Positions 1-64,000 of a DNA stretch of 64,000 nucleotides are shown piece after piece. This DNA is from Fodinibius sp. Rm-B-1B1-1. Lineage in GTDB: Bacteria > Bacteroidota > Rhodothermia > Balneolales > Balneolaceae. A program made the position numbers and the translations under genes. Within the stretch, counting starts at the first letter, position 1. Each line of letters begins with the position of its first letter. The notes beneath the pieces are model-generated. The model did not search any database. It was not told the origin of the DNA and saw only the letters and a program-made list of their open reading frames with translations. The stretch spans positions 1,550,001-1,614,000 of the forward strand of contig NZ_JBCFYD010000001.1 in NCBI RefSeq assembly GCF_038594945.1, written 5' to 3'.

Positions 1-2
1 CG

Positions 3-266
3 CAAATGTATGAGTGGTTGCCTTGGGTAAGCGGAGATTTAGACCAGGTACCCGAAGGGGAGAAAGAACGTAAAGAATGGCTTGGAAAACGCTGGACCAG
101 CAGAGAGTTATCCCAAGAACAACAGCAGGGGTTAGAAAAATGGTATGGTTCAGATAAGGCAAACTCATTTGATTATGCTGAATCATTTGAAGTGTGTGAA
201 TATGGCCATCAGCCTTCGGATGAAGAGTTGAAAACTATTTTCCCGATGCTTGGTGGAAATAAATAA
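3..266 (+). CDS. PIG-L family deacetylase, C-terminal fragment (5' end outside window)
   Basis: The frame is open from the first full codon (base 3), so this is the 3' end of a longer gene and the ATG at 6 is probably internal. The visible 87 residues start QMYEWLPW and continue with an acidic, charged tail. A YEWLPW-type segment followed by a charged helical region resembles the C-terminus of LmbE/PIG-L de-N-acetylases of Bacteroidota, which remove acetyl groups from GlcNAc-type substrates. The zinc-binding HPDD region would lie upstream of the window and cannot be checked. The next gene (MFS permease) starts 226 bp downstream on the same strand, so a shared sugar-related role is plausible but not shown. 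Family assignment rests on the tail alone. Confidence 0.5.
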   Translation, partial: QMYEWLPWVSGDLDQVPEGEKERKEWLGKRWTSRELSQEQQQGLEKWYGSDKANSFDYAESFEVCEYGHQPSDEELKTIFPMLGGNK

Positions 267-356
267 TTGTGAGGTGTTTGCCAGTTAATGACTTTATATA
301 TGTTATGTGGAGCCGATTGAAGTTATTCATCTTTTAAGAAGTAACTACCAAAAATT

Positions 357-394
357 CCTCTTGCGTGCCCCGAGTAATTCGGTGGCATAAGAGG
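357..394 (+). other. Imperfect hairpin in the leader region of the MFS permease gene
   Basis: CCTCTT (357-362) pairs with AAGAGG (389-394), TGCC (366-369) with GGCA (84 bases into the 300s, 384-387), and CGA (371-373) with TCG (379-381) around a five-base loop. Short bulges separate the helices. It lies about 100 bp before the permease start. No T-run follows, so it is not an ordinary terminator. It could be a structured 5' leader or an operator; function unknown. Confidence 0.35.
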
Positions 395-492
395 GACTTA
401 GGGAGATTGGATTCCTGTTCTGAACTGGTAGACAGGGTAATTATAGTTTTAATAATTTTTTTTCTTAAATCATTAAATCGTAGCTAAATATT

Positions 493-1758
493 ATGAAGCG
501 GAACTATTACCTCGTTGGATTAATCTTAGTCATATTCTTTGTTATATCATTTCTTACGAATATCATTGGTCCGTTAGTCCCAGAAATTATCGAGGACTTC
601 AACCTTAGCCTGACGATGGTAGCCGTTCTGCCATTTGCATTCTTTATTGCCTATGGAGCCATGTCGATACCGGCAGGGTTACTTATTGAGCGTTATACCG
701 AGAAAACGGTAATGATAAGTGCCTTCCTGGTTGCCTTTGGAGGCGCCCAGTTGTTTGCCCTCTTTCCAAACTATTTAATCGCCATTATTTCCCTATTCCT
801 TATTGGTACGGGGATGGCCATGCTTCAGGTAGCGATCAATCCCTTGCTCAGAGAGGCTGGAGGGGAGGAGAATTTCGCCTTTAATTCGCAGCTGGGCCAA
901 CTATTTTTTGGGTTAGCTTCATTTTTGAGTCCATTGGTATATTCTTACCTGGTGGTAAATTTGGATAGCGGTGTTACCGAAGGCCTTATTTTGTCGATGG
1001 CTGCTGCAGTGGTTCCTCAAGATCTGCCGTGGATTTCGTTGTACTGGATTTTTGCCTTGGTCTCGCTTTTGATGGTCGTTATCATATTTTTCTCCCACTT
1101 TCCAGAAGTAGAACGTAAAGAGGATGAAACGGTAGGAACACTTGAAACACTCGAGCTGCTTAAGCGTCCGATGGTGTGGTTATTTTTTCTTGGGATATTT
1201 TGCTACGTCGGATCGGAGCAGGGGATAGCCAACTGGATTTCAGAATTTCTTTCTACCTACCATGGATATGACCCACAAACTACGGGTGCCAGCACCGTTT
1301 CCTGGTTTTGGGGAATGATGACAGCTGGTACCGTACTTGGATTGCTGTTGTTAAAAGTGATGGATAGTAGAAAGGTATTAATATCATTTACAACAGGTGC
1401 GCTTCTTTCTTTAACTCTGGCTTTGTTTGGCAGTGGACAGGTAGCACTTTATGCATTTCCTGCGATTGGTTTTCTGATCGCTGTGATGTGGCCGGTCATT
1501 TTTTCTTTGGCATTAAATTCAGTGACCGAAAATCATGGTTCATTTTCAGGTATCTTGGTTACGGGAATTGCCGGTGGGGCAGTTGTCCCGCTTATTGTGG
1601 GGTCGTTGGGTGACTGGCTGGGTCTCAAATTCGGCCTGTTTTTTATATACATCACCTTCGGATATATCCTGAGTATTGGGTTTTGGGCTGATCCACTGGT
1701 TACGAATAAAACCATTGAATTTTCCGGTAGTGAAGCAGAAGAAGCCAATGTTAGTTAG
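493..1758 (+). CDS. MFS sugar permease, FucP/GlcP-like (FHS family)
   Basis: The 421-residue product is a polytopic inner-membrane protein with about 12 hydrophobic segments in two halves joined by a charged loop near residues 205-225 (HFPEVERKEDE). The N-terminal half resembles the fucose/glucose/galactose:H+ symporter family of Bacteroidota: an opening helix ending in TNIIGPLVPEI, a GLLIERY-type cytoplasmic loop, and a GMAMLQVAINPLLR helix in which the Q and N positions are characteristic of FHS sugar transporters. It most likely imports a monosaccharide with protons. A ROK sugar kinase begins 18 bp after the stop codon, so import and phosphorylation are probably coupled in one operon. The actual sugar cannot be read from the sequence. 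Confidence 0.85.
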   Translation: MKRNYYLVGLILVIFFVISFLTNIIGPLVPEIIEDFNLSLTMVAVLPFAFFIAYGAMSIPAGLLIERYTEKTVMISAFLVAFGGAQLFALFPNYLIAIISLFLIGTGMAMLQVAINPLLREAGGEENFAFNSQLGQLFFGLASFLSPLVYSYLVVNLDSGVTEGLILSMAAAVVPQDLPWISLYWIFALVSLLMVVIIFFSHFPEVERKEDETVGTLETLELLKRPMVWLFFLGIFCYVGSEQGIANWISEFLSTYHGYDPQTTGASTVSWFWGMMTAGTVLGLLLLKVMDSRKVLISFTTGALLSLTLALFGSGQVALYAFPAIGFLIAVMWPVIFSLALNSVTENHGSFSGILVTGIAGGAVVPLIVGSLGDWLGLKFGLFFIYITFGYILSIGFWADPLVTNKTIEFSGSEAEEANVS

Positions 1759-1776
1759 TCTGAGGAAATTACAACA

Positions 1777-2655
1777 GTGGATCATAACGAATTGAAACAG
1801 CACACACTTATTGGTATTGATCTTGGTGCCACGAATGTACGAGTTGCCCGAATACGTGGGAATACCATTGAGCAGGTCAAATCAAAAAAAATTGTCCACA
1901 GTGATGACCCTGATGATCTGCTCAATCAGATCGAGAGCTTGATTAAACAGGTTGACCAAGAAGAGGTTCAAAGCATTGGTATTGGCGTACCCAGCGTGGT
2001 AGATGTCGAAGAGGGGATTGTCTACGATGTGCAGAATATTCCTTCGTGGAATAAAGTACCGGTAAAGAGCATTTTAGAAAAGGCGTTTGATAAGCCAGTA
2101 TATGTCAATAACGATGCAAACTGTTTTGTGCTTGGGGAGAAGTTTTTTGGTAAGGGGCAAGGTTATGAGTCAATTGTTGGACTTACACTGGGTTCTGGTT
2201 TTGGCTCTGGATTAATTTTGGATAACAAGCTATATGCCGGCGCAAATTGCGGAGCCGGTGAAGTGGGCATGTTTCCGTATCAGGATTCAATTTTTGAACA
2301 CTACTGTTCGGGAATGTTTTTTGAACAGGTCTATGGCAAGTCGGGGACCGAGGTTTTTGAAAAGGCGGAACAGGATAACCCGGGAGCAAAAAGGATGTAC
2401 GAAGAGTTTGGAAAACATCTGGGTAATGCTATTAAAACAGTGATGTATGCATATGATCCTCAGCTTATTGTGATGGGCGGTTCTATCCGAAAAGCTTTCT
2501 CATACTTTAAGGAAAGCATGTATCGTGAGATGCAAAGCTTTGCTTACCCAAACTCGTTACAGTCACTCAAAATTGAAGTCTCTGAGTTGGATGAAGTAGC
2601 CGTTTTAGGGGCTGCAGCACTGGCGCTTAACCCACAAAAATTAACGAACAAGTAA
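1777..2655 (+). CDS. ROK family sugar kinase (glucokinase-like), zinc motif missing
   Basis: The product has 292 residues. The GTG start is supported by a GAGGA ribosome site at 1762-1766. The N-terminal ATP-binding motif GIDLGATNVRVA (about residues 13-24) and the VNNDANCFVLGE segment (about 110) are those of ROK-family hexokinases, which phosphorylate glucose, mannose or N-acetyl amino sugars in the cytoplasm. The usual ROK zinc site (GEIGH followed by CxCGxxGCxE) is altered: here GEVGM near residue 161 is followed by EHYCSGMFFE near 174, so the histidine and most cysteines are lost. This variant occurs in a Bacteroidota subgroup of ROK kinases, so it need not be inactive. The upstream permease presumably supplies its substrate. 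Confidence 0.85.
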   Translation: MDHNELKQHTLIGIDLGATNVRVARIRGNTIEQVKSKKIVHSDDPDDLLNQIESLIKQVDQEEVQSIGIGVPSVVDVEEGIVYDVQNIPSWNKVPVKSILEKAFDKPVYVNNDANCFVLGEKFFGKGQGYESIVGLTLGSGFGSGLILDNKLYAGANCGAGEVGMFPYQDSIFEHYCSGMFFEQVYGKSGTEVFEKAEQDNPGAKRMYEEFGKHLGNAIKTVMYAYDPQLIVMGGSIRKAFSYFKESMYREMQSFAYPNSLQSLKIEVSELDEVAVLGAAALALNPQKLTNK

Positions 2656-2666
2656 ATATTGTTAAC

Positions 2667-5348
2667 ATGAATAATCACAGCGTTATGAACTTCTTGTCAC
2701 TTAGACGTCTTGGTACACTTTTTATATTGTCAGCACTGTTTGTGGTTAGTGGGTGTGCTGTGTCAGGATCCGGAGAAACCATCCCGGTAACGGTAGAAAA
2801 GAATCAGCCAGGCTCTCCCCAATTGTTAGGGCTTCCCATACCAAAGGGAGAATTATATTCTTCAGATAACGTCCGTGTGCTCAATGGTGATAATGAAGAG
2901 ATCCCATCGCAGATAACGGAAGTGTCTACTTGGGAACCTGCGGATGACAGTATCAAATGGATATGGGTGTTCTTTTTTAGTGATGATGGATCAGATTACA
3001 CCGTGGAGTACGGCAAGAATGTAAGTAATGCTCGTAATTATGATCAGGAATTATATGTTAAAAATAACCAGCGATCGTATGGTGGGGTAACGGTTGATAC
3101 TGGTCCGCTCCGATTTGAGATTGAACGCGGAGGAAGTGGCTTTTTTGATAAAGTTCAGCTTGACACCGATGGAGACGGTTTTGACGAAAATGATGTGATT
3201 GCTACCGGTACAGAGGGACGAAGTTCGTTCCTGGATATCTTGGACGACGCGGGTATTGATCGGTCAAATGCCGTGATAACGAAGACGGTAAAAGAGCTTG
3301 GTTCTGGGCCGCTGCATTCTATTATCAGGGTTGAAGGGGAGTACCAATATAGTCGCGATGATAATAATGTTTCTCCTTTTATTACGCGCATTCATACGTA
3401 TGCCGGCAAAAGTTATGTAAAAGTACAGCATACGCTTACCTATACCGGCAATCCGGACAAGCACGAGCAATCTGAAGATGAATATGCTGCTATTGCAACT
3501 AAAGAAGGTGATATTTTGGATGAGAGCCAGTTGTTAGAAGATGCTGGGTGGACAGAGCCTAATGATCGTATAGCATCAACGGGGCTGTCGCTGAAATATA
3601 ATCTCTCGGATAATGTGACATACAAAACGGCTTTTTATGAGGGGAAATGGTGGAAGGCCGATTCGACAGAAGCCAAGATGCTGGAACAGGGGCTCTCTTC
3701 GCAGCAGATTTCTCTTTTACAGACGGGGCCGGATATTGATCGCGTACCGCCGGTAGCAAATTCGACACCGGAAGAGCGATTGGCTGAGGGATTTGAGGCT
3801 TCATTGGCAATGGATTCGGAAGAGCAAATAAATAGTGAACGTGCTTCGGGATGGATCGATATATCGGATGAGAAGTGGGGCGTTAGTATTGGCATCCGTA
3901 ACTTTTTCAAGGAGTACCCCAAAGAGTTACGTGTATCACCAGATGATACTACGGCAACGGCTTATATCTGGAGTCCACGCGTAGATCCTATGGCATTTGT
4001 ACGATCAAATAGGGAAGAAGACAGCGGAATGATTGCCAATTTTGCCCAGGGACTAACGAAAACGACTGAGTTGGTGTATAACTTTCATCAAAATGAAAAT
4101 GCTGATGAGTTCACAACTGAATTGTTAGATTACTTTTTAGATCCTTCGGTTGCTCACGCATCTCCAGAATGGTATGCGAACAGTGAAGTGTATGGAAAGA
4201 TGGTAGCTTCCAGTGATCAGTACGCCGAATATGAGCGTGGACTGGATTATAAGTTTGAGTGGATGCAGTTTAATCAGGATTGGGAGCCGTGGTATGGAAT
4301 GTGGGACTATGGCGATATGAAAGCCTATTATTATGGCGATGATTGGTATCAGTGGACTAATAACGAACCGGCTATCGACTTCATGTGGTGGATACAATTT
4401 ATGCGAACCGGCAATCCGGATTACTATAAAACGGCCCAAGCCGTGAGTCGTCATACCATGGATATCGATAATGTGCACTGGCCGCAAGATCCCGAATATG
4501 TAGGAGATACGAATCCCTCACTCGACTTTTTTGAAACGGAAAGTAAGCCCAAGGGTTCGCCCTATGTAGGAATGGGACGCCGGCATGCTGCGCAACATTG
4601 GACGTCCCTATTATCAGCGCATATCTGGAATGCGGGCTGGATTGCATCCTATTATTTAGATGGGTACCACCGGGGACTTGAGGTCGCAGAATTAACGGGC
4701 GATTATTATATAAAACGAGTATTTGGAGACCACGGACTCAGGGGGCGGCGTTTATACTTGTCGGTATGGAATTTGGCTGAGATTTGGGATGCAACCAAAA
4801 AAGAAAAGTATAAAAAAGAGCTCGATGATCGGGTTGATTTGATGCTTTCCCTTCAAAAAGATAATGACCAAGCCGGATCTTTGATTATCAATAGATATGG
4901 CTATGCACAGGTTTATGCATCCAATGGATTACGGAAATATTATCAAATTACCGGGGATGAACGTGTTAAGGATGCACTGGTTAAACATGCCACCCGTGTT
5001 CGCGATGTACCACCTTATAATCATGATATGGAGTCGTATCTGTCATCTATAAGCAGTCTTACGTTGGGATATGAATTATCAGGAAACGAAAGTTTTCTGA
5101 AAGCAGCGAAAAATCGAGCCCAATATTTGAAAACAGGAGAACTGCCCCAGCCTGTCAAAGACTATCAAAACCAGCAGTTATTGGTTCAGGATTTAGAGTC
5201 GGTGAGTAACCTGCCCGGCAGTGAAGGCAGTCGGCCGCCTATTTGGAAAATATCGAACGGTCTGCGAGTTTTTGGGTGGACACATATCTACAATGTGCCT
5301 TATCTGTTATATTGGATGGATGGAAATGAGCCTTCCGTTGAACAGTAA
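2667..5348 (+). CDS. Large lipoprotein of the PcRGLX/YetA-like family (possible exo-acting polysaccharide lyase)
   Basis: The 893-residue product has a lipoprotein signal peptide (hydrophobic core then VVSGC, cysteine about residue 29), so it should sit on the outer or inner membrane facing the periplasm or outside. The N-terminal beta-rich part (about residues 35-120, LLGLPIPKGEL and QITEVSTWEPADDSIKWIWVFF) resembles the RIFT-barrel domain of PcRGLX/YetA-like proteins. The C-terminal half is rich in Trp, Tyr and His and looks like an alpha/alpha toroid (for example GRRHAAQHWTSLLSAHIWNAG). Relatives include exo-acting rhamnogalacturonan or glucuronan-type lyases (polysaccharide lyase families 26/42). 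It starts 11 bp after the ROK gene and is followed by a carboxylate symporter, which fits degradation of an acidic glycan. Substrate and catalytic residues are not established. Confidence 0.6.
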   Translation: MNNHSVMNFLSLRRLGTLFILSALFVVSGCAVSGSGETIPVTVEKNQPGSPQLLGLPIPKGELYSSDNVRVLNGDNEEIPSQITEVSTWEPADDSIKWIWVFFFSDDGSDYTVEYGKNVSNARNYDQELYVKNNQRSYGGVTVDTGPLRFEIERGGSGFFDKVQLDTDGDGFDENDVIATGTEGRSSFLDILDDAGIDRSNAVITKTVKELGSGPLHSIIRVEGEYQYSRDDNNVSPFITRIHTYAGKSYVKVQHTLTYTGNPDKHEQSEDEYAAIATKEGDILDESQLLEDAGWTEPNDRIASTGLSLKYNLSDNVTYKTAFYEGKWWKADSTEAKMLEQGLSSQQISLLQTGPDIDRVPPVANSTPEERLAEGFEASLAMDSEEQINSERASGWIDISDEKWGVSIGIRNFFKEYPKELRVSPDDTTATAYIWSPRVDPMAFVRSNREEDSGMIANFAQGLTKTTELVYNFHQNENADEFTTELLDYFLDPSVAHASPEWYANSEVYGKMVASSDQYAEYERGLDYKFEWMQFNQDWEPWYGMWDYGDMKAYYYGDDWYQWTNNEPAIDFMWWIQFMRTGNPDYYKTAQAVSRHTMDIDNVHWPQDPEYVGDTNPSLDFFETESKPKGSPYVGMGRRHAAQHWTSLLSAHIWNAGWIASYYLDGYHRGLEVAELTGDYYIKRVFGDHGLRGRRLYLSVWNLAEIWDATKKEKYKKELDDRVDLMLSLQKDNDQAGSLIINRYGYAQVYASNGLRKYYQITGDERVKDALVKHATRVRDVPPYNHDMESYLSSISSLTLGYELSGNESFLKAAKNRAQYLKTGELPQPVKDYQNQQLLVQDLESVSNLPGSEGSRPPIWKISNGLRVFGWTHIYNVPYLLYWMDGNEPSVEQ

Positions 5349-5382
5349 AAATTTCAACTATTACTAATCAGCTACAGACATT

Positions 5383-6858
5383 ATGAGTGAAGGTTATTTT
5401 GGGATGAGAAAACGACTGGGTTTTATCGCCGGTATCGTCGTCTTCCTAATTATATATTCTCTTCCCGCCCCAGAAGGCTTGCCTCCTGAAGGATGGCATA
5501 CGGCTGCAGTGGGGTTATTAATGGCTATTTGGTGGATTACCGAAGCCCTGCCTATTGCAGCAACAGCACTTTTGCCTATCGTATTATTACCTGTTTTGAA
5601 TATTACCACTATTGATGAGGCTACAACGCCTTTTGCAAACCCCCTGATATTTCTCTTTATGGGAGGATTCGTGATTGCTCAGGCCATGGAGCGTTGGGAT
5701 CTTCATAAACGAATAGCTCTGAATATTGTCAGCTTTGTAGGTATTAAACCTTCGTCTATCATAATGGGATTTATTATAGCTTCTGCCTTTCTAAGCATGT
5801 GGGTGAGTAATACAGCCACTGCCTTGATGATGTTGCCCATTGCGCTCTCGGTACTAAAGCTGGTAGAAAATCAGAAAGAAAGTACCGACAAACTGAACTT
5901 CGAAATTGTGCTGGTGTTGAGTATTGCCTACGGTTGTAATGTGGGAGGAATGGGGACTATTATTGGTACGCCACCGAATGCGTTATTGGCTGGATTTATG
6001 AGTGAAAACTATGGGTTTGAAATAGGTTTTGCCCAATGGATGATGGTTGGAGTGCCAATCATGTTAGTGTCACTGCCCATTCTGTATTTCTTGTTAGTGA
6101 AGGTAATCTATCCTATAAAGTTGAAGGAGTTGCCGGGCGGTAAAAAATTAATTGAAACACAATTAGCCAATCTGGGTGCTATAACAAACGCCGAAAAAAA
6201 AGTATCCTTAGTTTTTATTGGAACAGCTTTGTTATGGATTACGCGTCCGCTGTTAACCAATTATATACCGGGTCTCTCAGATGCGGGTATTGCTATTACC
6301 GCTGCGGTATCTCTATTTATGATTCCGGTTGATTTAGGGAAGGGACAGTTTCTCCTTTCCTGGTCTGATGCCGAGGAGCTGCCTTGGGGCGTTCTGATTC
6401 TTTTTGGCGGTGGACTAAGTTTGGCATCAGCTATAAGTAGCACTGGCCTGGCCGAATGGATTGGTCAGGGCGTCGGTGTGATAGGTACCTGGCCAATAAT
6501 GTTATTGGTAGGAGTTGTAGTGTTATTGATTGTCTTCTTAACAGAAATTACGAGCAATACAGCAACCACTGCTGCCTTTTTACCAATTTTGGCTTCGGTA
6601 GCAATTGGACTTGGCGAAAACCCCATGCTTTTGGCGGTGCCTGCAGCATTGGGTGCAAGTTGCGCATTTATGTTGCCGGTAGCCACTCCACCTAATGCAA
6701 TTGTCTATGGAAGTGGTAAAATAAGTATTCCCGAAATGTCAAAAGCAGGATTATGGTTGAATCTCGTATTTATCGTGCTTTTGACGGTAGGTGCTTTTAC
6801 ACTGATGAATTTCGTGTTTGGGGTTCAAGTGGGGGTACTTCCCGAATGGGTCAATTAA
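5383..6858 (+). CDS. SLC13/DASS family sodium-coupled anion symporter
   Basis: The product has 491 residues and about 11-12 membrane segments. Both diagnostic SNT motifs of the divalent anion:Na+ symporter family are present: VSNTATALMMLP near residue 145 and TSNTATTAAFLP near residue 390, each in the hairpin that binds sodium and the substrate carboxylate. The family imports dicarboxylates, citrate or sulfate with sodium. The gene starts 34 bp after the YetA-like lipoprotein gene and probably ends the carbohydrate operon, where it could take up an organic acid or uronate-type breakdown product. It converges with the GlmU-like gene, with only 19 bp between the two stop codons. Confidence 0.88.
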   Translation: MSEGYFGMRKRLGFIAGIVVFLIIYSLPAPEGLPPEGWHTAAVGLLMAIWWITEALPIAATALLPIVLLPVLNITTIDEATTPFANPLIFLFMGGFVIAQAMERWDLHKRIALNIVSFVGIKPSSIIMGFIIASAFLSMWVSNTATALMMLPIALSVLKLVENQKESTDKLNFEIVLVLSIAYGCNVGGMGTIIGTPPNALLAGFMSENYGFEIGFAQWMMVGVPIMLVSLPILYFLLVKVIYPIKLKELPGGKKLIETQLANLGAITNAEKKVSLVFIGTALLWITRPLLTNYIPGLSDAGIAITAAVSLFMIPVDLGKGQFLLSWSDAEELPWGVLILFGGGLSLASAISSTGLAEWIGQGVGVIGTWPIMLLVGVVVLLIVFLTEITSNTATTAAFLPILASVAIGLGENPMLLAVPAALGASCAFMLPVATPPNAIVYGSGKISIPEMSKAGLWLNLVFIVLLTVGAFTLMNFVFGVQVGVLPEWVN

Positions 6859-6877
6859 ATTGTTGGCGTCTAACAGA

Positions 6878-8086
6878 TTAATGGGAGGGATGCCTGCTAT
6901 TCTTTTCAATGGCTTCCATCATCTTGCTGTAGCCATCAGTCATAGATACATCACGTCTTGCCATCATGATTTCCATGGTTTCCAACGCTTTTTCCAACTT
7001 ATACGGTTGGATAACATTAGAGCCTACCCAGCTAAAAGAATGAATCATTTTCGGTGGGAAATCTCTTGAGAGAATATTGCAGTTTACCCCACAAACAGTT
7101 CCCGAATTGATAACCGCATTAATAGCTGTTTTTGAGTGATCGCCAAAGATAACCCCAACAAACTGCTGACCGGTATCTTGCTCTTCATGTGTTTCCCAAT
7201 CCGCTAACTTAATGTTGCTGTAGTTTGTTTTGAGATTGGATACGGTAGTACCGGCGCCAAAATTGCACCATTGTCCCACAACAGAATTTCCAATATACCC
7301 ATCGTGCGCTTTATTGGAATAGGAATGAAATACGGTATTGCTTACCTCGCCGCCCACCTTACAAACCGGACCGATGGTTGTATCAGAATAAATGCGTGCT
7401 CCCAACTTCACAATAGCATCTTCACAAATTGCTACCGGACCCCGAATGTGAGAGCCTGACATAATCGTTGCATTTTTTCCTATGTAGATAGGACCTTTGC
7501 TCGCATTGAGTACACAGCCAGCTTCAATAGTAGCTCCCTCTTCGATATAAATATTTTCCTGATTTTCGAACACAGCATGTTTTGATATGTTTGTGCTATT
7601 TTTTTTCGGGGGATCCATTAGCTCGATATCTCGAATAATTTCATTGCCATTAAACTGAAACAGATCCCATAGGTTATGTATCGCTGAAAAATCATTTGAT
7701 TCAAGTACAAAAAGGGTCTTAAAATCTGGAGAACCATTTTTCAGCCAGGTTTTGGAAAGGGCACCATCGGCCTTGGCGGCAATCACTGTATCCTCATATT
7801 GAAGAGATTGTCCCTCGCTCAAAGTATGTATCTGCTGGATAAGTTTATCCGTAGGCAGGTATCGGCTGTTGATCCAGATGCACTGTTGGTCAGGTGTGAT
7901 TTGTCCGCTCTCAAAGACTCCAGCCAATTCTGAACGTAATATTCGACTCTCTTTAGAAGATTCTAATGCTTTTTGCCATTTTTCTGAGATCGTTAAAACT
8001 CCAATTCGGAGGTCATCAATAGGACGGGTAAGGGTCAGGGGATGCAGATTTGTAAGCTTTTCATCCTCGAAGAAACATAGCTGCAT
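6878..8086 (-). CDS. GlmU-like putative sugar nucleotidyltransferase with left-handed beta-helix
   Basis: The product has 402 residues. The N-terminal half (about 1-180) opens with LCFFEDEKLTNLHPLTLTRP and matches the NTP_transf_4-type nucleotidyltransferase domain found in Bacteroidota and Chlorobi. The C-terminal half (about 185-370) shows hexapeptide repeats of a left-handed beta-helix (IEEGATIEAGCVL, IYIGKNATIMSGSHI, VCKVGGEVSNTVF, GNSVVGQWCNFGAGT). In GlmU such a helix carries the acetyltransferase. The protein is therefore likely to make a UDP-amino sugar or related precursor. It is divergent from glmS across 134 bp, so the two neighbouring enzymes feed the same amino-sugar theme. A classical GlmU pyrophosphorylase loop (LAAGxGTRM) is absent, so equivalence to E. 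coli GlmU should not be assumed. Confidence 0.8.
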   Translation of the reverse strand: MQLCFFEDEKLTNLHPLTLTRPIDDLRIGVLTISEKWQKALESSKESRILRSELAGVFESGQITPDQQCIWINSRYLPTDKLIQQIHTLSEGQSLQYEDTVIAAKADGALSKTWLKNGSPDFKTLFVLESNDFSAIHNLWDLFQFNGNEIIRDIELMDPPKKNSTNISKHAVFENQENIYIEEGATIEAGCVLNASKGPIYIGKNATIMSGSHIRGPVAICEDAIVKLGARIYSDTTIGPVCKVGGEVSNTVFHSYSNKAHDGYIGNSVVGQWCNFGAGTTVSNLKTNYSNIKLADWETHEEQDTGQQFVGVIFGDHSKTAINAVINSGTVCGVNCNILSRDFPPKMIHSFSWVGSNVIQPYKLEKALETMEIMMARRDVSMTDGYSKMMEAIEKNSRHPSH

Positions 8087-8220
8087 ATTTTTTCTTGATT
8101 AAATGGTTTTTATAATTGTTTTAAAATATCTGTCAGAATGATAACTTTACCTTCAGTCAAATCTTGTTCTGGAGAGACAGTATAAGAATCAGTAAACAAA
8201 TACAATAATACAAGACATCT

Positions 8221-10065
8221 ATGTGCGGAATTGTAGGATATATAGGAAATAAACAAGCGAGTGATATTATCGTTAAGGGACTTGAGCGTCTCGAATATCG
8301 TGGCTATGACTCTGCCGGTATTGCCCTATTGAATGGTAAGTTGGATATCAAAAAAGGTAAGGGTAAAGTTCAGAATCTTAAAAAGAAATTAAAAATGGAG
8401 CCCAGCGACGGTGTTGTTGGTATCGGTCATACCCGATGGGCTACGCATGGGGCCCCCAATGATATTAATTCGCATCCCCATGTGAGTGAGTCTGGCAAAA
8501 TTGCCTTGGTTCATAATGGTATTATTGAAAATTATAATACTCTGAAGAAAGAATTACAGAATAAAGGACGTACTTTTAATACTGATACGGATACCGAAGT
8601 TATAGCTCAGCTCATCGAGGAGATTTACGAGAACAGCAATGGTGAAGACATTACGTTTGAACAAGCTGTTCAGATGGCCCTTCAGCAAGTGGTGGGGACA
8701 TACGGTTTGGCAATTTTGAATGTGGAAGAGCCGAACAGAATTATCGTCGCCCGAAAAGGGTCGCCGCTGTTGCTTGGTATCGGGGAAGATGAAATGCTTG
8801 TGGCTTCGGATGCATCGCCTATTGTTGAGCATACCAAGAAGGTTGTTTATTTGGATGATGGTGAGATGGCCATCGTTACCAAGGATGGATATGATGTCAA
8901 AACAATTAACGATGTGCCGCTGACGAAGAAGGTGCACGAGTTGGCACTGAGCATCGAGGAAATTGAAAAGGGCGGCTATCCGCACTTTATGCTCAAAGAG
9001 ATTTTTGAGCAACCGCGTGCTATTTCGGATTGTTTGCGAGGTCGAATAAACGTCGAAGATCACTCCATTCAGTTGGGGGGTATTGCTGATGTGCTTGATA
9101 AATTGGTGAATGCCAAACGACTAATTATTGCGGCTTGTGGCACCAGCTGGCACTCTGGATTGGTAGCCGAGTATCTGTTTGAACACCTTGCCAAGCTTTC
9201 GGTAGAGGTAGAGTATGCTTCTGAATTTCGATACCGTGAAGCACTCATCGATGAGGATGATGTAATGCTGGTAATTTCGCAAAGTGGTGAAACCGCTGAT
9301 ACGCTGGCAGCCCTGCGTACGGCGAAGGAGCGCGGCGCACTTACACTCGGCGTTTGTAATGTGGTGGGATCAACTATTGCCCGTGATACTGATGCCGGAG
9401 TATACACACATGCCGGACCGGAAATTGGAGTAGCATCAACCAAAGCATTTACGACACAAGTTTCGGTGCTGGCAATGATGGCTATTTTACTGGGACAAAA
9501 GCGGGGTGTGCTGGATCAGGATTATGCAGCCCGGCTTATTGATGAGCTTGATCGCATTCCCGGAAAAGTGCAGCAAATTTTGGATAACAGTGAACCAATA
9601 AAAGAGATGGCAAAGCTGTTTACCTATGCTCCTAACTTCTTGTATTTGGGGCGTACATACAATTTTCCCGTTGCGCTTGAAGGAGCATTGAAGCTGAAAG
9701 AGATTTCTTATATCCATGCCGAAGGGTATCCCGCTGCAGAAATGAAGCACGGTCCCATTGCTCTTATTGATGAGATGATGCCAGTCGTGGTTATTGCAGC
9801 TACGGAGCATACCAATGAGAAGATGATTAGCAATATTGAAGAAGTGAAGGCGCGCCAGGGACGTATTATTTCAATTACGGGTGAAGACAATGATGAAGTT
9901 ATTGACTTGTCAGAGTTTTCTTGTCCCATTCCCGAAACCGAAGATTGCCTGTCACCGTTATTAACAACTATTCCGTTGCAGTTGCTATCGTATTACATTG
10001 CGGTTAATCGCGGATGTAATGTAGATCAACCTCGAAACCTGGCGAAAAGCGTGACGGTTGAGTAG
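8221..10065 (+). CDS. glmS: Glutamine-fructose-6-phosphate aminotransferase (isomerizing)
   Basis: The 614-residue product is full length for GlmS. It begins MCGIVGYIG, giving the N-terminal catalytic cysteine of the class II glutamine amidotransferase domain (about 1-230; later markers are GHTRWATHG and NTDTDTEVIAQL). Two SIS sugar-isomerase domains follow (about 290-430 and 465-600; AACGTSWHSG, ISQSGETADT, EISYIHAEGYPAAEMKHGPIAL split over the active site). The enzyme makes glucosamine-6-phosphate from fructose-6-phosphate and glutamine, the first step to UDP-GlcNAc for peptidoglycan and LPS. The 134-bp upstream region is too short for and shows no sign of the glmS ribozyme. A terminator follows the gene. 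Confidence 0.97.
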   Translation: MCGIVGYIGNKQASDIIVKGLERLEYRGYDSAGIALLNGKLDIKKGKGKVQNLKKKLKMEPSDGVVGIGHTRWATHGAPNDINSHPHVSESGKIALVHNGIIENYNTLKKELQNKGRTFNTDTDTEVIAQLIEEIYENSNGEDITFEQAVQMALQQVVGTYGLAILNVEEPNRIIVARKGSPLLLGIGEDEMLVASDASPIVEHTKKVVYLDDGEMAIVTKDGYDVKTINDVPLTKKVHELALSIEEIEKGGYPHFMLKEIFEQPRAISDCLRGRINVEDHSIQLGGIADVLDKLVNAKRLIIAACGTSWHSGLVAEYLFEHLAKLSVEVEYASEFRYREALIDEDDVMLVISQSGETADTLAALRTAKERGALTLGVCNVVGSTIARDTDAGVYTHAGPEIGVASTKAFTTQVSVLAMMAILLGQKRGVLDQDYAARLIDELDRIPGKVQQILDNSEPIKEMAKLFTYAPNFLYLGRTYNFPVALEGALKLKEISYIHAEGYPAAEMKHGPIALIDEMMPVVVIAATEHTNEKMISNIEEVKARQGRIISITGEDNDEVIDLSEFSCPIPETEDCLSPLLTTIPLQLLSYYIAVNRGCNVDQPRNLAKSVTVE

Positions 10066-10080
10066 GGAGTGCTATAATTG

Positions 10081-10121
10081 ATCCTGTCAGGATTCTAAAC
10101 CTTGATAGGATTTTGTATTTT
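10081..10121 (+). terminator. Rho-independent terminator after glmS
   Basis: ATCCTGTCA (10081-10089) pairs with TGATAGGAT (10103-10111), with one G-T wobble; inner GG/CC pairs may extend it. The T-rich stretch TTTTGTATTTT follows. It begins 15 bp after the glmS stop codon. Confidence 0.6.
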
Positions 10122-10174
10122 AGGGTGATGTCAGAAGTAAACGAAATAGCGTTCTACACCGTTTTCTTATTTCT

Positions 10175-10747
10175 ATGGCTACGCTAAAAATTAAAAATAT
10201 GGTGTGCGACCGTTGTATTATGACGGTTCGCGATGAATTTTCCGAGCTTGGATATACCGTAAATACTGTTTCGTTGGGAGAAGTGAAAATTGAAGAGTCT
10301 CCAACCTTGGAAAATCTGGAGGATATTGCGGAAAAGCTCAATGATAAAGGGTTTGAGCTGATTACAAACAAAGGGGATGCACTTCTTGAGCAGATTAAAG
10401 TGCACCTTATTACTTACTTGGATTACATTGAAGAGGGTGAAGAGGTTCAAAAAATTTCAGCTTATTTAGAGGATAAGCTGAATTATAATTATGCGTATAT
10501 AAGTGATTATTTTTCTCAGAATTCCGGTAGTACCATCGAGAAATATCTTATCAATTTGAAGATTGAGCGTGTTAAAGAATTACTTAGTTACGAGGAGTTA
10601 ACGCTCAGCGAAATTGCCTGGAAGCTTAATTACAGTAGTGTCCAATACCTATCGAATCAGTTTAAAAGAGTTACCGGAGAGACGGTCAGTTCATTTCGAA
10701 AGCACATGGATGAGCAAAGTCGACAATCGTTGGACTCTATATCATAG
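10175..10747 (+). CDS. HMA domain-AraC fusion transcriptional regulator (likely copper-responsive)
   Basis: The product has 190 residues. The first 65 form a heavy-metal-associated (HMA) fold with the metal-binding motif MVCDRC (Cys11, Cys14). The C-terminal part (about 85-185) is an AraC-type DNA-binding domain: YISDYFSQNSGSTIEKYLINLKIERVKELL, read as the first helix-turn-helix, then LSEIAWKLNYSSVQYLSNQFKRVTG as the second. There is no sugar-binding cupin. An HMA module in place of the sensor suggests that Cu(I) or another soft metal is bound directly. The CopA ATPase gene starts 124 bp downstream on the same strand, so it is the likely target. The metal and whether it activates or represses are inferred. 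Confidence 0.85.
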   Translation: MATLKIKNMVCDRCIMTVRDEFSELGYTVNTVSLGEVKIEESPTLENLEDIAEKLNDKGFELITNKGDALLEQIKVHLITYLDYIEEGEEVQKISAYLEDKLNYNYAYISDYFSQNSGSTIEKYLINLKIERVKELLSYEELTLSEIAWKLNYSSVQYLSNQFKRVTGETVSSFRKHMDEQSRQSLDSIS

Positions 10748-10822
10748 TATCCAAAAATTTTACACATTTCTCCCAACCGTTTGTTACATCTGGTACGGTG
10801 ATCTGGATTATCTTTAGACCTA

Positions 10823-10870
10823 ATTTAAACCTGATCATAAAACAGTATTTAAACCTGATCATAAAACAGT
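10823..10870 (+). repeat. Perfect 24-bp tandem direct repeat directly before copA start
   Basis: Two identical, abutting 24-base units (10823-10846 and 10847-10870), each beginning ATTTAAACCTGATCATAAAA and ending CAGT, lie one base before the copA ATG at 10872. Each unit contains the palindrome TGATCA. The sequence just upstream (TTAGACCTAA) is partly similar. It may be a pair of regulator sites, or a recent slippage duplication of the untranslated leader. Confidence 0.9.
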
Positions 10871-10871
10871 T

Positions 10872-13124
10872 ATGAAAAAATCCCTACAAATTGAAGGCAT
10901 GCACTGTGCCGGTTGTGCTAATAGCGTAGAAAAAGCTTTGTCAGGTGTTGAAGGTGTTAAGAAAGCTTCGGTGAATCTGGCTACGGAAAAAGCGCTTGTT
11001 GAATTTGATAATGGTGGTGTTGCTGAGCAAGATTTAAAGGCTGCCGTAGAGGGAGCTGGCTATGAGGTAAAGGAGAAGACGGAGGAAGGAGATACTGATA
11101 TCACTGGCAAAGAAAAGCTTGGATTGGCCTATAATAAGATGTGGTGGTCATGGGCACTGACGGTACCTATTATTTTACTTATGATTCCTGAAATGTTGGT
11201 CGGCTATACCGTTGGAGGGGAGCTGACTTATCAGTTGTTGGTGATTGGCCTGTCGGCGGGAGTTATTTTTTATCCCGGTTGGGAAACACTTCAGGGTGCT
11301 TGGAAATCAACAAAGAATGGCTCACCCAATATGGATGTGCTTATTGCCATGGGATCTCTGGCTGCATTGGCAACGGGTTTTGTAGCATTACTTCATGTGT
11401 TAGGAATGGCACCATCGTTTCACAGCTTTGCCGGTATTGCAGGCATGATTATGGCCTTCCATTTAACAGGTCGGTATGTGGAGACGAAGGCCAAAGGTCG
11501 AGCTTCGGAAGCGATCAAAAATTTAATGACGCTTGAAGCCAAAGAAGCCACAATTATTCGTAATGGCAAGGAAATGACCATCCCGGTAAAAGACTTGCAG
11601 GTAAATGATGTGATGGTCATACGTCCCGGCGAAAAGATACCGACAGATGGTAAAGTGATTGACGGGGAAAGCAGTGTAGATGAGTCACTGGCTACGGGCG
11701 AATCGATGCCGGTGCAAAAAGAGGAGGGGGATGAGGTTATTGGTTCTACAATTAACAAAAATGGTACGTTAAAAGTACAGGCTACGAAGGTTGGCAGCGA
11801 GACTTTTCTAAACCAAATTATTCGGATGGTTGAAGAGGCACAGGGATCGAAAGTGCCTATTCAGGAGATGGCCGACCGCATTACGGCCGTGTTTGTGCCG
11901 GTAATAATTGGGTTGGCTGTTACAACATGGGCAGCTTGGATGCTGTTTCCCGGATTCTTTGGTAAAATTGCTGTGTGGGCATCCGATTTTGTTCCCTGGA
12001 TAAATCCCGAAATGGGATCGATAGCCTTGGCATTTTATGCGGCTATTGCGGTGTTAGTTATTGCATGTCCCTGCGCATTGGGATTGGCAACGCCTACTGC
12101 CCTGATGGTAGGAACGGGCCTCGGGGCAGAAAATGGAATCCTGATCCGCCAAGGGAAAGCTGTAGAGTTGTTGCGCGAGACTGATATAATTGTGCTCGAC
12201 AAGACGGGGACGATTACCAAAGGGGAGCCCTCAGTCACAGGTGTAATGACAACTGCTGATCTTAATGAGGATACGCTATTGAAATATGCGGTATCAGCCG
12301 AGAAAGGTTCCGAGCATCCATTGGGACAGGCGATAGTAAACTATGCTCAGGAGAAGAAAATTGATCTATGGGATGCTTCGGGGTTCCACGCCTTATCAGG
12401 AAAAGGTATTGTTGCTGAGGTGGATGGCCAGCAAGTTGTCATTGGCAAGAAGGCATTGTTCGAAGAACGTAATATTGAAGTACATGAAAATGTTGGTAGA
12501 GAAATTAAACGCTATGAAAAGCAGGCAAAAACGACAGTGTTGGTTGGGGTGGATGAAGTGTTAGTAGGTATTATTGCCATTGCAGATCCCATTAAGGTAG
12601 ATAGTAAACAAGCTATTGTAAAACTTAAGGAGATGGGATTTACACCCGTAATGATGACCGGAGATAATAAACGTACGGCGCGAGCTGTAGCTAAAGAGGT
12701 AGGAATCGATCAAGTGATAGCTGGCGTGCTTCCTGATCAGAAATCAGATGAGATAAAACAATTACAGCAATCCGGTAAACGAGTGACCATGGTTGGAGAT
12801 GGAATTAACGATGCTCCGGCATTGACTCAGGCTGATATTGGGATCGCTATTGGCACGGGGACTGATGTGGCTATTGAATCTGGTGATATTGTACTTGTGA
12901 AGGGCGATCTGGAATCGGTCGTTCAAGCGATAATGTTGAGCGAAGCTACTTTTAAAAAGATTAAACAGAACCTGTTTTGGGCATTTTTCTATAATGTAGT
13001 AATGATTCCGCTGGCTGTATTGGGTATGATGCATCCGGTATTGGCGGAAGCGGCGATGGCTTTTAGCTCGGTAAATGTTGTTTTCAACTCCAGAAGACTC
13101 CAAAAGACCGACCTTTCAACATAG
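10872..13124 (+). CDS. copA: P1B-type copper-exporting ATPase
   Basis: The 750-residue product has one N-terminal HMA metal-binding domain with GMHCAGC (Cys12, Cys15), eight expected membrane segments, the TGES actuator motif (about residue 276), the Cu(I)-specific intramembrane CPC motif (Cys399-Pro-Cys401), the phosphorylation site DKTGT (Asp443), the SEHPLG motif of the nucleotide domain, and GDGINDAPAL in the hinge. The helix after the hinge has the YNVVMIP signature of Cu+ ATPases. It pumps Cu(I) out of the cytoplasm using ATP. The upstream HMA-AraC fusion is the probable regulator, and a 24-bp tandem repeat abuts the start codon. Confidence 0.95.
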   Translation: MKKSLQIEGMHCAGCANSVEKALSGVEGVKKASVNLATEKALVEFDNGGVAEQDLKAAVEGAGYEVKEKTEEGDTDITGKEKLGLAYNKMWWSWALTVPIILLMIPEMLVGYTVGGELTYQLLVIGLSAGVIFYPGWETLQGAWKSTKNGSPNMDVLIAMGSLAALATGFVALLHVLGMAPSFHSFAGIAGMIMAFHLTGRYVETKAKGRASEAIKNLMTLEAKEATIIRNGKEMTIPVKDLQVNDVMVIRPGEKIPTDGKVIDGESSVDESLATGESMPVQKEEGDEVIGSTINKNGTLKVQATKVGSETFLNQIIRMVEEAQGSKVPIQEMADRITAVFVPVIIGLAVTTWAAWMLFPGFFGKIAVWASDFVPWINPEMGSIALAFYAAIAVLVIACPCALGLATPTALMVGTGLGAENGILIRQGKAVELLRETDIIVLDKTGTITKGEPSVTGVMTTADLNEDTLLKYAVSAEKGSEHPLGQAIVNYAQEKKIDLWDASGFHALSGKGIVAEVDGQQVVIGKKALFEERNIEVHENVGREIKRYEKQAKTTVLVGVDEVLVGIIAIADPIKVDSKQAIVKLKEMGFTPVMMTGDNKRTARAVAKEVGIDQVIAGVLPDQKSDEIKQLQQSGKRVTMVGDGINDAPALTQADIGIAIGTGTDVAIESGDIVLVKGDLESVVQAIMLSEATFKKIKQNLFWAFFYNVVMIPLAVLGMMHPVLAEAAMAFSSVNVVFNSRRLQKTDLST

Positions 13125-13499
13125 CGGAAAATAAGTGTGGATAACTATGTGGAAAACTTATGTATGGCAGAAATATTCAAAAAATTTGTAACAAAATGCC
13201 TTTTCATATCTCTTGAAAACCAAAATAAGGAAGGCAATTACAGATACGTACATTATAAGTGGTGTTGATAACTTGATATTAAATCAAGTATTTGTTATTA
13301 CTTAGTTGCTTTTCCTACAAAATACAACTTTAAGTTTTGGGGATATCATAATGAAAGATTGGAAGGCATTAATTTTAAAAATTACGCTCTTGGTTTTAGT
13401 GGGCATTGTATTGTTTACTGGGTGAAATATAAGATTGCACTGCAGGCAATAGCATAGTGTTATAATAGAAATATCATCTAATTTTATTGCTGTTACACT
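13125..13499. other. Gene-poor 375-bp region with DnaA-box-like sequences
   Basis: The region between copA and the HPt gene holds no long reading frame. It contains TGTGGATAA (13136-13144, a perfect DnaA box on the reverse strand), TGTGGAAAA (13148-13156, one mismatch) and TGTTGATAA (13263-13271, one mismatch), plus an inverted repeat ACTTGAT-ATTAA-ATCAAGT at 13271-13289. ATAAG and CTTAT flank the first two boxes. A possible 24-codon frame lies at 13351-13425. An origin is possible but the gene orientation around it does not support one. Confidence 0.4.
13351..13425 (+). CDS. Possible 24-residue single-span membrane peptide
   Basis: A short open frame ATG...TGA encodes MKDWKALILKITLLVLVGIV followed by LFTG. 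It has a positively charged amphipathic start and one hydrophobic segment long enough to cross a membrane. A GGGGAT stretch lies about ten bases before the ATG. There is no family I recognise, and a frame this short could occur by chance in an AT-rich region. Confidence 0.3.
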   Translation: MKDWKALILKITLLVLVGIVLFTG

Positions 13500-13865
13500 G
13501 TGGATACTGATTCCGTTTCTGACCTTTCTTACTTGAATGAAATTGCTATGGGTGATCAATCTATAGTAATTGAAGTAACGGAAACGTTTCTTTCAGATGC
13601 ACCCAATGCACTGAAAGAAATCAAAAAACACTCCAGGGATAGAAACTGGTCGGCCCTTGCGAAAGTTGCACATAAGGTTAAACCCAATTTTAAATATATG
13701 GGTATGGATCGCGCAAGTGAGATTATTGTAGATATTGAGCAACAGGCCAAATCGGAAGATATTTCAGCAGATTTAGATCACCAAATAGATGAGCTCGTTC
13801 AACTTTCAGATCAAGCTTTTGATGAACTGGCCTCTAAGCTTGAGAGTTTAAAAAAGAACAACTGA
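13500..13865 (+). CDS. HPt (histidine phosphotransfer) domain protein
   Basis: The 121-residue product is a stand-alone HPt four-helix bundle. The LNEIAMGDQSIVIEVTETFL segment near the N-terminus is typical of the family, and the phospho-accepting histidine is His58 in LAKVAHKVKPNFKYMG. Such proteins relay phosphate between hybrid kinases and response regulators. The GTG at 13500 is the only start upstream of that conserved segment, because an in-frame stop lies at 13479. The next ATG would remove part of helix 1. No kinase is adjacent, so its partners are elsewhere; the multi-PAS kinases at 53-60 kb are not hybrid kinases and have no need for it. Confidence 0.85.
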   Translation: MDTDSVSDLSYLNEIAMGDQSIVIEVTETFLSDAPNALKEIKKHSRDRNWSALAKVAHKVKPNFKYMGMDRASEIIVDIEQQAKSEDISADLDHQIDELVQLSDQAFDELASKLESLKKNN

Positions 13866-13927
13866 TCCCAACTTTTGTCCCTGTTCTTCGTATAGCCTAC
13901 CTCTCTTTAATCAAAACAGACAAAGGT

Positions 13928-14245
13928 ATGATTTGGTCATTATTAATAAATAGCATTGGGATCTTTCTTATCGGCTATATTTTAAAGGGTGTGCAAATAA
14001 AAAGCTTCTTTACGGCAGTAGGGGTCGCCATTCTTTTGGCTATCGTAAATACCTTGGTAAAGCCTATATTAGTTTTTCTAACGCTGCCTGTTACAATTAT
14101 TACGTTTGGTTTATTTATACTTGTAATTAACGCTCTAATGCTGATGTTGGTAGATGCGTTAATTGAGGGGATGAAGATCAAAAACTTCGGATGGGCGTTC
14201 TTATTTAGCTTGCTGTTGGCCGTGCTAAATTTGGGATTCTTTTAA
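13928..14245 (+). CDS. Small membrane protein, phage holin 4 family 2 (YvlD-like)
   Basis: The 105-residue protein has four hydrophobic segments: about 5-22, 28-50, 55-80 and 88-105. Conserved LLAIVNTLVKPILVFLTLPVTIITFGLF matches the YvlD/PF04020 family (quoted in parts: NTLVKPIL, LPVTIITFG, INALML). Despite the Pfam name these are ordinary bacterial inner-membrane proteins of unknown role and do not indicate a prophage. Its stop codon (14243-14245) directly abuts the stop codon of the convergent methyltransferase gene. Confidence 0.85.
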   Translation: MIWSLLINSIGIFLIGYILKGVQIKSFFTAVGVAILLAIVNTLVKPILVFLTLPVTIITFGLFILVINALMLMLVDALIEGMKIKNFGWAFLFSLLLAVLNLGFF

Positions 14246-14857
14246 TTATGCCACGTTTGAGCTTTTTATCGCAGCCTGCTTGTTATCTGCCTGGTTGATT
14301 TCGAGGGTGTAAATTTTGGCGGGAGGAATATTTAAAAAGACAATTTTCTTGTCATGTTTGAAACTATTAACAATCTTTTCCTCAAAATCACTTTTAAAAT
14401 TTCGAAATTTCAGATACTTGAAATAACTGATATATGCCTCTGAAGAGCAGAGGCTAAGCTTTTTCTCCCAAATCTGTTTGGTTATTTCTTCGGGCATATT
14501 TTCATAGGGAAGGCTTGAAAATATAAAATCGTACTTTTTCTGGGGATGAAAGTTTAAGATATCAGCATGATGGATACGAATATTATTATTGAGGCGATAC
14601 TTGGAACCAATTATTTGATAGAACTTTTTATGAATCTCAACGATGTCTAACGAATCCTGTGGGCGGAGCTGTTTTGCTATTTGTTTTGTCAGCGAACCCG
14701 TACCAGCACCAACTTCAAGAATATTCAAGGGGGCGCAGTTCGAATCAGCAAGTTTATTCTGTAACTGGGCCACAAGATCTTTGGCTAAGAACTTAGAACT
14801 GGGAGCTACTGCTCCAACCCGTTTTAAATCTTTCAGAAAGTAAAGTAGGTGTTCCAA
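14246..14857 (-). CDS. Class I SAM-dependent methyltransferase, phospholipid N-methyltransferase-like
   Basis: The product has 203 residues. The N-terminus (FLKDLKRVGAVAPSSKFLAKDLV) is characteristic of the PmtA-like and KsgA-like group, and ILEVGAGTGSLTKQIAKQL (about residues 46-64) is the SAM-binding motif I. An acidic residue ending strand 2 (LDIVEIHKKF) and the FSSLPYENMP motif IV follow. PmtA-type enzymes methylate phosphatidylethanolamine at the membrane. A small-molecule or RNA methyltransferase is the alternative. The gene converges on the YvlD-like gene with no intervening base, so transcription of one may interfere with the other. Confidence 0.75.
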   Translation of the reverse strand: MEHLLYFLKDLKRVGAVAPSSKFLAKDLVAQLQNKLADSNCAPLNILEVGAGTGSLTKQIAKQLRPQDSLDIVEIHKKFYQIIGSKYRLNNNIRIHHADILNFHPQKKYDFIFSSLPYENMPEEITKQIWEKKLSLCSSEAYISYFKYLKFRNFKSDFEEKIVNSFKHDKKIVFLNIPPAKIYTLEINQADNKQAAIKSSNVA

Positions 14858-15089
14858 TGATATTGCTTTAATTACGTATAGCTAATTAAGGTAATAAAGC
14901 TTAGGCAAATTGACTAATCAGTACAGGTAGAATTACTTTAATATATTCTATGACGTTAAAAGTGTTTGTGAAATTCACGGGAAAATATCTTTTTACATCT
15001 AAATCTATAATTAGAGTTGATTCATTTCGCTACAGCTCTCACTTTAAGAGAGCATTTTTGTTAACTAATATTAAACTAAAAAACCATCT

Positions 15090-17582
15090 ATGAGTTATTC
15101 TATCTTCAAGGATTTGAAGCGTTTGAGTATCATGGTGTTATGTGCCGGTTTGTTAGGGGCATGTGCCAGTACTCAAAGTGCTCAAGACCAATCAAAAAGC
15201 GATGGCCCGCCATCTGCTAAATCAGATAACGGAATGAAGCCGTACAGTGAAGTTATCACTGGTGAAGCGGAAACGGATTCGGGATTATTTGACGTCCACA
15301 AAATCGATACGGATTATTTTTACGAAATTCCGGATTCATTACTAAGTCGGGAGATGTTACTTGTTTCGCGTATTGCCGAAACACAAGACGAAATTGGTTA
15401 CGGTGGCGAAAAGTTAAACACGCAAGTTGTACGTTGGCAAAAGAAAGACGACAAGGTATTATTGCGACATGTCTCGTATGAGAATGTAGCCAGCGATTCA
15501 CTTCCCGTCTACGAGGCGGTTCAAAACTCAAACTTTGAGCCTATTATTGCATCTTTTGATGTAAAATCCCTCGGAAAGGACTCGGCCGGGGTGGTTATCG
15601 ATGTAACTAAACTATATGCCAGTGATATTCCCTCGCTTGGACTCCAAAGTTATCAGCGAGAAGAATACAGAGTACGGAGGTTAGATACGGAACGTTCTTT
15701 TATTGAGCATATTAATAGTTATCCAGAAAATATTGAGGCACGAAACTGGATGACGTATGATGCTGCAAATCCGCCTTCAAGTTCATCAACGGGTACCATT
15801 TCGTTAGAGATTAACCATAGTATGGTGTTGTTACCTGATGAGGAATGGGAAACACGTTCTTATGATCAGCGGGTAGGATATTTTAGCGTTCAGCAAACAG
15901 ATTATGGCACGGAGCGTCACAAGGCCAACGATGTACAGTATGTTACTCGTTATAAGTTGGTGCCCAGTGATAAGGAGGCTTATTTGAATGGAGAGCTCGT
16001 AGAGCCCGAAAATCCTATTGTGTACTATATTGATCCTGCTACGCCCCAAAAATGGCGCCCATATTTGAAGCAGGGAGTAGAGGATTGGCAAAAAGCTTTT
16101 GAGGCCGCTGGATTTAAAAATGCTATTATTGCTAAAGATCCCCCCTCTGAGGAGGAAAACCCTGAATGGAGTCCCGAAGATGTACGGTATTCGGTAATTC
16201 GATACTTCGCTTCCGATATTCAGAATGCATATGGTCCGCATGTACATGATCCGCGAACCGGCCAGATTCTGGAGAGCGATATCGGTTGGTATCACAACGT
16301 AATGAATTTGCTTCGCAACTGGTACTTTGTACAAACAGCGGCCGCCAATCCGGATGCCCGAGCGGTACAATTTAAAGATGAAGTGATGGGTGAACTCATC
16401 CGATTTGTTTCGGCCCACGAAGTTGGACACACAATCGGACTGCCACACAACTACGGATCAAGTTATGCTTATCCGGTAGATTCGCTTCGTTCTCCTTCAT
16501 TTACCGAGGAGCACGGTACGGCTCCATCCATTATGGATTATGCCCGTTTCAATTACGTTGCCCAGCCCGAAGATGGCGTGAAAGATTTTCATCCAGCTGT
16601 AGGTGAGTATGACAAGTGGGCTGTAAAATGGGGATACACATGGTTCCCTAAAGATATGAGCGAAGAAGATAAAGTTGCCACCCTTAACGAGTGGACCCGA
16701 GAACGCGCAGATGATCCCCGTTATTTTTATGGTCAGCAGACCGGTAACAAAATAGATCCGCGGTCACAAAATGAGGATCTCGGAAATGATGCCATGAAAG
16801 CCAGTGAACTTGGAATTGCCAACTTGAAGCGTATAACATCAAACTTGGTGGAATGGACCGACCGCGACGGCGCCAACTTTGCTGAGCTGGAAGAGCTTTA
16901 TAATAATGTAGTGGCACAGTGGAATCGCTATATGGGACACGTAACTAAAAACGTAGGTGGTGTGTACGAAGATCACAAAACCTACAACCAAGACGGTCCT
17001 GTATACACCTTTGTGCCCCAAGAAACCCAACAGCGTGCCATGGATTTCCTCATCGACTATGGGTTTATGACGCCCGATTGGTTGCTTGAAGAAGATATTC
17101 TTGATCGCATAAACCAATCTACTGTTGTTGATGACATGCGAAGTGCACAGGTACGAGTTCTTAACGATCTTACTGATCCGCAGCGGATAGCTCGACTTAT
17201 CGAGTTTGATGCTCGTTCATCAGATGATACATACGATGCCTTTGAAATGATGGATGATGTCCGGAACGGTATTTGGTCAGAGCTCGACAATAATCGCACT
17301 ATTGATGTACATCGACGTAATCTACAGCGTGCATATCTCGAGCGCATGGAATACTTGATGAATGAAGAGCTTCCAAGCATTCCAGATGCCTTTAAGGATT
17401 TCCTTGGGTGGACGGATGTAAATGTAAGTCAGTCAGATATTCGGCCCATTGTTCGCAATCAGTTGCAAATCTTGCAGGATGATGTGCAAAATACTAAGAA
17501 TCGGGTAAGTGATCGTGCAACAGGCGCGCACTTGGCGGATGTAGAAGTTCGGATTGATAATATTTTGAATCCCGATGACTAA
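15090..17582 (+). CDS. Zinc-dependent metalloprotease lipoprotein (DUF5117/DUF5118 type)
   Basis: The 830-residue product has a lipoprotein signal peptide (LCAGLLGAC, cysteine about residue 25). The middle contains the extended zinc motif HEVGHTIGLPHN (His443, Glu444, His447, His453), as in metzincin-type proteases, followed by a Met-containing turn (SIMDYARFNY). The N-terminal region (about 60-300) and the C-terminal helical region (about 560-820) match the layout of the large secreted metalloproteases of Bacteroidota that carry DUF5117 and DUF5118. It should cleave proteins in the periplasm or at the cell surface; the substrate is unknown. It is a single gene ended by a strong terminator. 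Confidence 0.88.
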   Translation: MSYSIFKDLKRLSIMVLCAGLLGACASTQSAQDQSKSDGPPSAKSDNGMKPYSEVITGEAETDSGLFDVHKIDTDYFYEIPDSLLSREMLLVSRIAETQDEIGYGGEKLNTQVVRWQKKDDKVLLRHVSYENVASDSLPVYEAVQNSNFEPIIASFDVKSLGKDSAGVVIDVTKLYASDIPSLGLQSYQREEYRVRRLDTERSFIEHINSYPENIEARNWMTYDAANPPSSSSTGTISLEINHSMVLLPDEEWETRSYDQRVGYFSVQQTDYGTERHKANDVQYVTRYKLVPSDKEAYLNGELVEPENPIVYYIDPATPQKWRPYLKQGVEDWQKAFEAAGFKNAIIAKDPPSEEENPEWSPEDVRYSVIRYFASDIQNAYGPHVHDPRTGQILESDIGWYHNVMNLLRNWYFVQTAAANPDARAVQFKDEVMGELIRFVSAHEVGHTIGLPHNYGSSYAYPVDSLRSPSFTEEHGTAPSIMDYARFNYVAQPEDGVKDFHPAVGEYDKWAVKWGYTWFPKDMSEEDKVATLNEWTRERADDPRYFYGQQTGNKIDPRSQNEDLGNDAMKASELGIANLKRITSNLVEWTDRDGANFAELEELYNNVVAQWNRYMGHVTKNVGGVYEDHKTYNQDGPVYTFVPQETQQRAMDFLIDYGFMTPDWLLEEDILDRINQSTVVDDMRSAQVRVLNDLTDPQRIARLIEFDARSSDDTYDAFEMMDDVRNGIWSELDNNRTIDVHRRNLQRAYLERMEYLMNEELPSIPDAFKDFLGWTDVNVSQSDIRPIVRNQLQILQDDVQNTKNRVSDRATGAHLADVEVRIDNILNPDD

Positions 17583-17603
17583 TACATCATCACATTAAAT
17601 TAC

Positions 17604-17634
17604 AAAGCCCCGGCATATTGTCGGGGCTTTTTTT
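17604..17634 (+). terminator. Rho-independent terminator after the metalloprotease gene
   Basis: AAAGCCCCG (17604-17612) pairs perfectly with CGGGGCTTT (17622-17630) around a nine-base loop, and the T-run continues to 17634. It lies 21 bp after the stop codon. Confidence 0.9.
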
Positions 17635-17700
17635 ATTGGAAAAGATTGTGTACTTCCCGAATATATTCAATGTCCGGATATCATGGGAGAAAATAAGTTC

Positions 17701-18399
17701 CTAAAAAAACCATTTTAGTCCCAGTGTGGGATTTACCTTAAATCCTTTGTTGGCGCTAAAGTTAGAGCTTATTTCTATTTCACTACCCGCTGAGAAATGT
17801 TTCGTAAAGTTATACCAAAGTTGCGGTTCTGTCAGAAATACAAAGTTGGTGCTGGATGCGTTACCGTTGTTATCGAATACGACATTATCTTCCCGCCAGA
17901 AATCTGCAAAACCGTTGAATGATAGTTTCCTGTCAAAAAAGTGTAGTGCCCATACAGCCGTAATTTGAAAAGAAGCATCATGCTTGTCCTCGATGTATTT
18001 ATACATTGCTTGAAGATTCAGCATTTTTGAGAAGGTACTGTTACTAAAGGTATAACTTCCCCCGAGCAGGTAAGCACTATTGATAGGAGCAGAGAATTCG
18101 GATGTCCGAAATAGTCCGCCGTCATATTCGGCCCGGATGGCAACCGGAGGGTCCCAAAATTTTAGCTCCCGGGCTATTTCCATATATGCAAGGGAAACGC
18201 CATCTACATTGGATGTTTTGCTACCATATTCAAAATCAACAAAAAAGAATGAGCTTCCGTAAGCATCAGCCTTGAACATCTCAAGCGTAGTAGTAAGCAT
18301 CTGTCGGTCTTTTCCAAAATCATAGTGAGTTTGGATATGCTGAGCATAAACTCCAGATGTGATAAAGAGAATGAGTGTAGTAAATAATGTTTTTTTCAT
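17701..18399 (-). CDS. DUF5020 family outer-membrane barrel (Tsx-like)
   Basis: The 232-residue product has a signal peptide (cleavage after GVYA, about residue 19) and a pattern of alternating hydrophobic and aromatic residues ending in WFF, typical of an outer-membrane beta-barrel. HTHYDFGKDRQMLTTTLEMF-like text near the mature N-terminus (HYDFGKDR, TTLEMFKAD, FFFVDFEYG) matches DUF5020, a Bacteroidota family related to the nucleoside channel Tsx. It probably forms a small diffusion channel. The chemotaxis receptor gene lies 37 bp downstream on the same strand, but nothing else links the two. Confidence 0.75.
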   Translation of the reverse strand: MKKTLFTTLILFITSGVYAQHIQTHYDFGKDRQMLTTTLEMFKADAYGSSFFFVDFEYGSKTSNVDGVSLAYMEIARELKFWDPPVAIRAEYDGGLFRTSEFSAPINSAYLLGGSYTFSNSTFSKMLNLQAMYKYIEDKHDASFQITAVWALHFFDRKLSFNGFADFWREDNVVFDNNGNASSTNFVFLTEPQLWYNFTKHFSAGSEIEISSNFSANKGFKVNPTLGLKWFF

Positions 18400-18436
18400 G
18401 GTGAAAACTGAGAAATATTAGGTTGAAAAATGGGGC

Positions 18437-20392
18437 TTAAAAATCGCTGAAATCATCATTGCTTCCGAAAGGAATCAATTCCTCTAATTCAGCATCGTTT
18501 TGAGTGTCTTTTTGTCGATGAGGTTTATTATTTGGAACTGCATGTTGAGACTGGTTGCCATTTTGGCCCAGTGTTTTTGGAGTAGATCTCCGGGATGTTT
18601 CATTTTGGCCACCGGCAAGTTCGGTAAGTGCATTAACAAGTACTTTGAGTTCACTTGCCTGTGAAGACAGTTCCTCCGCAGAGCTTGCAGATTCCTCAGA
18701 TGCCGAGGCATTTTGTTGGACGGTCTCGTCCATTTGGTTCATCGTGGAGTTCATCTGTTGGATCCCTGCTGCCTGTTCTTTGGATGCCGCTGAAATTTCA
18801 ACAACCAGGGTGCTTACATCCGAAACACTATCCTTGATCTTGACAAGGTTTTCAGAGACCTCATCGGCTACATCACTACCACGTTCGGTATTTTCCTGGG
18901 ACTGCTGGATAAGTTCTTCGGTATCTTTAGCGGCCTCTGCACTTCGTTGAGCCAGATTTCGGACTTCCTCGGCTACTACTGCAAATCCCTTACCTGCTTC
19001 GCCCGCTCGGGCAGCTTCTACCGCGGCGTTCAGCGCAAGAAGATTTGTTTGGAATGCAATGTCATCAATAGTTTTAATAATTTTGGATGTTTCTTCTGAT
19101 GATTTTTTGATTTCTTCCATGGCCTCATTCATCCGTTCCATTGCTTCAACTCCGTCTTGAACCAGGGGTTTGGCTCGATTCATAGCTGTTTCAGCTTCGC
19201 TGGAATTTTCGGCCGTTTGTTTGATTTGTGAGGACATTTCTTCAAGGGAGGAAGTGGTTTCCTGAAGGCTGGCTGCCTGTTGGTTGGCACTTTCGGCAAG
19301 CTCTTGGCTGGCCCCGGAAAGTTGATCAGAAGATGCGTTAACTTGTTGAGCTCCTCCTCTCAGTCGATCAATAAGATTTCGTAATATGGATGTGGTTGAA
19401 TGGCTGCTCCAGCTACCAAATGCCAAGTTGATAATAACGGCCAGGGCCACTCCGATTCCAAGGAACCAGATATATTGAGAGACAGTGGCACTGGTTAAGT
19501 TACCAAGTTCATCCGTACTTTTTCGGGCTGTTTTATTTATTTCTTGTGATGCCCAGTATATTCCTTGATTCCCATTAAAGGCATCTTCTCTGCGGTCAAC
19601 AAGTTCGTTAGTTGATTGAATGAAATTTGTTGTGGCAGCAATATTATTATCAATTTCTGATAATACTTGATCATAACTGCCGTCGGTAGAGTCGGCCAAT
19701 CCTTCGAGCATACCTTTTGCCTCTTCAATTTTTTGCACTACATGTTGAAGCCCTTCAGTTGTATTGGTTCCGATATCAACCCACAACATTCGTTGGGCAT
19801 CCAAAAGCGTACTTCGAATTTGACTAATTTGTAGAGCTTCAGCTCCCGATGTTTCGTCAAGAGATTGTTTGAGAAGCTGCAGGGCTTTTTGGGCGGATTG
19901 CTGCGAGCGATTTCGGCTCTCAATATTTTGGGTCGAAGTTTCGTGGAAGTTGGCAATGGCATTGCGATAGGTATCGGCCTTAGTTTCAAGTTCGCCTATC
20001 CTGTTCGACAGTTGCGTTAGTTCCTGGTTTTGGGAAAGTTTATCTGTCTCATTTATGACGCTGTCAATTTTTCCGAAATAGGTCACCATGTGATTGTACA
20101 GTTGCTCATCGTATTGAATTTCGTAACGCAGTTGTGTAAATCCAATTTCGCTGACGTGCTCTTTTAATTCAGTTGAAAGCTTCCACTCCGGCAGATAGGC
20201 CTGTTCAAGCTTGTTGGAATGGTTGTTTATAGTTGTAAGAGCATAAATTGCGACTAATCCCAAGACGAGCGTAATGAGGGTACTGATAGCTCCAAGGGTG
20301 AAAATACGTTTCCCAATGGTCCAGTTACTGTCATTATTGTTATTCATTTTTTTCATTCTCATATCCCCTAAAAATTCTTTTAAGAACCCCAT
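18437..20392 (-). CDS. Methyl-accepting chemotaxis protein
   Basis: The 651-residue receptor has a first membrane helix at about 30-52, a periplasmic four-helix-bundle-like sensor (about 53-305) and a second helix at about 308-330. Only a short linker replaces a full HAMP domain. The cytoplasmic coiled coil carries the highly conserved hairpin tip [20 protein letters not shown] near residues 450-470, which contacts CheA and CheW. Gln/Glu-rich methylation helices lie on both sides. The ATG at position 13 of the protein (MKKMNNNN) is an alternative start. No chemotaxis genes are adjacent. Confidence 0.93.
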
Positions 20393-21011
20393 GACCTTTA
20401 AATGCAGTTTTATTTCAGTTGATTTTTATCTGTTTGCACACCCTGTACTTAAATAGTCCCAGCTTAATGTACTGTTAAGAGTTTGCTTGACAGCCATTAC
20501 TCTTGAATTTGCTGGTGCTAAATCAAAGGAAAGCAGGATAACGCAGTGTTATGTTATCGCTGATTGTTTAAAGCACTTAAACGATATTAAAAATATGAGC
20601 CCCACAGAGGATAGAATTTTATAACAGAATGGGACGCAAGTAATTGGAAAAGAAAAGGGAAGTATGAGATGAGGGGGGAAGGACAGATATTAAAAGATTC
20701 TGACCGAACAGGAATAGTAAACTTGTGCAGTGAAATTAAGTAAGGAGATGTTTTTTACAATATCGGGGAGTTGGGTTTTATTTTTTGATTAGGATTGTGG
20801 ATTTAAAACTGTCAATGGGTTTCCAGTTGAGCCACCAGTTATTGATTGCCCTTGTTCCTAAGGGCAACGAGATAGAAGGGGGTAAAAACAATCGCAGCGG
20901 GAAAACATTAAAGGATATACATCAATACTAAAATGATGACTGTACTATATCTCAAGAAGGTATTGGAAAGCCGTTCCAAACTCTTTACAGTTGTTGAAGT
21001 TTGTTAGTAAT
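20393..21011. other. 619-bp region without a convincing gene; one perfect hairpin
   Basis: No frame with coding character is visible. TTGCCCTT (20846-20853) pairs perfectly with AAGGGCAA (20860-20867) around a six-base loop, with no T-run on either side. The first part must hold the promoter of the divergently placed chemotaxis receptor gene. A small RNA is possible but unsupported. Confidence 0.4.
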
Positions 21012-22172
21012 TTATGTGTTGTCGGCTACTTCTTTAAGTACATCAAAGAGCATAGAAATGTCTGTTTTGTCATTATACACATTGGGCGAAATGCGCACCG
21101 CCGAGCCCCGTACCGAAACGTGGATATTATGTTCATCGAGTTGCTGTTGTAATTTTTGTAGGGATACAGATGTTGGCAGCCGGATGCCAAACATGTGCCC
21201 GGCTCTCCACTCCGAATCCTCAATCTGATATCCGTGGTCGGGTAAACCTTTCTCCAGGTTCGCAGTCAGGTGCTTGCAATACGCCTGGATGTTTTTAGGT
21301 TTCCATTTCAGGATCTGTTTGAGTGCCTCAATCATCATGGGTACCAACACAAAGTTGCTGCGTTCCCCTACATCAAATCGTTGGGCACCCGGTTGGTAGC
21401 CATCCTCATAATCTACAAGCCCACTAAAATCCTCGCTGTTTTTGCGAACAATCCAGCCTTCCTCAAGTGGAATACCATCTTGCAGGCGTGGACCGAAATA
21501 CCCCAACGTCATCGCATAGGGACCCATCAGCCATTTATACCCCGCACAGATGAGCGCATCAGCCTGAATTTCTTGCACGTTGATGGGCAAAGCGCCCACC
21601 GATTGCGTGCCATCAATTACAAAATAGGCATTATTACTTCGAGCTTTTTCTCCAATCGTTTTAAGATCAAACCATGTGCCGTCGGTCCAATGTACATTAC
21701 CCAGTGCTACTAAGAGCGTATCCGAATCGATGGCATCTATAATACGCTCATTCCACCGTTGGCCTCGGTTCTTAAATTCCCCGGGTGCATCAACTGTTTT
21801 AATCTGACAATTGTGCTCCTTACAAAACCGTCGCCATGCGTACACGTTGCTGGGGAATTGCTCACCGGCAATGATAATAGTATTCCCCTTATCGGGATTG
21901 ATATTTTTGGCTACCGTTGCCAAGCCGTACGAAACAGCCGGCATAATAGCCACATCGTTAGCTTTGGGGGCATGGACAAGCTGTGCAAAGAGAGATCGTA
22001 AGGTAGCACTATCTTCAAAAAAGTGATTGGGCTTTGTTTTCCAAGGACGGTTATTACTTTTAATTCCCTCGATACCAGCATCTTCAACAGACTTCAACAA
22101 TGGTGAAAGATACGAGCAGTTAATGTAATGGTGATCATTTGGAAGAGAAAAAAGATGCTTTTGGCAGTCCAT
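21012..22172 (-). CDS. Class V PLP-dependent aminotransferase family protein
   Basis: The 386-residue product is a fold-type I pyridoxal-phosphate enzyme of the NifS/kynureninase/isopenicillin-epimerase-like class. The signature FVIDGTQSVGALPINVQEIQ (about residues 176-195) gives the aspartate that contacts the cofactor nitrogen, and AGYKWLMGP (about 204-212) gives the Schiff-base lysine. The N-terminal INCSYLSPL resembles the substrate-binding start of these enzymes. There is no accessory SufE or cysteine loop of the kind expected in a true desulfurase. The exact reaction (aminotransfer, racemisation or hydrolysis) cannot be read. The WbqC gene lies upstream on the same strand, 60 bp away. 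Confidence 0.82.
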   Translation of the reverse strand: MDCQKHLFSLPNDHHYINCSYLSPLLKSVEDAGIEGIKSNNRPWKTKPNHFFEDSATLRSLFAQLVHAPKANDVAIMPAVSYGLATVAKNINPDKGNTIIIAGEQFPSNVYAWRRFCKEHNCQIKTVDAPGEFKNRGQRWNERIIDAIDSDTLLVALGNVHWTDGTWFDLKTIGEKARSNNAYFVIDGTQSVGALPINVQEIQADALICAGYKWLMGPYAMTLGYFGPRLQDGIPLEEGWIVRKNSEDFSGLVDYEDGYQPGAQRFDVGERSNFVLVPMMIEALKQILKWKPKNIQAYCKHLTANLEKGLPDHGYQIEDSEWRAGHMFGIRLPTSVSLQKLQQQLDEHNIHVSVRGSAVRISPNVYNDKTDISMLFDVLKEVADNT

Positions 22173-22200
22173 CTTAAGGTTGAATGTTACAAGGTTAAAC

Positions 22201-22244
22201 GTTGAAGGTTTTTAAGGGTAAACTTTTAACATTTAACCTTCAAC
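22201..22244. repeat. AT-rich inverted repeat overlapping the WbqC gene stop
   Basis: GTTGAAGGTT (22201-22210) and AACCTTCAAC (22235-22244) are exact reverse complements separated by 24 AT-rich bases. The right arm overlaps the last codons of the WbqC-like gene (22233-22910, minus strand). It may act as a terminator or as mRNA 3'-end protection, or be an intergenic repeat element. Confidence 0.6.
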
Positions 22245-22910
22245 TTTTTCAACAAGTTGATCGGTAATTCGAAAGCTTTCCGGCCCAAATTGAAACAGCA
22301 CATCTAAAATGCAGCACCATGGCTCGAACCCTTCAAAATGCTGGTGATATTTAGGGTGTTCAAAATCGGGATCTGTTTTTTGCTCCGCCTGCCGTTGGTA
22401 ATGTCGGCTATTGTGTTCCTGAAATAAGGTATCAGTGCCCAGCTTTTGAGCCAGTAAGTTGGGATTAGAATCATATTCCGGAAGCTCACTGGCCAGCTCA
22501 TATTCAATATTAATATCCATAAAACGAAACAGCCGTTTTTGAATGTATAGAATAAATTCCATCAGGTAGGTATAGTCATAAGCAGATTTCCAATCGGCTT
22601 TGATTTCCGGTTCGTAAAAATCGTAGTAAATGCTGTTGCGATAGTTATATTCCAGTGTGCGTAGTAAAGGAGATATCCAGTCTTCGGAATGATCCATGCG
22701 CACATCGGTAATGGCTTTTTTACGATCTTTGGTACGGATCGGAATGTTAATCCACTGCGTACCTTCGGGTGTTCGAATTTGGGCGCGGTGAATTCGGCTT
22801 TTGCGCGACCATCGTTCTACATCCTGCAAAATAACGCGGTCGGCCTGCAGCATGGCAGCCAAATCATAAAGATTAGGAGCGAATTGAGGTGTTAAAAGCG
22901 CAATTTTCAT
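22233..22910 (-). CDS. WbqC family protein
   Basis: The 225-residue product matches the WbqC family: it starts with a short beta strand (MKIALLTPQFAPNLYDLAAML), then has DVERWSRKSRIHRAQIRTPEGTQW (read as DVERWSRKS and HRAQIRTPEG) and WINIPI. The family occurs in O-antigen and surface-polysaccharide loci and as lone genes in Bacteroidota; its biochemical activity is not settled, though an amidation or ligation role has been proposed. The aminotransferase gene follows on the same strand, so a small operon making a modified amino sugar or similar compound is possible. Confidence 0.8.
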   Translation of the reverse strand: MKIALLTPQFAPNLYDLAAMLQADRVILQDVERWSRKSRIHRAQIRTPEGTQWINIPIRTKDRKKAITDVRMDHSEDWISPLLRTLEYNYRNSIYYDFYEPEIKADWKSAYDYTYLMEFILYIQKRLFRFMDINIEYELASELPEYDSNPNLLAQKLGTDTLFQEHNSRHYQRQAEQKTDPDFEHPKYHQHFEGFEPWCCILDVLFQFGPESFRITDQLVEKVEG

Positions 22911-22952
22911 AGAGTAAAAAACGGATCGAGTGAATTTAGATCTATCATGTCG

Positions 22953-22985
22953 AATTAAGAATTAAAAATTAAGAATTAAAAATTA
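22953..22985. repeat. 14-bp AT-only tandem repeat, two and a third copies
   Basis: The unit AATTAAGAATTAAA is present at 22953-22966 and 22967-22980, followed by AATTA. It lies between the divergent WbqC and gltX genes. Low-complexity tandem repeats of this kind are common between genes in Bacteroidota; they may affect promoter spacing. Confidence 0.75.
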
Positions 22986-23092
22986 CTTCTTACCGCATTA
23001 CGGATCATGTATCACTATTAGCACAAGTGCACTATAAGCCTTATTTTTCGACGCATTGAACAGAAATTATTTTAATCCAATTAGCCAGCTTT

Positions 23093-24577
23093 ATGGAAGG
23101 TAGTGTACGCGTACGTTTTGCGCCTTCGCCCACGGGATTATTGCATATCGGTGGACTGCGAACGGCCCTGTATAATTATTTATTTGCCAAAGGAAATGAT
23201 GGAACCTTCGTGCTCCGTATTGAAGATACGGATCAGACCCGCTATGTAGAGGGCGCCGAAGATGATATTAAAGAATCGTTGAAGTGGGTTGGGATGGATG
23301 TTGATGAAGGTCCCGAAAATCCGGGTGATGTAGGCCCATATCGACAGAGTGAACGCAAGGATATGTATGAGCAGTATGCTGAACAGCTCGTGGAACAGGG
23401 CAATGCGTACTACGCTTTTGATACCACCGAGGAACTTGATCAGATGCGGGAACGACTTAAGAAATCGGGTAACCCATCACCCAAGTACGATGCTATTACT
23501 CGCATGTCGATGAAAAATAGCTTGACGCTGCCCGAAGAGGAAGTAGAGCGCAAGCTGGAAGAAGGAGAAGAGTATGTAATTCGACTCAAAGTCCCGCGAC
23601 GTGAAACCATCCGTTTTGAAGATGAAGTACGTGGCTTTGTATCCTTCGAGAGTAAGGGGCTTGATGACCAGGTACTGTTGAAGTCGGACGGTATGCCAAC
23701 TTACCATTTAGCGAATGTGGTGGATGATCACCTGATGGAGATTTCGCACGTGATTCGCGGTGAGGAGTGGCTCAGCAGTACGCCTAAACACATTCTGATG
23801 TACGAATATTTTGGCTGGGAGCCGCCTAAGATGGCGCACTTACCGCTTATTATGTCGCCCAGCGGTGGGAAGCTCTCCAAGCGTAAAGCAGAAACTGAGG
23901 GCATTCCTATTAACACAAAAGATTATATTGAGCAGAAGTTTGAGCCCGAAGCACTGGTGAACTTTCTGGCCTATCTGGGATGGAGTCCCGGTGACGATTC
24001 AGAAATACATTCACTCGACGAGCTGTGCGAATTATTTTCGTTGGATCGTGTAAGTAAGGGCGGGGCAGTATTTGATTACAAAAAGTTGATTTGGTATAAC
24101 GAGCACTATCTCCGAGAAAAACCGGCCGATGAGTTATGGCCACGGGTTCAGGAGATTGCCAAAGAACACGACCTTGATCCCGATGAAGAGTATATGAAGG
24201 AGATTATCCCTCTAATGAAAGATCGTGTGAGCAAGATTGAAGACTTTGTAACTATGGGACGCTTTTTCTTTGAGGATCCCGAAGAGTACGAAGATAAGGC
24301 GACCAAAAAGTGGAATGATAATAGTGCTGAGCTACTCGAGGCGTATATCGAGAAAATTGAAGGTCTCGACGAGGACGAGTTCGAAGCCAAAACGCTTAAA
24401 GATAAAATTAAAGAAGTGATTGAAGAATATGATGTTGGTTTTGGTCCAGTAATGATGCCGCTTCGTGTGGCCGTATCGGGTATGGGTTACGGCCCTGACC
24501 TTACGCCCACCATTGAATTACTTGGTAAAGAAACGACTGTTCGTCGCATTAATACAGCGATCGAAAAGTTGGGATAA
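23093..24577 (+). CDS. gltX: Glutamyl-tRNA synthetase
   Basis: The 494-residue product is a class I aminoacyl-tRNA synthetase of normal length. VRFAPSPTGLLHIGGLRTAL (about 6-25) contains the HIGH motif as HIGG, and GGKLSKRKAE (about 263) is the KMSKS-type loop. The Rossmann fold is followed by a C-terminal helical anticodon-binding part (about 330-490), which is unusually acidic (many Glu and Asp), as is common in halotolerant bacteria. The enzyme charges tRNA-Glu. Whether it is discriminating for tRNA-Gln depends on the presence of GlnRS or GatCAB elsewhere. A terminator follows. Confidence 0.96.
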   Translation: MEGSVRVRFAPSPTGLLHIGGLRTALYNYLFAKGNDGTFVLRIEDTDQTRYVEGAEDDIKESLKWVGMDVDEGPENPGDVGPYRQSERKDMYEQYAEQLVEQGNAYYAFDTTEELDQMRERLKKSGNPSPKYDAITRMSMKNSLTLPEEEVERKLEEGEEYVIRLKVPRRETIRFEDEVRGFVSFESKGLDDQVLLKSDGMPTYHLANVVDDHLMEISHVIRGEEWLSSTPKHILMYEYFGWEPPKMAHLPLIMSPSGGKLSKRKAETEGIPINTKDYIEQKFEPEALVNFLAYLGWSPGDDSEIHSLDELCELFSLDRVSKGGAVFDYKKLIWYNEHYLREKPADELWPRVQEIAKEHDLDPDEEYMKEIIPLMKDRVSKIEDFVTMGRFFFEDPEEYEDKATKKWNDNSAELLEAYIEKIEGLDEDEFEAKTLKDKIKEVIEEYDVGFGPVMMPLRVAVSGMGYGPDLTPTIELLGKETTVRRINTAIEKLG

Positions 24578-24602
24578 TTTTTATCAAATAAAATAGTCTA
24601 TT

Positions 24603-24640
24603 AAACCCTGCAGGTTTTACATAACCCGCAGGGTTTTTTT
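24603..24640 (+). terminator. Rho-independent terminator after gltX
   Basis: AAACCCTGC (24603-24611) pairs perfectly with GCAGGGTTT (24628-24636), followed by a run of T to 24640. An inner GG/CC pair may lengthen the stem. Confidence 0.9.
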
Positions 24641-24709
24641 ATTCTTACGAAATGTGCGCTTATTCGATCATATAATATATAGAAGTACGCGTTCTTATAA
24701 GGAAATAAC

Positions 24710-24829
24710 ATGGAGCAAGCACCTACTTGTGCTAATAAAGATATCCATGAATTTTTTCTGGCAAATTATCTCAGAGATTGTATTTTCATTGATCAAATAT
24801 GCGTTTGGTATAGATCACTCCAAAATTAA
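24710..24829 (+). CDS. Possible 39-residue leader ORF before the NhaC-type antiporter gene
   Basis: An ATG at 24710 is preceded by AAGGAAA with good ribosome-site spacing. The frame encodes a 39-residue, cysteine-containing peptide (begins MEQAPTCANKDIHEFF) and ends 14 bp before the antiporter start. The frame begins with AGCAC...GTGCT, a small hairpin. It could be a translated leader that influences the downstream gene, but there is no homology I can recognise and it may be chance. Confidence 0.25.
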   Translation: MEQAPTCANKDIHEFFLANYLRDCIFIDQICVWYRSLQN

Positions 24830-24843
24830 TTAAAAACCTACTT

Positions 24844-26574
24844 ATGAAGCGTAAAGCACTATTTGTTTTAGCAGGATTATTTTCAGTATTGCTGTTAATC
24901 AATTTTGGATACGCTTCACCCGATGCTACCCAAGCTGCAGGAGAAGCGGTCAATACAGGTATCGAAAGCGGTAGTTGGTTCAGTATTTTGCCCCCTCTTG
25001 TAGCAATCGGGATCGCTCTCATTTTTCGGCAGGTGCTTTTTGCCTTGTTTCTGGGGATATGGTGTGGTGCTTTTTTAGCAGGCGATCTTTCGTTTGGAGG
25101 AGTATTCACCAGTTTTTTTACAGCCCTTGATGGATATATCGTCCCCGCAACGGCCGATGAAAGTCACATGAGTATCATCATATTTACTATTCTTATCGGC
25201 GGGATGGTGGGTATTATTACTGACAACGGTGGTACGCGTGGCGTCATTGAACGTGTAACAAAGTATATACGTACGAAAGTCCGTGGACAGTTGATGACAG
25301 CGTTAATGGGTTTTGTGGTCTTTTTCGATGACTACGCCAATACCATGGTCGTTGGTAGCACCATGCGTCCACTTACCGATAAACTTCGTATTTCTCGTGC
25401 TAAGCTTGCATACTTAGTGGATGCGACTGCGGCTCCCATTGCAACGGTAGCCCTCGTCAGTACATGGATTGGTGCTATGGTTGGTTTTATTGCGGATGCC
25501 TCTTCGCGGATGCCAAATTTTAATGAATCAGCCTATGGTATTTTTCTAAGCTCGCTGCCCTATAATTTTTATGCTTTCTTTACAATTCTTTTTGTGATTC
25601 TTATTGCTTGGTCGGGACGCGATTTCTCAACGATGCTCAAAGCGCGCATCAATCTTTACAAAGCTAAGCACAATCCAGAGCTTGATACCTATAACTTGTG
25701 GAAGGACAAAATTGAGGATGATGAAAAAACAAAGAAAGTATCCCACTGGGCGAATGCGGTAATACCTATTGCAACCCTTGTATTAGGCACGATTACAGGG
25801 TTGTTTCTTACAGGATCTGGCGATTCTATACAGTCAATTATTGAAACTGCAGATTCATACAAAGCATTGCTTTGGGGATCACTGCTCTCCATTACGGTAG
25901 CTATTATTATGACACTTTCCCAAAAATTGCTCAAAATTGAAGACATGCTCGAGGGTATGATGGAGGGTATGCATACCATGTTTGATGGGTTGTTAATTCT
26001 TGTTTTGGCTTGGGCATTGAGTGCACTAACTGTGGAGCTCGGTACCGCCGATTATTTAATGAGTGTGTTCGGAGAAACGTTGAATCCTTACTGGTTACCG
26101 GCTATTGTGTTTGTTCTCTCAGCACTGACGGCTTTTGCAACGGGCTCCAGCTGGGGAACGATGGGTATTTTGATGCCACTGGTGGTGCCGTTGGCTTGGG
26201 AGATCAGCAATAATACCGGGCTGGATTATACTATTACAGCAGAAATTATTTATGCCAGCGTGAGCTCTGTACTGGCCGGATCGGTGTGGGGCGATCACTG
26301 TTCTCCTATTTCGGATACGACCATTCTCAGTTCTATTGCCACACAATGTGATCATGTGGAGCACGTCAATACTCAGCTTCCATATGCGATGATTGTAGGG
26401 GGAATCAGTATCCTAAGCTTGATTGCCATAATGGTGCTTGGTGTTCCCGCTTGGATAATTTATCCCACTGGTGTAGCAGTTATTGTAGCCATTATTTTCC
26501 AGTTCGGTAAAACTCCCGATCCCAAAGAATATACGCCCGAAGGAAAAGAAGCTGCGAGCACTTCGCTGGATTAA
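24844..26574 (+). CDS. NhaC-type Na+/H+ antiporter family protein
   Basis: The 576-residue product has an N-terminal signal-like segment (FVLAGLFSVLLLINFGYAS) and about 11-12 membrane helices. Conserved stretches such as FFDDYANTMVVGSTMRP (about 158-175), STWIGAMVGFI and ATGSSWGTMGILMPLVVPL (about 432-450), SVLAGSVWGDHCSPISDTT (about 475-493) are typical of the NhaC/YheL-type antiporter family (PF03553). The family exchanges sodium for protons or for organic anions such as malate/lactate. In a moderately halophilic lineage a sodium role is likely. It is a single gene. Confidence 0.88.
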   Translation: MKRKALFVLAGLFSVLLLINFGYASPDATQAAGEAVNTGIESGSWFSILPPLVAIGIALIFRQVLFALFLGIWCGAFLAGDLSFGGVFTSFFTALDGYIVPATADESHMSIIIFTILIGGMVGIITDNGGTRGVIERVTKYIRTKVRGQLMTALMGFVVFFDDYANTMVVGSTMRPLTDKLRISRAKLAYLVDATAAPIATVALVSTWIGAMVGFIADASSRMPNFNESAYGIFLSSLPYNFYAFFTILFVILIAWSGRDFSTMLKARINLYKAKHNPELDTYNLWKDKIEDDEKTKKVSHWANAVIPIATLVLGTITGLFLTGSGDSIQSIIETADSYKALLWGSLLSITVAIIMTLSQKLLKIEDMLEGMMEGMHTMFDGLLILVLAWALSALTVELGTADYLMSVFGETLNPYWLPAIVFVLSALTAFATGSSWGTMGILMPLVVPLAWEISNNTGLDYTITAEIIYASVSSVLAGSVWGDHCSPISDTTILSSIATQCDHVEHVNTQLPYAMIVGGISILSLIAIMVLGVPAWIIYPTGVAVIVAIIFQFGKTPDPKEYTPEGKEAASTSLD

Positions 26575-26664
26575 TATCTTAAAGTATTGTGTGAGAAGTA
26601 ATAGGAATAGCACGAGCGGATGCTCGCGCTATGTTAACGTATTGCTTTGGATTGAGGTGCGTAA

Positions 26665-27435
26665 CTACTGAATAATAGAAAACTCGTATCGATTCTCTTC
26701 TTCTACTTCCATGGTGCCAGTTTTAAATCGCCGCTCAGCAAAAGTGACTGTGCCATTATGGTCAACCAGTAAAACCGTAGAGCAGCGGGTCCCGTAACCA
26801 TCACTTTTGATGAAGATGGGAGATACTTTCTTTTCGATCTCTTTTGGGATACCGGTGTCTGGTAATTCATTGTCAGGGGCTTCGCGATCATCAGCCAGTA
26901 AATCTAAAAGGGGAGCAGGGGCAATGTTATTGTTTGAAATGATCGTCCGCATTTTATCTTTTGCGCGCCGCACTTTTGGCCAGGGAGTTTCAAGAAGGTG
27001 ATTGCTGAGCCCGTATAATCCTTCACCCAGAAAAAGAATTTTGTCTTGTTGGTTGGAGTAGTAGCCAAGCTCATTAAGAGATCCTGCTAATAAATTAAAT
27101 CCCATAAACTGCCCGGCCCGGTGTTGTAGTTTTTTAAGATAGGATGAAGGGGGGACATCATTTTTTAGAAAGTCCAGCACTAACTGTCCCCGGCTTGGTG
27201 GATCTTCTTTCTTGATATTTGGGTCCCGATAATTGGTAATGGCCGAAAACTCTCCGCTTTTGTTGACCCCCATCCACGTACCCCCGGCTTTTAGATCCTT
27301 GCCCGCTAAAATATTGGGGTTTTCATCCCAAAACTCCGCAGATCGGGTAGGGCGTTCATAATTTTCATCCCTGTTGGCAGCAAAAATAAGGGGATATTGA
27401 GGATGTTGTTTGTATGAGAAAACGATCAGACACAT
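26665..27435 (-). CDS. NRDE (TANGO2-like) family protein
   Basis: The 256-residue product begins MCLIVFSYK and contains the name-giving NRDE motif in FAANRDENYERPT (about residues 18-30). It is of normal length for TANGO2/NRDE proteins, whose N-terminal cysteine at position 2 suggests an Ntn-hydrolase-like fold. Eukaryotic TANGO2 and some bacterial homologues have been linked to heme trafficking, but the bacterial role is not settled. The gene is alone; convergence with the antiporter gene leaves a 90-bp gap with an imperfect hairpin (26608-26631) that lacks a T-run. Confidence 0.85.
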   Translation of the reverse strand: MCLIVFSYKQHPQYPLIFAANRDENYERPTRSAEFWDENPNILAGKDLKAGGTWMGVNKSGEFSAITNYRDPNIKKEDPPSRGQLVLDFLKNDVPPSSYLKKLQHRAGQFMGFNLLAGSLNELGYYSNQQDKILFLGEGLYGLSNHLLETPWPKVRRAKDKMRTIISNNNIAPAPLLDLLADDREAPDNELPDTGIPKEIEKKVSPIFIKSDGYGTRCSTVLLVDHNGTVTFAERRFKTGTMEVEEENRYEFSIIQ

Positions 27436-27537
27436 AGAGTTAAATGCTGAATTTAAGTTAGTGCAGAAATTTACGAAACAATTTGGGATATTCGTGCGTG
27501 AAGGAACACAACTATAATATTGGTTGACCTGAGGTGC

Positions 27538-30141
27538 ATGTCGTTACTAAATAAAAATCAAGCGTTTAACGTTTCCGACTTTATTTTTATAGCCGTGGGT
27601 TTGTTATGTGTGTTTGGTTTTTTTCTAAGTTATTCAAGTCAGGAGCCGCGCAGCGCAATACATACAGAGTTAAGTGAACATACTGCAAAAGGGCAAGCTG
27701 ATTCTGTATACAATGCACTTGGGTATTCGTCTGCGAAATATGCTAATGTTAGTTTTAATGCAAATAAGAAGCTATTTGATAGCCTGCAGGCCGATTATGG
27801 AAGGCAACAGGTAATTCAAAGGTTGAAGAGAGATAAAGAGCATAATATATATCCTTATTATTGGGAGATTCGATATTCTAATGAGCAACAATCCTCAAAT
27901 TTTAGTGATGGGGAGGAGTATACTATCATTAGGCTCAATGAAGAGGGAAAGCTAATAGAGTTTGCAAATCCGACTAATAAAATCCCTGCAAATAGGGTAA
28001 ATAGGGAAGCACTTATTGCCGCGTTTGATGCGGATGCTAATTTGGAGCTGTGGAAAACATTACCAGACAGTGCATGGGATCGGGTCCTACGGTTTGATAC
28101 TGATAGGGGGTATCAAGAAATTGTTAGGGATGATTCTGTTGCCCAATCTGGTGATGACTCGCAGGTGCATATGTTCACACGGTCAAATATTAACAACTTG
28201 GCGACATATTATTTAATAAATAGTGGATGGGATGTTAATCGATTAGAACTGTCCAATATCCAGATTGAGACTGTTCATTCGCAACCTGTTGCCGATGTGT
28301 CATTTACCTCTGTTGAGCCGTCAATGAATCAGGACATAACGGTGGATCTTCAGTTATTGTCTACAGGGGTATTGGTAAATCTTGATGTGGTTTACAATAA
28401 TCCTGAAAGTGAAGAGGAATTCCCCGGGGTGTTGGATATGTCGCGCCTGGCAGGAGTGCTCATATTCGGATTAGCAGTTGTTGTACTGTTTTTCTTTCGG
28501 ATTAGGTCTCGTGCAATTGATACGAAATCCGCATTGGTAGTTGGTATTTTAGCGGGACTTATAATTCCGGCAATGGTCTTTTTAGAGCGATGGCGCGAGA
28601 CATCCCTGTTTGGAGATTCGCAATCGATGGATTTGTTAAGTCTGGTGTTACAGATGGGTTTTGCCGGTGCCTTCTCATCTATCATATTTTTCACCCTATT
28701 TGCAGTGGGAGATTCTTTGATGCGCCAGTATTGGCCTGAAAAATTGTACAGCTATGACTACTTGCGGCAGGGCATGCTATTTAACAAGCCTATTGGTGAA
28801 ATGATCCTTCGGTCCACTGTTTTGGCATTTATCCTTTGCGGGATTTGGTCGGGAGCCTTGTATGTGTTTCCAGAGCTTTCATTTGATGTTGAACGTACAT
28901 TTTTGACTTATGAGGCAGCATGGCCCCCTCTGTATTCACTCTTGCAAAGTGGCATTTATAGTTTGTCGGTCGTCCTTATTGCTTTTTCGATTATTGGAGC
29001 ACAGGCGTATGATTTTTTCAAGAATGAATGGGTTACCAGTGGGATAATAGTTGTGGCTATTTTACTAATATCGCCCACGGAACAAGCAGTAGGTCCGGCA
29101 TTGCAAGAGGCCGCTGTGTTTGGAATTATGGGCATTGCTTTGACAACCATTTTCCTTAAATGGGATCTGTTAACCACTTTTTTTAGCCACTTGGTATTTT
29201 TGCTGATGATAGAAGTATCCACTGGGTGGATTGTGCCGGACTCTCCAGACCTTTATATCTTTTTAATTCTTTGTGGATTTCTGGGTTTTAACATTGTAGC
29301 GGGTATTTTATTCTTGACCAAGGGGGTCACTCAGCAATCGTTATCAGAATATGTACCTGATTATGTAGAAGCGCTGGCTCAGGAAGAACGTATTAAGCAG
29401 GAATTACAAATTGCCCGGGAAGTTCAGCAGTCATTTTTACCAACTCGAAAACCTCACTTTCAGGGGCTCGATATGGCGGCTATCTGTAAGCCGGCTTACG
29501 AAACAGGGGGCGATTATTATGATTTTATTCGGTTAGATGATCACCGTATTGCAATAACGATTGGGGATGTAAGTGGCAAGGGTTTTCAAGCTGCATTTTA
29601 TATGACCTTTATTAAAGGTATACTTCATAGCTTATGCCGAGAGATAGATTCGCCGGCTGAGATCCTCAAAAAAGTAAATCGGCTATTTTATGACAATGCC
29701 CAACGGGGGACGTTCATTTCATTGGTTTATGGGATAATAGATCTCCAAAAACAGACGTTTACCTTTGCAAGGGCAGGACATAATCCCATCTTAAAAGTAG
29801 GATCTAACGGATTGGGTATTGAGGAGCTGAAACCAAGTGGTATTGGAATAGGACTATCCAGAGATTCATTTGACGAACATATAGAAGAGGTTTCGGTGTC
29901 GCTTAGTGATAATGAATTATTGATTCTCTATACTGATGGTATTGTGGAAGCTTTAAATGAACATCACAAATTTTATGGTAGCGAGCGATTTAATAAAATG
30001 GTTAGCGAAAATGCTAAAAAGTCTGCCAAACAAATTTTAGATTTGCTGGCTCATGATGTGCACTCATTTATTGGTGATGCGAAGCAACATGATGATATGA
30101 CGATTATGGTTATGAAATTGAATGGCAAAAACAGTAAATAA
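27538..30141 (+). CDS. Membrane-bound SpoIIE-type protein serine/threonine phosphatase (RsbU-like)
   Basis: The ATG at 27538 is preferred: it is preceded by GAGG at 27531. A TTG start at 27520 would add six residues. The 867-residue product has a first membrane helix (about 12-33), a large extracytoplasmic region (to about 300), roughly eight membrane helices (about 300-610), a linker coiled coil (QEERIKQELQIAREVQQSFLP), and a C-terminal PP2C/SpoIIE domain (about 640-860). Catalytic acids lie in GGDYYDF, GDVSGKG, YTDGIVEA and HDDMTIM. Such phosphatases act on phosphorylated anti-anti-sigma proteins to switch on stress responses. The extracytoplasmic part looks like a sensor but I do not recognise it. 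A thioredoxin-like gene starts 8 bp after the stop. Confidence 0.88.
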   Translation: MSLLNKNQAFNVSDFIFIAVGLLCVFGFFLSYSSQEPRSAIHTELSEHTAKGQADSVYNALGYSSAKYANVSFNANKKLFDSLQADYGRQQVIQRLKRDKEHNIYPYYWEIRYSNEQQSSNFSDGEEYTIIRLNEEGKLIEFANPTNKIPANRVNREALIAAFDADANLELWKTLPDSAWDRVLRFDTDRGYQEIVRDDSVAQSGDDSQVHMFTRSNINNLATYYLINSGWDVNRLELSNIQIETVHSQPVADVSFTSVEPSMNQDITVDLQLLSTGVLVNLDVVYNNPESEEEFPGVLDMSRLAGVLIFGLAVVVLFFFRIRSRAIDTKSALVVGILAGLIIPAMVFLERWRETSLFGDSQSMDLLSLVLQMGFAGAFSSIIFFTLFAVGDSLMRQYWPEKLYSYDYLRQGMLFNKPIGEMILRSTVLAFILCGIWSGALYVFPELSFDVERTFLTYEAAWPPLYSLLQSGIYSLSVVLIAFSIIGAQAYDFFKNEWVTSGIIVVAILLISPTEQAVGPALQEAAVFGIMGIALTTIFLKWDLLTTFFSHLVFLLMIEVSTGWIVPDSPDLYIFLILCGFLGFNIVAGILFLTKGVTQQSLSEYVPDYVEALAQEERIKQELQIAREVQQSFLPTRKPHFQGLDMAAICKPAYETGGDYYDFIRLDDHRIAITIGDVSGKGFQAAFYMTFIKGILHSLCREIDSPAEILKKVNRLFYDNAQRGTFISLVYGIIDLQKQTFTFARAGHNPILKVGSNGLGIEELKPSGIGIGLSRDSFDEHIEEVSVSLSDNELLILYTDGIVEALNEHHKFYGSERFNKMVSENAKKSAKQILDLLAHDVHSFIGDAKQHDDMTIMVMKLNGKNSK

Positions 30142-30149
30142 TTTATCGA

Positions 30150-30659
30150 ATGTATAAAAATATAAGAGTAAAAATACTTGCAACAGTAATTAGTGTTTTT
30201 TGCTTAGGAACCATAATGGGGCAGGCTCAGTCGGGAATAGATTGGAAGTCACTTACAGAAGCACAAGAGTTGGCGGAGGAGAATGAAAAAAAAGTGATGA
30301 TTTTTGCAGAAGCTGAGTGGTGTGGGTATTGCAAAAAAATGTACAAAGAGGTATTTCCAGAGAAGGCAGTGCAGGACAGTCTGGAGAAGTATTTTTATTC
30401 TGTGAAGTTAGATATTGAATCTGATCGAAAGATCACTTTCAATAATGACTTGATGACAGAAAAACAATTGGCAAGACAGTTCAGAGTAAGTTCAACGCCT
30501 ACTTTTATCTTTTTAGATTCTGGAGGTAGTATTATCGGTGGTCAACCAGGATTTTTACCTGCTGAGATATTTGATAAGTTAGTTGCCTTTGTAGGTATGG
30601 ATTTGACGGGTAAAGAGTCGTTCAAGACGTATCTAAAAAAGCATGATGTGGAGATTTAG
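30150..30659 (+). CDS. Periplasmic thioredoxin-fold protein
   Basis: The 169-residue product has a signal peptide (cleavage after AQA, about residue 26) and a thioredoxin fold with the redox motif WCGYC (Cys58, Cys61). The cis-proline loop is STPTFIFLDSGG (about 113-124). The overall form matches the SoxW/DsbD-gamma-type thioredoxins found in Bacteroidota, which reduce or oxidise exported proteins. It starts 8 bp after the phosphatase gene with no terminator between, so the two are almost surely co-transcribed. It might act on the large exported sensor part of the phosphatase; that is a guess. Confidence 0.85.
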   Translation: MYKNIRVKILATVISVFCLGTIMGQAQSGIDWKSLTEAQELAEENEKKVMIFAEAEWCGYCKKMYKEVFPEKAVQDSLEKYFYSVKLDIESDRKITFNNDLMTEKQLARQFRVSSTPTFIFLDSGGSIIGGQPGFLPAEIFDKLVAFVGMDLTGKESFKTYLKKHDVEI

Positions 30660-30738
30660 ACTATAAGTAAGGTGTTATAGAATTGGGATATATGCTATAT
30701 TTAGCCCCTAAAATTATTAATATGGCATTAGATAAGGT

Positions 30739-31395
30739 ATGGTATTAAGTCAAGCAGTTGAAGATTATTTAAAAGCAATTTATACCCTTCAAACTGAGGA
30801 AACGGGGGCTTCAACGACCAAGATTGCTAAATCGTTGGAAGTTTCTTCGGCTTCGGCCACGAATATGGTTAAACGGCTTGATCAAATGGGATTGGTAGAC
30901 TATCAGTCTTATAAAGGGGCACGGCTTACGGAATCAGGTCAAAAGATTGCTCTTGAGATTATACGTCATCACCGACTTTTGGAGCTTTATCTGTTGGAGG
31001 TTATGGGTTATTCTTGGGATGAGGTGCATGATGAGGCTGAAAAGCTTGAGCACCATATTTCAGAGCAATTTGAAGATAAAATAGCCCAACTACTTGACGA
31101 TCCTACCCATGATCCACACGGTGATCCCATCCCCACAAAAGATGGACTGATGCCCGAAATTGAAGGTCAGCCTCTTGTGGACGGACAACCCGATCAGCAA
31201 TACATGGTAAGCCGGGTCAAGGATCAGGATCCGGAACTGTTACGCTACCTCGAAAAAATTGGATTACTGCCGGGCATAAAAGTTACGATTAAAGAAAAAG
31301 CGCCGTTTGAGGGACCTATCACTTTATTGGTTGAGAATGATGAGCAGGTCGTTGGCAACGATGTAGCTAAAAATATATTTGTGGCCGAGTTATAA
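30739..31395 (+). CDS. DtxR/MntR family metal-dependent transcriptional repressor
   Basis: The 218-residue product begins LSQAVEDYLKAIYTLQ, the typical N-terminal winged-helix start of the family, with the recognition region STTKIAKSLEVSSASATNMVKRL (about 24-46). A metal-binding and dimerisation part (about 65-140; HHRLLELYLLEVMGYSWDEVHDEAEKLEHHIS) contains several conserved His, Glu and Asp residues. An SH3/FeoA-like domain occupies the C-terminus (about 150-218). These proteins sense Fe2+ or Mn2+ and repress uptake genes. The gene converges on a TonB receptor gene (6 bp between stops), whose promoter carries TTTAGCC/GGCTAAA palindromes. TTTAG-CCC-CTAAA at 30700-30712 ahead of this gene is a poor match. 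Which metal it senses is not clear. Confidence 0.9.
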   Translation: MVLSQAVEDYLKAIYTLQTEETGASTTKIAKSLEVSSASATNMVKRLDQMGLVDYQSYKGARLTESGQKIALEIIRHHRLLELYLLEVMGYSWDEVHDEAEKLEHHISEQFEDKIAQLLDDPTHDPHGDPIPTKDGLMPEIEGQPLVDGQPDQQYMVSRVKDQDPELLRYLEKIGLLPGIKVTIKEKAPFEGPITLLVENDEQVVGNDVAKNIFVAEL

Positions 31396-31401
31396 TTTAT
31401 T

Positions 31402-33600
31402 CTACTCAAGGCTAATCTGAACTCCCACTAAAAAGCGACGTGTTTGTATGGGGCCGTATACATGGTCAGTGGCAAAGTCATCGCTAAAAGGACGATCAGC
31501 TGCAATAATAGGGTTGGGTTGCGTATAATTCCCGATATTTTTGGCAGTGATATAGCCGGTAATAAATGATCCGAACGGGCGGCTTAGTTTAAGGTTATGT
31601 TCAGAAAATACAGGAGATTCGTTGATATAGCCATCATATTCCGGCAGCTTCATATTTCCAACCCCACGTCCCGAATAGTTTATGCTAATGTTTGTTTTGG
31701 GGATGGTATATGTAGCGGTAAAAACACCAGACCACTTTGGGGCAAAATGAATGGCTGATTGAATACCATGATTAGATTCAAAGACATCTTGATAGGTAAA
31801 TCCTATGGAATACTGCAGTGGCGACGGAAAGTTATGGGCAGCACTTACAGAAATGCCGCGTGAAACAGAGTATCCCTCTAAATTTTTATACCTGATTTCA
31901 TTAGCCTGCGAATAGTCGGGAATAATCTGATTACTAAAATGGGAGTAAAACAGATCCAAATCAATATTAAGCACACTGGTGCCAATATCGATAATTTGGT
32001 TCAAATTTATAGTTCCGTTGACCGATCGTTCGGGGTTTAGCTCTTCTTCAATAACGACACGACGTGAACCTGTTAAGGCCTCGTGTTCTTCGGTAAAAAG
32101 ATTTACAACCCGAAAGCCCGTGCCTCCATTGAGTCGAAGGGTCGTATGGTCAGAAAGGTCAAATTTGGCATTGGCGCGAGGCGAAAAAATAAAGCCGTGT
32201 TGCTTATAATGGTCAATTCGTAAGCCGCCCAGCGCTTTTATGTGTTCGTTAAAGGTATGTTCATATTGGCTAAAAACACCTGGGATAAATCGTATATCTC
32301 GTGAACCTTCGTCGAGGCGTATATCGTCAAAGGTTTGGTTGAGAGCATCAACTCGGGAAGTGGCTCCTACCAGTAATTGACGCCAGGGGGTAAAGCGCTT
32401 ATCCCATATTACGTTTGTAAAATAAATTTGCTGGTCGGCAGTGTAATGATAGGTCCCGTAATAACTGTTTTGACTGTGGTAACTGTACGAAAATTCGGCG
32501 CGGATATCTTGTGATGAAATGGGCAAATCGTAGGTGCCTAACATCTCGAACCGGTGCGTATTAATTGATTCTCCATATATTTGATTACTGCCGCGTTGAT
32601 CATGAGAATATTTCTTGGTACCTCCCAGCCGGTCTTCAAGATAAAGTTTGAATGCCAGGTTAAACTGCCGTGCCTCTGATCTTTCAAAACTCCACTTGTT
32701 GAAAATAGAAAGCTTTTTCCGCTTTGTGATATCAGCAAAACCGTCATCATTATGGTCGAGGAATTTATCAAAATAAAGACCATCGATTCCCAGTAGTGTT
32801 TGGGTTTTTCCCAGTTTTTGCGATCCGGTTAGGGAAAGACTGGCTTCTTCATGGGTAGAAAAAGAACCGTCTATTTCTAAAGGAGCTGCTGTAGCAGGAT
32901 TTTTTGTAATTACATTGATGACTCCTCCCATGGCTTCAGATCCATAAAGTGTAGAATTGGGACCTTTGATAATTTCAATATTACGGATGCTACTGGTATT
33001 AATTCCATTAAGACCATATACAGAAGCCAGTGAACCCATTATGGGCATACCATCTATCAGGATGGCGGTATAAGGTCCATCCATACCATTGATACGTACG
33101 CTATTGGTACCACATACCCCGCAGCTAACTTCTTGGTAGAGCCCATTCAAAAAGTTGACCGATTCCATAAGATTGGCAGCCCCTGTTTTTTGAAGATGCT
33201 CATTGCTGAGAACCTGAACTTTTACGGGGCTTTCTTTAACGAAGGTCTCACGCATAGATCCCGTAACGACTACTTGGCCCAGTTCTTCTGTTTTAGGTTT
33301 AAGGTTTATTTGTACGGTAACAGTCTCGTTATTTTTGATGGATATTTTTTGTAAATGGGGCCAAAAGCCAACGGCAGAAATGGTTAAGTCATATGTACCA
33401 ACCGAAATATCCTTGATGATAAATGATCCCATCTCATCTGTTGGAGAACCTTTTTGTATATCAGCAATGGTAACATTAGCACCGGCAACAGGCTCGCCTT
33501 TACTGATGACCTGTCCTTTGATGGTACCCGAAGATGATTGTGCAAGGGATAGCAGAGGAGTTAATATTAGAATGAGTAAGCACTGACCGAGGAATTTCAT
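31402..33600 (-). CDS. TonB-dependent receptor with carboxypeptidase-like N-domain and CGVCGTN plug motif
   Basis: The start is placed at the ATG at 33600, which begins a good signal peptide (MKFLGQCLLILILTPLLSLAQ). A longer frame to 33675 would run through an operator-like palindrome. The 732-residue product has a carboxypeptidase-regulatory-like domain (about 25-110), a plug (about 120-240) and a 22-strand barrel ending in FLVGVQISLE. The plug holds EVSCGVCGTNSVRINGMDG, with two cysteines in the CGVCGTN form seen in a subgroup of Bacteroidota metal or metallophore receptors. It transports a ligand across the outer membrane using TonB energy. The DtxR-family gene is next to it, so iron or manganese acquisition is likely. 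Confidence 0.9.
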   Translation of the reverse strand: MKFLGQCLLILILTPLLSLAQSSSGTIKGQVISKGEPVAGANVTIADIQKGSPTDEMGSFIIKDISVGTYDLTISAVGFWPHLQKISIKNNETVTVQINLKPKTEELGQVVVTGSMRETFVKESPVKVQVLSNEHLQKTGAANLMESVNFLNGLYQEVSCGVCGTNSVRINGMDGPYTAILIDGMPIMGSLASVYGLNGINTSSIRNIEIIKGPNSTLYGSEAMGGVINVITKNPATAAPLEIDGSFSTHEEASLSLTGSQKLGKTQTLLGIDGLYFDKFLDHNDDGFADITKRKKLSIFNKWSFERSEARQFNLAFKLYLEDRLGGTKKYSHDQRGSNQIYGESINTHRFEMLGTYDLPISSQDIRAEFSYSYHSQNSYYGTYHYTADQQIYFTNVIWDKRFTPWRQLLVGATSRVDALNQTFDDIRLDEGSRDIRFIPGVFSQYEHTFNEHIKALGGLRIDHYKQHGFIFSPRANAKFDLSDHTTLRLNGGTGFRVVNLFTEEHEALTGSRRVVIEEELNPERSVNGTINLNQIIDIGTSVLNIDLDLFYSHFSNQIIPDYSQANEIRYKNLEGYSVSRGISVSAAHNFPSPLQYSIGFTYQDVFESNHGIQSAIHFAPKWSGVFTATYTIPKTNISINYSGRGVGNMKLPEYDGYINESPVFSEHNLKLSRPFGSFITGYITAKNIGNYTQPNPIIAADRPFSDDFATDHVYGPIQTRRFLVGVQISLE

Positions 33601-33613
33601 TGGGTGAAAATAT

Positions 33614-33633
33614 TTTTTAGCCTTAACTAAAAA
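33614..33633. promoter_or_regulatory. Imperfect operator-like repeat upstream of TonB receptor 1
   Basis: TTTTTAG (33614-33620) and CTAAAAA (33627-33633) form an inverted repeat around CCTTAA. It shares the TTTAG-six bases-CTAAA layout with the perfect palindrome at 33654-33671 and lies 14 bp before the receptor start. Candidate second site of the same repressor. Confidence 0.45.
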
Positions 33634-33653
33634 TAATATAAGACATAATAAAT

Positions 33654-33671
33654 ATTTAGCCAAGGCTAAAT
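33654..33671. promoter_or_regulatory. 18-bp palindrome, candidate DtxR/MntR-type operator
   Basis: ATTTAGCC-AA-GGCTAAAT is a perfect 8-2-8 inverted repeat located 54 bp upstream of the TonB receptor start at 33600 (minus strand). The shape fits DtxR/MntR-family operators, and a gene for such a repressor lies at 30739-31395. Binding is inferred. Confidence 0.6.
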
Positions 33672-33711
33672 TCATTTAGGTGTTGGAGTATCTCTCAAGA
33701 TCTACAGCAAT

Positions 33712-33747
33712 AAAAAAGCCCGACTGAATTGGATCAGTCAGGCTTTT
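33712..33747 (-). terminator. Rho-independent terminator after the CbiX-like gene
   Basis: On the plus strand, AAAAGCCCGACTGA (33714-33727) pairs with TCAGTCAGGCTTTT (33734-33747) with one mismatch. Read on the minus strand the stem is followed by TTTTTT. It ends the heme operon and separates it from the next receptor gene. Confidence 0.9.
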
Positions 33748-33767
33748 CTTGTGGGCTGTTAAGTACA

Positions 33768-34742
33768 CTATCTCATTGCTGAGGAAGTGTCAGATAGAGC
33801 ATTTTCTACAGAATTGATCAGAAATGCACTGATTTTCTCATCGGGAAGTAACGTTCGTCCACTCCATTTAAAATCGAGTCCGGATAAACGTTCAGCGACG
33901 GCATCTTCACGTCCGCTGGATGAAAGAAAAAGTGGAACTACAATTACGTCGCCGAATTGGCTCGACTGACGAACAATGGCTCGGAAGTTTTCCTTTGCTT
34001 GGTCATGAATAACCTCTCTTGCATCATCCCGGACGGTTAAGGAAAAGATCTGTTTAAACTCTTTGCCCTTGTTTTGTTGTATTGTCTGAACTTTTTGTGA
34101 AAGTGATTCCATGTTTTGGAGCCACATTTTATTATCACTCTCTCTGCTGGGACCGTGGGCAGCAATAACTACTGTTTCATTAGCGGGATTTTCGCTTAGC
34201 GTGCTAACACGATCATATAAAATTTTGGCCACAATGTCGTGATTATCCAGAGCCGAAGTCATGGTAATTTCGGTATTAATATCAAGTTGTGGAAGGTTTG
34301 GAGGCATCAGCATGCCATGCATGTAATCCGAAGAATCAATCTTGGCTTCAGTCATTTCTACATATTCCTCGGTGTGATGCATCAGGGGCATAGCGCGGTC
34401 GGCCAGGGAATCACGCATCCCAAAGAGATATTCATTTTGCCTGATAATTGGACTATAACTGGAGATAAAAAGTGGTATGGCTACGATGTGCGATACGCCC
34501 TGTTGTTCCAACTGCTGAATAGCATTTTGGAGGGTGACATAGTTGGCCATTCCCCAGGCAAATTCTACGGGATAGGTCTCTTCTAATGGGTCAGCGGCAT
34601 CTTTAACATGTTGATTCCATTCCTCACCACCGCCGTGCGCCATGATAAGTATCCCGGTATCTTGGGCGTGAGATTGGGAATAGCAAAAAGTGATAATAAA
34701 AATTGCTAAAACGCCAGCTATTTTTCGAGGTGATAATTTCAT
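33768..34742 (-). CDS. Exported tandem CbiX/SirB-like (class II chelatase) protein
   Basis: The 324-residue product has a clear signal peptide (hydrophobic 8-22, SHAQ cleavage about residue 26) followed by two sirohydrochlorin-chelatase-type domains (about 28-170 and 188-315). Each has the metal-binding histidine of the family at its first strand: AHGG (His36) and AHGP (His196). Each also has a later strand VAIPLFIS (about 87-94) or VVPLFLS (about 268-274), but the second ligand histidine that normally follows this strand is missing from both halves. Cytoplasmic CbiX/SirB inserts Co2+ or Fe2+ into sirohydrochlorin. An exported copy is unusual. It is the last gene of an operon with HmuY and a TonB receptor, so it probably binds a tetrapyrrole or metal in the periplasm. 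Chelatase activity is uncertain. Confidence 0.85.
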   Translation of the reverse strand: MKLSPRKIAGVLAIFIITFCYSQSHAQDTGILIMAHGGGEEWNQHVKDAADPLEETYPVEFAWGMANYVTLQNAIQQLEQQGVSHIVAIPLFISSYSPIIRQNEYLFGMRDSLADRAMPLMHHTEEYVEMTEAKIDSSDYMHGMLMPPNLPQLDINTEITMTSALDNHDIVAKILYDRVSTLSENPANETVVIAAHGPSRESDNKMWLQNMESLSQKVQTIQQNKGKEFKQIFSLTVRDDAREVIHDQAKENFRAIVRQSSQFGDVIVVPLFLSSSGREDAVAERLSGLDFKWSGRTLLPDEKISAFLINSVENALSDTSSAMR

Positions 34743-34840
34743 GTGTGTAAAGTTATTTTAAATCGTTCGATTGATGTTAGTGATAAAATTTTCCGAAAGT
34801 CATTTGCTAAGGTAATAGGTGACTTCAAGTAAGAAACGTT

Positions 34841-35494
34841 TTAGTTTAATTCTCGGGTACCATTCATTTGGATGGCATATTCAAAGGTGTAGTAACGATC
34901 ATCTTCTGGAGGATACTGTTGGTCGCTCGAAATATCTGGATTGCCCTTGTAGTAGCTTAAGATGCGGATTTTTGCATAATGATCGCCGTCACCGGTGCGT
35001 ACAACAATAGTTTTATCTTCAATGGGGAGAACTGCATGATTGGGTGTTTGTTCCATTCCCGTATAGTTGTACCAACCGTTTTCATCACCAGTAGGAATAG
35101 CAAGAGAATCTTCCGTATCTGTGTTATATCCTTCAGAAGGGGCAATGGTAACCTCATCAAAGGGGATATCAAGAATAACTGCACCACCGTTACCAGGTCC
35201 ACTTACTCCGCTGTTGGTTAATACAGTAGTACTTGAGAATGCCAAGTCCCATTCACTTGACGCGGAATCTTCATCAGCAACGACCTCACCATTTTGAAGG
35301 TCATAGAATGTATAATTAGCAGGTGCACCACGTTCTGCATTGGGATTAGCCGGAACATCTTCGGCAGTGTGCAGCTCAAGTTGTGATTCCGGAACATCAG
35401 GGCCCGTGGAGTCGTCGCTACAGGCAGAAAATAGTAATAGGCTACTTGCAATAAGTGTGATTACGAATAGTGGTTTGTCGTTAAGTGTGTACAT
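34841..35494 (-). CDS. HmuY family heme-binding lipoprotein
   Basis: The 217-residue product has a lipoprotein signal (LLLFSAC, Cys25) and the HmuY pattern: ANYTFYDLQNGEVVADEDSA-like text early on (YTFYDLQNGE), SSEWDLAFSSTTVLTN (about 80-95), and DHYAKIRILSYYKGN (about 170-185). In Porphyromonas HmuY binds heme with two histidines and passes it to the receptor HmuR. Ligand residues differ among homologues, and those of this protein cannot be assigned reliably; histidines occur in TPNHAVLP and GDHYAK. The receptor gene lies 21 bp upstream and the exported CbiX-like gene 98 bp downstream, so the three form one heme-related operon. Confidence 0.9.
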   Translation of the reverse strand: MYTLNDKPLFVITLIASSLLLFSACSDDSTGPDVPESQLELHTAEDVPANPNAERGAPANYTFYDLQNGEVVADEDSASSEWDLAFSSTTVLTNSGVSGPGNGGAVILDIPFDEVTIAPSEGYNTDTEDSLAIPTGDENGWYNYTGMEQTPNHAVLPIEDKTIVVRTGDGDHYAKIRILSYYKGNPDISSDQQYPPEDDRYYTFEYAIQMNGTRELN

Positions 35495-35515
35495 AGTATC
35501 GCTTTTGGTTTAGTG

Positions 35516-37810
35516 TTAGTATAGTTGGAGTGAAATCTGTGCGTAATAAATGCGTCCGGGCAGGTACGAAAGCTGTTGTGGTCGGGTAAAGTCGAAGATG
35601 TTATCGATGCCAAACTGAATCTTATACTTGTCGGCGAATGTTTTTGCAACAGCGGAATTCCACAGCGTATATCCCTCTTCATATTCGCCGGAATCCACAA
35701 ATCCGTTGCCGTTAGCATCAAACCGACCATACCGACCATGCCACCGACCACGAATGTTAGTCTCGATATCCCAAGGTTTGTAATGGTAAAACAGCTTTAT
35801 ATTTGCTGAATGTTTAGACCGATTGAACATAGGCTCATACTTGCTAATCTCTTTTTGGATAGGGTTCCCATTTTCATCCTGAACGGTTTGGGTTTGCTGG
35901 ATTTGGCGTCGAGCATCTAAAAGCTGATATCCCAGTGATGCATTTAGTCCAGAAATGGGATTCCAGCGTATTTGTGTCTCGATACCCTGAGTATAAATTT
36001 GTTCGAGATTAAAGTAGCTATATACCGATTGTCCATTTGTTTTTTCAGCAATGGGGGCTGTTTCAATAAGATCATCCACATTATTTCTGAATGCATTGAT
36101 GCGCAGCTGTAGATCAGGCAGAGGGTAAAGATCGAAGCCCACGTTATATGCCCAGGATCGCTCGGCAGTAATCTCGCTAAGGTTGTCCAGGGGAAGTAGA
36201 ATGCGGTCAATCTTTCCTTCCTTATCTAACTGGGTAAGTTCCTCTTTAACCGTACTCGAACCTAATACCGTATAACCTACCGTGGGGTTAGAAAAGTTTA
36301 GGAAGAGCTGTCTAAAGTCGGGCGCTTTAAACCCACGGCCAACCGAACCGCGAAGCTGAAACCAATCGAAAAGCTCATATCGGGCCGAAAACTTGGGGCT
36401 AAACTGATTAGTATATTCACTGTGAGCATCGTATCGGAACCCGGCAATGAGATCCATCTTATTGGATGGAAGCCATTCGTGCTGTCCAAAAATGAAGATG
36501 TTTTGAAAGTCGGGATTGCCTTTATATCGTTCTGCCCTCAGTTGTTCCCAATTTAAGCCGGTTCCAAAAGTTGAAATATGGTTTGCATCCCATGAATAAT
36601 TCCCACGGATTTCAGCTTTTTGATAGGTTTGTTTAAAGGTATCGCGCTGATAAAGTTGATCATTTTCTTGATATACAAATTCACGCTCGGTTCGGTAGCC
36701 ACTGTAGTGATATTCTGTATCAATATTTAGTTTTGCGTTCACGTTAAAGTGGAAGGATGGTGTCAAGCTGTAGTCTTCCTGGATGGCCTTATCATTTAGC
36801 AAGGTGGGATTATCTTGCGAACCAATAAAGTCCGTGCTTTGCTGGGTTTCATGATAATACCGCGCATGTAAGGCTGTTTGAATTCGATCGCTGATAGCGA
36901 GCTCAGTACGATAGGTGCCGGTATAATTTTCATAATCGGGCACAGTTTGCGAAATAGATCCGGGTACGAGGCTATAGCCGGCAGAGCTGTTGCGATTAAA
37001 TGAAATATCATTTTGCCAGTTACTACTGTTCGATGAAATGTTAGTACCGATATCGAAAGTCTGGTTTGTACCGTAGCGCGAAGTGACATCCATCTCGAAA
37101 GGCCGATTCCCTTTTTCTGTGATGATATTGATAACCCCTGCCATGGCATCACTACCCCATAATGCAGAAGAAGGTCCCTTCATCATTTCAACTTGCTTTA
37201 TATTCCCCACACTTATGCGAGAGAGGTCAAGCGTACCAGCTGTTCTTCCGATCATCGGCTGACCATCAATCATGATGAGTGTATATTCAGGATCAAATCC
37301 CTGCACTTGAACCCCGGTACCGTGGTCGGAGGTTAATACGAGGCCGGTTTGTTCGGCAAGAACATCACTGAGTCGTGTATTGCCAGAATTTCTTATTTCA
37401 TCCTTCTTAATAACCGTAACTGGGGTGGGCACTTCCTCAATATCTTTTCGAGTACGGGTTGCAGTGACTACAACACTGGGCGCCTGGTAACGACGGGTAT
37501 GAAGCATAATCTGTAGTTCTTTTGTAGCATTATGTTTTACCTCTACCTGTTTCTCGGTTGTCTGATACCCTATTTTACTGATTGTGATGGAATGAGTGCC
37601 GGCCATCAGATCAGACAAAAAGAATCTCCCATTTTTATCAGTGATGTCTATCTGGTTATTATTTCCTAAGATCACGTATGCATCAGTTACCGGATCATTG
37701 TTGCTGTTAACAATCCGTCCTTTAATTTGACTGTTTTGTGCGAGACCAGTTTGGGTTAAAAGAAAAACAGAGGCCGTGAATAGCAGAGCTCTCATCATTA
37801 AACCAAGCAT
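35516..37810 (-). CDS. TonB-dependent receptor, likely heme receptor (HmuR-like)
   Basis: The 764-residue product has a signal peptide (cleavage after GLAQ, about residue 25), a carboxypeptidase-regulatory-like domain (about 27-110), a plug (about 120-240: TRLSDVLAEQTGLV, GFDPEYTLIMIDGQPMIGR, KGPSSALWGSDAMAGVINII in parts) and an outer-membrane barrel ending in QISLQLY. FKAPDFRQLFLNFSNPTV (about 507-524) sits where heme receptors of the HmuR/HemR type carry their FRAP and NPNL motifs. The HmuY gene follows by 21 bp, which supports heme as ligand. MM at residues 5-6 gives alternative starts. An element shared with the third receptor gene lies about 50 bp upstream. Confidence 0.9.
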   Translation of the reverse strand: MLGLMMRALLFTASVFLLTQTGLAQNSQIKGRIVNSNNDPVTDAYVILGNNNQIDITDKNGRFFLSDLMAGTHSITISKIGYQTTEKQVEVKHNATKELQIMLHTRRYQAPSVVVTATRTRKDIEEVPTPVTVIKKDEIRNSGNTRLSDVLAEQTGLVLTSDHGTGVQVQGFDPEYTLIMIDGQPMIGRTAGTLDLSRISVGNIKQVEMMKGPSSALWGSDAMAGVINIITEKGNRPFEMDVTSRYGTNQTFDIGTNISSNSSNWQNDISFNRNSSAGYSLVPGSISQTVPDYENYTGTYRTELAISDRIQTALHARYYHETQQSTDFIGSQDNPTLLNDKAIQEDYSLTPSFHFNVNAKLNIDTEYHYSGYRTEREFVYQENDQLYQRDTFKQTYQKAEIRGNYSWDANHISTFGTGLNWEQLRAERYKGNPDFQNIFIFGQHEWLPSNKMDLIAGFRYDAHSEYTNQFSPKFSARYELFDWFQLRGSVGRGFKAPDFRQLFLNFSNPTVGYTVLGSSTVKEELTQLDKEGKIDRILLPLDNLSEITAERSWAYNVGFDLYPLPDLQLRINAFRNNVDDLIETAPIAEKTNGQSVYSYFNLEQIYTQGIETQIRWNPISGLNASLGYQLLDARRQIQQTQTVQDENGNPIQKEISKYEPMFNRSKHSANIKLFYHYKPWDIETNIRGRWHGRYGRFDANGNGFVDSGEYEEGYTLWNSAVAKTFADKYKIQFGIDNIFDFTRPQQLSYLPGRIYYAQISLQLY

Positions 37811-37860
37811 ACAATAATCAGGCTATTTTATTTATAATGATTTTAAATAATGAATGAATC

Positions 37861-37887
37861 TATTTAGAATGGATCTAAATAGCAAGG
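37861..37887. promoter_or_regulatory. 27-bp element upstream of the heme receptor, shared with the siderophore receptor
   Basis: CTATTTAG (37861-37868) and CTAAATAG (37876-37883) are an inverted repeat with seven bases between them, followed by CAAG. A copy at 43978-44004 matches at 22 of 27 positions. On the minus strand both read CTTGCTAT..., so they may include a promoter as well as an operator. Confidence 0.6.
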
Positions 37888-37957
37888 AGGGTAGTGTAAT
37901 TTATTTGCTGAAAGGAGCTGTCCCTATTTGGAACGGATGGGAAAGAAGGGCTGGAGG

Positions 37958-39079
37958 TTATTTCGATCGGATAGGATTAGAACTGAAGTTATTTTCAGCT
38001 ACTTGTATCCGCTGCGTTCTACGTCGTCGCCAAATAATAAAGCCTGTGATAGATAGGATGGGAGGGGCTAATCCGGCTACGCAATAAATTAGTTTAGTTA
38101 GTACGCCACCCCAGTTTCCGAAATGGAGAGGATACGCAACGCTTAAAATATGATAGCTCCAATGTTTTTCTCGAATTAAGAAACGTTCGGTTTCCTCACC
38201 TGTTTGGGGATTGTATTCAATATGATTGGAGAATTCGTAATGGATTGGCCAGTCGGTATCCATACCTCCAAAGATGGTGATGGACTCTTTCGCAGTAGGT
38301 GGCATTTCGATGTAGGTGGGGGTAAAACCTGCAAGGTCAGTTGTTGATTTATCGATAAGGTTATCGAGTGAAACAGTAACGGAGGGAGGATCGGGAATAG
38401 GTTTTTGTTCACCTTTCGCGAGCTGATATACATTTGTCCCAACTACAATCAGAGATAGTAGAATGCCAGTTAGGGCCATTAACAAATTCATTAATAAAAC
38501 CCATACGCCCACACACCGATGAAGCTCGGATGAACCGCTGTGAAGGTTTCGAAAACGGGGACGTATTTTGAAGGTAAGTACCCGCCAAATAGATTTTCGG
38601 TAGAACCAAAATCCTGTGATGAGCGAGCCGATAAAACAAAGGCCTGCGAAAAAGAGTAATACTTCTCCCCAAAATCCTGCATGAAGTTTATAGTGAAGGT
38701 TTAACAGCCAGTAGGAAAAGGTTTCGTTGCCGTGCAGGTCACGCAAAATTGTTGCTTCTGTGGGATGTATATATAGAATACGTCTTCCTAAATCAGGCCT
38801 TCGTACTTGAGCTTCGATAGCCCGATTTGGTGTATCAGGAATATGTGAAATTCGCACGCCCCAGTTTGGATACTTTTCTTGTACAGCATGATAAGCTGCA
38901 TCAATATTGACAGAATCCTGGCTGTTATCTAAGTAAATAACATCTCTTTGAAGGTAATGTTCAATCTCATCATCAAATACAAGAAGTGAGCCAGAGAAAG
39001 CCATCACCAATATAAAAAGCCCGGCAATGAGACCGAGCCATTTATGAATGCCCAGTAAATCTTTCTTTGATATCCCCAT
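37958..39079 (-). CDS. PepSY-associated membrane protein (putative ferrisiderophore reductase subunit) 1
   Basis: The 373-residue product belongs to the PepSY_TM family. An N-terminal helix (LLGIHKWLGLIAGLFILVMAFSGSLL, about 7-32) contains a conserved histidine in HKWLG; three more membrane helices lie near 140-165, 190-220 and 325-350. Periplasmic PepSY-like segments (about 35-130 and 235-310) lie between. Conserved histidines in the helices may bind heme. Relatives FoxB and FpvG reduce ferric siderophores at the inner membrane. It is the last gene of an operon with the CxCC protein, a second PepSY protein and a DUF4198 protein, downstream of the siderophore receptor. Confidence 0.85.
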   Translation of the reverse strand: MGISKKDLLGIHKWLGLIAGLFILVMAFSGSLLVFDDEIEHYLQRDVIYLDNSQDSVNIDAAYHAVQEKYPNWGVRISHIPDTPNRAIEAQVRRPDLGRRILYIHPTEATILRDLHGNETFSYWLLNLHYKLHAGFWGEVLLFFAGLCFIGSLITGFWFYRKSIWRVLTFKIRPRFRNLHSGSSELHRCVGVWVLLMNLLMALTGILLSLIVVGTNVYQLAKGEQKPIPDPPSVTVSLDNLIDKSTTDLAGFTPTYIEMPPTAKESITIFGGMDTDWPIHYEFSNHIEYNPQTGEETERFLIREKHWSYHILSVAYPLHFGNWGGVLTKLIYCVAGLAPPILSITGFIIWRRRRTQRIQVAENNFSSNPIRSK

Positions 39080-39101
39080 TTACAGCACTGCCCGTTAAAC
39101 G

Positions 39102-39425
39102 TTAGTTATTCAAGATATCATTAACCTCCAGCATTACAGAGGCTTCTTTTAAAGCGTGACAAATAGTATGGTATTCAGTTTTTGTAAAGCACATTTGTAC
39201 TTCTTTTAACTGTGTATTGATGATCATCTTTTCTGTACCGTTGCCAAAGGATATCGATCGTTTATTGAAATTCACGTCCAAAAGAGTATTAGTAAACTCT
39301 TTAAAGCTTTTGGGACTAAACTTTAGTAACAAGTTTTGATAATGAAGGATTATGTTATCACAGCAATGGCATTGTTCAACACTCAAGTTTTCTCTCTGAC
39401 TTAAGATTGTATTTGTTTTCTCCAT
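39102..39425 (-). CDS. Small CxCC protein (DUF6686-like)
   Basis: The 107-residue product is soluble, without a signal peptide. A CHCC motif (residues 19-22 in VEQCHCCDNIIL) lies near the N-terminus, followed by a mixed alpha/beta region with cysteines at about 78 and 89. The pattern resembles DUF6686 proteins of Bacteroidota, which often lie beside PepSY and TonB receptor genes. No function is known. The upstream PepSY gene ends 3 bp before its start, and the downstream one starts 22 bp after its stop, so the three are one operon. A role in handling iron in the cytoplasm is possible. Confidence 0.7.
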   Translation of the reverse strand: MEKTNTILSQRENLSVEQCHCCDNIILHYQNLLLKFSPKSFKEFTNTLLDVNFNKRSISFGNGTEKMIINTQLKEVQMCFTKTEYHTICHALKEASVMLEVNDILNN

Positions 39426-39428
39426 ATG

Positions 39429-40646
39429 TCATGCAGGTATTCGTTCTTTGGGAGCGTCTGATTTTTTTCTTCGTTTGGCTAAGCGCTCTTCCCGAGCCCA
39501 CTGGCGTTTTTTGCGATCCCACCAGATGATAAATCCTGTAACGGGCAGACTGGCACAAATTAAGCTGGCAAAAAAAGCAATAATTTTACCAGGCAATCCG
39601 CCAATGGCCCCGATGTGGATGTCGTAATTCATGGCCACCAACTTTTCGCCGGCGTTTTTATCTTTATACCGATCTGCTGCAAGCAGTTCGCCTGTATATT
39701 GGTCAAATTCGAGATAACTTCGTCCGTAATACGTTTCCCCATCGGGACGTACCGTAGCGCTAATCGTAGCCTGAGAATCTGCTGGAGCAACAAGGGCAAT
39801 ACTGTTGGCTTTGGGGTATTGATTCCAGGCATTGTTGTATGCTTTATCCATGGGATTATCAGTGGTTTTAGTATCTGGAATAGTAGATACCACTTTTTCT
39901 CCAGGACCCGCAGGTAATGCATATTCACCGGTCCCTAAAAAGTGCATACTTTTTTTGGCAAAAGGGAAATACCAGTAAAGCCCGGTAAAAGCAATAATGA
40001 GCGAAAGCATTAGGAAATAAAACCCCAATACATTATGTAGATCATAGTTGACACGTCGCCATGTTGAGCCCCATTTTATTTTAAAGCTTTTTTGCTTGCC
40101 GGCCTTATTCCATTTTTTAGGCCACCAAAGAATCATCCCGCTAATGAGCAAAATGATAAAAACTACCGTACTCCAAACTACGATAGGTTGACCAATAGGG
40201 GTAGCTAAAAGCAGACTCCAATGAATACCTTTAATGATCTGAAAGAAATCGGTCTTCTCGTTGACAATACCTTCTATTTTGCCATTATAGGGATTGATAT
40301 ACGCCGTTTTGTAAGATTTCATGCTCCCAAAGTAGAACCAAGAGTCGGCACCGGCTTCATAGTACATGGCCGACCAGTTTTTTTGGGGATTCTTGTAGGT
40401 TGTTATCCCGTAGGAAAGCTGTTCGACACCAAGTGCATCGGCTGCTTTGGATTGGAGTTCTTCGATGGGTAAATGTTGCTGGGTTTCGGGCACTTGATCC
40501 GCAAAAAAGGTGTCGTGCCGCACCCAGTCGGAAATTTCTTGGTGAAATACATAAAGACAGCCGGTAATACTTAAGATGAGTACCACCAGTCCCGTGATGA
40601 GACCGAGCCAACGGTGAAGAAATAAGACAATCCCTTTGAAATCCAT
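39429..40646 (-). CDS. PepSY-associated membrane protein (putative ferrisiderophore reductase subunit) 2
   Basis: The 405-residue product is a second PepSY_TM family protein. The first helix contains FLHRWLGLITGLVVLILSITG (in parts HRWLGLITG, about 10-30), with three more hydrophobic segments near 155-180, 205-235 and 370-395. A conserved WSLLL(A)TPIG and the segment RRVNYDLHNVLGFY (about 200) carry the histidines common in the family. A charged tail rich in Arg and Lys follows the last helix. It shares the fold but little sequence with the protein at 37958-39079, so the pair may form a heterodimer. It lies 16 bp after the DUF4198 gene. Confidence 0.85.
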   Translation of the reverse strand: MDFKGIVLFLHRWLGLITGLVVLILSITGCLYVFHQEISDWVRHDTFFADQVPETQQHLPIEELQSKAADALGVEQLSYGITTYKNPQKNWSAMYYEAGADSWFYFGSMKSYKTAYINPYNGKIEGIVNEKTDFFQIIKGIHWSLLLATPIGQPIVVWSTVVFIILLISGMILWWPKKWNKAGKQKSFKIKWGSTWRRVNYDLHNVLGFYFLMLSLIIAFTGLYWYFPFAKKSMHFLGTGEYALPAGPGEKVVSTIPDTKTTDNPMDKAYNNAWNQYPKANSIALVAPADSQATISATVRPDGETYYGRSYLEFDQYTGELLAADRYKDKNAGEKLVAMNYDIHIGAIGGLPGKIIAFFASLICASLPVTGFIIWWDRKKRQWAREERLAKRRKKSDAPKERIPA

Positions 40647-40662
40647 CGTAGGTTATTTAGAT

Positions 40663-41400
40663 CTATTTATTAGCTTGTATAGTGTAAGTAGCTGTATGAC
40701 GTATAGCCTCGAAGTCGGTTCCTTGGAATGATCCAGATTGTTCCTCGGTATAAATAACTTCCAAGACATATTGGCCACTCCAAGGCAAGTTGAATGTAGT
40801 TTTTCCGTTTTCATTTGTAGTAACCGTCTTGGTCCATTGATCGGCAATGGTAACGATTACTTCTTGTTTAGCAACAGGTTTGCCGTTGAATAGAACGGTA
40901 AGATTGACTTGGTTTTCAGCTTGATATCCGCCAGAACTGTTATCTTTTATAAAAAGTTTAGGCTGGTTGGAAATAGTAGCTTCTGTTTTACCAGGATTTC
41001 CTATAGCGATCGAGGTAGAGGCATAAAAATTAGGTTTCAAAATGCCGAGATCATATTCCCGCCAGTCAACAACATTATTGCGTGTACTTTCGAGAATGAT
41101 AGTATAGCTCCCATTTTGGTCTGGGGTAAATTCGGCCGTGTAACGTTGATTACCTGCTACGGGTTCAAGTTTTGTTTTGTCGCCATTGGGGGCAACAAGC
41201 CAAAGGTCAAAATCGTCAACATCCTTAAAATTTTCGTCCACCTTTTCATAATAATTGTAGGTGTATTCTCCATAGTAGACATGTACTTGCTGCGTTTTTC
41301 CAATAGTGCCCGTTGCGTCGGTTTCCAGCCAGAGATTATGGGCTGATAGCTGGTTGATAATACCAAATACAAGGAGAAATAGTATCGTTAATTTTTTCAT
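40663..41400 (-). CDS. DUF4198 family periplasmic protein
   Basis: The 245-residue product has a signal peptide (FLLVFGIINQLSAHN, cleavage about residue 20). The mature protein starts HNLWLETD, as do DUF4198/NikM-like proteins, whose N-terminal histidine can bind metal. Two beta-sandwich regions are visible (about 20-140, then 150-240 with LTVLFNGKPVAKQEVIVTI). In metal-uptake loci such proteins are periplasmic or membrane-anchored metal-binding helpers. It follows the siderophore receptor gene after a hairpin and begins the PepSY operon, so it likely assists ferric-siderophore handling. Confidence 0.75.
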   Translation of the reverse strand: MKKLTILFLLVFGIINQLSAHNLWLETDATGTIGKTQQVHVYYGEYTYNYYEKVDENFKDVDDFDLWLVAPNGDKTKLEPVAGNQRYTAEFTPDQNGSYTIILESTRNNVVDWREYDLGILKPNFYASTSIAIGNPGKTEATISNQPKLFIKDNSSGGYQAENQVNLTVLFNGKPVAKQEVIVTIADQWTKTVTTNENGKTTFNLPWSGQYVLEVIYTEEQSGSFQGTDFEAIRHTATYTIQANK

Positions 41401-41416
41401 GATAAAATGAAATAAG

Positions 41417-41440
41417 AAGCCCCTCTCAAATGAGGGGCTT
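41417..41440 (-). terminator. Hairpin between the siderophore receptor and DUF4198 genes (weak or partial terminator)
   Basis: AAGCCCCTC (41417-41425) pairs perfectly with GAGGGGCTT (41432-41440). On the minus strand a broken T-tract (CTTATTT) follows. As it sits inside an apparent operon it may reduce rather than stop downstream transcription. Confidence 0.65.
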
Positions 41441-41450
41441 TGTTATGGAG

Positions 41451-43838
41451 TTAGAATTTGTAGGTGAATCCGGCAGTGATATTACGAGGACTCTGGGGAT
41501 TTACCGTAGACCATCCTTTGTAGTATTCCTCATCGGTGAAGTTGTTGAACTTCAGGTTAAGGCGATAGGTCTTTGCATCATAAAATATAGATCCGTTAAG
41601 AACGGTGTACGAAGGAATGGTGAATTGTCCGGTGTTTGAGCGATTGATGACATAGTTATCGCTTGCATAATTACCGCCGAATCCGAGTCCAAATCCTCTG
41701 AGTGACCCGGAAGTAAATCGGTAGCTAATCCAGCCGTTCAATAGATCTGAGGGACCGGCCTCTTCGGGACGACGATCTTGGAGGCTTGCGGTGCTGGTAC
41801 GTGTAATCTTACTCTCGTTATGGCTGTATCCGCCTGTAATATTTAAGCCGTTTACCGGTGAAGCATTTACCGTTAATTCAAAACCGCGGCTGTACTGTTC
41901 GCCATCTTGAATAGAATATTGGGCACGGTTGGGATCCGAGCGAACAATATCGGAGACTGTAATATCGTAATAACTTGCTGTGGCGGTCAGGCGATCATTG
42001 AATAGGCTTGATTTAACCCCCACTTCCCATTGGTTGGCCTGTTCTGGAGAAAAGCTTTCTACCGAACCATCACCCTGGGTGACAGGAGCGACGTTGTTGA
42101 AGCTATTCATATAGTTGGCAAAAATAGATACTTTATCTTCAATTGGTTTTAAGACTAATCCAAATTTGGGAGAGAGGGTCGTTTGCTCGTAGTCATCAGC
42201 TTCGGTTTCGAGGCTGCCGTTGTTTACAAAGTGATCGAGGCGAACGCTGGCCATTACCGAAAGCTGAGGCAATACATCTACCACATCTGAAACATAAGCG
42301 GAATATACTTGTTGCTCCGTACGGCTTTTTGAAACTCCGGCACTGGCCAACATAGTGTCCACTTTAGCTTTTGAGATGCCGGGTACGGAATTGTCGTTGT
42401 CCAGATTAAACATATCGTAACCGATATATCCTGTATTGTTACCGATCAGGTTTTCTTGCAAGAAATCGAGCCCAACAACTACGCGGTTTCGGAGTCCACC
42501 AAGTTCAAAATCTCCGTTAAAGTTCTGTTGGATATTGGTACCAATAGTTGTGGAGTTTTGATCGCTGATATAGCGTGCATAGTTATTGCCGGGAATTCCG
42601 ATTGTAGATATGTAGCTATAATAGCCATCTGACTGTGCTGAGCTACGTGACAGAACGGTTTGAGAACTCCAATTGTCAGAAATTTGATAGTTCATTTCTC
42701 CCTGTAGGCGAAATACAGGATTGCTGATGGTTAAATCATTTGTGGTGTACGAGTTCTCATTATCGTAATTAAGTTCCGAAATGTTGTTGTCTTCCAATGG
42801 TGCACTACGGTTCAGAAACAACATCGTTTGATTTGTTCCCTCAGAATGATAAAGCTCAGTATTGATCAGGAATGAGAGATCTTCATTAACCTGGTAGGAA
42901 AGGGAAGGAGCAAGAAAATAAGACTCATTGAATCCAGCATCCTGGAAACTATTACTTTTGTGGTAGGCGGCATTTATGCGAAGTGCTACGTCTTTTTCAG
43001 TGCTAATGGGCGTATTAACATCAGCGGTAACACGGTTAAGACCAAAGCTGCCTGTACGGTATGAAATATCACCACCAAAATTATCCGAAGGTTTCTTTGT
43101 GACTACATTTATGAGTCCACCATAAGAAGTAACGCTACTTCCAAAGAGTGTAGCAGAGGGACCTTTGATAAGCTCGACACGCTCTACATTTGCGGGATCA
43201 AGTGAGCCATTTGTCAATGAAGGAAGACCATTTAACATGTTTGGTTGTATCGTAAACCCGCGCATGGTATAATAGCCAGCTCCATCACCGCCGCGACCTG
43301 TAGATTCCCAAAGCTTGAATACACCGGGAGCATTATTAAGAACGTCTTCAAAGTCAGTAATAACCTGATCTTCAATAAGTTCAGTATTGATGGTATTATA
43401 AACCTGTGGGTTTTCTAAATCCTGAACAGGAAGCTTGGCGACATATTCACTGAATTCAGTACCAAATTTGTTGATTTGAGCTCCTTCAACGGTGATTTCC
43501 TGGAGCGACTCATTGGCATCAGAAAGGGTAATATTGATAGACAGTTCTTCACCACTTTCAACGGAGATAGATCTTCGTTGGTTGGCATATCCCACTGCCG
43601 AGACCACCAATGTATAATCGCCGGCAGGAATATCAGTAATGGAGTAATAGCCCTGGGCATTACTGGCAGAGCCAAACTGCGTACCCTGAAGGGCAACATT
43701 GATATCAGCAATTGGTTTTGATTCGGTGTTGGTAACTTGGCCTTCAATAACAGCTGACTGTGCAAAAGCTGAAGCAGTCAAGCTAAAACAGAAGAGCATC
43801 GTTAATAGAAGCTGATTAATATGTTCTTGGTACTTCAT
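41451..43838 (-). CDS. TonB-dependent siderophore receptor
   Basis: The 795-residue product has a signal peptide (SLTASAFAQ, about residue 26), a carboxypeptidase-regulatory-like domain (about 28-115), a plug (about 140-270: YYTMRGFTIQPNMLNGLPSL and VERVELIKGPSATLFGSS in parts) and a barrel ending in NITAGFTYKF. YKGWSTVNPQSPR near the C-terminus is the FhuE/FhuA-type end of ferric siderophore receptors. It takes up iron chelates across the outer membrane. The PepSY reductase-like genes lie directly downstream on the same strand. An element shared with the heme receptor lies 140 bp upstream. Confidence 0.92.
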   Translation of the reverse strand: MKYQEHINQLLLTMLFCFSLTASAFAQSAVIEGQVTNTESKPIADINVALQGTQFGSASNAQGYYSITDIPAGDYTLVVSAVGYANQRRSISVESGEELSINITLSDANESLQEITVEGAQINKFGTEFSEYVAKLPVQDLENPQVYNTINTELIEDQVITDFEDVLNNAPGVFKLWESTGRGGDGAGYYTMRGFTIQPNMLNGLPSLTNGSLDPANVERVELIKGPSATLFGSSVTSYGGLINVVTKKPSDNFGGDISYRTGSFGLNRVTADVNTPISTEKDVALRINAAYHKSNSFQDAGFNESYFLAPSLSYQVNEDLSFLINTELYHSEGTNQTMLFLNRSAPLEDNNISELNYDNENSYTTNDLTISNPVFRLQGEMNYQISDNWSSQTVLSRSSAQSDGYYSYISTIGIPGNNYARYISDQNSTTIGTNIQQNFNGDFELGGLRNRVVVGLDFLQENLIGNNTGYIGYDMFNLDNDNSVPGISKAKVDTMLASAGVSKSRTEQQVYSAYVSDVVDVLPQLSVMASVRLDHFVNNGSLETEADDYEQTTLSPKFGLVLKPIEDKVSIFANYMNSFNNVAPVTQGDGSVESFSPEQANQWEVGVKSSLFNDRLTATASYYDITVSDIVRSDPNRAQYSIQDGEQYSRGFELTVNASPVNGLNITGGYSHNESKITRTSTASLQDRRPEEAGPSDLLNGWISYRFTSGSLRGFGLGFGGNYASDNYVINRSNTGQFTIPSYTVLNGSIFYDAKTYRLNLKFNNFTDEEYYKGWSTVNPQSPRNITAGFTYKF

Positions 43839-43951
43839 AAATTTTCCTACAGATGTGTTCTAAATATTAGACTTTCGGTTCGTTAGCTAAAAGAAATGTC
43901 TGTATTTTGGGTTGTTAAAAGTTGCTCCCCAATGCATTAATGCTTATTTTG

Positions 43952-43967
43952 ACTATTTCTAAATAGT
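43952..43967. promoter_or_regulatory. 16-bp palindrome near the siderophore receptor promoter
   Basis: ACTATTT-CT-AAATAGT is a perfect 7-2-7 inverted repeat. Its halves (CTATTT/AAATAG) are the same as those in the adjacent 27-bp element, so it may be an extra site for the same regulator. Confidence 0.5.
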
Positions 43968-43977
43968 AGGGCTGAAA

Positions 43978-44004
43978 CTATTTAGATTAATTCTATATAG
44001 CAAG
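43978..44004. promoter_or_regulatory. 27-bp element upstream of the siderophore receptor
   Basis: CTATTTAG (43978-43985) and CTATATAG (43993-44000) followed by CAAG. It matches the element at 37861-37887 at 22 of 27 positions, including the spacing of the half-sites and the flanking CAAG. Confidence 0.6.
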
Positions 44005-44149
44005 AAAAATTAACGATTTTTTTGTTAGAGGGGCAGAGCGAAAATGGTGTTGTCCTTCCTATATTAGCTGGACTTATTTTGGGCTAAATATTAGAGAGAT
44101 GCCTCATAGGGTAATATTTTGAATGCCTTTCCACTTTCGTGTACAAATG

Positions 44150-45016
44150 TCAGAGTTTGAACAATCGGTTAATATTAAAACCAAAGCGAAATTCACGTTT
44201 AAAGAAATTTCCGTTATCTCCAGCAAGAAGATATTGATCATTTAGTGCTCTGGATGTGCTAAAAAACATCTGAAAAACATGTCCGCCCGTTTCAATATCA
44301 ATACCCACTGCAATATTGGGATTGCGTTTGTCATTTATAGGAGGAATGAATTGGAAGGAAAGGGCTGTATACGGGGTGACTTTATATCGGCCTGCTAAGG
44401 TTAATGAATAGTAGTTATTGTTTTGAGGATTAGCGATGCTTAGTTCATTTCCGACCCGATTAAAATGTACCAGCATGGGACTTAGTTGCAAACTGAGTTG
44501 GTCGTTAAATTTTCGGGCTATAGGTAAAGACAGCCCGTAGCTAAATCGTTCAATAAATGAATAAGGGGTATCAAGGAATCCAAATTCTGTGGTGTTAATT
44601 CCCAATGTGGGGATTAATGACATGGACACAGGAACGCTATTAGTCGTATTTTGCCGAAATAAGTTAATACGGCTGGTGAAATCGTATATTTTATCCAAAC
44701 TTGATCGACCAAAACCTATGGAGAGGTGATCAGTGAGTCCGTACTCAAAACTAAACCGAACATTAGCCTCTCGGTCTATTCCATAAAGATTTTGAATACC
44801 GCTTCGTACTTCTCCAAAAGTATGCATAATAGAGTAGTGGAGTTCTGTTTTTCCAAGGGTTTCGACAGTATAAAGATTGATGTTCCGGGGAGCCATGAAG
44901 GTGAGTTCTACATCACGTTCTGGATTGGCCCTTTCACGCTCGAGCTGAGCATATACTTGCACGGGGATCAATAAACATAGAGCGAATACTATTGTATACC
45001 ATAGCTGTTTATTCAT
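44150..45016 (-). CDS. DUF5777 family beta-barrel protein
   Basis: The 288-residue product has a signal peptide (LLIPVQVYAQ, about residue 24) and an amphipathic beta pattern typical of an outer-membrane barrel. Segments such as LHYSIMHTFGEVRSGIQNLYGID and VRFSFEYGLTDHLSIGFGRSS (read in parts: HTFGEV, NLYGID, YGLTDHLSIG) match the DUF5777 family of Bacteroidota. Its function is unknown. It lies 3 bp after the YceI gene, and YceI plus DUF5777 pairs recur in the phylum, often near cytochromes. Confidence 0.75.
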   Translation of the reverse strand: MNKQLWYTIVFALCLLIPVQVYAQLERERANPERDVELTFMAPRNINLYTVETLGKTELHYSIMHTFGEVRSGIQNLYGIDREANVRFSFEYGLTDHLSIGFGRSSLDKIYDFTSRINLFRQNTTNSVPVSMSLIPTLGINTTEFGFLDTPYSFIERFSYGLSLPIARKFNDQLSLQLSPMLVHFNRVGNELSIANPQNNNYYSLTLAGRYKVTPYTALSFQFIPPINDKRNPNIAVGIDIETGGHVFQMFFSTSRALNDQYLLAGDNGNFFKREFRFGFNINRLFKL

Positions 45017-45019
45017 AAT

Positions 45020-45577
45020 TTAGTTGGTCTTAGGTTTTAGTAAAATTGAGATGTCAATTTGTTGTTCATTTGCAAGTTTATAGAAGACAATACTGGGGCG
45101 TTCTATATTATAGTCTGCAAGTAGTATCGACCAGCTGGCATCAAGCTGTATTCCCTTTTTGGTGGGGGTTACCGTGCCAGAGATGGTGATTTCACGTTCA
45201 GTGCCGTGTATAGAAAATGAGCCTTGTGCTGTAACTTGTTGTGTAGTAAAAGAATCAGGATCAAATGAGGAGATAAGTTGTCCGGTAAATTCTGCATAGG
45301 GGTATTCATCTGTTTCGAGGTAGCGGTTTCGCATATGCTGATTGCGAAGCTCAATACCAGTATCAAGAGTCGTCAGATCCAAGTAAAAGTCAACCAGATT
45401 TTGGTCCAGATCAATGAGGCCTGCTAAATGATTACTGGTCCCCTTGAATTCAAGCATTGGTGCATTTGATAGAAATTCAGCTTTGCCATTTTTGGCTATA
45501 TAAGATTGGGCATGTAAGGTATTAGCAGCTAAAAACAAAAGAAGCAATACGAAGGTAGAAATGGTAAGCTTATTCAT
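45020..45577 (-). CDS. YceI family periplasmic protein
   Basis: The 185-residue product has a signal peptide (FLAANTLHAQ, about residue 24) and a YceI lipocalin-like fold. Core features are EFLSNAPMLEFKGTSNHLAG (read in parts: LEFKGTSNHL), DLTTLDTGIELRNQHMRNRYLE (read in parts: TGIELRNQHMRN, about 75-87) and YPYAEFTGQL. YceI proteins bind isoprenoid-type lipids in the periplasm. The DUF5777 barrel follows at once, so the pair is translated together. The upstream region holds only weak AT-rich elements. Confidence 0.88.
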   Translation of the reverse strand: MNKLTISTFVLLLLFLAANTLHAQSYIAKNGKAEFLSNAPMLEFKGTSNHLAGLIDLDQNLVDFYLDLTTLDTGIELRNQHMRNRYLETDEYPYAEFTGQLISSFDPDSFTTQQVTAQGSFSIHGTEREITISGTVTPTKKGIQLDASWSILLADYNIERPSIVFYKLANEQQIDISILLKPKTN

Positions 45578-45861
45578 AAGTGCTAATAATTTTTTGGGTT
45601 CACGATGGTCGTAGTATCATAGAAGGTTATGTGGGTATTCATTATTAACTACGAAGATAAATGCAGATTGGATGGTCTCGAATTGCAAAAAATTAAGAAG
45701 GGGAAGGAAATGTTGACCTTACGTCAATAAATCAATGATTCCTTTTTATAAATCCTTCAAAATTGATTACCCTTAGAAGTTGAAAACAACTCTTTCTATG
45801 AAGGTTTTATTGAAATAAATTCCATCTGATTGGGATTTAACTTCGTATATATTTATAGCAC

Positions 45862-46473
45862 GTGTTATTATTTTGGATACTATATATTTTAGGCTTTGCC
45901 GTTCAATCTGAAGAAGAGGAGCGGCAATGGATGAACCGTTTACAGAACGGAGATAAAGACGCGTTGCGCTTATTATATCGTAAGTACAATAGAATTTTGT
46001 TTAGTATGATCGCATCAATCCTTAAAAATCGAGAAGAAGCTGAGGATTGCCTGCAGGAAGTGTTTACCCAGTTATGGGAAAAGGCGGAACAGTTTGATGC
46101 GAGTCGTGGAAAAGTGTACAGTTTTTTGGTAACCATGGCCCGCAATAAGGCCATCGACCGAACACGCTCTCGTGCCTATAAAAACTCGAAAAAAGAGGAC
46201 CATACCATAAGTGATTTTACACTGACCCCTGAGAGTAATAAAAACAATCCTTATGAGGATTTAGAGATGGAAGAACGAGCATCAGTCGTCCGTAAGGCAT
46301 TACAAAAACTTAGTGATAAAGAGCAAAAAGTGTTGCAGGTTGCCTATTTCCAGGGGTTAAGTCAGTCGCAGATAGCTTCAAAGCTGGATATTCCACTTGG
46401 AACAGTAAAATATAGAATGAGGCAGGGAATGATAAAGCTCAGAGAAAATTTGATACCCGACGAACTTAGATGA
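45862..46473 (+). CDS. ECF-type RNA polymerase sigma factor
   Basis: The product (203 residues from the GTG at 45862) has the region 2 helices LYRKYNRILFSMIASILKNREEAEDCLQEVF (read in parts: DCLQEVFTQLW is region 2.3-2.4) and region 4 (LSDKEQKVLQVAYFQGLSQSQIASKLDIPLGTVKYRMRQG in parts: AYFQGLSQSQIA, GTVKYRMRQG). The first 13 residues would be hydrophobic, which is odd; the ATG at 45931, with GAGGAG at 45916-45921, gives a 180-residue protein and may be the true start. The gene overlaps the anti-sigma gene by 4 bp (ATGA). Confidence 0.9.
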   Translation: MLLFWILYILGFAVQSEEEERQWMNRLQNGDKDALRLLYRKYNRILFSMIASILKNREEAEDCLQEVFTQLWEKAEQFDASRGKVYSFLVTMARNKAIDRTRSRAYKNSKKEDHTISDFTLTPESNKNNPYEDLEMEERASVVRKALQKLSDKEQKVLQVAYFQGLSQSQIASKLDIPLGTVKYRMRQGMIKLRENLIPDELR

Positions 46474-47258
46474 GTGAGCAGGAGAAACATAACGATTTCA
46501 AATCTCTATGTGCCGGCTATGTACTCGGTGCGTTAACGGATGATGAGCAGAAGCAGTTTAAGCAGATGCTTGAAGATGCTACTGAAGAGGAGCGTCAAAT
46601 TTATGAAGATATGAAAGCAGCCAAAGATGAGCTTGCACTGGCTACTGAACCGGTATCACCATCCGCTGATGTGGAACGTCGTATTTTTGAAAGTATTGAG
46701 AGTACTGATCAATATGAGGATGGTCAATCTGATGCCAATATCATTCCGATGTGGGTCTACAAGGCGGCAGCTGCGGTGTTGTTAATTGGATTTCTTGGGT
46801 TGTCATATTATACCTCAAACCTATCAGGCACTATTGAGCAGCAAGAAGCACAGATAACACAACTAAAAAGCGAGCTTGAACAGCAGGATGAGTTGTTGAG
46901 TGTGTTGGCGGCTAAAGAAGTGAGATTAGTGAAGATGGGAGGGCTTGAACCGAGTCCAGAAGGATATGGTAAAATTGTTTGGGATCCTGAAAAGAGACAA
47001 GCTATTTTACAGCTTGCTAATTTGCCAGCCCCGCCGGAAGGTAAAGATTACCAGTTATGGTTGATCAAAGGGAATCAGAATCCTATATCAGCAGGAGTAT
47101 TTAATTTTGAGCAGCCTTCGAGTGATCTTTTCTTTAAAGTTGAGCAGTTGAATGAATCTCCCTCCCCCCAAGAAAATACGTTTGCTGTAACGCTCGAGCC
47201 TGAAGGCGGAGTTCCCCAGCCTACCGGAGATATGTTCTTGGTTGGCAAGCAGAGCTAA
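46470..47258 (+). CDS. Anti-sigma factor, RskA-like membrane protein
   Basis: The 262-residue product has a cytoplasmic N-terminal helical domain (about 1-90) containing CAGYVLGALTDDEQKQF, one membrane helix (about 95-115, MWVYKAAAAVLLIGFLGLSYY in parts) followed by a coiled-coil stretch (IEQQEAQITQLKSELEQQDEL), and a periplasmic beta-rich domain (about 145-262) with LPAPPEGKDYQLWLIKG, characteristic of RskA-type anti-sigma-K factors. It should hold the ECF factor at the membrane until a periplasmic signal triggers cleavage. It is translationally coupled to the sigma gene. Confidence 0.9.
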   Translation: MSEQEKHNDFKSLCAGYVLGALTDDEQKQFKQMLEDATEEERQIYEDMKAAKDELALATEPVSPSADVERRIFESIESTDQYEDGQSDANIIPMWVYKAAAAVLLIGFLGLSYYTSNLSGTIEQQEAQITQLKSELEQQDELLSVLAAKEVRLVKMGGLEPSPEGYGKIVWDPEKRQAILQLANLPAPPEGKDYQLWLIKGNQNPISAGVFNFEQPSSDLFFKVEQLNESPSPQENTFAVTLEPEGGVPQPTGDMFLVGKQS

Positions 47259-47808
47259 CGATTGTTAGTAGTTCCCAATTGAGTTGGCTTTTCCCGATTC
47301 CTTTCTCGTGGTTGGTCGTTCCTAAACGTATACTTTGCTATACCTTGTCGTCAGATAAGTGTATCTCTGTGATGTGTTAGGACAAAGATAGTCTGATATT
47401 GATGAGCTATTTGGAGATTTTTTAGCTCATTTGCTATGATCTTATAATCGTACAAGAAATATGCTTATAAGCGTAAGAGGAGAGGGCTCGGAACAGGCTT
47501 GCCTATGGAATAAAATCAGAAACAGCAGCTGAATCAGAAAAATATGGATAGGTAGAATAGGGTAAGCAGCGACAAATACTTAAAGCCACGGTGGATTGTA
47601 GCATGGGATCAATGGTTGGCGTTTTAGAAAGTGAAATGAGTAAAGGTTTTAAGGATGAGCTCACTCCCTGATTTGTTATGACGTAGGTGGTCAGAAACTG
47701 TGGGTATTTATATAAACGAATAGGGAAGGTAGGAAAAGAAATTTCAACCAATTAAAAAAGGCCAGAAGCATAAGCTTCTGGCCTTAATCAGTGCATGGTA
47801 GGGCTATG
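47259..47808. other. 550-bp region without a convincing gene
   Basis: ATGAGCTA (47402-47409) pairs with TAGCTCAT (47423-47430); this weak hairpin may end the sigma operon. An 82-codon minus-strand frame (47503-47751) has no family features. The right end holds the terminator of the duplicated lipoprotein gene (47752-47785). Confidence 0.4.
47752..47785 (-). terminator. Rho-independent terminator after the duplicated-domain lipoprotein gene
   Basis: AAGGCCAGAAGC (47758-47769) pairs perfectly with GCTTCTGGCCTT (47774-47785) around ATAA. On the minus strand TTTTTTAAT follows. It lies 23 bp beyond the stop codon at 47809. Confidence 0.92.
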
Positions 47809-48822
47809 TTACCGTGCTGTATTACCTAAAATAAGATAAGTTGTTAAATCAGTAGTACTGATTGGTTGCGTGGGATCGTGAACGACAAAGAATCCTTCAT
47901 ACTCATTGATGAGTTCGACATATGTCGCTTCTTGAGTTTCATTCATAGTACTTATTGAATCTCCATTTCCAGTAACGACTTTTGCCATAATATCGGCGTT
48001 GGGTGTTTCATTGTAAGGCGTCCCATTTTCAGTAGTATCAGGATCAGCCGCATCATGAGAATGGACCGCATAGTCCTCGCCGTCCAAGGTATTCATAAGC
48101 GTAACGGTAACCTGGGCTTGTCCGGTTCTCAACTCTTCCACCATCATTTCGGCCATCAAGTCGCGGGGATGATCGCCATTTTCGTCATATGCTGTGTTGG
48201 GATCGTCGAGCAGTTGCCCTTCATTAAAGTCGTATTGGAAGGTTTCTGAGCGTAAGTTTAATTCGCCTTCAGGCAGATCTTGTCCAAAGCTTCCGAGTAC
48301 CAGATAAGTGGTTAAATCGGTAGTACTAATAGGTTGGGTGGGATCATGGACAACATAAAATCCTTCATACTCATTGGTTAGCTCATCATACGACATAGAG
48401 GTTTCGTTAGTCATACTTACTTGACCTCCGTTACCAGTCATAACTGATGCTAAAATATCAGCATTAGGCGTTTCATTATATGGCGTCCCATTTTCAGTCG
48501 TAGCAGGATCAGCTGCATCATGGGCATGCACCGGGTATTCCATCCCATCCATTGTATTAGTTAGTGTTACGGTAATCGCGGCGTTTCCATTATCCATCTC
48601 TTCGATCATCAACTCAGAAGAGACATCTCGCTCGTGTTCTCCGCGATAAGCGGTGTTTACGTCATCCAGCAGTTGTCCTTCGTTAAAGGCATAGTCTGCT
48701 GTTTGGGATTGGAGTTCTTCAGCTGTTTCTGTTGGGGAGTCACCGCAAGCGGAAAACAGGCCCACAGATAATATCAGCAAAAGAGAAGGTATCGATAGTC
48801 GTAACTTTTTTCTGTAAAACAT
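47809..48822 (-). CDS. Lipoprotein with two near-identical CHRD-like domains
   Basis: The 337-residue product has a lipoprotein signal (GLFSAC, Cys26) and two tandem copies of one domain: about residues 44-178 and 197-333, with a period of 153. The copies share long identical stretches such as TTENGTPYNETPNAD and VVHDPTQPISTTDLTTYL, and both hold a His-x-His pair (HAH at 99-101, HSH at 254-256) and a later VVHDPTQP histidine. The fold may be CHRD-like, a beta-sandwich seen in secreted proteins, but I cannot confirm a family. The histidines are candidate metal ligands. The DNA of the two halves is also very similar, so the duplication is recent or kept uniform by conversion. Confidence 0.65.
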   Translation of the reverse strand: MFYRKKLRLSIPSLLLILSVGLFSACGDSPTETAEELQSQTADYAFNEGQLLDDVNTAYRGEHERDVSSELMIEEMDNGNAAITVTLTNTMDGMEYPVHAHDAADPATTENGTPYNETPNADILASVMTGNGGQVSMTNETSMSYDELTNEYEGFYVVHDPTQPISTTDLTTYLVLGSFGQDLPEGELNLRSETFQYDFNEGQLLDDPNTAYDENGDHPRDLMAEMMVEELRTGQAQVTVTLMNTLDGEDYAVHSHDAADPDTTENGTPYNETPNADIMAKVVTGNGDSISTMNETQEATYVELINEYEGFFVVHDPTQPISTTDLTTYLILGNTAR

Positions 48823-49069
48823 GATTAGATAAATTTGGTTTAAACTTGGTGTTAGGCAGAACGGTATGTGATTGTCCGCCCGCTATGTAACACTACGAAG
48901 CAAAACCAAAACCGGATTGGATAAATCACAAATTAGTTGAATCAGGGTAAAAAAAGGAGCAAAACGTAAATAAGAATGAAAAAGGGGAGATTTTTTCCAA
49001 TCTGAAATGACATTATCTACGTACTTATCAATAGAAACAACTAACACGCTAATGAATTGAGATTAAATT

Positions 49070-49573
49070 ATGATTTATTTACGAAATGTATTTCTATATA
49101 AAATATCAGTTATCATTCCATTACTTCTGATCGCTTTCGCATTCTCTTGTACAAACAGGGTGACAGATAATAATGCGGAATCAGAAACAATGACAGATAG
49201 GAACGAAGGATCTGTTGAGTTCAATAATTCTGGTTCAAATGCTTATGTGATAACAGAGATAAATGGAGAAGGAATTGAAGCAGATGTAAATGTTAATAAC
49301 GTGGAAATAACTCTTACTATTGGAGGTCGATATACCTTTGACAATAAAAGTGGTGCTTCAAGTCATCCATTGGATTTTAGAGATGGTGATGGTAATAAGC
49401 TTCTTGGTCAGAGTAATAGTGATGGAACGTATACTGAAAATGGTGAAGTAAATGTTGTTAAAGAAGGGGATAAGATAACATTTACGTTGACACCTGACCT
49501 ATCGGATGATATGGTTGATTATATCTGCTCATTTCATCCCCCCATGAATGGATCAATAAATGTGGTTGAATAG
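49070..49573 (+). CDS. Cupredoxin-like lipoprotein (amicyanin/plastocyanin type)
   Basis: The 167-residue product has a lipoprotein signal (LIAFAFSC, Cys27) and a single beta-sandwich domain (about 48-167). The type 1 copper ligands are all present: His99 in SSHPLDF, then Cys153, His156 and Met159 in ICSFHPPMNG. The C-x2-H-x2-M spacing is that of amicyanin rather than plastocyanin. It probably carries electrons or stores copper at the membrane surface. No cytochrome or oxidase gene is adjacent, so its partner is unknown. It converges on the tricorn-like protease gene across a shared bidirectional hairpin. Confidence 0.75.
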   Translation: MIYLRNVFLYKISVIIPLLLIAFAFSCTNRVTDNNAESETMTDRNEGSVEFNNSGSNAYVITEINGEGIEADVNVNNVEITLTIGGRYTFDNKSGASSHPLDFRDGDGNKLLGQSNSDGTYTENGEVNVVKEGDKITFTLTPDLSDDMVDYICSFHPPMNGSINVVE

Positions 49574-49600
49574 ATTTTCTTTAAAGCTAAGTATTAATAA

Positions 49601-49630
49601 AAAAAGGCACCGAATATAAATATCGGTGCC
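49601..49630 (-). terminator. Bidirectional terminator between the cupredoxin and tricorn-like protease genes
   Basis: GGCACCGA (49606-49613) pairs perfectly with TCGGTGCC (49623-49630). On the minus strand, TTTTTTTATT follows, which fits termination of the protease gene at 49656. The plus-strand T-tract is weaker. Confidence 0.85.
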
Positions 49631-49655
49631 TCCGTGATGTTATGTATCACCTATA

Positions 49656-52600
49656 TTATTGGTCTATTTGTTTAAGTAATTCATCAACGGCTCGCTTTAG
49701 CTGTGTATCTTCGCCACTCCGATAATCCGGAGCGTTTTGAACTTCGATATCAGGCACAGCCGGAACGCGATCCATATTGGCATTGGTATTTTTAACAAAC
49801 CATCCGCGGAACGGGAGACGCACGTAAGAGCCGCCCATTAAGCCAGCTCCACCTGTAGAAATTACCGCCCCAAAGGTAGGTTCACCAACAAGGGTCCCTA
49901 AATCGAGTTGCTTATAGGCATGAGAGAATATCTCCGCATTGGAGTAACTGTTTTGGTTAGCCAGCGTTATTGAAGCATTCGTCCAGCTCGAAAGCGGAAG
50001 GCGTTCTCCGTAGGGATAGTTTTCTCGGAAATTTGTTTTGTTTTCAGATAGATCTGATGTTGCTCCTCTCGGAATAGTATAGGCATGTTGCCGATATTTG
50101 AGTACTGTTAGCAGGTAGTCGGTCGTCCATCCGCCGCCATTATAACGGACGTCTATAACAATTCCTTCCTTACCTTCACCAGTTGCAACAAGTTCTCGTT
50201 CAAAACGCTCAAAGCTGGGCCAGTTCATGCCCTCAACATGGATATATCCCAAGCGTCCATCAGAGTATTCTTCAGTAAGTTGTTTACGCTTTTCTACCCA
50301 CTCATTGTAAAGCTGGTCTCCTAAACTTCCGGTTGGTTCAATAACAACATCTCGTGTTTCTCCTTCGGTATTTTGAACCTTCAGAAGGGTAGGGGTATCT
50401 ACTTTATTTGATAGTAAGCTATAATAGTTGTCAACGTCCGAGACTTGGCGGTTGCCAACAGCAGTAATTACTTCACCGGAATGTAACTTGCTCATCTCAC
50501 GATCGGCAGGCGAATGAGGGACAACTCGCGTTATTTTTACACCACCCGATACCGGTTCAACCTCGGCACCGATAAATCCTGTTCTGGATTCCTGGGTTTC
50601 AGCCCGATCAGATCCATAAAACCCCATGTGGCTGGCATTGAGTTCACCAAGCATCATATTCATGACGTCCTCGAAATCTCGGTTCGTAGAAGCTTTTTCA
50701 GCCCAGGGTTTATAGTGCTCTTTGATGGCCGACCAGTCTTGTCCGTGAAAGTCAGGATCGTAAAAATTGATATTAAGTTTTCGCCAAGCCTCTTCAAAGA
50801 TTTGTTCTTGCTGTTTTTGGTGATCTATTTCCATCTGAGCACGATATCCCAACTGTTCAAGGTTACCTTTACCTAATTGGTATCGGCCAATTTGTCCCCC
50901 GCCTTGCCTAAAATACAGGCTGTTCAATGTAGTATTTAGACGGAGGTCGGAAGGATCAACTCCTTGATCGGTAAGGGCTTTGACTCCAGTGCCGTCCCAT
51001 TTGGTCTTATAAATATCTTCATCAGCATCGTCGCCCACAAAGTAGAAGGTTTGTCCGTCTTTGGATATAGCAATATTGGATTCATCGCCGGGCATCGAAG
51101 TTACTTGACGTAGGCGTTGGTAGAGGCCATCAAAATCGATAGTAACATTAACGCCAACGGTATCTTCAGGAGAAACAATTTCAGGCGTTTCACTTTTATC
51201 CCAGTCAAGTTGGGTGCGTTGCCAGTCGCGTTTGTTGAGCCAGGCAAACCATACATCATCATCGCCATTATTGCGGTTAGACAGAAATGCTAATTTGCTG
51301 CCGTCGGGACTCCATACCGGATTAGTATCAGGCCGTGGATGTTTGCTGATATTTGTTGGCTCTTGAGAATTATCAACCGGATGAATATAGACCTCATGGT
51401 TAAAGTTGAGATCTGGTTTGGAATATGCAAGCCACTCATTATTAGGGCTCCATGCAACATCGCTGGCAGTAGCCCATCCGTTGTCCATTAAAACTGTTTC
51501 TTTGCCCAGACTGTCGCGCCCACTAACTGTTGCAACGACTAATCCACCACGGCCACGATTAAAGGCAACCTTTTTGCTATTTGGGGATACAACAGGATTT
51601 CGCTCTGCCTGTTCCGTATTGGTAAGTTGCCTGGTTTCAAATTGCAGGCTTTCAAAAAGGTCATTTACATCTTTTTGGGATGGTTTAATTGAAAAAAGGT
51701 CGTATTGTCCATTTCGGTCGCTGGCAAAAAGCAAAGTGGAATCGTTCAGAAATGTGACGTCACGATCACGATAAGGGTGGTTGGTAACTTTTACAGAGCG
51801 TTGCTTTGAGGGGTCATTATGTTTGATAAAAATTTCTCCCTCAATTACGAACGCCAGCCAGTCGCCACTCGGTGAAACGGAAAATTCACTGGCATTATCT
51901 GTGAATGTTTTTTGTTCAATGTTATAGAATCGCTGGTCTTGGGTAACATCGAGTTCCAGTAGTTGGGCTTCCCCTTCCTGTGGGTTTAAAACGTAGAGTC
52001 CTGTTTTACGCTCGTAGACAATTCGTTGTCCGTCATCATTAATATCAAAATAACGGATACCATCTTCTTTATACTCTGTAACAGCAATAGGAGAGTAGTT
52101 TGGCTTGCCTTCTTCATTGAGGTTCATTTTATGGATGTTATGTGCACCGGTACGTTCGCTCAGAAAATATAGCGTTCGGTTATCGGTGAATGTGGGATAC
52201 ATGTCATTACCTTTGAAGTTGGTGAGCTGACGGTAACGTTCATTTTTAACATCATAGAGCCACAGATCTTTATTGGCTGATCCGCGATAACGCTTACGGA
52301 ATTCCTTGTTATAACCCCGTACGAAAACAAGAAAACGACCATCGGGACTCATTTCAGCCATCATCCCAAAAGAATCGAAAAAGCGTGTTGGTGTTCCCCC
52401 TTCAGCACCTACGGTATGGATCTCCGGTTCCCATTCTACTTGGTTAAATAATCGATTAGTTGTGAAAATAAGGCTATTTCCGGGCGTCCAGCCTGTCAAG
52501 TGATCATCGGTAGAGTGGTGGGTAAGGCGTTTAATATTGCTGCCATTTCCACGCATTACAAAGATATCATCGTTGCCATGGCGGTCACTTGTAAAGGCAA

Positions 52601-52835
52601 TTTGACTGCCGCCGGGACTCCATTTTGGATAAGCTTCGTAGGCCTCATGTAAGGTAAGTCGCCATGCCCGGCCGCCTTTTGCAGGAACAGTCCAGATATC
52701 TCCCTGGTATGAAAAGGCAATAGTAGATCCATCGGGACTTATTGATGGGAAACGGGCAAAGGGTTCATCCGATTGAGCAAATGAAGTAGAAAAACCGAGA
52801 CAAGCCAATGCTGCGATAAGCAGTAGTTTCTTCAT
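49656..52835 (-). CDS. Tricorn-like S41 family protease
   Basis: The 1059-residue product has a signal peptide (IAALACLGFSTSFAQ, about residue 21), two beta-propeller regions (about 25-330 and 340-640, repeated motifs such as FPSISPDGSTIAFSYQGDIW, YPKWSPGGSQIAFTSDRHG in parts), a linker and a PDZ domain (about 740-830, TRTGFIGAEVEPV, HSPADREM), and a C-terminal S41 domain (about 850-1050). The catalytic serine is Ser965 in SYSNAEIFSHAY, and GGGWTTDYL and GEPTFGAVISTGGAG line the active site. Such proteases degrade peptides in the periplasm. It is a single gene. Confidence 0.93.
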   Translation of the reverse strand: MKKLLLIAALACLGFSTSFAQSDEPFARFPSISPDGSTIAFSYQGDIWTVPAKGGRAWRLTLHEAYEAYPKWSPGGSQIAFTSDRHGNDDIFVMRGNGSNIKRLTHHSTDDHLTGWTPGNSLIFTTNRLFNQVEWEPEIHTVGAEGGTPTRFFDSFGMMAEMSPDGRFLVFVRGYNKEFRKRYRGSANKDLWLYDVKNERYRQLTNFKGNDMYPTFTDNRTLYFLSERTGAHNIHKMNLNEEGKPNYSPIAVTEYKEDGIRYFDINDDGQRIVYERKTGLYVLNPQEGEAQLLELDVTQDQRFYNIEQKTFTDNASEFSVSPSGDWLAFVIEGEIFIKHNDPSKQRSVKVTNHPYRDRDVTFLNDSTLLFASDRNGQYDLFSIKPSQKDVNDLFESLQFETRQLTNTEQAERNPVVSPNSKKVAFNRGRGGLVVATVSGRDSLGKETVLMDNGWATASDVAWSPNNEWLAYSKPDLNFNHEVYIHPVDNSQEPTNISKHPRPDTNPVWSPDGSKLAFLSNRNNGDDDVWFAWLNKRDWQRTQLDWDKSETPEIVSPEDTVGVNVTIDFDGLYQRLRQVTSMPGDESNIAISKDGQTFYFVGDDADEDIYKTKWDGTGVKALTDQGVDPSDLRLNTTLNSLYFRQGGGQIGRYQLGKGNLEQLGYRAQMEIDHQKQQEQIFEEAWRKLNINFYDPDFHGQDWSAIKEHYKPWAEKASTNRDFEDVMNMMLGELNASHMGFYGSDRAETQESRTGFIGAEVEPVSGGVKITRVVPHSPADREMSKLHSGEVITAVGNRQVSDVDNYYSLLSNKVDTPTLLKVQNTEGETRDVVIEPTGSLGDQLYNEWVEKRKQLTEEYSDGRLGYIHVEGMNWPSFERFERELVATGEGKEGIVIDVRYNGGGWTTDYLLTVLKYRQHAYTIPRGATSDLSENKTNFRENYPYGERLPLSSWTNASITLANQNSYSNAEIFSHAYKQLDLGTLVGEPTFGAVISTGGAGLMGGSYVRLPFRGWFVKNTNANMDRVPAVPDIEVQNAPDYRSGEDTQLKRAVDELLKQIDQ

Positions 52836-53004
52836 AACGAAATAATTTTGTTAAAAACAGGGTTGCGCAATACGCTAATTGATGAATATGGGCAACGTCT
52901 AATTTATTGTTGCTGTTGTATTATGTGAGAGAATTATTACATAATCAAACTATAACTGACGTAAAAATCAGTTTCGAGAAGATACTGTTCTGATGGGAAG
53001 AATT

Positions 53005-53035
53005 AAAAAAGGATAGCTTTTTGGGCTATCCTTTT
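53005..53035 (-). terminator. Rho-independent terminator after the PAS/HisKA_2 kinase-like gene
   Basis: AAAAGGATAGC (53007-53017) pairs perfectly with GCTATCCTTTT (53025-53035). On the minus strand TTTTTTAATT follows. Confidence 0.9.
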
Positions 53036-53063
53036 ATCAATTTGTAATATGATGGGAGGTACG

Positions 53064-55244
53064 TTATTCAACTGCCTGTAAGAAATCACTTGCAGGACTG
53101 GTGCCCTCTTCTTTAGTAAAACAAAACTCAAATTTTTGATAATCTGTATCAGGGCTTGGCCACAGAAGTGTTCCGTTTAACTGCACCACCAGTGTTTGTA
53201 TGAGGATGTTATGCAGCGATTGATTTTGCTTCATTTCTTTAGGACACTGAATAAGATGATTACCTTCAACGACTAAATGCACGTTTTGTCCATACTGTTT
53301 AAGTTGAATGTTGACTTCCGACATTTGGTCTTTATTGGTATGTGCAAAGATAAGGGAAAGTAACTCGTTAAGAAGTAATCCCGTTGGAATAGACTGATTT
53401 ATATTTAGGTAAATACTTTTGGAAGAGGTGTTGAGCTGTACCTTGTTTTCAGTTTTTGAGTCTTCTATTACACTTTGATTGAGAAGTTCATCAATAAAGG
53501 TGTTAAATGGAATATTGGTCAAATTACCATTTTGGTAAAGTACCTCATGTATAGAAGCAATGGTCATTATTCGATTCTTGATATTCTGTAGCTCCATTTG
53601 CAGCTCAGCATTTTGGGCATCAAAAAGCTGTAGTTCAACCAGACTGTTGATGAGGGCAAGGTTATTTTTAACCCGGTGATGTAGCTCAGAAAGCAAGGCT
53701 TCTTTTTCACTTAGAGCAGCTTCAAGTTTTTCACGATAATTATGTTGTGTAGAAACATCAACATACATCCCGTAAATAGCGATAATTTCACCTTGTAGCT
53801 CAACGGGCACACTACCAATCAAAACAGGAATTTCTTCCCCGTCTTTATTCATTCTGATTGTTTCAGTTTGAAGGCTTTCGCCATTTCGTGTGGCAAGTGA
53901 AATAGCTTTAGCTTCTTTTTTCTTATTCTCTGGTGCTAATAGTTCATTAATATCATTTCCTTCTACTTCATTGCGGGCATATCCGAAAATATCATTAAAA
54001 CTACTGTTGACATTTTGAATGCTATTGTCTCTATCAACAATCGCAATACCAACGGGTGAGTTGTCGAAAAGCTGTTGCATCATTATCTGATGACGTTGCT
54101 TTTCCTGCTCAATTTTTTTCTGTTTGGTAATGTCAATGCCTGTGGCCACAATATATACTTTGCCATCTTCTACAAACCGTTTGGCAGATATAGCATACTC
54201 TTTAATGTGCCCATTTTTAGCGTGCAATTTCGTTTCAATAGAAACTTCACCTTCTTCAATACATCGCTGGATGGTTTCTTGAACGCGATCTTTGTACTCA
54301 TCAATAACAAAATCGGTGGCTTTTTTCTTTGTGAGTTCCTCAGCGCTGTATCCGAGTGTTGTTACCATATTCTCATTCCAACGTACAAAATTACCTTTGC
54401 GGTCGAGTACAATAAATACGCCGGGAATACTATTTAATGCCGATTCTGTGAATTTTCTTGTATTGGAGAGATCTTGCTCAATTTCTTTTCGGCGACTTAT
54501 ATCATAAAAGGTTACAATGGCGCGAAGCTTGCCATTAGGGTTGCGATAGGTTCGTGAAGAAACCTCAGTGGGAATGATATTTCCATTTTTATCAAAGAAA
54601 TCCAGTTCCATAGCGTAGGTGCCGGACTTATCGCGTTGTTTAAGGGCTTCCCTGTATTTGGGATCTTCTACGTTGGTTACTGCTCCCATCGATATTTCCT
54701 TTAACTGATTTCGAGACCATCCCAAGATAGTACTTGCCGTCTGGTTGGCATCAATAATATTACCATTGAAATCTGTGATGAAAATACCATCAGGACTTTG
54801 TTCGAATTTTACCTGGAAACGATCTTCGTTCTCTTGCTTCTCGTACTTTGCTTTCATTGAGGGGGTTACATCCTCATGGATCATCACAAATTGCGTATGG
54901 TCGGTGTTGCAAGGACGGGTGGTAAGCTTAAACCAAAATGAATTGGTTTCGGTTTCTATGGGATAAGTAATGGAGAAAGAGGAACTTTCTCTATCTATTA
55001 CCTTTTTGACCCCAAGTAATATTTTCAGGGCATAATCGTCACCCATTTCAATAGCATGCTGGAGAACATTAAAATAGTTGTCTCCAATGTTAGCACGTTT
55101 CAATAATGTATTTTCGCTATTGAACGATTGCCAGCTTTTATTCGACTTAAGAATAGTTCCCTCTGTATCTAAAATAGCAACATGAGCAAGTAAGCTATCG
55201 AGGAGAGGTGAGTCTGCGTTTGTCTTTTTATTTGAGTCAGTCAT
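53064..55244 (-). CDS. Multi-PAS histidine kinase-like protein with degenerate ATPase domain
   Basis: The 726-residue product has four PAS domains (about 12-125, 140-250, 260-375 and 385-500) and no membrane helix. A HisKA_2-type dimerisation domain carries the phospho-accepting histidine in LSELHHRVKNNLALINSLVEL (about 515-535). The ATPase part that should follow is altered: the N-box reads NELLSLIFAHT instead of NELVTNALKHA, and no DxGxG motif is seen (VVEGNHLIQ in its place). It may therefore not hydrolyse ATP normally, and may act as a sensor or phosphate acceptor. The neighbouring pseudo-receiver gene is 105 bp upstream on the same strand. Confidence 0.8.
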   Translation of the reverse strand: MTDSNKKTNADSPLLDSLLAHVAILDTEGTILKSNKSWQSFNSENTLLKRANIGDNYFNVLQHAIEMGDDYALKILLGVKKVIDRESSSFSITYPIETETNSFWFKLTTRPCNTDHTQFVMIHEDVTPSMKAKYEKQENEDRFQVKFEQSPDGIFITDFNGNIIDANQTASTILGWSRNQLKEISMGAVTNVEDPKYREALKQRDKSGTYAMELDFFDKNGNIIPTEVSSRTYRNPNGKLRAIVTFYDISRRKEIEQDLSNTRKFTESALNSIPGVFIVLDRKGNFVRWNENMVTTLGYSAEELTKKKATDFVIDEYKDRVQETIQRCIEEGEVSIETKLHAKNGHIKEYAISAKRFVEDGKVYIVATGIDITKQKKIEQEKQRHQIMMQQLFDNSPVGIAIVDRDNSIQNVNSSFNDIFGYARNEVEGNDINELLAPENKKKEAKAISLATRNGESLQTETIRMNKDGEEIPVLIGSVPVELQGEIIAIYGMYVDVSTQHNYREKLEAALSEKEALLSELHHRVKNNLALINSLVELQLFDAQNAELQMELQNIKNRIMTIASIHEVLYQNGNLTNIPFNTFIDELLNQSVIEDSKTENKVQLNTSSKSIYLNINQSIPTGLLLNELLSLIFAHTNKDQMSEVNIQLKQYGQNVHLVVEGNHLIQCPKEMKQNQSLHNILIQTLVVQLNGTLLWPSPDTDYQKFEFCFTKEEGTSPASDFLQAVE

Positions 55245-55349
55245 ACTTTTCTGATTGATGATAATCTGGGATTATAATCATCAATTGGTTGGGTTTTTAA
55301 AACACGTGAAAAACCTAATTTTTTTATCCCGTCAAAAGCGTATGGGCGA

Positions 55350-55739
55350 TTAGGTGAAATCTGCTATTACAATTTCTTGATTTTCGGATACTTTGTTGAC
55401 GGCTTTAAAGAGATCTTCTTCAGACATCTCCTGTTGGATATATCCCGTGGCCCCAGCTGCAAGTATAGGGGTAATAAGTTCTTTATTGCGATAGGAATAG
55501 ATAATAAGCAGTGGAGTTTGGGGATACTGTTTTGAAATCTCTTCTATCAAAGGGATTGGAGAAGTGTTAAAATCTTCTAAATTCGCTATCAGAATGTCAT
55601 ATTCATAGGGTTCTGTAGATAGTTGGGGATACGGAGAGAACTCCACGTTCGACCTGACAATCCAATCGTCAATCGACTGTAACATTGTTTTAACGGTAGC
55701 CGTGATTGTGGAGCTTTTCCCCAGTAGTAATATTTCCAT
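55350..55739 (-). CDS. Stand-alone receiver-like protein lacking phosphorylation residues
   Basis: The 129-residue product has the length and strand/helix pattern of a CheY-type receiver (EILLLGKSS, DILIANLED, PLLIIYSY, GATGYIQQEMSEEDL). The acidic pair at the first strand is replaced by Gly7-Lys8, the phospho-accepting Asp by Asn53, the switch Ser/Thr region by Tyr81-Ser82, and the conserved Lys by Gln103. It cannot be phosphorylated in the normal way. It may bind kinase or response regulator as a competitor. It lies between an altered kinase and an intact NarL-type regulator. Confidence 0.7.
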   Translation of the reverse strand: MEILLLGKSSTITATVKTMLQSIDDWIVRSNVEFSPYPQLSTEPYEYDILIANLEDFNTSPIPLIEEISKQYPQTPLLIIYSYRNKELITPILAAGATGYIQQEMSEEDLFKAVNKVSENQEIVIADFT

Positions 55740-55932
55740 GCCGTTATTTTAAGATGATATGCCCTAATGTATCTTATTTAGTGGGTGATTGATATCGCAA
55801 AAAAAGCCTAAATATGATATAGGTGAAAAAGCCTATAAGCAGATTTATTGAATGGGGATACAATTACTACAAGGAAAAGTAAAGCGTGCAATTACTATTA
55901 TGTTGAGAAGGGAGGAAGATAATATCTTCAGG

Positions 55933-56586
55933 TTAGTTGATGTCGACCAGGTTATGTTTAATGGCATAGGTAACCAGTCCAGCTGTATTTTTTGCTCCCG
56001 TTTTTTGCAATAGATTTCGCCGATGGGCATCTACTGTTCGAGTACTGATATATAGTTGGTCTGCAATCTCTTGATTGGTATTTTCCTTTACAATCAGTTC
56101 GAGTATTTCCTTCTCGCGGCCTGTGAGATTACCGGGATCTGAATTTTGTTCTGTGGTAGTTCCTTTCACCAAATCCATCATAACGCTATGGGTAGCATCA
56201 TCACTAAAATAATGTTTGCCATCTAAAATGGTAGTAATAGCATCAACCAGTTCAAGTTTGTTAGAACTTTTTAGGATATAACCCGAAGCTCCGGCTTTTA
56301 TCATTTGCCGGATATGCTGGTCTTCGTCCATCATAGTTAGGGCTAAAATCTTGATCTCGTCAAAATCTTCGATAATCTTTTTTGTAGCCTCTATACCATC
56401 CATTTCCGGCATGTTAATATCCATGATAACAAGATCAATATCATGATTCTTGCATGTTTCGATAGCTTCTTTGCCATTTTCGGCTTCAGCCGTGATCTCA
56501 ATGCCTATTTCATCTTCCAGTAGCATTTGAATTCCATCCCGAACAATATCGTGATCGTCAACCAATAAAATTTTAACATTAGCCAT
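55933..56586 (-). CDS. NarL/LuxR-type response regulator
   Basis: The 217-residue product has a full receiver (about 3-120; acidic pair Asp10-Asp11, phospho-acceptor Asp56 in VIMDINMPEMDG, conserved Thr and Lys in LALTMMDE and GYILKSS) and a C-terminal LuxR-type helix-turn-helix (about 150-210; LTGREKEILELIV, NQEIADQLYISTRTVDAHR). It is a transcription regulator of the NarL type. It overlaps the multi-PAS kinase gene by 8 bp, so that kinase is almost certainly its partner. Confidence 0.95.
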   Translation of the reverse strand: MANVKILLVDDHDIVRDGIQMLLEDEIGIEITAEAENGKEAIETCKNHDIDLVIMDINMPEMDGIEATKKIIEDFDEIKILALTMMDEDQHIRQMIKAGASGYILKSSNKLELVDAITTILDGKHYFSDDATHSVMMDLVKGTTTEQNSDPGNLTGREKEILELIVKENTNQEIADQLYISTRTVDAHRRNLLQKTGAKNTAGLVTYAIKHNLVDIN

Positions 56587-59500
56587 TATTGGAACTACCC
56601 GATTTTAGGTTATCAATATTAGGGATAGTAACTGTTATTACCATTCCCATACCGTGTTCGGAGTCGATATCTAAAGAACCCCTTAAATTACTGACACGAG
56701 TTTTAATACTTTGCAAACCAAGGCCTTTATCTTGGTGGTTTTCTTCTATGTTTGTTCCTATCCCATCATCTTGAACAACCAGTGTAAGTGTATCTTTTTT
56801 GAGTTGCAACTCAATGTCGATGGTCGTACAATTTGCGTGGCGGATAGCATTTGAAAGGATTTCCTGAACAATTCGGTAGATATTAATTTCTACCTGTTTT
56901 TTTAGATCCAGTTCCGCACAGTTATGTTCAAATTGAATTGTTACATCACTACTTTTCTGCAAATCTTTAACCTGATTGTCGATGGCGGCAATCAGTCCAT
57001 AGTCAGCAATGACCTTGGGCATCAAATTGTGAGCAATACTTCGTGTTTCGGATAAGGCATTTTTTAACAGAGAAACACCTGTTTCAAGTTGGTTGCGCCG
57101 TTTTTCAGGCAGGGGGTCAGCGTTGTTTTGAACAGACTGAAGGTTCATGTTAGCGGCTACCAAATATTGCCCAAGCCCGTCGTGTAGTTCATGGGCAATG
57201 CGCTTTCGTTCACGGTTTTCTCCCTCAATCACCGATTGAATAATTTTTTCTTGCATTCTCTTTTGCTCGGTTACATCATTAATTAAAACCAGCCGATATT
57301 TTTTATCTTCTTTATATCTAACATCTGCAGCCGAAATCTCAACAATGATTTCAGTTCCATCCTTTTTTATATGAACCCATTCTTCTGAGTACGACTTGGT
57401 ACCTGCATTCTTTTTCACATTTTGTTTTAGGGCCTCAGCATCTTCATGGGGACGAATATCCAGCAGGGTCATGTTCAGAAATTCCTCTTCACTATAACCA
57501 TAATGTTCGATCGCTGCGTGATTTACTTCTATAAGTTGTAATGTTTTGGGATCATAAATCCACATGGGTTCGGGGTTATCTTCGAACAGGTGTCGGTACT
57601 TTTCTTCCGATTCGCGCAGTTGTTTTTCAGCTTTTTTTCGTTCGGTAATATCATCCATTGTACCGATCATGCGAAGTGGGGCTCCCTTCTCATCACGGAT
57701 GATAATAGCACGATCTATCAAATGGGCTATGGTTCCATCAGCTTTAATTAGCCGATACTCTTCTTCCCATTCTTGGGCATCAGATTCTAATGCTTTCTTT
57801 GAGCTTTCACTTACTTTTTCGCGATCATCAGGATGAATATATTTTTCCCAGATCTCATAATTTGTTTTTAAGCTATGTCGTTGATACCCAAAGGTATCCT
57901 CAAAACCCTTGCTCCACCATAACTCGTTCTTTTTAAAATCCAGATCCCAGATAACATCACTGGTTGTTTGGGCAACAAGTTCGAATCGTTGTTTTTCTTT
58001 GGAAAGTTCTTTTTCTGCTTGCTTTAAATCTGTGATCTCATGGACAATCCCTAAAATCTTCTTAGGACGTTCCTCGTTATCTTTGATTAATTCATTGCGG
58101 CTGTGATAGAAGCCCTCCTCTCCATTGGGTTTAATAAGGCGGAACATATCATGAATAATCTCTTCGTCAATTACTCTGCGAACAAAGTGGTCAAAATTGG
58201 GCTGATCTTCTGGAGGCACCATATTTAAAAAGGTGTCGATATCTGGCTTGTATTCTGCTGAAAGGCCATAGATGTGTTTTAAGTTTTCTGACCAAAAAAG
58301 CTCCTTACTCTGAAGCTCATATTCCCAATATCCGATACCCGCCACTTTTTGGGTACGTTCCAGCTTTTTATTTTGAAGGAGTAATTGATTTTCCAGCGTT
58401 TTACGTTGGGTGACATCCTCAACCGTAGATATCATCAAGTTTTGGTCATAGAGGGGAATATTTTTGACGTTTACAATTCGTTGTTCTTTCTCCTGGGTTT
58501 GGATTTTTAACCCATCCCATTGCATGCGATCAGGATTATGACTGTTTATATCTTGTTGGATCTGAGTACGAACCTTTTCGCGATATTCTTGGTCTGGAAA
58601 TGCGTTATGATAAAATGCCTGTTCATCTTTTAAGGTCTCTTCCGGCCAACCGTGGATATCACTGTACGGTTCGTTCATTAGGGTGACTTCTCCTGTGTCA
58701 ATATTTGTTACAATAACCCCAATAGGTAAATTGTTGAAAGTCGTTTTAATGAACTCATTGTGTTGTTCCAGTTGTCTCTGATATTTTTTCTGTTCATTAA
58801 TATTACGAATAACACTAACGACCTTTTCGATGTTATCATCCTCATCTCGAACCAGCGACACGGTATGATCAGTATAAAAGATGCTGCCATCCTTCCGTTG
58901 CATAGTAAATTCGGTCTCAAAAATTCCTTCTCGCAGTAATTTTTTCTTGCTGCGCTCATCAAAGAGCATAAATTTGGCAGCACTTTCGTATAGTTTGCGT
59001 GTAGAACTACCGATGAGTTCATCGCGAGAATACCCAAACATCTCCTCGGTACCTTTGTTGCACTCAACGATAGTACGGGTTTCCATATCAAGTACAATGA
59101 TGCTTGATTGTAAGCTTTCAAATGTTTTTTTAAGGAGTTCCCTGGATTTGCGAACCTTGGCCTGAGAGGCTTTAATTTCACTCATGTCGATACCAATGCC
59201 TACAGAGGTATTATCGGTGAGTTTAATGTTAGTCCATGATGTGGGTATGGGTTCACCTGATTTCGTTCGTAGGGGAAACTCTTTCCAGCCAAGGCCAGGA
59301 TTATTCATAAATTCTACAGTCTCTTCCCGTATTTCTAAATCCGGGTAACACGCCTCCATTAGGTCAACCTCTTCGTTTTCAATCTCTTCGTTTGTCCAAC
59401 CGGTTACTTTTTCAAACTCTCTGTTGACTTCAAACTTTTCCAGATCGGGATCATAAATTGTAATGAGAATAGGGATACGCTCGAACAGAATTTCAGTTAG

Positions 59501-59779
59501 CTCTTTTTCTGATTTCAGGTTTTGAACTGATGAACGCAGCTGTTTTTCTTTCTCTTTAATTTGATCCACATTTCGCTTGATAAGATAGTATAATCCCAGC
59601 GAAGTGATTAGTACATAAAACCAGCCTTTATATGTTTGCAGGGTAGAAAGGGTACTCGTGTCGGAAACAAATGACCCAAGAAGCCGGTCAGTAAAGGCAA
59701 TCCATAAGATTGCAATAATAAGATAAATGGCGGTTATCTTAAGCGGAGACAGCGATATATATTGATCATCATTTGACAT
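56579..59779 (-). CDS. Multi-PAS NarX-type sensor histidine kinase
   Basis: The 1066-residue product has two N-terminal membrane helices (about 12-30 and 49-65), then about six PAS domains (about 95-200, 215-335, 340-460, 470-590, 595-715 and 720-840). A HisKA_3 domain carries the phospho-accepting histidine in KRIAHELHDGLGQYL (about 860), and an intact HATPase_c has SNAIRHA, DDGIG and GLGLQSIKTR motifs (about 965-1050). The number of PAS domains suggests sensing of several ligands or redox states. It pairs with the NarL-type regulator, which it overlaps by 8 bp. Confidence 0.95.
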   Translation of the reverse strand: MSNDDQYISLSPLKITAIYLIIAILWIAFTDRLLGSFVSDTSTLSTLQTYKGWFYVLITSLGLYYLIKRNVDQIKEKEKQLRSSVQNLKSEKELTEILFERIPILITIYDPDLEKFEVNREFEKVTGWTNEEIENEEVDLMEACYPDLEIREETVEFMNNPGLGWKEFPLRTKSGEPIPTSWTNIKLTDNTSVGIGIDMSEIKASQAKVRKSRELLKKTFESLQSSIIVLDMETRTIVECNKGTEEMFGYSRDELIGSSTRKLYESAAKFMLFDERSKKKLLREGIFETEFTMQRKDGSIFYTDHTVSLVRDEDDNIEKVVSVIRNINEQKKYQRQLEQHNEFIKTTFNNLPIGVIVTNIDTGEVTLMNEPYSDIHGWPEETLKDEQAFYHNAFPDQEYREKVRTQIQQDINSHNPDRMQWDGLKIQTQEKEQRIVNVKNIPLYDQNLMISTVEDVTQRKTLENQLLLQNKKLERTQKVAGIGYWEYELQSKELFWSENLKHIYGLSAEYKPDIDTFLNMVPPEDQPNFDHFVRRVIDEEIIHDMFRLIKPNGEEGFYHSRNELIKDNEERPKKILGIVHEITDLKQAEKELSKEKQRFELVAQTTSDVIWDLDFKKNELWWSKGFEDTFGYQRHSLKTNYEIWEKYIHPDDREKVSESSKKALESDAQEWEEEYRLIKADGTIAHLIDRAIIIRDEKGAPLRMIGTMDDITERKKAEKQLRESEEKYRHLFEDNPEPMWIYDPKTLQLIEVNHAAIEHYGYSEEEFLNMTLLDIRPHEDAEALKQNVKKNAGTKSYSEEWVHIKKDGTEIIVEISAADVRYKEDKKYRLVLINDVTEQKRMQEKIIQSVIEGENRERKRIAHELHDGLGQYLVAANMNLQSVQNNADPLPEKRRNQLETGVSLLKNALSETRSIAHNLMPKVIADYGLIAAIDNQVKDLQKSSDVTIQFEHNCAELDLKKQVEINIYRIVQEILSNAIRHANCTTIDIELQLKKDTLTLVVQDDGIGTNIEENHQDKGLGLQSIKTRVSNLRGSLDIDSEHGMGMVITVTIPNIDNLKSGSSNNG

Positions 59780-59932
59780 AAATCCCTGCAGGTTAACGTC
59801 GATTAGACTTTTATGTCAAATGATAGTGTAAGAGTTTTTTTTGTAAGAGGTAAATTAATTTAGATGGGAAGTCCTGTAGATAGTACAGAGATGGGCTGGC
59901 ATGCTTAAATTAATGACTGCAACTTGGGCAGG

Positions 59933-60760
59933 TTATTTATTAATTACGGGAGAAAATTCTCGAAGCGGCATATTCCCAGGACTACTTTTGGTTTTAGAAT
60001 CTCGTTCTGCAGTAAGTTCATATACAATACGGTCACTTCGGTAATATCGTCGTTGATAGTAAATAGGTTTTTCGCCAACAGTCAGTGAAAGGCGATCAAT
60101 TATAAGTAAGGCAGCTCTTTTTTTAACACCAAGGTGTTCGGCTATATCAGTAGCAGCATTTCCCGCTTCAATTCGAAAGAAACCTTTTTTAACAGGAATG
60201 TCGAAGTCTTCTTCAAGAATACCATAAATTGTTTTTTCTTGTAGATTATATCCTTCCAGAAGTTGTCCGTAAAACATAGGCAGCCAGGTAATGTCAAAAG
60301 CAATAGGTTGATTGTCACCTAACCGCAAGCGATCAAGACGAATGACTGTACTGTCTGGGTCTACATTGAGCATGCTCGCTACTTTTTCTGTAACAGAAAC
60401 GGGCTTAAACTGAATAACCTTTGATGAGGATTCCAGTCCAGCCCGTTTCATATCTTCTTCAAAGTCAGTGAGTTGCATTAATGATTGCCTTGTACGGTCA
60501 TCACTCACGAACGATCCCAATCCCTGAGAACGGTAAATAAGTCCGTCATTTTCAAGTGTTTGCAACGCTTTACGTACGGTTACACGGCTTACATCAAACT
60601 TTTCACAGAGCTGATTTTCAGAAGGTAGTTTTTCGTCGGCTTTGTAAACACCATTCTCAAGTTGTTTGCGAAGCCAGTTGCTTATTTGTACGTGCCGTGG
60701 CGACCCTTCTTTTAATTTCATCAGCTTGTTGGTAACGGTTCTTGCTATTTGCTTGTTCAA
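59933..60760 (-). CDS. GntR/HutC-type transcriptional regulator
   Basis: The 275-residue product has an N-terminal GntR winged helix (about 18-85; KLPSENQLCEKFDVSRVTVRKALQTLENDG, quoted in parts KLPSENQL and RVTVRKAL) and a UTRA ligand-binding domain (about 105-250; VIRLDRLRLGDNQPIAFDITWLP). It is divergent from the sulfur operon, and the 109-bp intergenic region has an 18-bp perfect palindrome. It probably represses its own gene and that operon until an effector binds. The effector is unknown. Confidence 0.92.
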   Translation of the reverse strand: MNKQIARTVTNKLMKLKEGSPRHVQISNWLRKQLENGVYKADEKLPSENQLCEKFDVSRVTVRKALQTLENDGLIYRSQGLGSFVSDDRTRQSLMQLTDFEEDMKRAGLESSSKVIQFKPVSVTEKVASMLNVDPDSTVIRLDRLRLGDNQPIAFDITWLPMFYGQLLEGYNLQEKTIYGILEEDFDIPVKKGFFRIEAGNAATDIAEHLGVKKRAALLIIDRLSLTVGEKPIYYQRRYYRSDRIVYELTAERDSKTKSSPGNMPLREFSPVINK

Positions 60761-60799
60761 TATTCTCTATAAGTTAGTTCGAAAGTATCTATTTATCAA

Positions 60800-60817
60800 T
60801 ACTTGTAATTACAAGTA
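60800..60817. promoter_or_regulatory. 18-bp perfect palindrome, candidate GntR operator
   Basis: TACTTGTAATTACAAGTA is fully self-complementary. It lies 40 bp before the GntR gene start (60760, minus strand) and 53 bp before the YeeE-type gene (60870, plus strand). GntR/HutC regulators usually bind palindromes of this length near their own promoter. Confidence 0.75.
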
Positions 60818-60869
60818 AGAACAATTAATTTCATATTGAAATTTACATAGGTAACAAAAGCGAATTATT

Positions 60870-61430
60870 ATGATTGATTTATTATCCCAACCGTGGCCAT
60901 GGTATATAGCCGGACCAGTTATCGGTTTAACGGTTCCCATTTTGCTATTTCTGGGAGGAAAAATGTTTGGTATTTCGTCCAATCTTCGACATACCTGTGC
61001 AGCTTGTAATTTTGGGAATGTAGCATTCTTCAATTACGACTGGAAGTCGGCCGGTAAGTGGAATTTAACTTTTTTGGCTGGGACGGTGCTTGGTGGTTTT
61101 CTGGGGGGATATGTTTTTGCCAATCCTGAACCGGTTAACCTGGCATCAGCAACTATTGCAGATTTGCAGGCTATGGGTATCCAGGATTTTAGCGGACTCG
61201 TTCCCAACGATCTATTTACTTGGAAATCACTTGGTTCAACAGCGGGCATAATCGTTCTGGCACTGGGCGGATTCTTGGTTGGTTTTGGTGCTCGCTATGC
61301 AGGGGGATGTACGTCAGGCCATGCTATTTCCGGATTGTCAGATTTACAGTTGGCATCACTATTGGCCGTCATCGGATTTTTCATTGGCGGACTAATTATG
61401 ACCTACTTCATATATCCACTGATTTTATAA
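60870..61430 (+). CDS. YeeE/YedE family transporter subunit
   Basis: The 186-residue product has about five membrane helices and the family's cysteine positions: HTCAACNFGN (Cys43, Cys46) and AGGCTSGHAISG (cysteine about residue 149). TsuA/YeeE relatives move thiosulfate through the membrane by relay between cysteines. It is shorter than one full YeeE, and the next gene supplies the second half. With the persulfide dioxygenase gene downstream, a role in sulfur or sulfane uptake is likely. Confidence 0.88.
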   Translation: MIDLLSQPWPWYIAGPVIGLTVPILLFLGGKMFGISSNLRHTCAACNFGNVAFFNYDWKSAGKWNLTFLAGTVLGGFLGGYVFANPEPVNLASATIADLQAMGIQDFSGLVPNDLFTWKSLGSTAGIIVLALGGFLVGFGARYAGGCTSGHAISGLSDLQLASLLAVIGFFIGGLIMTYFIYPLIL

Positions 61431-61449
61431 CGAAAAGATTTTAACAACA

Positions 61450-61875
61450 ATGAGATTTACAGAATATCTAAAATATTTATTCATAGGTACCGGCTTTGGC
61501 TTTGTATTAGTTAAATCAGAGGTGGTATCGTGGTTTCGTATTCAAGAGATGTTTCGTTTCGATTCTATTCACATGTACGGGATTATTGGCTTAGCTGTAG
61601 TGGTAGGCATTATATCCGTTCAAATGATAAAACGGTATCATATAAAAGATGTCCAAGGTAATCCCATATCGATTCCTCCCAAGGATTCATCGCAGGTAAC
61701 GCGATATTTGGTGGGGGGAAGTATTTTTGGCTTGGGATGGGCACTGCTTGGTGCATGTCCGGGACCAATGTTTGCATTATTTGGTAGCGGACTTACGGTG
61801 ATGGTTGTGCCTATAGCAGCTGCTGTCCTTGGAACGTATGTCTATGGTATGCTACGACCGAAATTACCTCATTAA
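61450..61875 (+). CDS. YeeE/YedE family transporter subunit, second half (DUF6691)
   Basis: The 141-residue product has about four membrane helices. It contains the family motif GWALLGACPGPMFALFGSG (about 97-115), with the central cysteine in GACPGP. The sequence FVLVKSEVVSWFRIQEMFRF (about 19-38) matches the start of the DUF6691 half. It follows the first subunit by 19 bp and probably forms one pore with it, as in split TsuA/YeeE systems. Confidence 0.87.
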   Translation: MRFTEYLKYLFIGTGFGFVLVKSEVVSWFRIQEMFRFDSIHMYGIIGLAVVVGIISVQMIKRYHIKDVQGNPISIPPKDSSQVTRYLVGGSIFGLGWALLGACPGPMFALFGSGLTVMVVPIAAAVLGTYVYGMLRPKLPH

Positions 61876-61911
61876 GAACTAACAGAACTTTAAACAAAAA
61901 AAGGTAACGTT

Positions 61912-63324
61912 ATGTATTTCAAACAAATTTTTGATAAAAAGTTGGCCCAATATGCTTACCTAATTGGATGTCAAGCTGCGGGCGAAGCTATTATTATTGA
62001 TCCCATGCGAGATGTGGATCAGTATCACAAAATAGCAGAGCAAGAGGGGTTAAAAATTACGGCTGCGGCCGACACCCACATCCATGCAGATTATCTGTCT
62101 GGATTGCGAGAACTGGCAGAGCAGGGGGTAAAAGTATATGCCTCAAACGAAGGAGACGCCGACTGGAAGTACGAATGGTTACTCAACAGTGATTATGATT
62201 ACGAGTTAATCACCGAGGGCGATACCTTTAGCATTGGAAATATCAAGTTTGATACTATTCATACGCCGGGGCATACTCCCGAATCAGTCAGCTTTTTGGT
62301 AACGGATGGAGCTGCAGCCAAAGAGCCAATGGGGATATTATCGGGAGATTTTGTCTTTGTGGGAGATGTCGGTCGTCCCGATCTATTAGAAACGGCGGCT
62401 GGTCAAACAGGGGCGATGAAGCCTGCAGCCCAAGAGTTATACAAATCAGTTCAGGACTTTAAAAACCTACCCGAATATTTGCAGGTTTGGCCTGCACACG
62501 GATCGGGCAGTGCCTGTGGTAAAGCACTTGGAGCAGTACCGGAATCAACAGTAGGGTACGAACTTCGATTTAGTCCTGCTTTTAAAGCATCCACCAGCGA
62601 AAATGCATTTGTCGATTTTATTTTGGATGGTCAGCCAGAACCGCCTCTGTACTTTGGGCGAATGAAGACAGTGAATAAGGAGGGACCGGCTGTACTGGGA
62701 GCATTGCCTGAACCTGAGAAAATGACTATTGATAACATTGTAGAGGCAGAAGGAACAATCCTTGATACTCGTCAGAAGCATGCGTTTATGAACGGTCATA
62801 TTAAGGGATCGCTCCTTACCACCTTTGACAACAACTTCAATACGATAGCAGGTTCGTATGCAGATGCTATTCAAGATCTCTATCTGATTATTGATGAAGA
62901 TCAGCTGGAAGAAGCTGTGCGTGACTTAATTCGTGTGGGACTTGATAACATTAAGGGATACGCGACCCCTAATGAGCTTGAACACTGGTCTGGTGAGTTG
63001 GAAACCATTGAGACCATTGATTTTGATGAATTGGAGCAAAATCGAAATCAGGATGATGTGCAGGTTTTAGACGTACGAAAAGCAACCGAATATGAGGAAG
63101 GGCATATTCCCGGGGCGATCAATATTGCGCATACCCGTTTGGCTGATGAGTTAGATCAATTACCTAAGGACAAAAAGTTGCTGGTTCACTGTGGAAGTGG
63201 TCAGCGAGCCTCATACGCCAGTGGGCTGTTAGCCAAAGAAGGTTATGATATCCAATGGGTTGATGATCTGTTTGCCGATTGGGAAGAAAGCTATCCTCAA
63301 GAGGTCGTATTAACAGCTAAATAA
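61912..63324 (+). CDS. Persulfide dioxygenase-rhodanese fusion protein
   Basis: The 470-residue product has an N-terminal metallo-beta-lactamase-fold persulfide dioxygenase (about 1-245) with iron-ligand candidates His56 (in [11 protein letters not shown]), His121 (HTPGHTPE) and Asp152 (GDVGRPDL). Tyr61 stands in place of the second motif histidine, which is not an iron ligand in ETHE1. Two rhodanese domains follow: the first (about 255-345) lacks the active cysteine, and the second (about 375-465) has Cys427 in [10 protein letters not shown]. The enzyme oxidises persulfide to sulfite and handles sulfane sulfur. The YeeE subunits upstream and the TauE exporter downstream fit a sulfur detoxification operon. 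Confidence 0.92.
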
Positions 63325-63337
63325 ATCAATTATAAAC

Positions 63338-63367
63338 AGGATAGCCAAGGCAATTTTTGGCTATCCT
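63338..63367 (+). terminator. Hairpin between the persulfide dioxygenase and TauE genes
   Basis: AGGATAGCCAA (63338-63348) pairs perfectly with TTGGCTATCCT (63357-63367). Only ACTTTAAG follows, so termination may be partial, letting some transcript reach the TauE gene 18 bp later. Confidence 0.6.
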
Positions 63368-63385
63368 ACTTTAAGAAATAGTATT

Positions 63386-64000
63386 ATGATTTTACCGTGG
63401 ATCGGGGCGTTGCTTGTAGGCCTTTCGTTAGGTTTGATGGGGTCAGGGGGGTCAATTTTGACCGTTCCTGTTTTAATTTACTTGGCCGGAGAGCAAGAAA
63501 AGGTAGCGATTGCTGAGTCATTAGGTATTGTGGGAGCCATCAGCTTGGCAGGCTTTATCCCGTATGCTTTTAAAAAGCAGGTGCATTGGAGAAGCGTTAT
63601 CTTATTTGGGCTTCCCGGGATGGTCGGTACGTATGGCGGGGCTATTATTGCGGGATATGTTTCCGGTACTTTTCAGCTGATGCTATTTGCTGCTGTAATG
63701 CTTATAGCGGCTGTGATGATGTTTCGGGATAAAAAAGAGATGAATCAATCAGGAGGGGTATCAATTCAACACGCTTGGTGGAAGATTGTTTTAGAAGGTC
63801 TCGTCGTAGGGGTTTTAACAGGTCTCGTTGGAGTAGGGGGTGGCTTTTTGATTGTTCCTGCCTTGGTACTGCTTGGCGGATTACCCATGCATCTTGCTGT
63901 GGGAACGAGTTTGGCTATCATCGCCATGAAGAGTTTTAGCGGATTTTTTAAATATATTGAGGTGCTTGAAAACCTTAATCTGTCAATGAACTGGGAGCTC
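63386..64000 (+). CDS. TauE/SafE family sulfite or anion exporter, truncated by window end
   Basis: The frame starts ATG at 63386 and runs open to the window end (205 codons seen). The protein begins [20 protein letters not shown] and has the duplicated TauE/SafE signature: [13 protein letters not shown] (about 17-29) and [20 protein letters not shown] (about 147-166), with about five membrane helices visible. The family exports sulfite, sulfoacetate or similar anions. As the product of persulfide oxidation is sulfite, an export role fits the operon. The last part is missing only because of the window edge. Confidence 0.9.

Follow-up and report, generated by a model that had tools for sequence, protein, structure and literature searches.

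The described system closest in its working to the one presented here is CueR with copA, in which a one-component cytoplasmic copper sensor activates the gene of a P1B-1 ATPase. CueR binds between the −35 and −10 elements and distorts the DNA. CsoR and CopY are also dedicated to the control of copA operons, but they are repressors and have other folds. AraC/XylS activators (AraC, SoxS, MarA and proteins with a YesN-type DNA-binding domain) carry a C-terminal double helix-turn-helix domain (HTH_18) and bind half-sites two helical turns apart beside the promoter. CopZ, Atx1 and the N-terminal HMA domain of CopA have a CxxC pair in the loop before helix 1. CopR of Pyrococcus furiosus combines an Lrp-like helix-turn-helix with a TRASH domain. 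This archaeal protein of another family also stands outside the classical set of CueR, CsoR and CopY, and passages of one report present it as a one-component putative copper-sensing metalloregulator (PMC7830388). For marine Bacteroidota, passages of a second report give CusRS and CorE homologues as the only known copper signalling and name no one-component copper regulator (PMC10141476), and in Bizionia argentinensis the MerR- and CopY-like proteins are described by a third as being without a recognised copper site (PMC11213822). Our search of the literature, confined to open-licence papers, found no description of an HMA-AraC metalloregulator.

Here we analyzed a regulator gene that precedes copA in a window of 64,000 nt (the whole stretch of DNA under study; Table 1). 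The regulator belongs by its DNA-binding domain to the AraC family and lies outside the CueR and CsoR families; in its proposed working it resembles CueR. We consider it probable that it is a cytoplasmic Cu(I)-responsive activator dedicated to copA, acting on an operator upstream of the copA promoter. Its DNA-binding domain and metal site are unrelated to those of CueR, and the proposed operator lies upstream of the core promoter. It differs from AraC/XylS proteins in its sensor: where these carry a cupin or another ligand domain, it has an HMA-like metal domain of about 64 residues, and the whole protein has only 190. It shares with CopZ, Atx1 and the HMA domain of CopA the predicted fold and the place of the CxxC pair. 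It differs from them in that the motif is MVCDRC and not GMxCxxC, the domain is fused to a transcription factor, and the sequence falls below the Pfam HMA cut-off.

Table 1. Features of the regulator–copA locus (positions in the window)
Feature	Position	Strand	Basis or reading
HMA-AraC regulator gene	10175–10747	+	ORF, 190 aa; HTH_18 and HTH_AraC above Pfam cut-offs
HMA-like sensor domain, residues 1–64	10175–10366	+	PDB HMA profile matches; predicted fold, VIA-align to GolB, Atx1 and CopZ
Cys11 codon	10205–10207	+	regulator ORF
Cys14 codon	10214–10216	+	regulator ORF
AraC-type DNA-binding domain, residues 94–182	10454–10720	+	Pfam, predicted model, AraC-family structure matches
Proposed operator CCAAAAATTTTACACAT with second half-site TGTTA (10782–10786)	10751–10786	+	conserved ungapped block
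Putative −7 promoter element TATCTTTAG	10809–10817	+	TA at fixed distance in aligned loci
Tandem pair of identical 24-bp units, copA leader	10823–10870	+	read as lineage-specific duplication, not operator
copA, Cu(I) P1B-1 ATPase, 750 aa	10872–13124	+	TIGR01511, sequence motifs

Domain make-up of the regulator and its genomic setting

The C-terminal part of the regulator is a double helix-turn-helix domain of the AraC/XylS type by both Pfam and structure comparison. HTH_18 scored 55.4 bits (cut-off 33.6, E 7.5e-15) and HTH_AraC 31.6 bits (cut-off 26.6). The domain matched AraC-family structures with Z of 11–13.7, for instance 6swi (Z 13.7) and the AraC DNA-binding domain 2k9s (Z 11.9). No MerR model of Pfam or NCBIfam matched, which places the protein outside the CueR family.

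The protein starts with MATLKIKNMVCDRC, which contains Cys11 and Cys14. The Pfam HMA model (PF00403) gave no match to this N-terminus at E 0.001, so that its gathering cut-off was not reached, and the homologue L013 scored 14.1 bits against the cut-off of 24.8. The NCBIfam CopZ model matched at E 1.3e-4, a score under that model's own cut-off. When a profile of 45 homologues was compared with solved structures, it retrieved Bacillus subtilis CopA (8.2e-4), CopZ (0.0023) and further HMA proteins, with matches spanning residues 1 to about 60–70. The AlphaFold model (mean pLDDT 89) has the N-terminal order beta-alpha-beta-beta-alpha-beta, places Cys11 and Cys14 at the start of the first helix and in the preceding loop, and connects the HMA-like and AraC domains by a helix at residues 66–86. 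The predicted fold of residues 1–64 matched GolB (Z 8.6), Atx1 (Z 8.3) and CopZ (Z 7.8), and the domain thus combines a ferredoxin-like fold with a CxxC pair before helix 1, as expected of an HMA domain. Because other ferredoxin-like domains such as ACT score only slightly lower (Z up to 7.7), the fold by itself is no proof of an HMA domain; the CxxC pair and the sequence profile add to it.

CopA itself scored 575.8 bits with TIGR01511 (cut-off 397), which identifies it as a P1B-1 Cu(I) ATPase. Its sequence contains a GMHCAGC HMA motif, IACPCAL (CPC in TM6), and N-x6-YN-x4-P and MAFSS, which we take to be the TM7/TM8 signatures of Cu(I) P1B-1 ATPases. The first-pass annotation of this DNA had read an HMA domain with Cys11 and Cys14 where AraC proteins usually have their ligand domain, and had put copA 124 bp after the regulator. 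Both readings stand: the domain is real, if HMA-like, and conserved, and the ORF coordinates place the 124-bp gap at 10748–10871.

The order of regulator and copA is kept across the genus and the family, with a 697-aa gene inserted between the two in L010 and L070. Directly upstream of the regulator lies a glmS-like gene (GATase and SIS domains; 8221–10065). Several relatives also have a gene of similar length there, a stable order with no obvious functional link. The heptamer TAAACGA is found at about 10138–10144, 35–41 bases upstream of the regulator start; it is kept in the eight loci listed and occupies the same place in L007–L010, L063, L066 and L067.

We also surveyed the genome for the known kinds of copper regulators. 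CsoR (PF02583) was not detected in it and was found in one of 89 family genomes. No protein exceeded the CueR cut-off (TIGR02044, 147.4 bits). The two best scores, 129.4 and 126.2 bits, belong to MerR-family proteins that we rejected as CueR, being below the cut-off and encoded beside mercuric-reductase-like genes, in one case also with a MerT/P-like gene (gene names by reading). Given the absence of CsoR, the scores below the CueR cut-off and the mercuric-reductase-like neighbours of the MerR genes, no classical cytosolic copper sensor of the CsoR or CueR kinds was found in this genome. Elsewhere a CusRS-like two-component pair, again named by reading, lies next to a multicopper-oxidase-like gene and could serve the periplasm. 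A metal island (L238, G000:C1:548500-565100) contains in one row, by reading, a two-component pair and multicopper-oxidase-like, MerR, ArsR, MerT/P-like, mercuric-reductase-like and CusA/CzcA-like pump genes.

Candidate operator and promoter of copA

Upstream of copA we found a conserved, ungapped block in 22 of 30 family loci, those selected for alignment by the strings TTTTACACA or TATTACACA. Its consensus is CCAAAARTTTTACACAT-N14-TGTAA, with a TA exactly 27 bp further on. Measured from the first T of TTTTACACAT, TGTAA begins after 24 bases and the TA follows at 51 bases. The TA stands at exactly this distance in all 22 aligned loci, and every other distance from 35 to 65 has a TA in 0 to 5 of the 22. 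We take the TA to belong to the −7 box of Bacteroidota promoters (TAnnTTTG). In the window the block occupies 10751–10767, including the first half-site core TACAC (10761–10765). The second half-site, 21 bp on, is off the consensus (TGTTA instead of TGTAA), and the TA is at 10809–10810.

Close inspection of the family loci outside the alignment gave a mixed picture. In L070 the site lies upstream of copA, past the inserted gene; L085, a short contig, has the site; L071, L075, L079 and L080 have variant TRTAA direct repeats, found by eye and partly by pattern search; and L076 and L084 have no convincing site. The non-family loci L011, L029 and L051 did not match the operator strings.

Across 12 genomes of the genus, the exact 62-bp pattern occurs once each in seven, in every case ahead of copA. 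In an eighth, a copy with one mismatch precedes copA and another with two mismatches immediately precedes a CopB-type ATPase. At up to two mismatches the genus has a single further match, by a flagellar gene; at three mismatches the search is at background (31 matches, 29 in the control). In L010, despite the 697-aa gene that follows the regulator, the block is beside copA, and it is therefore tied to the copA promoter and not to the 3' end of the regulator gene. The conserved element at about 10751–10786 is likely the regulator's operator, as judged from these alignments.

Sensor classes, neighbouring ATPases and operator geometry across the family

Homologues of the regulator are found in 73 of 92 family genomes (E ≤ 1e-20) and in 181 of 394 genomes from a phylum-wide sample (E ≤ 1e-15). 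Named relatives with the regulator include Fodinibius halophilus and an uncultured Aliifodinibius. Plasmid copies are present in 33 records, 16 of them from Hymenobacter, and are mostly annotated as AraC family regulators. The fusion represents a widespread and apparently undescribed family of putative one-component metalloregulators in Bacteroidota and relatives.

We classified 176 distinct regulators (183 loci minus 7 repeats; L122–L161 were picked from similarity groups) by the motif at the metal site and recorded the nearest P1B ATPase. For the 112 MVCxRC regulators this was an ATPase with the ACPC Cu(I) signature in 56 cases, CopB-type in 3, Zn-type in 1 and untyped in 1. The other 51 had none, many with short flanks; at L063–L091 the flank is only 1500 bases in many loci, and an ATPase beyond it would go unseen. 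Where the neighbour could be typed, it was therefore a Cu(I) P1B-1 ATPase for 56 of 60 CxRC regulators. The 19 MVCxHC regulators adjoin Zn/Cd-type ATPases (SCPCG) in 14 cases, with one SCPCA ATPase on the opposite strand, one untyped and three without. None of the 40 MVSxRC regulators, in which the first cysteine is replaced, has a P1B ATPase in its flank, nor do the five with neither motif. Thus, CxRC members are mostly found by Cu(I) ATPases, and the sister CxHC clade, including a paralogue in the same genome (37% identity to the regulator), by Zn/Cd-type ATPases.

A less selected set (L178–L237), consisting of 60 loci among the best-scoring matches listed from outside the window's family, has a Cu ATPase beside 34 of 58 CxRC loci. 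The remaining 24 have no typed Cu ATPase in the flank (23 none, 1 untyped). On inspection, several of the 23 adjoin other metal genes, including an HMA-containing membrane protein, an RND pump and a copA cut by the contig end. In the tree the CxHC regulators form one fully supported clade, and all sensor classes together need only four changes. Because CxHC is one clade, the correlation of sensor and ATPase reflects few evolutionary events, and as independent evidence the agreement between motif and ATPase type is weak.

The paralogue with the CSHC motif (L122, G000:C1:564000-570500) overlaps a small Cys-rich gene that shows a GDCC stretch in another frame. It is followed by a small gene, which has an operator of its own, and by a Zn/Cd-type ATPase. 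In the MVSxRC branch (many loci, L018–L050 and L142–L153) the second cysteine is kept, and several members adjoin hybrid histidine kinases. In L038 the regulator frame continues without a break into a PAS/histidine kinase/receiver protein, and the long frame of L040 is similar. One genome (L150) carries a tandem pair of MVSxRC regulators.

The geometry seen at copA recurs in other family members, which have 21-bp direct repeats of a TRYAM core (TACAC/TGTAA, TATAA/TGTAA, TGCAC/TGCAA) and, 26 or 27 bases on from where the second core begins, a TA..T box. We searched the 450 bp downstream of each regulator with a loose pattern, TRYAM-N16-[TC][AG][CT][ATG][AC] followed by TA..T at 26–27 bp from the second core start, and took the expectation from Markov shuffles. 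The pattern was present in 40 of 85 Cu-type CxRC loci (0.4 expected) and absent from the other 45; it was present in 9 of 19 CxHC loci (0.2 expected), in 2 of 26 CxRC loci without ATPase, in 1 of 40 MVSxRC loci and in none of the 5 others. Reverse-strand matches numbered 4, 1, 0, 1 and 0 in the same classes. The Zn/Cd paralogue has TGCAC, TGCAA 21 bases on and TATTTTGG 26 bases later, upstream of its operon (G000:C1:566415). Judged by spacing, degenerate 21-bp direct repeats with a −7 box 26–27 bp away, in other Cu lineages and the Zn clade, have the geometry predicted for class-II activators. Strict 21-bp repeats with a −7 box also stand upstream of the MVSxRC genes themselves in 6 of 40 cases (L025, L036, L038, L040, L042 and L047), which suggests that these regulators may be autoregulated.

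In the window's own clade a simple 10-mer direct repeat at 21 bp is not the best fit: identity is 0.28 there, 0.45 for a direct repeat at 24 and 0.54 for an inverted one at offset 23. Given this low identity, the half-site model leans on the short TRYAM core and on the other clades. We kept the 21-bp reading because TATAAC-type copA loci show this core at this spacing again, as do other Cu lineages and the Zn clade. This clade may instead have an inverted TTACA/TGTAA arrangement.

We lean, with some reserve, towards a broader reading in which HMA-AraC proteins form an undescribed metalloregulator superfamily that would replace CueR, CsoR and CopY in Bacteroidota and allied phyla. The metal site would have been retuned from Cu(I) (CxRC) to Zn/Cd (CxHC) under an unchanged operator geometry, and the SxRC branch would have given up metal transporters. 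The occurrence in 181 of 394 genomes, together with the Cu(I) ATPase beside 34 of 58 CxRC loci among the best-scoring matches listed, makes the regulator a concrete candidate for cytosolic copper sensing in a major phylum. The candidate comes with a named putative binding site and is directly testable. It would make AraC a further member of the small set of metalloregulator folds, and it offers a natural Cu-to-Zn specificity switch on a single scaffold.

Proposed mechanism, alternatives and the tandem repeat

In the mechanism that we propose, Cu(I) would bind Cys11 and Cys14 of the HMA-like domain and favour the active form. Two metal-bound protomers would then each occupy one of the half-sites, which are spaced by 21 bp immediately ahead of the copA core promoter, and the downstream protomer would contact or recruit RNA polymerase, as AraC-type class-II activators do. 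CopA would be made and copper exported. Class-II activation geometry is known from AraC. Of this picture, we observed the domain make-up, the conservation of the operator, its constant distance to a promoter element, its linkage to copA and the division of the family by sensor motif and ATPase type, and we inferred metal binding and its specificity, recognition of the element by the regulator, and activation.

As to the signal, direct sensing of Cu(I) by the HMA-like domain is most likely, judging from the predicted fold and the neighbouring genes. The CxxC pair might instead sense thiol redox, Ag, Au or Hg, or receive copper only from CopA or CopZ, with copA as one output. The gold-binding GolB is the closest fold match of the N-terminus, and CxxC pairs can be redox-active. 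We consider this unlikely, since Cu(I) P1B-1 ATPases make up 56 of the 60 typed neighbours of CxRC regulators and the genus operator marks Cu ATPases only, bar the weak two-mismatch match at the flagellar gene.

The same operator could also serve a repressor that leaves it on binding metal, by the logic of CsoR and CopY, and the downstream half-site is near enough to the core promoter to hinder polymerase. This, too, is improbable: the fixed spacing of 26–27 bp between half-site and −7 element, seen in all 22 aligned loci and in other clades, is what one expects where an activator contacts polymerase, and AraC-family regulators are mostly activators. We therefore infer activation, not repression.

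A third alternative assigns the conserved block to a promoter or terminator feature unrelated to the regulator and bound by another factor. The regulator is only a candidate partner of the operator, and the genome does encode the CusRS-like pair elsewhere. We regard this as quite unlikely, because similar clade-specific cores are found by both Cu- and Zn-type HMA-AraC genes and almost never downstream of MVSxRC genes, and no gene of the genus other than the cognate copA has the exact site. The preferred reading remains binding of the block by the HMA-AraC regulator.

The first-pass annotation had further noted two identical 24-bp units abutting the copA start and had proposed them as the regulator's binding site. 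The units are indeed there: a perfect duplicate (10823–10846 and 10847–10870) that ends one base ahead of the copA ATG and is the top-scoring tandem array of the window (score 96). Allowing up to three mismatches, we found the repeat core at no other place in the window (0 in 100 shuffles) or in the rest of the genome. The proposed role did not hold. The suggested check for conserved repeats upstream of the ATPase returned none in 61 other loci and left the repeat unique to this strain among the genomes compared: of 62 loci searched for an exact tandem repeat of at least 15 bases in the 330 bases upstream of the ATPase, only that of the window (L001) was positive. Of the earlier interpretation, the HMA-like sensor ahead of copA therefore stands, with Cu(I) sensing as its most likely reading, and the repeat as binding site falls.

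A perfect tandem array adjoining copA would suit AraC-type proteins, among which tandem half-site binding is frequent, yet we rejected the repeat as operator and hold this role to be very improbable, because relatives keep regulator and copA without it, the conserved −7 element precedes it, its 24-bp spacing differs from the 21 bp that recurs in the family, and a better conserved element is found further upstream. The repeat starts 14 bases past the TA of the putative −7 element and should therefore fall on the transcription start or downstream of it. Among 233 other loci of up to 9000 bases, L107 comes closest to the unit, with 20 of 24 bases. In an alignment with four relatives, their leaders have sequence for about a single unit where the window has two, and the gap between regulator and copA, 124 bp here and 100–107 bp in five near relatives, is longer because of the extra unit. 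From these alignments, the most plausible origin of the repeat is a recent duplication by slippage that would lengthen the 5' leader by 24 bases, and we propose that its effect there is neutral or minor.

Follow-up and report, generated by a model that had tools for sequence, protein, structure and literature searches.

How bacteria remove iron from heme without an oxygenase is an open question. HmuS, the CobN-like protein of Bacteroides, was reportedly characterised only in 2025, and we know of no identified source for its electrons. It holds one heme between two lobes by means of a methionine and a histidine, and has His-carboxylate pairs along the site where demetallation is proposed to occur (PMC12583661). 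FetB/IhtB of Porphyromonas gingivalis is described as a heme-binding protein and a putative ferrochelatase or reverse ferrochelatase (PMC10913741, PMC13227078), and a role in stripping heme of its iron has been proposed for it (PMC10913741, PMC13227078, PMC13402209). A pairing of cbiX with hmuY surfaced in the literature searched only as labels in one figure legend of a glycoside hydrolase paper, where the two stand side by side in Rhodothermus marinus (PMC6987092).

Here we describe an operon in which a TonB-dependent receptor and an HmuY-type lipoprotein are followed by a CbiX-like protein with the predicted fold of a chelatase. In its salt-loving hosts this protein probably handles imported heme, perhaps releasing the iron, a task for which related bacteria would use quite different proteins. 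Beyond the earlier, sequence-only reading of the locus, the present analysis brings in a shared operator, the apparent replacement of HmuS or HemS, four-lobe and cytosolic variants, and the FetB/IhtB precedent.

The operon and the predicted fold of its third product

The window, the 64-kb stretch of DNA analysed here, comes from a genome of 3.41 Mb and has the following features.

33712-33749, minus strand: intrinsic terminator at the operon end (16-bp stem, U-rich 3' side, -30 kcal/mol, z -7.8)
33768-34742, minus strand: putatively exported CbiX-like protein of 324 aa with a predicted two-lobe class II chelatase fold (Pfam CbiX PF01903, E 1.8e-10, and structural model)
34155-34157, minus strand: codon of His196, end of strand 1 in lobe 2 (invariant, 43/43 homologues)
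34635-34637, minus strand: codon of His36, end of strand 1 in lobe 1 (invariant, 43/43 homologues)
34665-34742, minus strand: signal-peptide-like N-terminus, residues 1-26, MKLSPRKIAGVLAIFIITFCYSQSHA followed by QD (direct reading)
34841-35494, minus strand: HmuY-type lipoprotein, lipobox LFSAC (Pfam PF14064, E 3e-15)
35516-37810, minus strand: TonB-dependent receptor, hmuR-like (Plug PF07715, 4e-22; barrel PF00593, 4.6e-41)
37863-37879, minus strand: operator, 17-bp inverted repeat TTTAGATCCATTCTAAA, 53-69 bp 5' of the receptor start
37958-43838, minus strand: upstream neighbour operon of siderophore-type TonB receptor, DUF4198, PepSY_TM, DUF6686 and PepSY_TM (Pfam/family profile matches)

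The sequence-only reading had proposed the minus-strand order receptor, HmuY, CbiX-like protein, with gaps of 21 bp between the first two genes and 98 bp between the last two, closed by a strong terminator. All three open reading frames are present at the coordinates listed, and the terminator is a 16-bp hairpin with a U run whose span is 33712-33749 rather than 33712-33747. As in hmu operons, where HmuY adjoins the TonB receptor HmuR, the HmuY-type gene here lies next to a TonB receptor, the closest family models of which are vitamin B12 and heme/hemoglobin receptors at scores below their cut-offs. The HmuY-type lipoprotein matches PDB entry 8b6a (E 1.2e-13) and HmuY itself (3h8t, 3.6e-6), and its Cys25 is invariant among 26 homologues.

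The neighbour operon is counted as an associated element, not as part of the hmu unit. It includes a small Cys-containing DUF6686 protein (39102-39425), and a DUF6686-like protein just under the Pfam cut-off is encoded directly after the CbiX-like gene of a Rhodothermus-type locus (L109:6457-6804). On the other side of the terminator, the boxes TTTAGCCTTAACTAAA (33616-33631) and TTTAGCCAAGGCTAAA (33655-33670) lie in the next TonB receptor ORF (31402-33675), within its 5' end as annotated; translation probably begins further on, at the Met of MKFLGQ. The ORF is convergent with a gene for a DtxR/MntR-FeoA regulator (30739-31395).

An AlphaFold model of the CbiX-like protein, computed from an alignment of 20 homologues, reached pLDDT 91.5 and pTM 0.86 and has the bilobal alpha/beta architecture with pseudo-twofold symmetry that defines class II chelatases. 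It matches SirB of Bacillus subtilis over its full length (residues 28-322, Z 20.7), the coproporphyrin and protoporphyrin ferrochelatases at Z about 17-18 (CpfC 18.0), Paracoccus CbiX at 17.2, CbiK at 16.9, the exported FetB of P. gingivalis at 16.8 and the exported, periplasmic CbiK of Desulfovibrio at 16.7. The matches to SirB, CpfC and CbiK fall within residues 23-322. The protein is accordingly predicted to be a two-lobe class II chelatase fold, an assignment that for both halves draws on the model and the full-length SirB match, the Pfam CbiX match covering the first half alone (residues 40-94). This bears out the two CbiX/SirB-like halves proposed earlier, together with the likeness to SirB and CbiX. 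A PDB sequence search with the single protein gave one match, a weak one to CbiX (E 0.55), and the family profile matched FetB marginally (E 0.5), with His196 aligned to the FetB GHGTEH motif.

The N-terminus, with KxxxRK, a hydrophobic core and SHA/QD, reads by eye as a type I signal peptide. A similar N-terminus is common to the homologues except for one nested clade, which supports the export proposed from the sequence. The clade (100/100, nested within exported members) comprises three proteins without a signal peptide, those of L040, L044 and L130; in the first two, the first possible start after an upstream stop leaves no space for one. All three genes lie at a distance from HmuY and have no operator of the kind described below, so that export, HmuY linkage and operator are missing together.

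Conserved gene order and a shared operator

The CbiX-like family is present in 19 of 98 relatives, those named being Balneolaceae (Fodinibius, Aliifodinibius, Gracilimonas), and in 47 of 394 genomes of the phylum. The sequence-only reading had set down beforehand that lack of a conserved pairing with HmuY or TonB receptors in related genomes would count against it. The reading passes this check: 18 of the 43 homologues, from two classes of the phylum, have a co-oriented HmuY gene upstream, and since the order receptor-HmuY-CbiX-like recurs to this extent it exceeds chance. The distance to HmuY is at most 120 bp in 16 of these loci and 485 bp and 804 bp in the others, a small extra CbiX gene occupying the 804-bp interval. 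The linked members span three deep clades, made up of Balneolaceae-type two-lobe, four-lobe (~560 residues) and Rhodothermus-type proteins, and the linkage label changes 9 times on the family tree as against 14 in shuffles. Within the window's genus, all 7 HmuY-bearing genomes have a family member directly downstream of HmuY, and 4 of the 5 genomes that lack HmuY also lack the family. Many carriers place the gene apart from HmuY.

Several variants accompany this pattern. The four-lobe versions of ~560 aa (L052-L054, L125-L128, L131) have an N-terminal pair of lobes that lacks both strand-1 His residues, with APDRGF in the first lobe, and a C-terminal pair that retains both. An extra 203-aa CbiX protein (Pfam E 4.7e-12) is encoded between HmuY and the two-lobe protein at L129:8172-8783 (G159). 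Exported lipoprotein CbiX-like genes that keep a His-Glu-His set in lobe 1 occur in L132-L136 and L139 (Chlorobi-like) and in L137 and L138; often there are two, flanking a PepSY_TM_like_2 gene next to a TonB receptor, and in L137 and L138 a single one adjoins a TonB receptor and HmuY. HmuY proteins with multiple domain matches, of 350-370 aa, are found in many Balneolaceae, and one of 489 aa has several such matches (L045:6014-7483). We considered a PepSY_TM protein as an obligate electron-supplying partner and rejected this because such neighbours occur in just 8 of 43 loci; it survives as an idea.

The operator is the sole exact TTTAGA-N5-TCTAAA in the window. The loci collected for holding the CbiX-like family or HmuY total 1.10 Mb and contain 31 exact copies, where a first-order model predicts 0.14; the background for this enrichment is the remaining sequence of those loci. 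Nearly all the copies (L038, L046-L050, L112-L117 and others) lie 5' of one of three kinds of gene, encoding an hmuR-type receptor, an exported CbiX-like protein that stands alone, or HemS, the last in L063, L069 and L074. Allowing one mismatch, 17 of the 18 linked loci have the operator 5' of the receptor. Of the 22 exported stand-alone members, 19 have it 5' of the CbiX-like gene and two others (L036, L053) 5' of the leading gene in their run. It is found at none of the three cytosolic homologues and in 24 of 5000 background stretches. Because the stand-alone exported homologues thus share an operator with the receptor operons, their expression is apparently coordinated with that of heme uptake. 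The operator may resemble the alphaproteobacterial Irr box. For a group that has received little study, it gives a starting point for work on how heme and iron control genes, and it allows stand-alone genes to be assigned to the heme system by prediction.

Two observations concern the surroundings of the operator in other genomes. In eight of them a 194-204 aa HTH protein with weak, below-cut-off similarity to IS1595 transposases is encoded divergently from the heme receptor, with the operator region in common (L038:4139-4732, L039:12004-12600, L041:12125-12730, L042:3842-4426, L043:11777-12382, L058:11124-11735, L064:10865-11479 and L070:11472-12071); it is possibly a domesticated transposase acting as a regulator. 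In G028, a 131-aa remnant of a receptor N-terminus with a near-operator copy lies directly before a four-lobe CbiX gene (L053:9393-9788), which suggests a decayed linked receptor-HmuY pair.

Residues, genome content and possible roles

Across the 43 homologues His36, His196, Met65, Asp240, Pro270 and Gly277 are invariant, Arg238 is kept in 42 and position 239 is Asp or Glu in all. It had been noted from the sequence that His36 and His196 are kept and that both halves lack the second canonical His, and this holds throughout the family: every homologue has the strand-1 His in each lobe, and none has the second in either. Its slot is taken by Ser97 in lobe 1 (42 of 43 homologues) and by an unconserved position in lobe 2. 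The metal-inserting enzymes pair the strand-1 His with a second His after PLF (Glu in HemH) in one and the same lobe, the second being essential in Paracoccus CbiX (PMC4063343); without this pair the CbiX-like protein does not qualify as a full member of that group. Glu279 was considered as a HemH-like stand-in and rejected, as Glu is found there in just 19 of 43 homologues. Since neither lobe has the second His or a conserved Glu in its place, the chelatase chemistry of the protein could have been lost. The acid of half 1 is swapped as well, the Glu of the His-Glu-His set in the distant exported lipoprotein relatives of Chlorobi-like genomes aligning with Met65, and lobe 2 retains its His and two carboxylates (position 239 and Asp240).

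The window's genome encodes its own ferrochelatase. It has no HmuS/CobN (PF02514), no HemS match, no heme oxygenase, which is absent also in 56 relatives, and no FeoB over cut-off; PF02514, the CobN/Mg-chelatase H domain, is likewise not among the Pfam matches of the CbiX-like protein. Elsewhere the receptor-HmuY pair is followed by other genes. In G058, which has no member of the CbiX-like family, these are small membrane genes and a 1355-residue CobN/HmuS, and in G029, G051, G061, G016, G050 and G044 it is HemS, in most cases accompanied by an ABC importer. A CobN/HmuS-type gene was absent from all 42 Rhodothermia-type carriers tested. One genome (G007) has both HemS and the CbiX-like family, so the exclusion between these two is not absolute. 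The best reading is that the CbiX-like protein fills the slot that HmuS or HemS with its ABC importer fills elsewhere.

That the protein handles heme, iron release and carriage taken together, is probable. More specifically, we tentatively favour, at just under even confidence, a periplasmic heme-processing protein of an hmu-type operon that most likely aids iron release. According to this model, heme captured by HmuY at the cell surface would pass through the TonB receptor into the periplasm, as the families of the two proteins suggest. The CbiX-like protein may then clamp the heme in its interlobe cleft, His36 and perhaps Met65 contacting one face and His196 with the Asp/Glu239 and Asp240 carboxylates the other, and help to free the iron, the job of HmuS in Bacteroides or of HemS and an ABC importer in sister genomes. 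The Met/His binding of heme by HmuS is comparable with the invariant Met65 and two His residues of such a clamp. Counting against this reading are the possible loss of chelatase chemistry, the presence of both HemS and the family in G007, the many carriers with the gene apart from HmuY, the lack of a FeoB match over cut-off as a route for the freed iron, and PepSY_TM neighbours, a possible electron source, at no more than 8 of 43 loci.

Somewhat doubtful, though a serious contender, is a periplasmic heme carrier or buffer, in which the old chelatase cleft would bind heme (bis-His or His/Met) and pass it on whole with its metal kept. The loss of the second catalytic His in all members and the replacement of the half-1 acid by Met65 both point towards carriage, one strand-1 His per lobe would fit a two-sided heme clamp, and the evidence from operon and operator applies equally. 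However, the operon has no inner-membrane heme permease or HemS after the CbiX-like gene, the genome has no HemS match, and the His and two carboxylates of half 2 are of the pair type proposed for de-chelation in HmuS.

It is unlikely that the protein binds a non-heme ligand of the same iron regulon, such as free iron, an iron-siderophore product or another tetrapyrrole, for example coproheme. The neighbour operon, with its siderophore-type receptor, PepSY_TM proteins and a one-mismatch operator copy (43981-43997), is consistent with such a ligand, as is G009, where the CbiX-like gene is part of a siderophore-receptor/PepSY_TM-type operon in a genome without HmuY. Against this, HmuY is the tightest and commonest partner of the family and its characterised members bind heme, and the predicted fold is that of tetrapyrrole chelatases.

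Uroporphyrinogen methyltransferase (TIGR01469) has no match in the window's genome, which is 97.7% complete, compared with matches in 13 of 14 control genomes; the genome does not, on this evidence, make sirohydrochlorin, which is therefore not a plausible substrate. A conventional sirohydrochlorin chelatase of the siroheme or vitamin B12 pathway, to which the Pfam CbiX match, SirB as best structural match, a methyltransferase in about half of the carriers and the cbiX label of the neighbour in the Rhodothermus paper (PMC6987092) might point, is highly improbable and was rejected on the missing methyltransferase (unmatched over cut-off in the other half of carriers too), the lost second His, the apparent export and the absence of a cobalamin riboswitch from the window and nine related loci.

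Comparison with known systems

Returning to heme processing with iron release, a wider proposal, possible but less secure than that role itself, is that Rhodothermia-type bacteria release heme iron in the periplasm by a small soluble enzyme derived from class II chelatases, with one His per lobe, as an independently evolved counterpart of HmuS under its own heme/iron operator, the co-regulation persisting after relocation of the gene. If the same slot is filled, a soluble protein of ~300 residues would be far easier to study than the 1450-residue membrane protein HmuS.

Of the described proteins, SirB of B. subtilis and CbiX-L have the same bilobal fold, seen in the full-length match to SirB, but are cytoplasmic, carry both catalytic His residues in one lobe and act on sirohydrochlorin. 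CbiK-P of Desulfovibrio vulgaris (PDB 2xvz) is likewise an exported two-lobe class II chelatase, although it binds cobalt through the canonical set that includes the second His, which the window protein lacks. HmuS shares its locus with HmuY and HmuR, works on heme in the periplasm or at the membrane and, as noted above, uses Met and His to hold a single heme between two lobes (PMC12583661). In contrast to the 324-aa window protein it is a class I protein of ~1450 aa with unrelated sequence, and it does not co-occur with the CbiX-like family in the Rhodothermia-type genomes tested. FetB/IhtB (PDB 9b86) is a lipoprotein encoded, without HmuY alongside, in the iht operon, which has an ABC importer of its own, whereas the window protein has what by eye is a type I signal peptide. 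The two have in common a class II chelatase fold, apparent export and a TonB-dependent receptor in the system, which at this locus is co-encoded in an order that recurs in 18 of 43 homologues, and among exported proteins of this fold associated with a TonB receptor FetB/IhtB is the closest precedent.
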